A DNA stretch of 21,968 nucleotides from a virus, in the IMG/VR virus record IMGVR_UViG_3300048908_000435, positions 1 to 21,968 of that record; one strand, written 5' to 3'. Numbering within the stretch: position 1 is the stretch's first letter; each line of letters opens with the position of its first letter. This document shows positions 1-21,968 of this stretch, piece after piece. Under the pieces are notes generated by a model. The model was not told the DNA's origin, ran no database searches, and was given only the letters and a program-made list of their open reading frames with translations. Both the position numbers and the translations under genes were made by a program.

Positions 1-945
1 GCGCTCAAGCCGGTATTCCATCATCCCGCGCGCCTTGTCTGGGTTCTGGGCCAGCCATTCGAGTGAATCCGCTGCGCCTTTGAGAACGTGATTGACAAGG
101 GCTTGGTCGAGCGGGTCGCTGCGGTAGCCGACGGCGTTGAGCCAATGGCAATGATGGCTGTTCCCGCCGATTATCCGCGCCGCAAAGCGCAGGAGTTCGG
201 CGGGATCGGGCCGCCATTGGGCGGACGCTGATGCGGCTGCTCCCCCTTTCTCGATCCGATCCGCTTCGGCACGGAGGGCGGCGAATGCGGCCAATGCGGC
301 ATCGACTTCATGGGCAATCATGTGCGGCTGGTGGCCCAATGGCGTCTCTGTCCGATAGCGGCGCAGCAACCGCACAAGCTCGGCGTTGCTCCACCCATCC
401 CCGGCAGGCGCAGGAGGGGCGGCGGATAGCATGGCGCGGTAAACAGTCGCCATAGATCGAGACGGGCAAACGGGGATCGCGTTCGCCAGTCCGGCGTCAA
501 GCATCGTCTCGGTCGGCTCAACCGGGACCAGCTTCCAGCCCGTTATGGGATTTCCCATATCGCTCGGCTCGCGTGGCGCTTCCGGCGCTGCGATCCTGTG
601 CATCGTGTCGCGAACGACTTGGTTGACCTCGCTTTGCCGCAGCAGGGAAATATCGCCTTGCGTTTGCGCGAATGAAACAGCCGCGAGTTCTTGGGGCGTC
701 ATTTTGCGCGCCTGAATGAACGCCTCGGGCGCTTCCGGTGCGGCGAGAGCGGCGGCAGAGATGGCGGCGCGGGCGCGTCGGATATGGCCGAAGGTCAATG
801 CTGACTCGCCCATATCGCCAATCGCAACGGATGCGTCGTCATCGTCGCGGCTGACCGGCCCTTCGGTATGCTCGTTCATGCAGTCTTTTTCGCAGGCGGC
901 GACAAGCGCCTCGAAAATCTCGCGTTCATTTGCCGTGATCGTCAT
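1..945 (-). CDS. Hypothetical early phage protein, partial (3' end off the left edge)
   Basis: An open frame of 315 codons without a stop runs from the ATG at 945 to the left edge, so the C-terminus is missing. The start codon overlaps the stop of the methyltransferase upstream in an ATGA junction, which fixes the start. The middle (about residues 135-180) reads GWKLVPVEPTETMLDAG, then after a gap YRAMLSAAPPAPAG. From memory, this KLVPVEPT...YRAMLAAAP arrangement recurs in uncharacterised early proteins of many temperate phages, usually as a module joined to variable flanks. The N-terminus is acidic and helical, with no membrane segment. It is the last visible gene of the leftward operon. Function is unknown, and the family resemblance is recalled rather than searched. 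Confidence 0.8.
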   Translation of the reverse strand, partial: MTITANEREIFEALVAACEKDCMNEHTEGPVSRDDDDASVAIGDMGESALTFGHIRRARAAISAAALAAPEAPEAFIQARKMTPQELAAVSFAQTQGDISLLRQSEVNQVVRDTMHRIAAPEAPREPSDMGNPITGWKLVPVEPTETMLDAGLANAIPVCPSRSMATVYRAMLSAAPPAPAGDGWSNAELVRLLRRYRTETPLGHQPHMIAHEVDAALAAFAALRAEADRIEKGGAAASASAQWRPDPAELLRFAARIIGGNSHHCHWLNAVGYRSDPLDQALVNHVLKGAADSLEWLAQNPDKARGMMEYRLER

Positions 946-2657
946 TCTGCTGCCTCCACAAAGAGATCGGCGCGCCCAGTTCCGTTCGACTTGCGACTGC
1001 GAGCGATCTCGACTTCGTCCGGAATGAAATTCGCCGCGATAAGGGCCCGCGCCATCACCGGCGAGACCGAATTGCCGCACATGCGGACTGATGACGTCCC
1101 GGTCAGTTTCGAGCCGTCGGGGCGGCGATCGATCACGTAGGAGTCCGGGAAGCCCTGGGCGCGGAATAGTTCGCGCGGGCGCAGCATCCGCATCCCGATA
1201 TCGACGATCTCGTAAGGCTCGCCCTTGACCATCACCAAGCCGAAGCGGTCGCGGGTCGGAACGGTGTGCATCGGTTCGGCCGGCGAGACGCCGTCCTTGT
1301 CGTTGCCGTAATATTTGACCAGGAAGGCGCGAACCTCGGCGCTATGGGTTCCCTGCGCCGTCACGGTCGGGTGCGGCGCCTCGATGTCGCTGGCGCGGCG
1401 GTCGGAGCCCTTGAGGCTGAGCAGCCCGGCGGAGACGACGGCCTGCTGCGCGCCGGTCGCCGTGACGGTCGAAACCGGCTCATCCGCGGCGCGCGAGCCC
1501 GGGCAGGTTCCGCCATTGTGCTGGGCGAGGAAGGCGGCGACGACGCCATGGCGCGGCGCGCCGGCCATGACGGTGTGAAGCGGCTCGTCCGGCAGATGGC
1601 CCGTGCTGTTCTCGCTGAATTTGGTCAGGTGGACGGCGGCGAGACCAAGGGGTGTCGATCCGCCCGGGCGCTTGATGAACGAATTTGCGGTGACCGTGTG
1701 TAGGGGCTCGTCAATGCCGTGCCCGACGGCTCCGCCTCGAAATTTGGTGACGTGTGGGACGACCAAGCCATGAGCATCGCGGGCGGCGGTGACAGTATTG
1801 AACGGCTCGCCGAGGCCCTGGCCGCGAAAATGATCGCCACCATGATTGCAGGTGACGATGAACGGTTCCGCCGCGGCGATCACGTAACGCTGCACGCCCT
1901 TGGCGATCCGCGCCATCGTCGCTTCGGCCAAGGGCCGGTTGACGCCGACGGCGCGGCCTTCCTCTCTGGTCAGGAAGATCGAATAGCAGGGCAGCGACCA
2001 GTCGATGATCTCCGCCGCCGTGCGCCATGGCAGAAGCTTGCCGCTCTTGACCTCGTCCGATTTCGGATTGCCGTGCGTCGGCGCCGGCCAGACAATCGGG
2101 CGGCCGTCGCAGCGCGCGACCAGAAACAGGCGCTTGCGGATTGTTGGCGCGCCATAATCGCAGGCGCGCAGCTCGCGCCATTCGACCTTGTAGCCGAGCT
2201 TTTTCAACTCGCCTGTCCATTTGGCGAAGGTTTCGCCCTTGCGCTCGGGGATCGGCCTATCGTTTGCGCAGAGCGGGCCCCAATCGCGGAATTCCTCGAC
2301 GTTCTCCAAACAGATCACGCGCGGCCGGCGACGTTTGGCCCAGAGCACGACAACCCACGCCAGATCGCGGATATTGCGCGACAAGGGCTTGCCGCCCTTG
2401 GCCTTCGAGTGGTGCTTGCAATCGGGCGAGGCCCACATCAGCCCGATCGGGCGGCCGGGCATGACCTCGTCGGGATTGACCTGCCAGATGTTGGAGTTGA
2501 GATGCAACGTCGCCGGATGGTTGACCTCGTGCATGGCGAGGGCGTCGGCGTCGTGATTGATCGCCACGTCGGGCGAGCGGCCCAGCGCCATCTCGATGCC
2601 GAGGGAGGCGCCGCCGCCGCCGGCGAAGGAATCGAGGATGATTTCGCGCGCGCCCAT
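942..2657 (-). CDS. C5 cytosine-specific DNA methyltransferase with repeated target-recognition region
   Basis: This 571-residue enzyme should transfer a methyl group from S-adenosylmethionine to C5 of cytosine in phage DNA, probably protecting it from host restriction. Visible motifs are: motif I DSFAGGGGASLGIEMA (residues 9-24), catalytic Cys80 in SPDCKHHS (in place of the usual PPCQ), ENV at 118-120 (motif VI), GAPTIRKRLFLVA (motif VIII region) and the C-terminal motif IX/X region RELFRAQGFPDSY and GNSVSPVMARAL. Between residues about 284 and 468 lie six degenerate copies of an EPxxTVTA motif. The same frame stays open upstream to 3449, but ATG 2657 overlaps the stop of the J-domain gene (ATGA), and motif I lies just after it. 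No partner endonuclease is visible, so it is probably an orphan methylase. Confidence 0.95.
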   Translation of the reverse strand: MGAREIILDSFAGGGGASLGIEMALGRSPDVAINHDADALAMHEVNHPATLHLNSNIWQVNPDEVMPGRPIGLMWASPDCKHHSKAKGGKPLSRNIRDLAWVVVLWAKRRRPRVICLENVEEFRDWGPLCANDRPIPERKGETFAKWTGELKKLGYKVEWRELRACDYGAPTIRKRLFLVARCDGRPIVWPAPTHGNPKSDEVKSGKLLPWRTAAEIIDWSLPCYSIFLTREEGRAVGVNRPLAEATMARIAKGVQRYVIAAAEPFIVTCNHGGDHFRGQGLGEPFNTVTAARDAHGLVVPHVTKFRGGAVGHGIDEPLHTVTANSFIKRPGGSTPLGLAAVHLTKFSENSTGHLPDEPLHTVMAGAPRHGVVAAFLAQHNGGTCPGSRAADEPVSTVTATGAQQAVVSAGLLSLKGSDRRASDIEAPHPTVTAQGTHSAEVRAFLVKYYGNDKDGVSPAEPMHTVPTRDRFGLVMVKGEPYEIVDIGMRMLRPRELFRAQGFPDSYVIDRRPDGSKLTGTSSVRMCGNSVSPVMARALIAANFIPDEVEIARSRKSNGTGRADLFVEAAE

Positions 2658-3229
2658 CAGATTTCCCTCAAAGCTTCGGCCCGGGCCGCGTTCAATTCCG
2701 CCATTGCCTCGGCTGAGCCGCCGGCGTCGGGGTGGCGTTGTTTGGCGAGCTCGCGATAGCGCGCCTCGATCTGCAAGCGATCTCCGGAAAAGGTGGACAA
2801 GAAGCCAAAGACCTCGCGCCACGGCTTCTTTCCAGCGGGCGCTGGAAGGGAGACGAAGCCCTTCATTGTCGCGTGGACGAGCGCGAGCGTGCCGTGACGC
2901 AACTCGACGCGGCGCGCCTCGATGATGTGGTGGATCGCCTGCAAGTTCGCCTCGACGGTGGCGTAGCGGTCCACGGCGATGCAGACCTGCAAGCCGTCCC
3001 AATGGAACCAGGCCGCGACGCCGGGATCGGACGGCCGCTCGGCGCCGAGCGTGACGTTCGACGACAGGACGATGTGCTCGAGCTTTCGCCCGCTGTCGCG
3101 CCCGAACGCGATAAGCGAGCCGTTGACGTTTTTCAGCGCGCCGGCGAGGGAGGTCTTGAACTTGCCGGACTCTCGCGCCCTGGAGCGGGGGAATCCCTCG
3201 GGCCACTGGAGCGGAAATGCAGGAATCAT
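2657..3229 (-). CDS. Unknown protein with C-terminal J-domain-like segment
   Basis: This 190-residue protein ends in a J-domain-like stretch: helix ARYRELAKQ, the diagnostic HPD tripeptide at residues 166-168, then GGSAEAMAELNAARAEAL. J domains stimulate the ATPase of DnaK/Hsp70, so the protein may recruit the host chaperone, for example to remodel a replication complex. That role is inferred. The N-terminal 140 residues hold a WFHWDGLQVCIAVDRY stretch and show no recognised domain. Start and stop both form ATGA overlaps with neighbours, so translation is probably coupled. Similar J-tailed proteins occur in other phage early operons, but their function is not established. Confidence 0.88.
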   Translation of the reverse strand: MIPAFPLQWPEGFPRSRARESGKFKTSLAGALKNVNGSLIAFGRDSGRKLEHIVLSSNVTLGAERPSDPGVAAWFHWDGLQVCIAVDRYATVEANLQAIHHIIEARRVELRHGTLALVHATMKGFVSLPAPAGKKPWREVFGFLSTFSGDRLQIEARYRELAKQRHPDAGGSAEAMAELNAARAEALREI

Positions 3230-3546
3230 TGCGGCGCCCCATCATCAAGGACAGCGTCGACCAAGCCTTCATCGATGACCGTTTCGACGATCTTCCTGGC
3301 GAGGTTGTTCGGATGGACCCCGCGTCGAGCGGCGAACGGACCAAGCGCGTCGAGAATGTCTGCGGGAAACAGAACCGTGCGTCCCAGGGCTTCGGCTGGC
3401 CGCTTTGCACGCTTTCCACGCCCGGCCGAATGCTCAAGCGCCGTGACATTTTTCACTTCGATCCCAACCCGCGAGGCGATCTCGCGCGTTGGCAGGCCCT
3501 GCGCTCGCAAGGCGAGAACATGCGCTGTCTTTGTTGCGTAGGTCAT
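3226..3546 (-). CDS. Small helix-turn-helix protein
   Basis: Starting at ATG 3546 gives 106 residues. This start forms an ATGA overlap with the preceding gene, although the frame is open to 3651. Residues about 8-35 (ALRAQGLPTREIASRVGIEV) fit a resolvase- or sigma-4-like helix-turn-helix, followed by a basic segment and an amphipathic C-terminus (NNLARKIVETVIDEGLVDAV). It is probably a small DNA-binding protein of the early operon. Target and role are unknown. Confidence 0.82.
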   Translation of the reverse strand: MTYATKTAHVLALRAQGLPTREIASRVGIEVKNVTALEHSAGRGKRAKRPAEALGRTVLFPADILDALGPFAARRGVHPNNLARKIVETVIDEGLVDAVLDDGAPQ

Positions 3547-3755
3547 CAAATCAGCCCCTTCTCGCGCGCCAACCAGGTGGGCAGCGTGACGATCGCCGCG
3601 CCGGGAACTGGATCGTTGGGGCGAAATTCGATTTGTGACTTCGCCAGCCAAACGGCCCGGCTTTCGTCTCCGTCATGAACCAGAACGGCGCGCGCGGTTT
3701 CGCGCACCAGTTCGACCGCTATATCCATGATGTCGGAGCGGGCGGATGCGCTCAT
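3546..3755 (-). CDS. Small hypothetical protein
   Basis: This 69-residue protein is linked to both neighbours by ATGA overlaps. Its core alternates hydrophobic and charged residues (ETARAVLVHDGDESRAVWLA, then KSQIEF and AAIVTLPTWLAREKGL). Short proteins with this layout are common among phage accessory genes, where a beta-sheet core ends in a TLPxWLAxxKGL tail. I do not recognise a function. Translational coupling and operon position support its reality. Confidence 0.8.
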   Translation of the reverse strand: MSASARSDIMDIAVELVRETARAVLVHDGDESRAVWLAKSQIEFRPNDPVPGAAIVTLPTWLAREKGLI

Positions 3756-4270
3756 GCCGCGTCTCCGAGATTGAGCGCGGCGAGGATTTTCTGCGCGTGC
3801 CGCGCCTGGGCGCGGGCGTCATCGACGGCGTTGTGCGCGACGCCGAGCGGCTCGAACGGGATATCGGTCCGCAGGTTTTTCAGCGTGCGATAGCAGCGGT
3901 TTTGCCGATGCGACCATGGCGCGGTCAGCAAGGCGCGGTCGAAGGCGCTGTGCAGCACGACGTTGTCGAAATCGGAGCCGTTGCCCCAAAGCCGAACGTC
4001 GTCGAAGCCTTTGATAAAAGCTGTGAAATCCAGCAGCGCGACATTCAGGAAGGTCGCCTCGCGGTCGTTGAAGACGGCGCGGGCCTTGTCGGACTGTTGC
4101 GCCCACCAGCACATCGTCGCGGCGTCGATCCGGCCGCGGTCAGTGCGCGGATCGATGACGGCGTAGAACGCCTTTTCCTCGCCGGCGCCGAAGGTGACGG
4201 CGCCGATCGAGAGCAGGGCGGCGTCCGGCGCCGAGGACATCGTTTCGAGATCAAGCATGATATTGACCAT
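3752..4270 (-). CDS. DEDDh-type 3'-5' exonuclease (phage Rv2179c/DnaQ-like)
   Basis: The 172-residue protein carries all the DEDDh exonuclease signatures. Asp7 and Glu9 (MLDLET) form motif I. Asp102 in GSDFDN forms motif II. His146 and Asp151 (HNAVDDARAQ) form motif III. Two Mg ions bound by these acids hydrolyse nucleotides from 3' ends. The sequence resembles the phage branch often called 3'-5' exoribonuclease Rv2179c-like or exodeoxyribonuclease VIII-like. It sits among the sliding clamp and other replication accessory genes, so a repair, recombination or RNA-degrading role is plausible. The start at 4270 puts MVNIMLDLET at the N-terminus; the longer frame upstream lacks domain content. 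Confidence 0.92.
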   Translation of the reverse strand: MVNIMLDLETMSSAPDAALLSIGAVTFGAGEEKAFYAVIDPRTDRGRIDAATMCWWAQQSDKARAVFNDREATFLNVALLDFTAFIKGFDDVRLWGNGSDFDNVVLHSAFDRALLTAPWSHRQNRCYRTLKNLRTDIPFEPLGVAHNAVDDARAQARHAQKILAALNLGDAA

Positions 4271-4311
4271 TAGCGCGGCTTTCGGTTTGGGAAGACACGG
4301 GTGGAGGGCGG

Positions 4312-4944
4312 TTATTGAGCGGCCTCCGGGCTGTCGATGTTGGCTTTGATGACGCGGAAGGTCAGCACGACGACCCAAGGGTTCGCGACCCATGAAGCGT
4401 GCCCATTGATCTCGCCCCAGAGCTTTGCGTAGCTTCTGACCGCGTGCGGCAATGCGCCGGGTTCTTCGACGCCGACGGCGGTTCGGCTGTGCGGGAAGAT
4501 GCCTGGCACATAGTAGAAAGGCGGGTCGGCGCTTTCCCATTCGACGCCTTCGGCCTCAGCATCTACCGCGCTGATGTCCAGCAACCGCTCGACCTTGACG
4601 CCGGTCACGATCAGCGTCAGGCGCGACGCCCAGCGCGGCATGTGAATGCCTGGGCAATGGTCTCGTTTGTATCGATCCATCCAGAGGTCTTGCGCGCCCC
4701 CATCCGTTTCGACGGGCGCGCCGTTGGCCGTGTAGCAAACGGGGTCTGACCCAAGGGCCATCGCTTCACGGACCCAAAGCCGGTCGCCCGGCACCCAGCG
4801 CAACGCGCGCTTCGCGTCGCTGAGCGTCGCAAAAATCCCGTCATTGCCGGGTTGCGGCTTCAAAATCCGCCGAGTTTGCGTCTTGCGCTCTCGGAGCATA
4901 GCTTGGACCATTGGCGCGCTGAAGAGGATCGGGAGGTCGGTCAT
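4312..4944 (-). CDS. ASCH-like conserved phage protein
   Basis: This 210-residue protein has the hallmarks of a common phage family related to ASCH/PUA-like folds: an N-terminal PILFSAPMVQAMLRERKTQT (residues 4-23), then TRRILKP, VPGDRLWVREA, IHMPRWASRLTLIVTGVKVE and a C-terminal WVANPWVVVLTFRVI. ASCH domains are thought to bind RNA or modified nucleotides, but the phage proteins are uncharacterised. Start 4944 overlaps the preceding stop (ATGA) and begins exactly at the conserved N-terminus; the longer upstream frame is a shadow. A 41-nt gap separates it from the exonuclease gene. Confidence 0.9.
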   Translation of the reverse strand: MTDLPILFSAPMVQAMLRERKTQTRRILKPQPGNDGIFATLSDAKRALRWVPGDRLWVREAMALGSDPVCYTANGAPVETDGGAQDLWMDRYKRDHCPGIHMPRWASRLTLIVTGVKVERLLDISAVDAEAEGVEWESADPPFYYVPGIFPHSRTAVGVEEPGALPHAVRSYAKLWGEINGHASWVANPWVVVLTFRVIKANIDSPEAAQ

Positions 4945-5210
4945 GGCGCGGCCTCTTCTGGGAAATCTTCGAGGTCGAGTTTTTCCCCCTTCGCAAGGGC
5001 GGATTCCGCGCCTTTCCGCGTCAAGCAGAAGAAAATCAGCGTCGGCGAACTGCAGGGAGAGCGAACCGCCATTCCTTGCGCGCAAGGGCCGATCCATCTG
5101 GCCTCATCTTCGCTCCCAACGGCCGCGTAAAAGCGGTTGCGGTAAGAGCGCTTTTGTCCGTTCGGCAACCCGAGCGCGTGGCGCGCCAATTTGCGTTGCT
5201 CTGGCGTCAT
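4941..5210 (-). CDS. Small hypothetical protein
   Basis: This 89-residue protein lies between the clamp gene (3-nt gap) and the ASCH-like gene (ATGA overlap). The N-terminus MTPEQRKLARHALGLPNGQK is followed by a basic SYRNRF patch and a middle reading ARWIGPCAQGMA. Small phage proteins beginning with TPEQRKLARHALGLPNxxxxSYRNRF are familiar from alphaproteobacterial prophages, but they have no known function. The sequence resembles a compact nucleic-acid- or protein-binding module; nothing catalytic is visible. Confidence 0.82.
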   Translation of the reverse strand: MTPEQRKLARHALGLPNGQKRSYRNRFYAAVGSEDEARWIGPCAQGMAVRSPCSSPTLIFFCLTRKGAESALAKGEKLDLEDFPEEAAP

Positions 5211-5213
5211 CGT

Positions 5214-6347
5214 TCAGACCCTCATCGGCATGAGGACGATCAGCAGATCGGAATCTGCGGCGGAGCGGAGTAGGGCGGGGCTGCCGCCGTCGTTGAGTTC
5301 GAGCCGGGCGGTTTCGCCGTCGAGCGCGCCGAGGGCGTCGGTCAGATATTTGTGATTGAAGCCGATCTCGACGGGCGCCGCGTCGTAAGTGACTTCGGTC
5401 TCTTCGCTGGCGTCGCCTATATCGGCGTTGGCGACGGACAGAGTCAGGGCGCCATTGTCGAGCGCCAGCTTGATCGCCCGGCCCCGCTCGCTGACGACGG
5501 TCGCCACGCGCTCCACGGCGGCGGCGACTTCGCTTCGCGCCAGGCCGGCGACCTTGTCGTTTCGCGTCGGGATGACGCGGGTGTAATCGGGGAAGGTTCC
5601 GTCGATCAGTTTGGAGAGCAGGGCCGATTCGCCGCAGCGGAACGAGATTTTCTGTTCGCTGACTTCGATGGCGATTTCGGGCCGGCTGTCTTTGTCTTTC
5701 GAGACGCTTTCGGCCAGTCGCGCGAGTTCGGCACAGGTCTTCGACGGGATGATCACGCCCGGCATTCCCGGAGCCCCTTCAGGCGCCATCATTTCGATGC
5801 GGGCCAGGCGGTGACCGTCGGTCGTGACCATGCGCAGCATGGGGCCTTCGGGGCCGTCGAGGACGTGCATGTAGACGCCATTGAGGTAATAGCGGGTTTC
5901 CTCATTCGAGATCGCGAAGGCGATCTTTTTGAGCGCGCGGGCGACGGTCTCGGCGGGCAAGCTGAAGCGATGGGTCATCTCGCCGCGCTCGAGCGTCGGC
6001 CAGTCCGTGCTCGGCAAGGTGGCGAGGTGGAATTTGGCGCGGCCGGCCTTCACGGCCAGTCTTTCGTTGTCGCCGCCGGCTTCGAAAGTGACCTTGTCGG
6101 CGGCCAGCTTGCGGATAACGTCATGCAGGGTCGCGGCGGAGACTGTGAGCGAGCCGTTGGTCGTGATGTCGGCTTCGACCGAGGTTTGCGCCTCGATGTC
6201 GAGATCGGTCGCCGCGATCGTCAGGCGGGCGCCTTCTGCTTCCAGCATGATATTGGAGAGGATCGGGATCGTGGTGCGGCGCTGCGCGATGCGGGCGGCG
6301 AAATCCAGCGCCTTTGCGAGCTGCGCGCGGTGGGTGGTGAAATGCAT
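5214..6347 (-). CDS. dnaN: DNA polymerase III beta sliding clamp (phage-encoded)
   Basis: The protein has 377 residues, close to the usual 366-380. It begins MHFTTHRAQLAKALDFAARI and has the RRTTIPILSNIMLEA motif, the three repeated clamp domains (about 1-125, 130-255, 260-377), the conserved GVYMHVLDG and TTDGHRLA segments, SKTCAELARL, LIDGTFPDYTRVIP and the terminal VLMPMRV. Beta clamps form a dimeric ring that tethers polymerase and other clamp-binding proteins to DNA. A phage copy may load host polymerase preferentially on phage DNA or recruit phage factors. Start 6347 gives the canonical N-terminus; the frame is open to 6917 but overlaps the DUF2303 gene. No phage polymerase or clamp loader appears here, so it presumably uses the host loader. 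Confidence 0.97.
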   Translation of the reverse strand: MHFTTHRAQLAKALDFAARIAQRRTTIPILSNIMLEAEGARLTIAATDLDIEAQTSVEADITTNGSLTVSAATLHDVIRKLAADKVTFEAGGDNERLAVKAGRAKFHLATLPSTDWPTLERGEMTHRFSLPAETVARALKKIAFAISNEETRYYLNGVYMHVLDGPEGPMLRMVTTDGHRLARIEMMAPEGAPGMPGVIIPSKTCAELARLAESVSKDKDSRPEIAIEVSEQKISFRCGESALLSKLIDGTFPDYTRVIPTRNDKVAGLARSEVAAAVERVATVVSERGRAIKLALDNGALTLSVANADIGDASEETEVTYDAAPVEIGFNHKYLTDALGALDGETARLELNDGGSPALLRSAADSDLLIVLMPMRV

Positions 6348-6370
6348 GGCGGCTGAGTTCCGATGGAGGG

Positions 6371-6393
6371 CGGCCGGGCCCAGAGCCCGGCCG
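6371..6393 (-). other. GC-rich intergenic hairpin between the DUF2303 gene and dnaN
   Basis: Arms CGGCCGGGC (6371-6379) and GCCCGGCCG (6385-6393) pair perfectly over 9 bp around a 5-nt loop in the 62-nt gap. No T-tract follows on the leftward strand, so it is not a standard intrinsic terminator. It may slow RNA decay or mark an operon segment boundary. Function is unknown. Confidence 0.5.
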
Positions 6394-6409
6394 GCATGTG
6401 TCGTCGACG

Positions 6410-7333
6410 TCAGGCTTCGGGCGCGGCTTCGAAGGTCGGGAGTTCGGTCTTTTCGCCGACGATGAGCAGGTCGTCGCGGACGCGCTGGGTCACGGCGAGG
6501 TCCGGCCGATAGATCTGGTAGAACCAGAGGATCGAGCCGCCCGAGACTCGATAGCGCAGGCGCACCGGGATGCGCGCCTTTTCGCCCATGAAGAAGGGCG
6601 CGACCGAAAGCAGGAACAGGCCCGGCACTTTCAGCACATTGCCGCCGGCGTCGCGGTGCTCTTCCTCGAACACGATCTGCGCCGCGCCGGTCTGCAAGAC
6701 GCTGGCGTTCTTTACGCGCGATTCGACATTGACCTGAAGGCCGCGCGACAGCGTGACGAGTTCCGCCGGCGTCGCGATTTTGGTCGCGAACAGGTCTTCG
6801 AAATAGCGCGCCTCGTCGCTGGTCGGCGCCGTCAGTTCGGCGATGCGGTCCTCGATGAAGGCGGCGAAATCGATCTGCTTGAACGCCTCGCCATTGGTTT
6901 TGACCCACGCCTTCCATTCTTCCGACAGCGGGAATTCATAGGCCACGCGGTGCTTGCAATTGTCGGGCTCGCCGCCGTTTTTGGCCTCGTGGTAATCGAT
7001 CACGGCGGTCAGGCTCGGCTTGGTCCAGGTCGTGTCGGCGAAAACGGCGGAATCCGCTGTCTTGTGGCGATTGGCCAGGGCGATGAAGCTGTCGAGCGTC
7101 AGCGCGCGGGCGACGCCCTTTTTTGCCGCCGGCTTGGTGCGCCACGATTCGAACAAGGCGGAGACGTCGGTCAGCTTCGGCGTCGTTCCGGCGGTGAGCA
7201 GGGCCGGGATGTGGACCGGAACGCCCTTGACGCCGACAGGCGCCACGATTTCGATGAGTTCGCCGCCGCGCGCCTGGGCGGCGAGTTCGGTCAGATGTTC
7301 CAGAGCGGCGGCGTCGGCTTCAAGATTGGCCAT
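6410..7333 (-). CDS. DUF2303 family protein
   Basis: This 307-residue protein matches the phage DUF2303 (YfdQ-like) pattern as I know it: an N-terminal ALEHLTELA and HIPALL region, an LTLDSFIALANRHK segment, FADTTWTKPSLTAVIDYHE, HRVAYEFPLSEEWKAW, then FIEDRIAEL and a beta-rich C-terminus (LLSVAPFFMGEKARIPVRLR). The family recurs in left-arm or recombination regions of temperate phages and has no proven activity. Start 7333 has a GAGG Shine-Dalgarno about 8 nt upstream. The gap to the next gene upstream is 77 nt. Confidence 0.92.
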   Translation of the reverse strand: MANLEADAAALEHLTELAAQARGGELIEIVAPVGVKGVPVHIPALLTAGTTPKLTDVSALFESWRTKPAAKKGVARALTLDSFIALANRHKTADSAVFADTTWTKPSLTAVIDYHEAKNGGEPDNCKHRVAYEFPLSEEWKAWVKTNGEAFKQIDFAAFIEDRIAELTAPTSDEARYFEDLFATKIATPAELVTLSRGLQVNVESRVKNASVLQTGAAQIVFEEEHRDAGGNVLKVPGLFLLSVAPFFMGEKARIPVRLRYRVSGGSILWFYQIYRPDLAVTQRVRDDLLIVGEKTELPTFEAAPEA

Positions 7334-7410
7334 GATTGATCCTCGTTGGTTGTGAAGGGGTGAAAGTCGCCAAGCGGTCGGCGGATGCCGGAGCGCGGCG
7401 CGGAAGGTTG

Positions 7411-7755
7411 TCAGGCGCGGGCGGCCGGGGTGACGTCGCGCGGGCCCTTGAACATGTCGGTCTGCTGGGGATGCTCGGTCGAAAGCGTGCCGTCGGCGTC
7501 GACGAACAGGTAAGTGCTTTCGCGCACCTTCTTCGGGCGCTTGGAGTCGAGCTCGACGTCGATGGTCGAGCCGCCGCCCTCATTGGTGAACTTGATTTTC
7601 AGCGTCACGCTGCCGGTCACCTTGGCCTTCTTGCGGCCGGCGCGGTTCGCCTCCATGGCGGCGAGCGTGTCGGTGATTTCCTGAAACAGATCATTGGTGA
7701 GTTCGCCGCTTTCGATCATGCCGATCAGCGTGCTAGCGTCGCGGATTTTGGCCAT
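7411..7755 (-). CDS. Small acidic/basic hypothetical protein paired with DUF2303
   Basis: This 114-residue protein starts MAKIRDASTLIGMIESGELT and has a lysine-rich loop (RAGRKKAKVTGSVTLKIKFT) followed by a beta-strand segment ending PQQTDMF. Genes of this type commonly lie directly beside DUF2303 genes in prophages, suggesting a joint function, but none is established. An AAGGA Shine-Dalgarno lies 5-6 nt before ATG 7755. Confidence 0.85.
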   Translation of the reverse strand: MAKIRDASTLIGMIESGELTNDLFQEITDTLAAMEANRAGRKKAKVTGSVTLKIKFTNEGGGSTIDVELDSKRPKKVRESTYLFVDADGTLSTEHPQQTDMFKGPRDVTPAARA

Positions 7756-7817
7756 TGGGGTTCCTTTCTGTTTGCCGTCTTGCTCGGGCGCGCGCCAACC
7801 TCGCGCCGGTGGTGAGG

Positions 7818-8420
7818 TCAGGCCGCGCTCTGGCGCAGGGCGGGGAGGTAGGTTTTGAACTTTTCGAACAGCTCGTCGGCGAGGTCGGGCGCCGGGCGCA
7901 GTTTGTATTTCTTCGGCAGGGGCGCGAGCGCCTCGATCTCTGGCGCCCAGGCCTGCGGGGGCTTGGCGAGGAAGTCGCGGCGCTCGGTGCGGAGCGCAAT
8001 CAGATCGGCGCGACGCATGCGCAGGCGCTGCTCGGGCGAGGGCAGCGCGACGCCCGCCGCGGCGAAAATGGCCGCGTCGAGCCGGAATTTGAGGGTATCG
8101 AGCCCGAGTTTGAACGCCTCGGCGGCTTTCGCGCCGGATTGCGCGTCGATCACGGCAAAGATCGCTCTGGCCGCCGGCGTGATGATATCGCCGATGACCA
8201 CCTCATGCGCGTCATGCAGCAGCATGGCGGCGCGGTCTTGCGGCTGGGCCGCGTCGAAGGCGATCAGCGTGTGCCGCGCGACCGAGACCGGCTTTTCCGC
8301 CGCGCCGGCGTAGCGGTGAATCGTCGACAGCTGGTCGGCGATTTCCTTGAAATCGACCATGGACGGGTGCGGGTCGAGCAGGTCGAAGGTCTTGCCGCGG
8401 AGGGTCTGCATCCAGATCAC
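7818..8420 (-). CDS. HD-domain phosphohydrolase (YfbR-like, possible nucleotidase)
   Basis: The protein is 200 residues if started at GTG 8420. Metal-binding motifs of the HD superfamily are visible: His50 in SVARHTLI, His69-Asp70 in MLLHDAHEVVIGDI, and a later Asp in RRADLIALRTERRD. The phage YfbR-like branch is thought to hydrolyse 5'-(deoxy)nucleotides or similar phosphoesters, which could adjust nucleotide pools during replication. The GTG start overlaps the preceding stop (GTGA) and has AGGAG about 8 nt upstream. The in-frame ATG at 8411 lacks a ribosome site. N-terminal TLRGKTFDLLDPHP is typical of the phage members. Confidence 0.9.
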   Translation of the reverse strand: MIWMQTLRGKTFDLLDPHPSMVDFKEIADQLSTIHRYAGAAEKPVSVARHTLIAFDAAQPQDRAAMLLHDAHEVVIGDIITPAARAIFAVIDAQSGAKAAEAFKLGLDTLKFRLDAAIFAAAGVALPSPEQRLRMRRADLIALRTERRDFLAKPPQAWAPEIEALAPLPKKYKLRPAPDLADELFEKFKTYLPALRQSAA

Positions 8421-8665
8421 GGGCGCGTCTCCTCGAGGCGGGCGAGCAGCTTGCCGACGGGGTCGCGGCTCGGGTTGTAAAAGCCGCCGCCTCCAGACCG
8501 CGAGACGGGTCTGGAGGCGGCGGAGTGGCGGGCGGCCGGGGAGGTCGGCGCGGCCCGATCTGGCGCCGGATCGGCGGCGAGGCAGCAGATGATGACGGCG
8601 AGGATATAGGCCGTGACGCAGAGCGCGGCGGCGGCTTCCTCAAGAACGGCAAGGGAGCGGTTCAT
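8417..8665 (-). CDS. Small membrane-anchored hypothetical protein
   Basis: This 82-residue protein has one hydrophobic segment at about residues 11-31 (AAALCVTAYILAVIICCLAA), then a Pro/Ala/Ser-rich tail with a GGGG run and KLLARLEETRP at the end. It is probably a single-pass inner-membrane protein with unknown function. Overlaps join it to both neighbours (ATGA and GTGA). The GC-rich hairpin at 8484-8523 lies inside its coding sequence and encodes the SRPVSRSGGGG region. Confidence 0.72.
   Translation of the reverse strand: MNRSLAVLEEAAAALCVTAYILAVIICCLAADPAPDRAAPTSPAARHSAASRPVSRSGGGGFYNPSRDPVGKLLARLEETRP
8479..8523 (-). terminator. Terminator-like hairpin inside a coding region
   Basis: Arms CCGCCGCCTCCAGACC (8484-8499) and GGTCTGGAGGCGGCGG (8508-8523) are perfectly complementary over 16 bp around an 8-nt loop. 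On the leftward strand the stem is followed by C and four T (8482-8479). The shape fits an intrinsic terminator for the leftward operon, though the T-tract is short. Because it lies within the membrane-protein gene, it could attenuate downstream expression unless translation or antitermination overrides it. Confidence 0.5.
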
Positions 8666-8952
8666 GCGGCCCTCCGTTTCGCCTTCGCCGCGATCTTGCG
8701 CTCGCGTTTGGTGGGGAGGTCAAACGTCAAGGGGCGCAATCCGGCCTCGATGCGCGCGGCGCGATCGAGCTTGTGGACGGATGACGCGCGGCCGGCCTCA
8801 AATCGCTTCCGCAAGCGATATTTGCCGGCAGCTTCCATGCCGGTGCTGTCGTCGGAGTTTCGGCGGCTGGTCGGATGCCGGAGCGCCTCGGCGGCGCGTT
8901 GGTTGAGAAAGGCGGTCTGAATCAGCGCGCGCAGTTGGGCGATCTTGAACAT
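8662..8952 (-). CDS. Small basic hypothetical protein
   Basis: This 96-residue, strongly basic protein has a helical N-terminus (MFKIAQLRALIQTAFLNQRA) and a Lys/Arg-rich C-terminus (LPTKRERKIAAKAKRRAA) that could bind nucleic acid or another acidic partner. The start shares the TAATG junction with the gene upstream and the stop overlaps the next ATG. I recognise no family, and no catalytic motif is visible. Confidence 0.72.
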   Translation of the reverse strand: MFKIAQLRALIQTAFLNQRAAEALRHPTSRRNSDDSTGMEAAGKYRLRKRFEAGRASSVHKLDRAARIEAGLRPLTFDLPTKRERKIAAKAKRRAA

Positions 8953-9170
8953 TAGGCGGCTTTCCTTTCGCGGGGATACAAGCGGCTCGCGGGCAGGCCG
9001 GGGGCGAGGCGCTCGCGCAGGATCTGTGCGGCGGCGATGGCGCCGAAGGCGGCGCTTTCCTCCAGCAGGGCCAGCGCGAGGCGGGCGGCGCTTTTCTCGC
9101 CCAAGGCAAGGGCGTCGTCGGCGTGGCGCAGGATGCTTTCCGCCGCGGCGGTGGTGGGGCGCGCGGTCAT
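8952..9170 (-). CDS. Small Ala-rich hypothetical protein
   Basis: This 72-residue, almost entirely helical, alanine-rich protein reads MTARPTTAAAESILRHADDA and continues with LALALLEESAAFGAIAAAQI. The junctions are an ATGA overlap upstream and a TAATG overlap downstream. It probably folds as a helical hairpin. The function is not known. Confidence 0.68.
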   Translation of the reverse strand: MTARPTTAAAESILRHADDALALGEKSAARLALALLEESAAFGAIAAAQILRERLAPGLPASRLYPRERKAA

Positions 9171-9559
9171 TGGCCGGAGCCTGCGCGCGGCGTCGTCAGG
9201 GTGACGAGCGAGGCGAAATCGCCAGAGGCGAGGCTTTGGGCGCCGGACGCTTGGATGGAGATCTCCGGACCTGCTTCCGTTCCGGCGGTTTCCGGCTGAT
9301 CAATCTCCTGCTCGCGCTCGACCGGCGACTGGATCAGGTTGACCCGGGCGACATTGGCGAGGTTGATCGCGGTTTCGTGGTTGATCCAGCGGCGGCGCTC
9401 GCCGTCGCGGACGGTGCGCCATTCAAGGCCGAACAGCCATTTGTCGTCGCCGTCGAGAAAAGAGAACAGTTGGTCGACGTCGGCGCCCGGCACCTCGACG
9501 ATCAGTTTGAGGGAGCGTCCGGCCTCGCGGACATTGAGGGTGACGTGAAAGAACGCCAT
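9167..9559 (-). CDS. Hypothetical protein
   Basis: This 130-residue protein begins MAFFHVTLNVREAGRSLKLI. The first 90 residues look like a compact alpha/beta domain (VEVPGADVDQLFSFL, WLFGLEWRTV, RRWINHETAI) and the rest is a loose Thr/Ser/Glu tail. ATG 9559 is preferred because GAGGT lies 6 nt upstream; a GTG one codon earlier is also possible. The upstream stop overlaps this junction. No family is recognised. Confidence 0.75.
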   Translation of the reverse strand: MAFFHVTLNVREAGRSLKLIVEVPGADVDQLFSFLDGDDKWLFGLEWRTVRDGERRRWINHETAINLANVARVNLIQSPVEREQEIDQPETAGTEAGPEISIQASGAQSLASGDFASLVTLTTPRAGSGQ

Positions 9560-9903
9560 CACGCCACCTCATCCGGTCCGAGGGGAGAAATCGCATGAAG
9601 CGGGGCTTCGATGCGCGCGAGCTGGGCCCGCATCTCGCGGTCGAATTCGAGGAAGGGCGCGGCCTGGGCGGCTTCATGCGGCGGGGCCGATGTCTCGCAA
9701 TAGGTGCGGAAGGCCTCTTCCATCGCGTGCAGAAAGTGGTCTTTGACCTGGCGCGCGGTCCAGCCGCGATCGAGCAGTTGGGGCTGGGTGACCGAGCCGC
9801 ATTCGCGGCGGATGTCGTTGAGGTCCTGCGCCATCAGCGCAGTGATTTCGCGCGGATCGGTCAAATGCGATCGCGCGCCGTCGAGGGCGTATAGCTGTGG
9901 CAA
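9559..9903 (-). CDS. Hypothetical protein with TTG start
   Basis: This 114-residue protein starts MPQLYALDGARSHL. No in-frame ATG exists nearby upstream, and GGAG is placed 7 nt before TTG 9903, so TTG is the best start. The leader before it is the 22-nt hairpin element also found before the first gene of the operon. The body is helical (ITALMAQDLNDIRRE, then WTARQVKDHFLHAMEEAFRT). It lies immediately downstream of the intrinsic terminator at 9938-9974, so its expression requires read-through or a separate promoter that I cannot see. Confidence 0.75.
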   Translation of the reverse strand: MPQLYALDGARSHLTDPREITALMAQDLNDIRRECGSVTQPQLLDRGWTARQVKDHFLHAMEEAFRTYCETSAPPHEAAQAAPFLEFDREMRAQLARIEAPLHAISPLGPDEVA

Positions 9904-9910
9904 GGCAAGG

Positions 9911-9932
9911 CTCCATCGGTGGGAAGGCCGAT
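9911..9932 (-). repeat. Leader hairpin element, copy 2
   Basis: This 22-nt sequence is identical to 10589-10610. On the leftward RNA it folds as ATCGG (9932-9928), an 8-nt loop, and CCGAT (9919-9915), directly followed by a GGAG ribosome site and then a TTG start. It probably acts in translation or RNA stability. Confidence 0.75.
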
Positions 9933-9937
9933 TTTGG

Positions 9938-9974
9938 AAAAAGGGCTGCGAGAGAGAGGTTTTCCCGCAGCCCC
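9938..9974 (-). terminator. Intrinsic terminator in the leftward operon
   Basis: Arms GGGCTGCG (9943-9950) and CGCAGCCC (9966-9973) pair perfectly over 8 bp around a 15-nt loop. On the leftward strand the stem is followed by five T (9942-9938). The site lies after the first two genes from PL, like tL1 in lambda. The rightward strand has no T-tract. Confidence 0.75.
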
Positions 9975-10019
9975 AAGGGCGTGGGCCCGTGTGGCGCGTA
10001 TCGTCGTGAGCTGGTCGAC

Positions 10020-10288
<269 letters not shown>

Positions 10289-10301
<13 letters not shown>

Positions 10302-10582
10302 TTGGACGGCTCGCACGCGACGAGGCCGATCAGCGCGCGCAGGGGCGAGCGGACGGTCCCGATGGGGTCGAGAACAGTTTTGGAAAGGGGGCCGTTGGCG
10401 GCGAGTTCGCCCAGGCCCTTGGTCGTGCCCCAGCGGCGAATGATGCTCGCGTCGGTGGTCACGACCCAGTCGCCGTCGACCTGGGCCTTGCCGACAAGGA
10501 CAAAGCCGCGATCGAGGATGACAATCGAAATATCGGAGGAAGCCGCCGCGGACGCGGCGGGAAGGGTGGCAAGTGCTGACAA
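10289..10582 (-). CDS. Conserved small phage protein, first gene of the left operon
   Basis: This 97-residue protein is read from TTG 10582. Upstream in-frame codons (ATG 10594, GTG 10651) are unlikely: the first lies inside the leader hairpin and the second lies upstream of the PL transcription start, whereas GGAG lies 6 nt before the TTG. The core WVVTTDASIIRRWGTTKGLG, then ELAANGP and TVLDPIGTVR, is a recognisable theme in small early phage proteins (IRRWGTTxGLGELA...TVLDPxGTVR), whose role is unknown to me. As the first PL gene before a terminator, it sits where lambda carries N, but no arginine-rich antiterminator motif is seen. Confidence 0.85.
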
Positions 10583-10588
10583 GGGTTT

Positions 10589-10610
10589 CTCCATCGGTGG
10601 GAAGGCCGAT
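10589..10610 (-). repeat. Leader hairpin element, copy 1, at the 5' end of the PL transcript
   Basis: This is identical over 22 nt to 9911-9932. The RNA stem ATCGG/CCGAT (10610-10606 with 10597-10593) would lie at the very 5' end of the predicted PL transcript, followed by GGAG and a TTG start. Confidence 0.78.
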
Positions 10611-10617
10611 GGGAGCG

Positions 10618-10645
10618 ATGATACCGAATTGGTAACATCAGTCAA
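10618..10645 (-). promoter_or_regulatory. Promoter PL
   Basis: A leftward promoter is visible with -35 TTGACT (10645-10640), a 16-bp spacer and -10 TATCAT (10623-10618), each 5 of 6 to the sigma-70 consensus. The transcript should start near 10611 and enter the leader hairpin at once. Both repressor operators overlap it, so it should be silent in a lysogen. Confidence 0.82.
10621..10635. promoter_or_regulatory. Repressor operator OL1
   Basis: ATACC-GAATT-GGTAA fits the five-copy operator consensus. It covers the PL spacer and the first three bases of the -10 box, the same placement that OR1 has on PR. Confidence 0.82.
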
Positions 10646-10659
10646 TACCAATTTGGAAA
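10645..10659. promoter_or_regulatory. Repressor operator OL2
   Basis: ATACC-AATTT-GGAAA is a slightly imperfect copy whose right half-site carries GGAAA instead of GGTAA. It touches the PL -35 box, and its centre is 24 bp from that of OL1, so two repressor dimers could sit on one DNA face. Confidence 0.72.
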
Positions 10660-10746
10660 CTTCGTCTTTTTGTGCAATAAATAGCCCGGCGCTGGGTCGG
10701 CTTCTGTTCGTCGATCAGAAGAGCTGTTAGGCGAGGAGAGCGGCGA

Positions 10747-11109
10747 TTAGCACGGGCTTGGCGTGCACGCGATTAAAGGAGTTCCGCGCGGGATAGGGGC
10801 CGGCGCAGAGGGCGGAACCCATGGCAGCGGTGCGGCTGGCCTCATTGTTCTGCGCTCTTCGGCGTCTCTCAAAGCGTTTTGTCGCTCTTCTCGCAGCCGC
10901 TCCCAGCTACGGTTTGCGCGGATCATCTCGTCCACTTGGCGCCGGTGAGTTTCGGCCTGATACCGCATCGTTTGGGAATTTTGCTCTAAAATGTCCCGGT
11001 AGTGGTCGTGCGCTCCGTGATTGGAAACAGCGAAATCGCCGGCGGCTACACTGGCGCAAGAACCGCCAAATACTGAAATAAACGACAAGAAAAGGCAAAA
11101 AACTTTCAT
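10747..11109 (-). CDS. Exported small protein, candidate lysogenic-conversion (moron) gene
   Basis: This 120-residue protein begins MKVFCLFLSFISVFGGSCAS, a Sec signal peptide with a likely signal peptidase I site after VAA (about residue 23). The mature part is a charged helix (residues 35-88, HYRDILEQNSQTMRYQAE and RLREERQNALRDAEERR) and a Pro-rich C-terminus with two Cys. The Cys at position 18 is not in a good lipobox. It lies 52 nt downstream of cI on the same strand, with no clear terminator between, so it is likely expressed in the lysogen, like lambda rex genes. Possible roles include envelope modification or superinfection exclusion; both are guesses. Confidence 0.75.
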   Translation of the reverse strand: MKVFCLFLSFISVFGGSCASVAAGDFAVSNHGAHDHYRDILEQNSQTMRYQAETHRRQVDEMIRANRSWERLREERQNALRDAEERRTMRPAAPLPWVPPSAPAPIPRGTPLIACTPSPC

Positions 11110-11161
11110 CGCAGATGCTCCCAAAAATGCGACGCATGGCGTCGCGCGGAGGTATTCAAAA

Positions 11162-11902
11162 TCAAAACATGCGAAGGCTGCATTTCACCTTGCCGATGAT
11201 CGCGATCTCGTTGAAGGCTACTTCGCGCGGCGGATGCAAGGGGTTGTCTGAAATGATGCGGACTTTCGGCTTAATCGGATCCAGCTCCAGCCTTTTGACC
11301 ACGATGCCGCCGAGCTGGTCGCGGATCGCATAGAGGCCATCCGGCGTCGGCCGCACATGGGCGGTGTCGACCCAGACGCGCTCGCCGGATCGCAGCGTCG
11401 GCTCCATGCTGTCGCCGTTGCATTCGATCACGATCATGCGGTCGGTGGTGGTCGACAGGCTGTAGCGGACGAAAGAGGGTGGGAAGCGCCAGTAGTCGTC
11501 CTTGATGGCGTCGGAAGTCGTGATTTCGTCGCCGTCGCGCCGATAAACAACCTCTGCGACCTGGCCTTCGCCCATGCCGGCTTTCGGGTCGAGTTCGATC
11601 ATCGCGTCTTTTGGAAATTGCTGCCGGACCGTCGGCGCGTCGGGGTCTAAAATTTCGGGCGGCGCGTCGGGGTCAAAGGAAGAAACGAGCGGAGTTGAAT
11701 CGTCGGGGTCTTCGAGCAGCGTTTTCCAGCCGCACCCGAGCTTTGGCGCTAATTTTTTTGCCCATTCGGGCGTCATTTTACGCCCGCCATTCTTAGGGCC
11801 GCTTCTAAGTCTGGAAATTTCAGGCGGAGCCGCGCCCACGGCTCGCGCGAGATCGACGTTTTTCAGGCCTTTCGCCGTCATGATCTCGTCAAGCTTCGTC
11901 AT
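11162..11902 (-). CDS. cI: CI-like repressor, S24 LexA-type peptidase
   Basis: The 246-residue protein has an N-terminal HTH (residues about 4-35: LDEIMTAKGLKNVDLARAVG, PPEISRLRSG) and a C-terminal S24/LexA self-cleavage domain. Ser165 in CNGDSMEPTL and Lys203 in GGIVVKRLEL form the catalytic dyad, and Ala108-Gly109 in DPKAGMGEG is a likely cleavage site. It should keep the prophage silent and be inactivated with RecA during the SOS response. No Shine-Dalgarno precedes ATG 11902, and OR3 overlaps the start codon, consistent with a leaderless message and direct autoregulation. The gene diverges from cro. Confidence 0.95.
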   Translation of the reverse strand: MTKLDEIMTAKGLKNVDLARAVGAAPPEISRLRSGPKNGGRKMTPEWAKKLAPKLGCGWKTLLEDPDDSTPLVSSFDPDAPPEILDPDAPTVRQQFPKDAMIELDPKAGMGEGQVAEVVYRRDGDEITTSDAIKDDYWRFPPSFVRYSLSTTTDRMIVIECNGDSMEPTLRSGERVWVDTAHVRPTPDGLYAIRDQLGGIVVKRLELDPIKPKVRIISDNPLHPPREVAFNEIAIIGKVKCSLRMF

Positions 11903-11915
11903 ACCGCATTGGTAT
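11901..11915. promoter_or_regulatory. Repressor operator OR3
   Basis: ATACC-GCATT-GGTAT is a perfect two-fold arm pair around 5 bp. It overlaps the cI start codon and the proposed PRM -10 box, so occupancy should shut off cI. Confidence 0.82.
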
Positions 11916-11937
11916 CGTTATTCTTTGGTGGGTTCAA
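11909..11937 (-). promoter_or_regulatory. Candidate promoter PRM for cI
   Basis: The -35 TTGAAC (11937-11932), a 17-bp spacer and the weak -10 TACCAA (11914-11909) place the start at about 11902, the A of the cI ATG. The weak -10 and the operator OR2 abutting the -35 box suggest activation by bound CI, as in lambda. The promoter is inferred from position more than from box quality. Confidence 0.5.
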
Positions 11938-11952
11938 AAACCATTATGGTAA
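11938..11952. promoter_or_regulatory. Repressor operator OR2
   Basis: AAACC-ATTAT-GGTAA is an operator copy directly next to the proposed PRM -35 box. Centre-to-centre spacing is 37 bp to OR3 and 32 bp to OR1. Confidence 0.75.
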
Positions 11953-11959
11953 TTTTCTA

Positions 11960-11987
11960 TTGCCAATAATTACCAAGCTGGTATTCT
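11960..11987 (+). promoter_or_regulatory. Promoter PR for cro
   Basis: The -35 TTGCCA (11960-11965), a 16-bp spacer and -10 TATTCT (11982-11987) put the transcription start at about 11993-11994, the cro start codon itself. The spacer length and operator overlap equal those of PL, which supports both. Confidence 0.7.
11970..11984. promoter_or_regulatory. Repressor operator OR1
   Basis: TTACC-AAGCT-GGTAT covers the PR spacer and the first three bases of its -10 box. Binding here should block cro and the whole rightward operon. Confidence 0.82.
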
Positions 11988-11993
11988 CCAGCT

Positions 11994-12236
11994 ATGAACC
12001 TTGCTTCGTATCTCAAAATAAAAAACGTCGGTCGCCGCGAATTTGCCGCTTTGATCGGCGTCTCGGAAGTCGCGGTAACTCGCTATCTCAAGGGAGATCG
12101 GGTGCCGCGCCAAAAGCATTTGATGAGGATTGTTGAGGCGACCAACGGCGAGGTCACGCCGAACGATTTTATGGGGGTCGCCGGCGAATTGTCGGCCGCT
12201 GACATCTCCGCCGAAAAGAGCGAGGCGGCGGAATGA
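11994..12236 (+). CDS. cro: Cro-like HTH regulator
   Basis: This 80-residue protein has a clear HTH (residues 13-35: GRREFAALIGVSEVAVTRYL, then KGDRVPR) of the Cro/YdaS-like type and a short variable tail. It is the first gene of the rightward operon, divergent from cI, and by analogy should bind the same operators and repress cI during lytic growth. The sequence before ATG lacks a ribosome site, and the predicted start of PR transcription is at the ATG, so translation is probably leaderless. The downstream gene overlaps by ATGA. Confidence 0.9.
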   Translation: MNLASYLKIKNVGRREFAALIGVSEVAVTRYLKGDRVPRQKHLMRIVEATNGEVTPNDFMGVAGELSAADISAEKSEAAE

Positions 12237-12544
12237 CGATGGGAAATTATTCACCTGTCCATCGTCGCGTCCGCGGCGTGACGCGCGACAGTCTGACCGG
12301 CGAGCCCGTCATCCTGTTCGGTCAACCCGAAGACAACGAGCGCGCCGAGCGCATCCAGATTTCCGAAGAATGCGGGGAATTTCTGGTCGCGGGCTTGCGC
12401 GAGATGCTCGCGGCTCAACGCGCGAGCGGGACGAAGGTCCATTCCGCGAGTTCGTCTGGCAAGCCCATGCCGGAGGGATCGCCGGCCGAAGGCCAGAAGG
12501 TGTGGCCGCCGACGAGATCTGACAGTGCGGAGGCGGGCGAATGA
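12233..12544 (+). CDS. Hypothetical early protein following cro
   Basis: This 103-residue protein starts at ATG 12233, which overlaps the cro stop. The first 65 residues look folded (NYSPVHRRVRGVTRDSLTGE, then AERIQISEECGEFLVAGL), resembling a small regulatory or cII-position protein without an obvious HTH. The tail from about residue 70 is low-complexity Ser/Pro/Glu and is antisense to the gene at 12415-12648, so its composition may be dictated by the opposite strand. Function unknown. Confidence 0.75.
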   Translation: MTMGNYSPVHRRVRGVTRDSLTGEPVILFGQPEDNERAERIQISEECGEFLVAGLREMLAAQRASGTKVHSASSSGKPMPEGSPAEGQKVWPPTRSDSAEAGE

Positions 12545-12648
12545 TAAACGCCGAGGCCCTCGTCTTCAAAAGTCACGCCCCAGCCGTTTTGCGCCGGAAC
12601 GATGCGAAACGCGCCCCGTCTGGTTCGATATTCCCAATATCCGAACAT
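12415..12648 (-). CDS. Small conserved-type phage protein, antisense to the preceding gene
   Basis: This 77-residue protein reads MFGYWEYRTRRGAFRIVPAQ, then WGVTFEDEGLGVYHSPASAL and GGHTFWPSAGDPSGMGLPDE. From memory, small proteins with FRIV...W...F...LG.YHSP..A..DL.GGHTFWPS recur in proteobacterial genomes and phages, so I take it as real. Shine-Dalgarno AGGGAG lies 8 nt before ATG 12648. It converges with the rightward gene, and the last 130 bp overlap antisense. A weak promoter candidate (TTGGCG, 18 bp, CATTAT; 12704-12675) lies upstream. Function is unknown; transcription here would oppose PR read-through. Confidence 0.72.
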   Translation of the reverse strand: MFGYWEYRTRRGAFRIVPAQNGWGVTFEDEGLGVYHSPASALSDLVGGHTFWPSAGDPSGMGLPDELAEWTFVPLAR

Positions 12649-12862
12649 TCATTTTGCTCCCTGGAAGGAGCGGAATAATGCCTCGTTTTTTCGACTTTCG
12701 CCAATCTCGCCAGCGCGAGAGCGAGCGCCGCCCGGGCCTTGCCAAGCCGGGCTTTGCGCTCAAGTTCGCTTCGTTCGCTCAGTTTCTGTGTCTGTCTGTC
12801 TGTGTCCCGGCCGTTCGCGTCTTCCCAGCCGCTTCTGGTCTCATTCCGCAGGGGAGCGTGTG
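12649..12862. other. Intergenic stretch without a clear gene
   Basis: This 214-bp segment holds no convincing coding sequence on either strand. It contains the weak leftward promoter candidate at 12675-12704, a short TGTC tetranucleotide run at 12785-12806, and a strong GGGGAG ribosome site (12851-12856) for the gene at 12863. Confidence 0.55.
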
Positions 12863-13288
12863 ATGACGTCCTCTGCATTTGTTCGTTCGTCCTTTCCAAA
12901 AAGCCATCCAACTCCGAAGAGCCATCCGACGACCCAACTATCGGGCAGTCGGATGCGCAAATCTACGTGTTCCACTACGCATTTTTGCGGGTTCGAACCC
13001 GCAAAAATGGTGGTCTTCCTGCGGGAGAAATTCCCGCATGACACCGCCAAGAGCGTAGCCGCGGCGCTGAACGTCTCACCCCGCAATGTCGAGAACTGGC
13101 TGGCGCTGCGCGCCGCGCCCGGTTTTTTGACGGTGGGCGCGATGATCGAGCTCTGGGGCGCGGAATTTCTCGTCGCCGTCATGTCTTCGCCGCCCGACTG
13201 GGCGCGCGAGGCTTTGGCGCGCGAAGAATTTGCCGAGCTGGAGCGGCGGCAGGCCGCTCTGCAATCCAAATTGCGGCGCGACGACTAG
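12863..13288 (+). CDS. HTH-containing hypothetical phage protein
   Basis: From ATG 12863 (GGGGAG six to seven nt upstream) the protein is 141 residues. Residues 1-48 are low complexity with a small repeat (SHPTPKSHPT); residues 49-141 form the conserved part: MVVFLREKFPHDTAKSVAAA, LNVSPRNVENWLALRAAPGF and IELWGAEFLVAVM, with an HTH at about 61-85. It is probably a DNA-binding regulator or replication accessory. An alternative start is ATG 13007, which lies at the end of a 28-bp palindrome and begins exactly at the conserved part but lacks a ribosome site. Confidence 0.8.
   Translation: MTSSAFVRSSFPKSHPTPKSHPTTQLSGSRMRKSTCSTTHFCGFEPAKMVVFLREKFPHDTAKSVAAALNVSPRNVENWLALRAAPGFLTVGAMIELWGAEFLVAVMSSPPDWAREALAREEFAELERRQAALQSKLRRDD
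12981..13008. repeat. Perfect 28-bp palindrome
   Basis: ATTTTTGCGGGTTC (12981-12994) is followed directly by its exact reverse complement (12995-13008), with no central spacer. The T-tract is 5' and the A-tract 3', the reverse of an intrinsic terminator, so an operator or cruciform is more likely. It ends on the internal ATG 13007 of the HTH gene. Confidence 0.9.
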
Positions 13289-13311
13289 GCGCGCCCGACC
13301 CGAGGTTTTTC

Positions 13312-13494
13312 ATGTCCGGATTTCGCGAGCTGGCGCATAGCTGGCTCTCCTCGCTGTATCGCGCGGCGACCAACCGCGCCTTCGACCTCGCCGAATTCTG
13401 CTTCGCCCGCGCCAAGGATCACGACGCGCGGGCGGAGCGGCGTCGGCTGCGGCGCATGCGTGAGCGCTCGCAAGAGCCCGGCGTCAACCCATGA
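13312..13494 (+). CDS. Small basic hypothetical protein
   Basis: This 60-residue protein reads MSGFRELAHSWLSSLYRAAT, then FDLAEFCFARAKDHDARAER and a basic RRLRRMRERS end. GAGG lies 8 nt before ATG 13312, and its stop overlaps the next ATG. It is helical and positively charged; the function is unknown. Confidence 0.75.
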   Translation: MSGFRELAHSWLSSLYRAATNRAFDLAEFCFARAKDHDARAERRRLRRMRERSQEPGVNP

Positions 13495-13616
13495 TCTTCC
13501 TGCGCTGGATCTATCTCAAAGGCGGTCGGCGCGTGGCGGTGTTTTCGCGGCGGCGCCGGAGAAATCCTGACGGGATCTGGCGCGCCATTCAAATCGAATT
13601 GCGGAGGGTGGCGTGA
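13491..13616 (+). CDS. Very small basic protein (41 aa)
   Basis: This is a short frame starting MIFLRWIYLKGGRRVAVFSR and ending IWRAIQIELRRVA. It overlaps the previous stop by ATGA and the next start by GTGA, so it exactly fills the space between two genes. That coupling is the main support. The protein is very basic and amphipathic, and I do not recognise it. Confidence 0.65.
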   Translation: MIFLRWIYLKGGRRVAVFSRRRRRNPDGIWRAIQIELRRVA

Positions 13617-14428
13617 GCGAACTGACCGAACTGTCCATCGACGGCTTCACGCCGCCCGCGCCGCCGGAGTCCGGTCCCGCGCCGCAACTGCAATGGATCA
13701 AGCTCGCCCTGTTGCGGGTCGATCGCGCCTATCAGCGCGACATTCTGCGCAACGGCCAAAGGCAGATCGCCCGCATCGCGGCGGCGTTCGACTGGGCCTG
13801 TTTCGCGCCGGTGATCGTCGCCCCGATCGAGGGCGGCCTTTTCGCCATCATCGACGGCCAACACCGCGCTACGGCGGCTCGGCTGGTCGGCAAACAGGAG
13901 GTTCCCTGCCAGATCGTCATCGCCGACGCCCGCAAGCAGGCGATCGCCTTTTCGGCAATCAATGGCGCGGTGACGCGCATGTCGGCGCTGGCGACGTTCC
14001 GCGCCGCGCTGGCCGGCGGCGAGCCGGAAGCGGTCGAGATCGACCGGCTGGCGCGCGAGGCCGGCATTCGCGTCCTCGGCTATCCGCTCGCGGCGGCTCA
14101 GATGAAGCGCGGCGACTGCACCTGTCCCCAGGAGCTGCGCGCGCTGTTCCGCCGCTTCGGCCCTACCGACCTGTTGCGGGCCTTCGTGGCTTTGTCCGCC
14201 TCGGGCGGCGAGATTCGCGGCTATATCTCGCCGCCCGTCCTGCGGGGGCTATGCGCGCTGTTCGCGGCCAAGCCGCTCGGGATCGACGTCATCCGCGTCT
14301 TTTTCCGGCGCGTCGATTTTCCGTCCGTGGTGACGGAGGCGAAGCGGCGCGACGGCTTTTCGCTCGCCGATGAAATCCGCACGGTGCTGGCGGAGAAGAT
14401 GGTTCAAGCCGCGCGGAGGGTTTCCTGA
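13613..14428 (+). CDS. ParB-like nuclease-domain protein
   Basis: This 271-residue protein starts at GTG 13613 (GGAGG upstream, GTGA overlap). The ParB/sulfiredoxin-like core is evident: IKLALLRVDRAYQRD (about 29-43) and the signature IIDGQHRATAARLVG (79-93), preceded by FAPVIVAPIEGG. These folds bind CTP or DNA or act as nucleases; the exact role in phages is unsettled. The C-terminal half is helical (LRALFRRFGPTDLLRAFVAL) and carries no second known domain. Its position before the primase suggests a role in replication or partition. Confidence 0.88.
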   Translation: MSELTELSIDGFTPPAPPESGPAPQLQWIKLALLRVDRAYQRDILRNGQRQIARIAAAFDWACFAPVIVAPIEGGLFAIIDGQHRATAARLVGKQEVPCQIVIADARKQAIAFSAINGAVTRMSALATFRAALAGGEPEAVEIDRLAREAGIRVLGYPLAAAQMKRGDCTCPQELRALFRRFGPTDLLRAFVALSASGGEIRGYISPPVLRGLCALFAAKPLGIDVIRVFFRRVDFPSVVTEAKRRDGFSLADEIRTVLAEKMVQAARRVS

Positions 14429-14685
14429 TGGACGCGGGGCAGGAACTTCAATTCGAGCCAGTTGGCCGGCCGCAGCCGCTCTTTGGGTGGATCCTCCCAT
14501 CCTTTCAGGATCGTATTGTCAACGACGTCCGCGCCGGATTTTCTTTCGAAGCGATCTGCGCCCGGCAGACATGCGACGCCGAAGTTGCGGCGGCCGTGAT
14601 CGCGCGGGCGCGCGCACATGACTTTCTGACCGAGGACGAAGCATCCTTCCGTGGCGTCTGCAGGGAGGCCGCAGCATGCGCGTGA
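14428..14685 (+). CDS. Small hypothetical protein
   Basis: This 85-residue protein overlaps the ParB-like stop by TGATG. It contains FGWILPSFQDRIVNDVRAGF, SFEAICARQTC and AAVIARARAHDFLTEDEAS. The FEAICARQTCDAEVAAAVIARAR segment is compatible with a small HTH, as in phage regulators with an AI.. ...V.. pattern, but this is weak. The next gene overlaps its 3' end by 10 nt. Confidence 0.72.
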   Translation: MDAGQELQFEPVGRPQPLFGWILPSFQDRIVNDVRAGFSFEAICARQTCDAEVAAAVIARARAHDFLTEDEASFRGVCREAAACA

Positions 14686-14882
14686 GCGACGCCCAGATCG
14701 AGGATCTCAACGCCCGCGCCGATCTCGGCGCGCTGGCGGACCCGCGCAAGCCTGAGCTGTCCCGCGGGAGGCTTTACGTTTTTGTGGCGTCGCTGAACTG
14801 GCGGTGGCGGGCGGCTTTCGCCTTGGCGGCGGCATTCTGGCTGACCTGTGCTTTGGTCTCCCTGTTCGGGAGGCCGCTGTGA
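14676..14882 (+). CDS. Small membrane protein with a primase-like N-terminus
   Basis: The first 20 residues, RVSDAQIEDLNARADLGALA, nearly copy the primase N-terminus (RISDAQIQHLNARANLAALA). After residue 23 it differs and ends in a hydrophobic segment (RAAFALAAAFWLTCALVSLF), a single membrane helix. It appears to have arisen by local duplication of the primase gene's start joined to another sequence. It precedes the primase and overlaps its GTG start. It could anchor replication factors at the membrane, but it may also be a nonfunctional relic. Confidence 0.65.
   Translation: MRVSDAQIEDLNARADLGALADPRKPELSRGRLYVFVASLNWRWRAAFALAAAFWLTCALVSLFGRPL
14688..14740 (+). repeat. 53-bp direct repeat, copy 1 (primase N-terminal segment)
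   Basis: This matches 14894-14946 at 48 of 53 positions by manual alignment, offset by 206 bp. It encodes the shared DAQI..LNARA.L.ALA segment. Confidence 0.88.
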
Positions 14883-16084
14883 CGCGCATTTCCGACGCCC
14901 AGATCCAGCACCTCAACGCCCGCGCCAATCTCGCCGCGCTGGCGGAGACCTTCGGCGCGACTTTGCGGAAATCGGGCCGCAACCTGATCGGCTCCTGTCC
15001 GCTGTGCGGCGGCGGCAAGCGCGCGACGCGGTTCGAGATCAAGGACAATGGCGCGCTGTGGCTGTGCGCGGTCTGCGCCGAGGGCGGCGACGCCCTGGCG
15101 CTGGTGCAAAAGGCGCGCGGCTGCGATTTCCGCGCGGCGGTCGAATTCCTGGGCGGCGCGGCGTCGCTCTCGGCCGAGGACGAGGCGCGGCTGGCGCGCA
15201 AACGCGCCGCCGAGCAGGACAAGCGCGAAAAGGCCGCCGCTTTCTTCCGCACGCAGGAAATCGCACGGGCGCAAAAGCTGTGGGATCACGCCGAACTGTT
15301 CGGTCGCGAGGGCGTCGAAAGCTATTTGCGGGGGCGGGGCTGCCTGCTGCCCAGTTCTGCCGACATCCGCGGCGCGCGGGCCGTGCCCTATTTCCATGGC
15401 GAGACGGTGGACGAGCTGGGGCGGCGCTCGCCGCGCGTGCTGATGCGCGGGCCAGCCATGGTTTCGGCCGTGCGCGACAATGACGGCGCCTTCTGCGCCG
15501 TTCATGTGACCTATCTCGCCGCCTCGCTGACCCGCAAGGCCAAGGTGACCGACCCCGACAATGGCGAGGCTTTGCCGGCCAAGAAAGTGCGAGGCGCCAA
15601 GGCGGGCGGCCATATCGTTTTACGCCTGCCTGAAGATCCCAAAAGGCTGTTCCTGGGCGAGGGGATCGAGACGGTGCTTTCGGTCGCCACGGCCCTGAAG
15701 CGCGAGGGCCGGATGCGCGGCTCGGACGCGTTCTGGTCCGCGGTCGATCTCGGCAATCTCGGCGGCAAGGCTGTTTCGAGCGTGGCGCATCCGATGCTGA
15801 AGACGCCAGCCGGGCGGGCGCAGCGGGTTCCTGGCGCCGAGCCTGATTTTTCGGCGCCGGGGATCACGATTCCCGCCAGCGTGACCGAGCTGGTCCTGCT
15901 CGGCGACGGCGATTCCGACGCCTTCACCACCGGGCTGGCGATGCAGCGGGCGGCGGCGCGTTATGCCCGGCCCGGGCTGTCGATCCGGATCGTGATGGCT
16001 CCGGCGGGGCTGGATTTCAACGATCTCCTGGTGAGCGCCAAGGCGCGGCCAGATGGCGCCCAAAGCAAGGAGCACGCGGCATGA
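14879..16084 (+). CDS. Zinc-finger/Toprim DNA primase
   Basis: The 401-residue protein has a CHC2-like zinc ribbon (Cys40, Cys43, Cys63, Cys66: CPLCGGG and LWLCAVCAEGGDA) and a Toprim catalytic fold with LFLGEGIETVLSV (about 257-269), LLGDGDSDAFT (about 339-349) and a downstream DFND. It should synthesise RNA primers for phage replication. The start is GTG 14879, overlapping the previous stop, with GGGAGG 6 nt upstream; longer in-frame starts lie in the preceding gene. The D5/SF3 helicase follows three genes later, completing a primase-helicase pair split into two proteins. The family resembles phage primases annotated as DUF7146/Toprim proteins. Confidence 0.93.
   Translation: MTRISDAQIQHLNARANLAALAETFGATLRKSGRNLIGSCPLCGGGKRATRFEIKDNGALWLCAVCAEGGDALALVQKARGCDFRAAVEFLGGAASLSAEDEARLARKRAAEQDKREKAAAFFRTQEIARAQKLWDHAELFGREGVESYLRGRGCLLPSSADIRGARAVPYFHGETVDELGRRSPRVLMRGPAMVSAVRDNDGAFCAVHVTYLAASLTRKAKVTDPDNGEALPAKKVRGAKAGGHIVLRLPEDPKRLFLGEGIETVLSVATALKREGRMRGSDAFWSAVDLGNLGGKAVSSVAHPMLKTPAGRAQRVPGAEPDFSAPGITIPASVTELVLLGDGDSDAFTTGLAMQRAAARYARPGLSIRIVMAPAGLDFNDLLVSAKARPDGAQSKEHAA
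14894..14946 (+). repeat. 53-bp direct repeat, copy 2 (primase N-terminal segment)
   Basis: This is the partner of 14688-14740 and encodes primase residues 6-22. The five mismatches fall mostly as codon changes E/Q, D/H, D/N and G/A. Confidence 0.88.
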
Positions 16085-16491
16085 CGAAATCGAGAACACG
16101 GCGGGAGACCGAGCGCGCGCTGGTCGAGTTGCTGCGCGACGGCAAGACCCGGGCGGCGGCCGCCGAGGCGCTCGGGGTCCAGCGCAATTCGATCGCCACC
16201 ATCATTCACGAGATGCGCCGCGCGGGCCGCTGGCCACTCGATCTGGTCGAGGTTGGCGCCGCCACGCCGTTTGAGCTGGACGCCGACGAGTCGCGCCCGC
16301 CGATTGAGGCCAATGAGCGGCATTTGCGCGATCTCGCGCGCGAGCACGCCTATGGAACGGGCGAGCTGAATTTCGAGCCCTGCGACATTGGCAAGGCGGT
16401 GATGAACACGCGGCGGCTCATGCGCCAGGTTGGCGCCAGCGCCAGCTATCTGTCCTCGCCCGCCGGGCTGTGTGCGGAGGGCCATCAATGA
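16081..16491 (+). CDS. HTH hypothetical protein
   Basis: This 136-residue protein overlaps the primase stop (ATGA). The N-terminus has an HTH (residues about 21-46: GKTRAAAAEALGVQRNSIAT, IIHEMRRAG), similar to small homeodomain-like or regulatory proteins. The rest contains LRDLAREHAYGTGELNFEPC and ends in a Ser/Gly tail. It is probably a DNA-binding accessory of the replication operon. Confidence 0.8.
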   Translation: MTKSRTRRETERALVELLRDGKTRAAAAEALGVQRNSIATIIHEMRRAGRWPLDLVEVGAATPFELDADESRPPIEANERHLRDLAREHAYGTGELNFEPCDIGKAVMNTRRLMRQVGASASYLSSPAGLCAEGHQ

Positions 16492-16748
16492 CCGCGGATG
16501 ATTTTTTCACACAGGCCGACCAGGCCCTGCGCGGCGCTGTGGCCGATCTGTGCGCCAAGGCCGGGGCTGAGGGAACGGAGCCGGAAGACGTCTGCGCGGC
16601 GCTGCTGTCGATCCTCGTCGCCTGCGCCTTCGACGTCGCTGAGGCGACGCCCCTGCCGTCAGACCGGGCGCTGCAGCTGGTGTGCGACATCGCGACGCGC
16701 CATACCGCGATCTGCGCGGCCGAGGAAGGCGCGGTCGGGAATGCGTGA
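16488..16748 (+). CDS. Small hypothetical protein
   Basis: This is an 86-residue acidic helical protein (MTADDFFTQADQALRGAVAD, EPEDVCAALLSILVACAFDV, ALQLVCDIATRHTAICAAEE). ATG 16488 overlaps the preceding stop; a start 18 nt earlier is possible but has no such overlap. It overlaps the methyltransferase by 8 nt. No known domain. Confidence 0.75.
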   Translation: MTADDFFTQADQALRGAVADLCAKAGAEGTEPEDVCAALLSILVACAFDVAEATPLPSDRALQLVCDIATRHTAICAAEEGAVGNA

Positions 16749-17313
16749 GATTTGGCCTTTCGATCCGCTGCGCCCGTTCTCTTTCGACGTGATCGTGGCC
16801 GATCCGCCATGGCTGTTCGATCTGCGCTCGGAAAACGGCGAGGGCAAATCGCCGCAAGCGCATTACAACTGCATGTCGATTGAGGATATCGCCGCGATGC
16901 CGGTCGGGGATCTTGCGCGCGGCGATTGCTGGTTGTTTCTCTGGACCTGCGCGCCCTCGCTCGATCGCGCGTTCGATGTCCTGCGCGCGTGGCGGTTCAC
17001 TTATTGCTCGCGTTTTTCCTGGGCGAAGAAGACCGTGAATGGAAAGAAACGGCTCGGTCCCGGCTATGTCGTTCGGACGCTTCACGAGGATATTCTGATC
17101 GGCAAGATCGGCGAGCCGCGTCGCGCCAAGGCGCTGAATTCCCTGTTCGACGGCGTCGCGCGCGAGCACTCGCGCAAGCCGGATGAGTTCTTTTCGCTGA
17201 TCGAAGGTTTCGCGCCCGACGCTTTCCGGCTCGACCTGTTCTCGCGTCAGAACCGCCCGGGCTGGACCAATTGGGGCAATGAGGCGACAAAATTCGATGA
17301 GGTCGCGCCTTGA
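16741..17313 (+). CDS. MT-A70 family adenine methyltransferase
   Basis: This 190-residue protein has the MT-A70 catalytic motif DPPW at residues 21-24 (FDVIVADPPWLFDLRS), an HYNCMSIEDIAAMPVGDLA stretch, CWLFLWTCAP, and a C-terminal AREHSRKPDEFFSLIE with DLFSRQNRPGWTNWGNE. Bacterial and phage members make N6-methyladenine in DNA. It may protect phage DNA or alter initiation near the origin. Start 16741 gives the typical short N-terminus; the longer frame to 16498 overlaps another gene. It is coupled to the helicase gene by TTGA. Confidence 0.93.
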   Translation: MREIWPFDPLRPFSFDVIVADPPWLFDLRSENGEGKSPQAHYNCMSIEDIAAMPVGDLARGDCWLFLWTCAPSLDRAFDVLRAWRFTYCSRFSWAKKTVNGKKRLGPGYVVRTLHEDILIGKIGEPRRAKALNSLFDGVAREHSRKPDEFFSLIEGFAPDAFRLDLFSRQNRPGWTNWGNEATKFDEVAP

Positions 17314-19031
17314 CCGACCCCTCCAAACTCATTTGCGACATGGTCGAGGGCGCCGCTCCGCAGCCTCCTGAGGCCGGTGGGGACGTTTTTGCGTTCTCGC
17401 CGCCGCGCGAGGATGGCCCGCCGCCAGGCGGCGGCGACGGCGCCGATCCGAAGGTGCTCGATTCCTGCGCCTCGCTCGACCAGAACGACACCGACAATGG
17501 CAAGCGGCTGCTGGCGCATTTCGGCTCCGAACTGCTCTATGTGCGCGAGGTCGGCTGGCATTGCTGGAAGGGCACGCATTGGGAATATGAGGGCGGGCAG
17601 GAGGGGATCGAGCGCCTCGCCCAGGAGACCGCGCGCCGGATCAAGCTGGAGGCGCTGCATATCGCGCCGACGCCCGGCGACAAGGCTCTGATCGACGCGC
17701 TAGAGGCGCTCGATAAGCGCGCGCCAGACGATTTGAGCGAGGGTGAAAAGACGGCGTTCAAGGCCGGCGAGGCCGCGCGCGAGCGGCTCGGAAAACGCCG
17801 CGCCGACCGTCGCAAATTCGCGGTCTCCTCCGGCAACCGCGCCCGCACGGTGGCGATGATCGCCCAGGCCGCGCCGCACCGCACCGTGCCGCCCTCGGAT
17901 ATCGATTCGCAGCACATGCTGTTCAACGTCCAGAACGGCACGCTGAAATTCCGCCGCTTCATGGAAGAGGATCTGGACTGCCCGGATCCGGACGTGACGC
18001 GGCTGAAAAAGGCGGCCGAAGTCACGCTCGAGCCGCATAATCGCGACCACATGATCGCCAAGCTCGCGCCCTGGACCTATGACACCGACGCGCGTTGCCC
18101 CAAATTCATGACATTTCTGGAGCGCTTCCAGCCCAATGCCGAGCAGCGGCGCTTTCTGCAGGTCGCCGCGGGGCGCGCGCTCGTCGGCGGCGCCTCGTCG
18201 CAGGTGCTGATCTTCCTCTATGGCGACGGGGCCAATGGCAAATCCGTCTTCATGGAGCTGCTCGCGCGCATGCTGGCGGCCTATGCCGGGCGTCTGAAGC
18301 CGGAATCGATCACCGGGGCTCTGGAGCAGAGCGGCGACAAGGCCACGCCCGATTTCGCCCGGCTGCAAGGCAAGCGGTTCGTCGCCATTGCCGAGCTGCC
18401 GCGCGGAGCGCCTTTGCGCGAGGGGCTAGTGAAGGCCATGACGGGCTCGGAGCCCATGCCAGTGCGCCATCTGAACCACGGCTTTTTCGACCTGGTCCCT
18501 GAGTTCATCCCCTTCATGTCGGGCAATCAGATGCCCGAGATCGGCGGCCTCGATCGCGGCATCTGGCGGCGCATGAAATTCGTGCTGTGGCCCGTGACCA
18601 TTCCCGACGAGGAGCAAAAGCCGCTGCCCGAAGTGGTGGAGGACATTCTGACCGAAGCCAGCGGCATCCTTAACTGGCTGGTCGAGGGCGCGCTGGCCTT
18701 TCTCGCCGAAGGGCTGGTCGATCCGCCTGACGTCAAGGCGCTCGGTGAGGAGCATCGCAGCGATCTCGATCCCGTCGGCAATTTCTTGCGCGACTGCGTG
18801 AAGAAGACGCCGGGGCAAAAGGTCCAGGCGCGCACCATGTTCGCCGCCTTCATCTCCTATTGTCGCGCCAACGCCATTCGGGAGTGGAAGGAAAAGAGTT
18901 TCGCCGTCGCGATGAAGCAGAAGGGTTTTGCGCGCGAGGACAAGCGCATCCGGTTCTGGCTGGATTGCGAGCTGCATGGCGTGCCCGACCGGCCCGACGA
19001 ACGCGATTACCCGGAGGACTATGGGCGATGA
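17310..19031 (+). CDS. D5/SF3 phage replication helicase
   Basis: This 573-residue protein starts at TTG 17310, overlapping the previous stop. Residues about 200-270 resemble the D5_N region, followed by SF3 motifs: Walker A YGDGANGKSVFME (Lys311), a Walker B-like FVAIAEL, and motif C with FIPFMSGNQMPEI and the GLDRGIWRRMKFV arginine-finger region. It should form a hexamer that melts the origin and unwinds DNA in an ATP-dependent way, as in P4 alpha or vaccinia D5. The N-terminus lacks a recognisable primase, which is supplied by the Toprim gene upstream. The iteron-rich putative origin lies directly downstream, as with P4 alpha and its cis region. Confidence 0.94.
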   Translation: MTDPSKLICDMVEGAAPQPPEAGGDVFAFSPPREDGPPPGGGDGADPKVLDSCASLDQNDTDNGKRLLAHFGSELLYVREVGWHCWKGTHWEYEGGQEGIERLAQETARRIKLEALHIAPTPGDKALIDALEALDKRAPDDLSEGEKTAFKAGEAARERLGKRRADRRKFAVSSGNRARTVAMIAQAAPHRTVPPSDIDSQHMLFNVQNGTLKFRRFMEEDLDCPDPDVTRLKKAAEVTLEPHNRDHMIAKLAPWTYDTDARCPKFMTFLERFQPNAEQRRFLQVAAGRALVGGASSQVLIFLYGDGANGKSVFMELLARMLAAYAGRLKPESITGALEQSGDKATPDFARLQGKRFVAIAELPRGAPLREGLVKAMTGSEPMPVRHLNHGFFDLVPEFIPFMSGNQMPEIGGLDRGIWRRMKFVLWPVTIPDEEQKPLPEVVEDILTEASGILNWLVEGALAFLAEGLVDPPDVKALGEEHRSDLDPVGNFLRDCVKKTPGQKVQARTMFAAFISYCRANAIREWKEKSFAVAMKQKGFAREDKRIRFWLDCELHGVPDRPDERDYPEDYGR

Positions 19032-19181
19032 GGCTTTTTCCCGCAGCCCTGTTCGGCGTTTGTGCCGGATTTTGCCCTCGCGGCGGTCGAAAAACGCGAG
19101 GGTGCGCGAGGATCGCGCGAGGATCAAAAACAACCCTCGCGGCTCTGTGTCAGGCTGTTTTCTAAGAAGAGCGGGCGGAGC

Positions 19182-19199
19182 GCGAGGGTTGCGAGGGTT
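19182..19199 (+). repeat. Left arm of a perfect 18-bp inverted repeat in the origin region
   Basis: Two tandem 9-mers GCGAGGGTT. The exact reverse complement occurs at 19273-19290, 73 bp away. The arms could form a cruciform or bind two initiator dimers. Confidence 0.92.
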
Positions 19200-19272
19200 C
19201 GCGCGCCTATGTGTATAGGCAAACGGGGTTACGGGGCCTCTCTTTGTTCTTCTCTATACGTCTCTAAGGAAT

Positions 19273-19290
19273 AACCCTCGCAACCCTCGC
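19273..19290 (-). repeat. Right arm of the 18-bp inverted repeat
   Basis: Two tandem AACCCTCGC 9-mers, the exact complement of 19182-19199. The AT-rich core starts directly after it. Confidence 0.92.
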
Positions 19291-19395
19291 AGAGACACAA
19301 TAACAGATTGATATAAAACAAAAAAATAGGAGCGAGGGTTGTCTTTGACCCTCGCGCGATCCTCGCGGACCCTCGCAACGGCGGAAGAGGCGGAC

Positions 19396-20355
19396 ATGAG
19401 CGGCGAAAAACTGAAGCGGATGGCGGTGATTGAGCTGGCCCGGAAATGGGGCGGCGCGATGAAGGCGGCGGTCGTGGCCGCGGCGAAGCAGCGGATCGAC
19501 ATCGAGGCGCTGCTCGCCTGGGCCTATCTGCGCGAGTTGCCCAAGGTTCCGCGCATACCCTCCGCGCCGGAGGAATGGCGGCGCGCTTGGGACAAGGTGA
19601 GCCAGATGGGCGAGGAATTGTCGCTGGCCGGCCTCGACGATAATCGCTTCGGTGTCGTGCCCGATTTCTTCGCGCAGGATCTGCCGCACAATGACGCGCT
19701 ACTCGTCCACGACGCGGTCTGCGCGCTTGACGCCTTCTGCCTGAGCCTGCCCGACGACTGGTCGCCGCTGGACGATCTGGGCGATCTGGGCGGCCATGCC
19801 GGCGAGGTGGCGGCCAGGGCGCTGGATCGGCTCACGTCGATCGACGACAAGGGCCAGCGCCGCCTACGCCGCACGCCGCGCCGCCTGCTGATGCGCCACG
19901 CCATTCTCGGCGGTGCGCCGGACTGGGAGATCGAGCCGCCGGAAGTGCGCTTTGTGCAGGAATATGGCGCCGACAAATGGTTCGTGCGTGAGGTGATCGT
20001 GACGGATGGCGCTTTCGGGCCGTCGCGGTTCGAGGTCGAGCTCGACGGCTTCGACCATGTCCGGCGCATGCCCAAGCCTTTCGCCTATCGCAAGACCGAA
20101 CTTTCGCCAGATCCGACCGACGGCTGCGTCGCGCGAGCTGAATATGAGGTTTGGCGCTATGCGCTTGATGCGCTTGTCGCCGATCTCGATGGCCGGCTAG
20201 AGCGGTTTGATGTGGTGGCAAGCCCGCGGCCGATGAGGCCATGGGAGGAGCCTGCGCCGCAGCTGGGGCGCGTGCTGCCCGATCTGACGCGGCCGGCGGC
20301 GCGCGATTCGGGAAAAGTGCGCGGCGGCCAAAAAAAGATCACAAGCGTCGCTTGA
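19396..20355 (+). CDS. Large hypothetical phage protein
   Basis: This 319-residue protein starts MSGEKLKRMAVIELARKWGG with GAGG 5 nt before ATG; the frame is open to 19339, but that part lies in the iteron region. It has no recognised motif. Visible features are an acidic middle (DDWSPLDDLGDLGGHAGEVA), an arginine-rich patch (QRRLRRTPRRLLMRHAI) and beta-rich FVREVIVTDGAFGPSRFEVE. It lies between the origin and the packaging genes, where phages often carry late-early regulators or replication accessories. Function unknown. Confidence 0.85.
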   Translation: MSGEKLKRMAVIELARKWGGAMKAAVVAAAKQRIDIEALLAWAYLRELPKVPRIPSAPEEWRRAWDKVSQMGEELSLAGLDDNRFGVVPDFFAQDLPHNDALLVHDAVCALDAFCLSLPDDWSPLDDLGDLGGHAGEVAARALDRLTSIDDKGQRRLRRTPRRLLMRHAILGGAPDWEIEPPEVRFVQEYGADKWFVREVIVTDGAFGPSRFEVELDGFDHVRRMPKPFAYRKTELSPDPTDGCVARAEYEVWRYALDALVADLDGRLERFDVVASPRPMRPWEEPAPQLGRVLPDLTRPAARDSGKVRGGQKKITSVA

Positions 20356-20545
20356 CTTGCGACAGATATTTGGTGCAGTCTCAGTCACAGACAAACAGGT
20401 TTAGAAAACCCGCTTCGGAAACGAGGCGGGTTTTGCTTTTGGAAACGGTTCACCCTCCCTGGGTCGAACGTTCATCGCCACCTGAGGCTTCCGTCATGCG
20501 TCGCAGCGCCGAAAATCGTGCGCAGAGGCGACCAAGGGCGAGGAA
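20356..20545. other. Intergenic stretch with terminator
   Basis: This 190-bp gap holds a strong terminator at 20405-20440, a CTTGAC box at 20351-20356 without a good -10 partner, and a possible 17-codon frame (20496-20549, GAGG 8 nt upstream) whose stop overlaps the next gene's GTG. The latter is not claimed as a gene. Confidence 0.6.
20405..20440 (+). terminator. Strong intrinsic terminator ending the early rightward operon
   Basis: Arms AAAACCCGCTTCG (20405-20417) and CGAGGCGGGTTTT (20422-20434) pair over 13 bp with one G-U wobble around a GAAA tetraloop. A T-tract follows, with further T to 20440. The A-tract on the other side makes it active on the opposite strand too. It separates early genes from the packaging genes. 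Confidence 0.92.
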
Positions 20546-20830
20546 GTGAAAGACGCGCTCGCCTTCATTCGCCGCCGCGTTCGGCTTGAGCTCGAACTTC
20601 TCCGATATATCGAAGGATTACCCGACATGGCTTCCCCTCAGCTTGAAGCTCTCGCCCAGGCCGTCGCCAACCTCTCAGCGGCTTCGCAGTCTGCGGTGAA
20701 TGTGATTTCGGCGCATGCCGCCGTTTCCGTCGATCCCGCGCAACTCGCCAACTTCGCTGCTCAAGTGCAGGCTGCGACTGACGCGCTCAACCAGGCTGTT
20801 GCGGCAAACCCCGCTCCGCCGGTGGCCTGA
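20546..20830 (+). CDS. Small coiled hypothetical phage protein
   Basis: From GTG 20546 the protein is 94 residues; from ATG 20627 it is 67 (MASPQLEALAQAVANLSAAS). The C-terminal part is Ala/Gln-rich and helical (LANFAAQVQAATDALNQAVA, ending NPAPPVA), a pattern seen in small phage proteins encoded near lysis or packaging genes. The longer form has a charged N-terminus (MKDALAFIRRRVRLELELLR). I cannot decide the start. Function unknown. Confidence 0.75.
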   Translation: MKDALAFIRRRVRLELELLRYIEGLPDMASPQLEALAQAVANLSAASQSAVNVISAHAAVSVDPAQLANFAAQVQAATDALNQAVAANPAPPVA

Positions 20831-20847
20831 TAGGCGTTAGGCCAGTC

Positions 20848-21165
20848 ATGGCGCTGAAGTGCAGGCCGCTAAAGGTACGCGTTGGGCCATGCAGCGCGGT
20901 ACGGCCGATGGAGAAGCAGGCGGACCCGCTCTATTCAACTCCGGAATTCAAGCAGTGGCGCGCCGTTGTCATCAACCGCGCAGGGAATGTCTGCCAATGG
21001 CCTGGGTGCACTCGGTCTGAACGCCGCATGTTCGCGGACCATATTGTCGAGGTGAAGGACGGCGGCGCACTGTTTGATCCCGCGAATGGGCAATGCCTAT
21101 GCGGGTCGCATCATTCCTTAAAGACCGTCGCGGAGCGCCGGAAGCGCGCGGGAATTCAGAGTTGA
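20848..21165 (+). CDS. HNH endonuclease
   Basis: This 105-residue protein has an HNH fold: CysX4Cys (Cys49, Cys54 in VCQWPGC), Asp64-His65 (ADHIVEVKDGG), Asn80 (DPANGQCLC) and a CxC-x2-HH segment (residues 83-89). HNH proteins next to terminases in HK97-like phages cooperate in cleaving DNA for packaging at cos sites. Position directly before the small terminase fits that role. ATG 20908 is an alternative start that keeps the whole domain. Confidence 0.92.
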   Translation: MALKCRPLKVRVGPCSAVRPMEKQADPLYSTPEFKQWRAVVINRAGNVCQWPGCTRSERRMFADHIVEVKDGGALFDPANGQCLCGSHHSLKTVAERRKRAGIQS

Positions 21166-21300
21166 GGATCCCTAAAGAGGGTAGGGGGTTTAAATCCCCA
21201 GCGCCTCGAGGGCGTTACACCGCAATTACCCTCACGCGCACAAAAAATTTGTTGGCGGCGGACCTTTGATTTCGCGCTTTGATTACTCGGGAAATCAAAC
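21166..21300. other. Intergenic region before the small terminase, candidate cos/pac area
   Basis: This 135-bp gap contains an imperfect dyad GGGGGTTTAAATCCCC (21184-21199) and a purine-rich run, and no gene. It lies between HNH and terminase genes, where cos sites are often found. No cleavage site can be confirmed by eye. Confidence 0.35.
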
Positions 21301-21933
21301 TTGAGCGATCAACCCCCGGAAAAGAAATCAAATCGCGGCGGTAAGAGGCCCGGGGCGGGGCGCAAGCCAAAGGGCCACGTCGCGCAGACCTCGCTGTCCG
21401 ACCTCCATCGCGCCCGCGCTCTGGCCGAGCCGCCGCCCGACGAAATCGATGGTGTCGCCCAGCGACATGCGCGCCAGGTCATCGACGCCCTGGTCCTGAT
21501 CCTGTCTCACGGCAAGAGCGAGGCCGCCAAGATCGCCGCGGCGAAGGAAATCCTCGACCGCGGCTACGGCAAGCCGACCGTCGAGATCGGCGGCGACGCG
21601 GCCATGCTGCCCTTCATGCGCGCGCCGTCTCGCGAGGACGCCGAGGCCGCCCATGCCCAGACAATCGAGGCGCAGATCCGCGCCGAGGCACGCAAGTTCG
21701 CGAGATTGGCCATAGCGGTGCTGCATAAGATCATGTCCGACGGCGCGAGCGAATCGGCCATCGCCTCGGCGTCGAAAGCCCTTCTTGACCGCGGACTCGG
21801 AACGGTCGGAAAGGCCCGCATGCCGGAAGAACAGCGCGAGTGCCCTCTCGGCAAGAAGGAAGAACTGGCTCGCGCCGCCGAGGTCGCAGCCTCCGGCCCC
21901 TATGCCACGCCCGCGTCGCCGCGCCGTCACTGA
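21301..21933 (+). CDS. Probable small terminase subunit
   Basis: This 210-residue protein starts at TTG 21301. The N-terminus RGGKRPGAGRKPKG is typical of phage small terminase-like and DUF5681-type proteins. Two similar helical units follow: residues 55-92 (ending KEILDRGYGKPT) and 131-168 (ending KALLDRGLGT), which suggests an internal duplication. It would recognise phage DNA and recruit the large subunit for packaging. The next gene, three nt downstream, looks like the large terminase, which supports the call. Confidence 0.78.
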   Translation: MSDQPPEKKSNRGGKRPGAGRKPKGHVAQTSLSDLHRARALAEPPPDEIDGVAQRHARQVIDALVLILSHGKSEAAKIAAAKEILDRGYGKPTVEIGGDAAMLPFMRAPSREDAEAAHAQTIEAQIRAEARKFARLAIAVLHKIMSDGASESAIASASKALLDRGLGTVGKARMPEEQRECPLGKKEELARAAEVAASGPYATPASPRRH

Positions 21934-21936
21934 AGC

Positions 21937-21968
21937 ATGCCGCCAACCTGGTCCACCGCTTGCCCGGA
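21937..21968 (+). CDS. Large terminase subunit, N-terminal fragment
   Basis: A frame opens at ATG 21937 three nt after the small terminase stop and runs off the right edge: MPPTWSTACP. The WSTACP(D) start is typical of large terminases of HK97-like phages (often WSTACPDWExRI). Only ten complete codons are visible, so this is a strong hint, not proof. Confidence 0.6.
   Translation, partial: MPPTWSTACP

Follow-up and report, generated by a model that had tools for sequence, protein, structure and literature searches.

In phage lambda, cI and cro are divergent genes with three right operators (OR), and left operators (OL) lie at PL beyond cI. OR1 sits in the PR spacer, OR2 beside the PRM −35 box and OR3 over PRM, with OR spacings of about 24 and 23 bp. 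The cI mRNA made from PRM is leaderless. In the immB region of the telomere phage PY54, RACE showed that cI and cro are both transcribed as leaderless mRNAs (PMC4488713). The PaaR2/YdaS system of prophage CP-933P from E. coli O157:H7 has a leaderless repressor, and both low-dose activation and repression have been measured (PMC8630535). Among lambdoid phages, Cro helices correlate with operator half-sites (Hall et al., 2005, according to the passage in PMC4488713 that cites it).

We analyzed a 21,968-base fragment of a virus record (IMG/VR record IMGVR_UViG_3300048908_000435, positions 1–21,968), referred to here as the window. An earlier sequence-only reading had proposed a lambda-like CI/Cro switch in it, and the protein families, the anatomy of the region and the same layout in independent phages support that proposal. 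We read the region as a lambda-type CI/Cro switch of an alphaproteobacterial temperate phage (probability about 0.85), in which operators with a CC-N5-GG core would occupy fixed positions and the three outermost base pairs of either half would set specificity.

Operators, promoters and genes of the window

The 15-bp site WWACC-N5-GGWAW is present without mismatch at all five places that the sequence-only reading had listed (Table 1). A motif scan of all 21,968 bases, which that reading had suggested as a check, returned these five copies and no sixth exact one in this fragment. Dinucleotide shuffles of the window contain 0.03 copies on average (no more than 1 in any of 300), and the mean falls to 0.007 when only the two intergenic stretches are shuffled, compared with the five observed. 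In a matrix scan, the five sites score 19.5–24.5 and the next match, at 19300, scores 13.7. OL1 and OL2 are 24 bp apart, OR3 and OR2 37 bp and OR2 and OR1 32 bp. The claimed OR spacings, unlike those of lambda, were right; OR1–OR2 spacing is 30–35 bp in most relatives, and by the loci compared this departure from lambda is a family trait.

Table 1. Coordinates of the proposed switch and adjacent features, numbered from the first base of the window
Feature	Position	Strand	Remarks
First ORF of PL operon, 101 aa	10289–10594	−	No family match
PL promoter, TTGACT-16-TATCAT	10618–10645	−	Leftward early operon; 10/12 consensus matches
OL1 operator, ATACCGAATTGGTAA	10621–10635		Inside PL spacer and first three bases of PL −10
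OL2 operator, ATACCAATTTGGAAA	10645–10659		Edge base is first T of PL −35
Terminator-like hairpin just after cI	11129–11145	−	Consensus match only; no excess over shuffles
cI repressor, 246 aa	11162–11902	−	N-terminal HTH, C-terminal S24 peptidase-like domain; predicted leaderless mRNA
OR3 operator, ATACCGCATTGGTAT	11901–11915		Over PRM −10 and part of cI start codon
PRM promoter (weak), TTGAAC-17-TACCAA	11909–11937	−	Predicted start at cI ATG
OR2 operator, AAACCATTATGGTAA	11938–11952		Adjoins PRM −35; centre 43 bp upstream of cI ATG
PR promoter, TTGCCA-16-TATTCT	11960–11987	+	9/12 consensus matches; predicted start at or next to cro ATG
OR1 operator, TTACCAAGCTGGTAT	11970–11984		Inside PR spacer and first three bases of −10
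cro, 80 aa HTH protein	11994–12236	+	Recognition helix residues 25–33 (EVAVTRYLK)
ORF after cro, 103 aa	12233–12544	+	In place of lambda cII; no family match

A sigma-70 consensus scan, run independently of the operators, gave five matches against 0.9 expected. PL and PR are among them and are the two best-placed promoters of the sigma-70 type. At both promoters the operator reaches into the −10 box by exactly three bases, in the identical geometry that had been claimed. The accompanying claim that it covers the whole 16-bp spacer needs correction, however, as the operator spans only the last 12 of the 16 bases. Overlap with the −10 box at both PL and PR could also mean that the motif is a composite promoter element, an extended spacer plus −10 box, instead of an operator. 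Yet the motif is palindromic, and three of the sites (OR2, OR3 and OL2) do not touch the −10 boxes of PL and PR. Relatives, moreover, alter the outer bases without losing the position, and the alterations track the HTH proteins. We consider a promoter element very improbable.

The proposed placement of OR2 and OR3 against PRM also held up. OR2 meets the proposed −35 box TTGAAC (11937–11932) with zero gap, and OR3 covers two bases of the cI ATG (11902–11900) together with the proposed −10 box TACCAA (11914–11909). At both cI and cro, six bases separate the −10 box from the ATG, which predicts transcription starts at the ATG of each gene, a point that the sequence-only reading had not raised.

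The predicted PL transcripts begin with CATCG (10594–10613 on the minus strand of the window; likewise in prophages L310 and L311). In three phages this start could base-pair at or close to the first start codon, with a folding energy within the range of shuffles. A 5′ hairpin on the PL transcript was considered and dropped, as its folding z-scores were only −0.4 to −1.0. Rfam gave no match between positions 9000 and 13500.

The two regulators, an S24-type CI and a small HTH Cro, are encoded by divergent genes with the operators flanking. CI belongs to HTH_26, Peptidase_S24 (E = 4.8e-14) and phrog_4, and its sequence contains GDSMEP, in the serine region, and a KAGMG stretch. Cro belongs to HTH_3 and phrog_35. 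Its predicted model (pLDDT 83) is a small all-helical HTH with residues 25–33 on the third helix. Foldseek places this model close to the YdaS N-terminal domain and to P22 c2, though with E above 0.001. The match of Cro to YdaS_toxin (PF15943) reaches 20.9 bits, below the Pfam gathering cut-off of 30, and does not place the protein in that family. Sequence searches of the PDB gave no useful relative of CI or Cro and no detectable relation to solved structures. By our reading of a simple alignment, the surface with which lambda CI contacts sigma is not recognizable in the window CI.

Several other features lie on the PL side. An ORF between cI and PL (10747–11109, minus strand), in the place of the lambda rex genes, has a signal-peptide-like start and a weak spanin-like match, and viral contig L103 has a lipoprotein-like ORF at the same place. 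The window ORF is a candidate lysogenic conversion or superinfection gene. Thirteen copies of the 18-bp repeat GCCGTCGCCGTAGCCGTC occupy 10026–10260 and separate the first PL gene from the genes that follow it leftward. The PL operon also encodes a DNA polymerase III beta clamp (5214–6317, minus strand), a C5 methylase (ORF 942–3449) and a DUF2303 protein.

Layout and fixed positions in related loci

A Cro search of phage records found Rhizobium phage RHph_Y25 (MN988538), whose Cro is 39% and whose CI is 30% identical to the window proteins. Its repressor C/Cro region, which carries no operator annotation in the record, resembles the window in having five sites, three of them OR, with a 24-bp OL spacing, OR1 in the PR spacer, the arrangement OL2-TTGACTG-OL1 and an identical junction of OR2 with TTGAAC. 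It differs in an OR3–OR2 spacing of 24 bp (37 in the window) and in several sites that are GCC or TTCC variants.

The five-site layout recurs in prophages L310 and L311 (OL spacing 24 bp, OR3–OR2 37, OR2–OR1 33). Three OR sites plus operators at a second promoter beyond cI are conserved in L228, L310 and L311, and the OL2-TGAC-OL1 arrangement of PL in these three and L219. OR3 also lies over the cI ATG in L236–L238, L273, L278 and L290. The nearest Cro relative, in L273 (52% over 63 residues), comes from the locus closest to the window layout, with OR spacings of 37 and 33 bp, OR3 over the cI start codon and an OL pair 24 bp apart.

Other routes to relatives were less productive. CI alone as a query found no related loci in viral contigs, and seven distant Cros, once aligned, proved too diverse for scanning. 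A two-operator pattern scan of viral contigs returned mostly unrelated matches; we retained a locus only where a Cro homologue adjoined the sites. The same Cro family occurs in viral contigs L103, L197, L217, L219 and L221, which were reached via operator or promoter geometry; we left them out of the operator-enrichment statistics because the operator had selected them. Clustered TACC operators were not found in loci related through the D5-like helicase (L006–L022), so the immunity region was probably exchanged independently of the replication genes.

For an operator-blind set, we used Cro as the sole query and scanned 130 bp before cro in 65 distinct loci, the window included. The scan found 57 CC-N5-GG palindromes, against 3.84 in shuffles, distributed over 32 of the 65 loci (3.7 expected). 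As controls, other gap lengths gave 1–7 sites and GG-N5-CC gave 2. Many of the 33 loci that lack the core probably encode host regulators and have no divergent repressor. The exact sequence TACC-N5-GGTA was absent upstream of cro in 22 of 22 genome loci, where inspection showed CC-N5-GG with other outer bases.

The core also keeps its positions, which we scored in 32 loci, five of them operator-selected. In 26 of these, 21–23 nt separate the CC of OR1 from the cro ATG downstream (selection allowed 18–30), and the cI ATG lies 39 or 40 nt beyond the CC of OR2 in 19, any other distance occurring at most four times. The OR2–cI distance is the same for OR3–OR2 spacings of 24 and 37 bp and does not depend on the outer bases. 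We define the CC-N5-GG group by a CC that precedes the cro ATG by 20–29 nt, together with a cI ATG 39–40 nt beyond OR2; the window, with −21 and 39, belongs to it. Lambda OR2 lies at about −42 from PRM. The constant OR2–cI ATG distance, a comparative argument, is the strongest support for the proposed PRM and for a putative activating OR2. Given that the OR1–cro ATG distance is conserved as well, cro and cI are probably both leaderless.

CI at OR2 might instead only block PR, with no activation of PRM and with cI transcribed from a basal or separate promoter. The −35 and −10 boxes of PRM match the consensus poorly, or are unrecognizable, in several relatives, and PRM therefore rests on position, not sequence. 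The 933W switch is reported to differ operationally from those of other lambdoid phages (PMC3317979). But the OR2–cI ATG distance stays at 39–40 nt whatever the operator sequence and the position of OR3, which is hard to explain if OR2 plays no part in cI transcription. The OR2|TTGAAC junction shared by the window and RHph_Y25 also speaks against this alternative. We regard this alternative as unlikely.

In the favored lambda-type switch, CI dimers would bind OR1, OR2 and both OL sites and block RNA polymerase at PR and PL. CI at OR2, centered at −43 from the cI start, would help polymerase at the weak PRM, and higher CI levels would shut PRM through OR3. Cro, made from the leaderless PR mRNA, would read the same operators and turn PRM off via OR3. 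DNA damage would release the switch through self-cleavage of the S24-type CI. From the geometry of the region we infer positive and then negative autoregulation, binding by CI and Cro, and the start sites.

A prediction for held-out loci was set beforehand: loci that combine a divergent gene with a small Cro carrying R/K30 and then Y/W should have OR1 at −30 to −18. The search was run at E 1e-6 (the prediction had named 1e-7), and ‘small’ was taken as <150 aa at reading. OR1 was found as predicted in three of six eligible loci (L329, L331 and L340). The misses were L322, which has CC-N5-GG with unmatched outer bases, and L333 and L337, which lack the core. Two of the three successes place the cI ATG at 40. 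For L340, a candidate OR2 slightly beyond the search range would, by eye, give 39. The CC-N5-GG rule is therefore real but not universal in the Cro family of the window.

Proteins of 400–570 aa in L316, L319, L320 and L326 share the N-terminal HTH of Cro, and a TTAACC-N5-GGTTAA or TTGCC-N5-GGCAA site directly precedes the start of each. The core, it seems, is not confined to phage Cros.

Outer operator bases and recognition helices

Outer bases vary among loci with the core. They are TACC in the window, L236–L238, L273 and L275; TGCC in L274, L278 and L290; GTCACC in L244, L251 and L279; and TAGCC, TATCC, CCCC, GCCC and more elsewhere. The Cro recognition helix correlates with the outer triplet (partial Mantel r 0.40, p 0.0002, n 32) in a test that removes similarity of the rest of the protein and, incompletely, shared ancestry. 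For example, (S/T)(E/Q)xxVxRY goes with TACC and (T/S)RQ(A/S)LxRY with GTCACC. Where the recognition-helix region of Cro is longer by one residue (xTIYRY type and similar; L247, L248, L249, L298, L302 and L304), the outer bases are TAG, TAT or TT.

The CI helix, from an alignment made by hand, shows a weaker correlation (partial r 0.23, p 0.005, n 21). The motif might accordingly belong mainly to Cro or another regulator, with CI reading a different, overlapping site. PaaR2 and YdaS may do so, as their footprints overlap in CP-933P, where there are two repeat types (PMC8630535). CI helices follow the outer bases too, however: SKQN(I/V)xRW occurs in both GTCACC phages tested and SQ(P/A)QIx(R/K) in several TACC or TGCC phages. 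A motif read mainly by Cro seems to us a shade less probable even than repression without activation.

Relatives across Alphaproteobacteria appear to keep the layout while the outer operator bases and the DNA-reading helix of the repressor vary together. The switch is therefore ordinary, and its immunity ‘lock and key’ code unusually readable. The design is already known from textbooks; a group with a fixed layout and changing outer bases is the more interesting result. We searched the open-licence literature and found no description of a CC-N5-GG operator family or of the RHph_Y25 operators, and as far as that literature shows the family seems undescribed. More tentatively, these loci may represent a widespread, unnamed alphaproteobacterial immunity cassette, with a fixed layout and two leaderless mRNAs, that varies only in the outer three base pairs and in matching CI and Cro helix residues. 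If so, immunity groups would be predictable from sequence by a short code. Dozens of natural copies with the same geometry and varying outer bases and helices form a ready comparative set, which could be used to test how the specificity of phage immunity evolves and whether changes in CI and Cro have to be coupled. They extend the helix/half-site correlation beyond lambdoid phages to another phage group, CI included.

Comparison with described switches

CP-933P resembles the window in having CI and Cro analogues with PR, PRM and PL, and the window Cro weakly matches both YdaS_toxin and the YdaS N-terminal fold. Its operators differ: they are 18-bp GTTTAGTAA palindromes plus pseudosymmetric sequences, and the described consensus is without a CC-N5-GG core. 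PY54 shares leaderless cI and cro mRNAs with the prediction for the window. Its Cro, unlike that proposed here, binds a single 16-bp OR3, and the operator sequence and architecture are different (PMC4488713).

Lambda is matched in most features of the anatomy. Both have a divergent cI and cro (here an S24-type CI and a small HTH Cro), three OR sites, further operators at PL as a second early promoter, and a leaderless cI, which is predicted in the window. Judged by position in the sequence, OR1 lies over PR, OR3 over PRM and OR2 where it could activate PRM. Unlike lambda, the window has 15-bp CC-N5-GG operators (WWACC-N5-GGWAW) in place of the lambda operator sequence, OR spacings of 32 and 37 bp instead of 23–24 bp, two OL sites found and a cro that is predicted to be leaderless. 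Operator sequence and spacing, however, define lambda immunity and not the type of switch.

Follow-up and report, generated by a model that had tools for sequence, protein, structure and literature searches.

The window analysed here, the 21,968-bp virus contig IMGVR_UViG_3300048908_000435, contained a gene for a P4-family/D5-type SF3 helicase, which was preceded by genes for a ParB-like protein, a primase, and an MT-A70 family methylase, and was followed by a non-coding gap crowded with short repeats (Table 1). Beyond the gap lay a phrog_9306 gene, and an HNH endonuclease and small-terminase-like genes were located 1.5-2 kb downstream of the repeats. With respect to satellite status or helper dependence, the 22-kb window is a fragment that harbors these HNH and small-terminase-like genes, and its plasmid relatives carried full virion gene sets. 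No tRNA or Rfam families were found in the window. A separate hexamer-based tandem repeat, (GCCGTC)n, occupied positions 10026-10260 as 13 copies of the 18-bp unit GCCGTCGCCGTAGCCGTC and was open on both strands, reading GYGD.. on one and AVAVAV.. on the other.

Table 1. Genes and sequence features in and around the repeat array (window coordinates).
Feature	Position	Strand	Remarks
ParB-like DUF6551 protein	13613-14428		phage early region; phrog_1033
Zn-ribbon/Toprim primase, a gene of its own	14876..16084	+	Pfam Zn_ribbon_DnaG, Toprim_3; phrog_510
MT-A70 family methylase gene	16744-17313		immediately 5' of the helicase gene
P4-family/D5-type SF3 helicase, 573 aa	17310..19031	+	proposed initiator
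Winged-helix codons, residues ~507-556	18828..18977	+	AF2 model and covariation peak; wing-tip R546 at 18945-18947
Extra iteron GCGAGGG	19075..19081	-	outside the dyad
Left outer arm	19096..19140	+	iterons 19096(+), 19106(+, GCGAGGA), 19117(+, GCGAGGA), 19134(-)
Left inner tandem iteron pair	19182..19199	+	GCGAGGGTT x2
Centre, 73 bp, flanked by the inner pairs	19200..19272	.	dyad centre 19236
G-box GGGGTTACGGGG	19225..19236	+	like strand and similar distance in 28/37 relatives
Right inner tandem iteron pair	19273..19290	-	inverse of 19182-19199
IHF-consensus site TATCAATCTGTTA	19301..19313	-	no mismatch to WATCAANNNNTTR; inner pair 23 nt away
Right outer arm	19332..19376	-	iterons 19332(+), 19349(-), 19360(-, GCGAGGA), 19370(-)
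phrog_9306 gene, function not assigned	19396..20355	+	3' of the putative origin

A first-pass annotation of the letters alone had described 13 GCGAGGG-like heptamers (10 exact) at 19075-19376, an exact 18-bp inverted repeat formed by two tandem pairs, and a non-coding gap directly after the helicase gene, and each of these was recovered on recounting: three copies of GCGAGGA bring the iteron total to 13, the inner repeat is exact, and the array begins 44 bp after the helicase stop and ends approximately 20 bp before the ATG of the next gene. Exact GCGAGGG occurred 20 times in the 22-kb window, compared with 9.6 +/- 3.0 in dinucleotide shuffles, and the local enrichment that the annotation had proposed to check was evident, with 10 of the 20 exact copies lying within 1.4% of the window (density counted in the phage window). 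Two features were absent from that annotation. The outer arms form a 45-bp inverted repeat that is 93% complementary, including non-iteron bases, and 12 of the 13 iterons have an exact mirror partner, as regards both position and orientation, so that two oppositely oriented sets, making six mirrored pairs, flank a central stretch. The orientations are +++-++ in the left half and --+--- in the right, with spacings of 10, 11, 17, 48, and 9 that are repeated as 9, 48, 17, 11, and 10, and the third iteron of the outer group lies approximately 65 bp from the inner pair. Six mirrored pairs, against 2.3 expected, were reached in none of 200 random placements. A second iteron cluster was not found in the 22-kb window, and a scan of 19000-19450 detected two terminator-like hairpins inside the repeats.

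The match between the outer arms extended past the iterons in the window and in other loci (the arm loops were identical in L007 and agreed at 13/14 positions in L037), and the loops varied from locus to locus, as would be expected if the two arms evolved concertedly. This likeness of the 45-bp arms beyond the iterons suggests that they may undergo recombinational homogenization.

Helicase searches recovered related loci from viral contigs, genomes, phages, and plasmids, 138 of them distinct by helicase sequence and many of them metagenomic contigs. The region 3' of each helicase stop was scanned de novo for arrays with at least 5 exact and at least 8 near copies of a 7-mer, a threshold that compares with no more than 3 exact copies in shuffled controls. 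Arrays were identified in 89 loci with an adequate helicase score (83 after redundancy removal), and in most relatives, including phages, prophages, and plasmids across phyla, the array lay directly 3' of the helicase gene; some relatives were circular plasmids, and some plasmids carried ParA. The iteron words differed widely (GCGAGGG, TTCGAGG, TCGAGGG, CACAGGG, AGAGGGT, TGTAGGG, GGTGACG, GGGAGG, GGGACG, GGAGAGG, TGTTACT, and others). Mirror symmetry was significant (p <= 0.005) in 38 of the 83 loci, and within a locus the left spacings equalled the right spacings even where loci differed from each other. The loci used for symmetry and covariation had been picked for many iteron copies, without regard to their symmetry, their IHF sites, or their wing residues. 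The first-pass annotation had held that a lack of conserved spacing in relatives would speak against an origin, and the spacing was found to be conserved. An alternative layout, also with six iterons per half (++ + +++ on the left and --- - -- on the right), was found in phages Pan4 and Nsp-JY21 and in L085/L088; Bordetella phage BPP-1 had a visible 2+2 array, approximately three iterons per half were seen in phage A2 and five in several relatives, and full symmetry was missing in some GCGAG-like arrays (L032, L044, and L108). A shared layout with differing words points to one docking design with a swappable address.

The AT-rich stretch that had been noted at 19291-19331 contained 75.6% AT against a window average of 35.3%, and no 41-mer in the window was richer in AT, although two others tied with it. 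This stretch sits in the right arm, off the centre of symmetry, and holds the only exact IHF-consensus site of the window; it is a candidate unwinding element and/or the A-tract of an IHF-like site. The right spacer was richer in AT than the left in 18 of 23 relatives. The central 73 bp were mildly AT-rich (49% AT, compared with 35% for the window), the richest stretch being that in the right arm, whereas A2-type and phi105 loci had AT-rich centres instead. The centre contained a G-box (GGGGNNNCGGGG across the family); in 28 of 37 loci it lay on the same strand, with approximately 25 nt between it and the left inner pair. At the family level, the left and right halves of the centre resembled each other in inverse (0.42, compared with 0.34 when shuffled), most clearly in L045 and BPP-1 and weakly in the window (0.37). 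GC skew of the window and of three whole relatives did not locate an origin.

The site at 19301-19313 was the only exact IHF-consensus match in the 22-kb window and was accompanied by a 5' A/T tract (a sequence criterion), whereas the IHF-like site of the left arm was degenerate, with 3 mismatches, and off position. When the 48 nt outside each inner pair of the 38 symmetric loci were scanned for WATCAANNNNTTR in dyad orientation, the mean number of mismatches was 1.79 on the left and 1.71 on the right, compared with 3.33 and 2.97 in shuffled sequences (0/100 each). Arms with no more than one mismatch numbered 17/38 on the left and 18/38 on the right, against 0.6 and 1.3 expected, and the sites were mostly 23-25 nt from the inner pair across unrelated iteron words. 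We infer that these fixed elements are IHF sites. The array might also be an origin in which the element is a second helicase contact or the site of another host or phage protein, since IHF was assigned by consensus and the element is degenerate in the left arm of the window; the closeness of the consensus match, its strand orientation, its independence of the iteron word, and the excess of arms with at most one mismatch speak against this explanation, which is plausible but on balance doubtful. No IHF match with fewer than 2 mismatches was detected in the 300 bp of the A2, L099, L101, L107, and phi105 loci; to our knowledge, Firmicutes do not have IHF.

The helicase scored 203.7 bits against TIGR01613 (curated cut-off, 108.7) and matched Pfam D5_N (2e-22); it contained D5_N and helicase domains only and no primase domain. 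Its PDB profile matches included ASFV C962R and 7ola, the latter presumably being SaPI5 Rep, which would thus be a homolog of the window helicase. An AF2 model (pLDDT 81.8) predicted a C-terminal winged helix with a recognition helix at residues 528-537 and a wing at 542-555. A blind sliding window was used to compare pairwise iteron distance with the distance of 16-residue helicase windows after removal of core distance. The top covarying windows fell in the winged-helix region, starting at residues 493-495 and, for the wing, at 537-539, and their values (0.34 and 0.32) exceeded the maximum of 500 permutations (0.298). Among 41 disjoint nearest pairs, the difference in iteron followed the difference in wing (Spearman 0.69; partial 0.50 with the core controlled, p = 9e-4), whereas the N-terminal part of the helicase showed no correlation (partial -0.11, 41 pairs) and the AAA core showed a weak partial trend (0.30, p = 0.057). 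Shared ancestry is not fully removable from such tests. Arg546, at the wing tip, had the strongest association in the protein, occurring in 37 of 38 GCGAG loci as against 10 of 45 others, and Arg548 had the second-strongest; these counts ignore phylogeny, and the nearest-pair test is the better guide. The covariation strongly supports the prediction that the C-terminal winged helix of the helicase recognizes the iterons.

The array could instead consist of operators through which transcription of the 19396-20355 gene is controlled, bound either by the product of that gene or by some early regulator. The array stops approximately 20 bp short of the ATG, and a phrog_9306 gene came next in 52 of the 83 loci; on the other hand, the remaining 31 array loci had no detectable homolog, the phrog_9306 sequence did not covary with the iterons (partial r 0.027; over the same loci the helicase wing gave 0.394), no sigma70-like promoter was found by a promoter scan of 19000-19450, and a 12-site dyad across 280 bp would be unusual for operators. 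The AF2 model of the phrog_9306 product (pLDDT 80) had no PDB fold match. These comparisons argue that the phrog_9306 product is probably not the iteron binder and render the operator explanation improbable, although the array may have a secondary regulatory role.

The first-pass annotation had proposed an iteron-type origin, to which the adjacent SF3 helicase or another early protein might bind, with P4 ori/crr and iteron plasmids as parallels. Satellite phage P4 has an SF3 helicase of broadly the same family that binds iterons. However, P4 alpha combines helicase and primase in one polypeptide, whereas the primase of the window is encoded by a separate gene, and P4 ori/crr consists of two separate sites, whereas the 22-kb window contained one cluster; the P4 system was rejected as a model on these two features, the fused primase and the two iteron regions. 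Origins of the RepA/TrfA iteron plasmids resemble the array in iterons, an AT-rich region, and IHF-type bending, but their initiators have no helicase domain and recruit DnaB, and their iterons are mostly tandem instead of a 6+6 dyad. A RepA-type origin, with a winged-helix initiator devoid of a helicase domain, was also rejected, as the adjacent candidate is an SF3 helicase. Lactobacillus phage A2 is a distant relative (tblastn E 8e-53) that has a homologous P4-family primase-helicase and mirrored iterons about an AT-rich centre; it differs in its iteron (ACGGGAGGAT), in the number of iterons visible in each half, in the absence of an IHF-like site, and in the fusion of the primase. The A2 record annotates a rep_origin at the end of the primase gene (L118:4320-4829; NC_004112, 32208-32717), where its inverted iterons are located. 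The A2 origin has reportedly been the subject of a publication; the evidence used here is the record annotation.

The closest likeness was to the PICI/SaPI rep-ori of SaPIbov1, SaPI5, and EcCICFT073 (PMC6092414, PMC7581432), in which the origin is directly 3' of a self-loading initiator helicase, oppositely oriented iteron sets surround a central stretch, the helicase C-terminal domain determines specificity, and the iteron words vary between elements. SaPI Rep and SCCmec Cch2 recognize the origin directly downstream of their own gene by the C-terminal domain, and the isolated domain of Cch2 binds its origin (PMC7581432); a PICI rep-ori drives plasmid replication (PMC6092414). The relatives of the window differ in that they include full phages and phage-plasmids instead of satellites, and the window differs in having twelve iterons, some of them inverted, that form an exact 6+6 dyad, as well as in its fixed IHF-like sites, its G-box, and a centre that is not its AT-richest part. 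SV40 large T and papillomavirus E1 also place mirror-image SF3 double hexamers on short repeats, but their origin-binding domain is N-terminal and is not a C-terminal winged helix (PMC7581432). Conserved spacing, winged-helix covariation, and the annotated A2 origin thus support the earlier proposal of a helicase-served origin, whereas its two parallels are less apt than the rep-ori (PMC6092414, PMC7581432) because the primase is separate, the window has no second cluster, and the initiator would be a helicase and not of RepA type. Region 19075-19376 very likely serves a temperate phage or phage-plasmid as an origin of replication that belongs with the PICI/SaPI rep-ori type, and it is predicted to be bound by its own helicase.

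Two further functions were considered. A DNA packaging site (cos/pac) would fit the nearby HNH-terminase genes and Rhodobacter phage RcapNL, in which an annotated 3' cohesive overhang lies just past the iterons (L116:5692-5973) and the origin and cos therefore adjoin. However, the arrays of A2 and phi105 are located many kb from the ends of their linear records, with the annotated rep_origin of A2 at its array, a Methylobacterium currus plasmid carries an array and has no virion genes in its (incomplete) gene table, and the iterons track the helicase, so packaging is very improbable. It is just as improbable that the array is a parS-like centromere to which a partition protein, for instance the ParB-like product of 13613-14428, would bind. 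The window does encode this protein, and some relatives are plasmids with ParA, but the gene is 5 kb distant, and in relatives from different phyla the array stays 3' of the helicase gene and covaries with the winged helix encoded there.

For an origin at 19075-19376, the following mechanism is proposed, in which iteron binding, IHF occupancy, the loading of one ring per six iterons, melting, and bidirectionality are inferred. The C-terminal winged helix of the helicase would bind the GCGAGGG(TT) iterons, with the wing, chiefly Arg546, reading the 5' GCGA part. Each half-origin would comprise six iterons in two groups, the outer four and the inner tandem pair, which an IHF-type bend at 19301-19313 would juxtapose. 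A helicase ring would then be loaded on each flank of the 73-bp centre, the two rings being mirror images; either this centre or the AT-rich stretch would melt, and bidirectional synthesis would start with the phage Toprim primase, the likely priming partner of this origin. That six iterons per half correspond to one hexamer per half is put forward only as a hypothesis, because the halves of A2, BPP-1, and several relatives contain fewer. A broader proposal, tentative and quite possibly wrong, is that the 6+6 dyad acts as a stoichiometric template, in which the six IHF-folded iterons of each half recruit exactly one hexamer, the pair of halves positions a head-to-head double hexamer, and the wing forms a readable code (Arg546 with GC at the iteron 5' end) whose specificity switches by small changes; both the +++-++ and the ++ + +++ layouts would supply six iterons per half. 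If specificity does switch by small changes in the wing, incompatibility between phages and satellites would switch as well.

An origin organization that was described in 2018 as shared by no other known replicon than the PICIs (PMC6092414) is, judging from these loci, widespread in phages and phage-plasmids, and is thus extended to full phages. This bears on the ways in which satellites and phages share replication or compete for it, as well as on the building of narrow-specificity vectors in alphaproteobacteria. The loci also provide dozens of natural helicase-iteron pairs with switched specificity, with R546 as a candidate residue. This origin offers a defined symmetric substrate for studying the loader-independent loading of D5/SF3 helicases onto duplex DNA.

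Several individual relatives had features of their own. The 46-kb Methylobacterium currus plasmid (L171:9547-18619) contained a P4-family primase, GCGAGGG iterons, and a type I-E CRISPR-Cas system, and its gene table, which is incomplete, named no further replication protein. Phages Pan4 and Nsp-JY21 (L176 and L178) are recorded from cyanobacteria, but their origins are styled like those of alphaproteobacterial elements, with IHF-like sites in L178, and their host assignment may be worth checking. The right arms of the primase-linked origins of L099, phi105 (L117), and A2 (L118) shared a non-iteron element, CCTTGNGAGAGTAAG, variants of which were present in L101 and L107.
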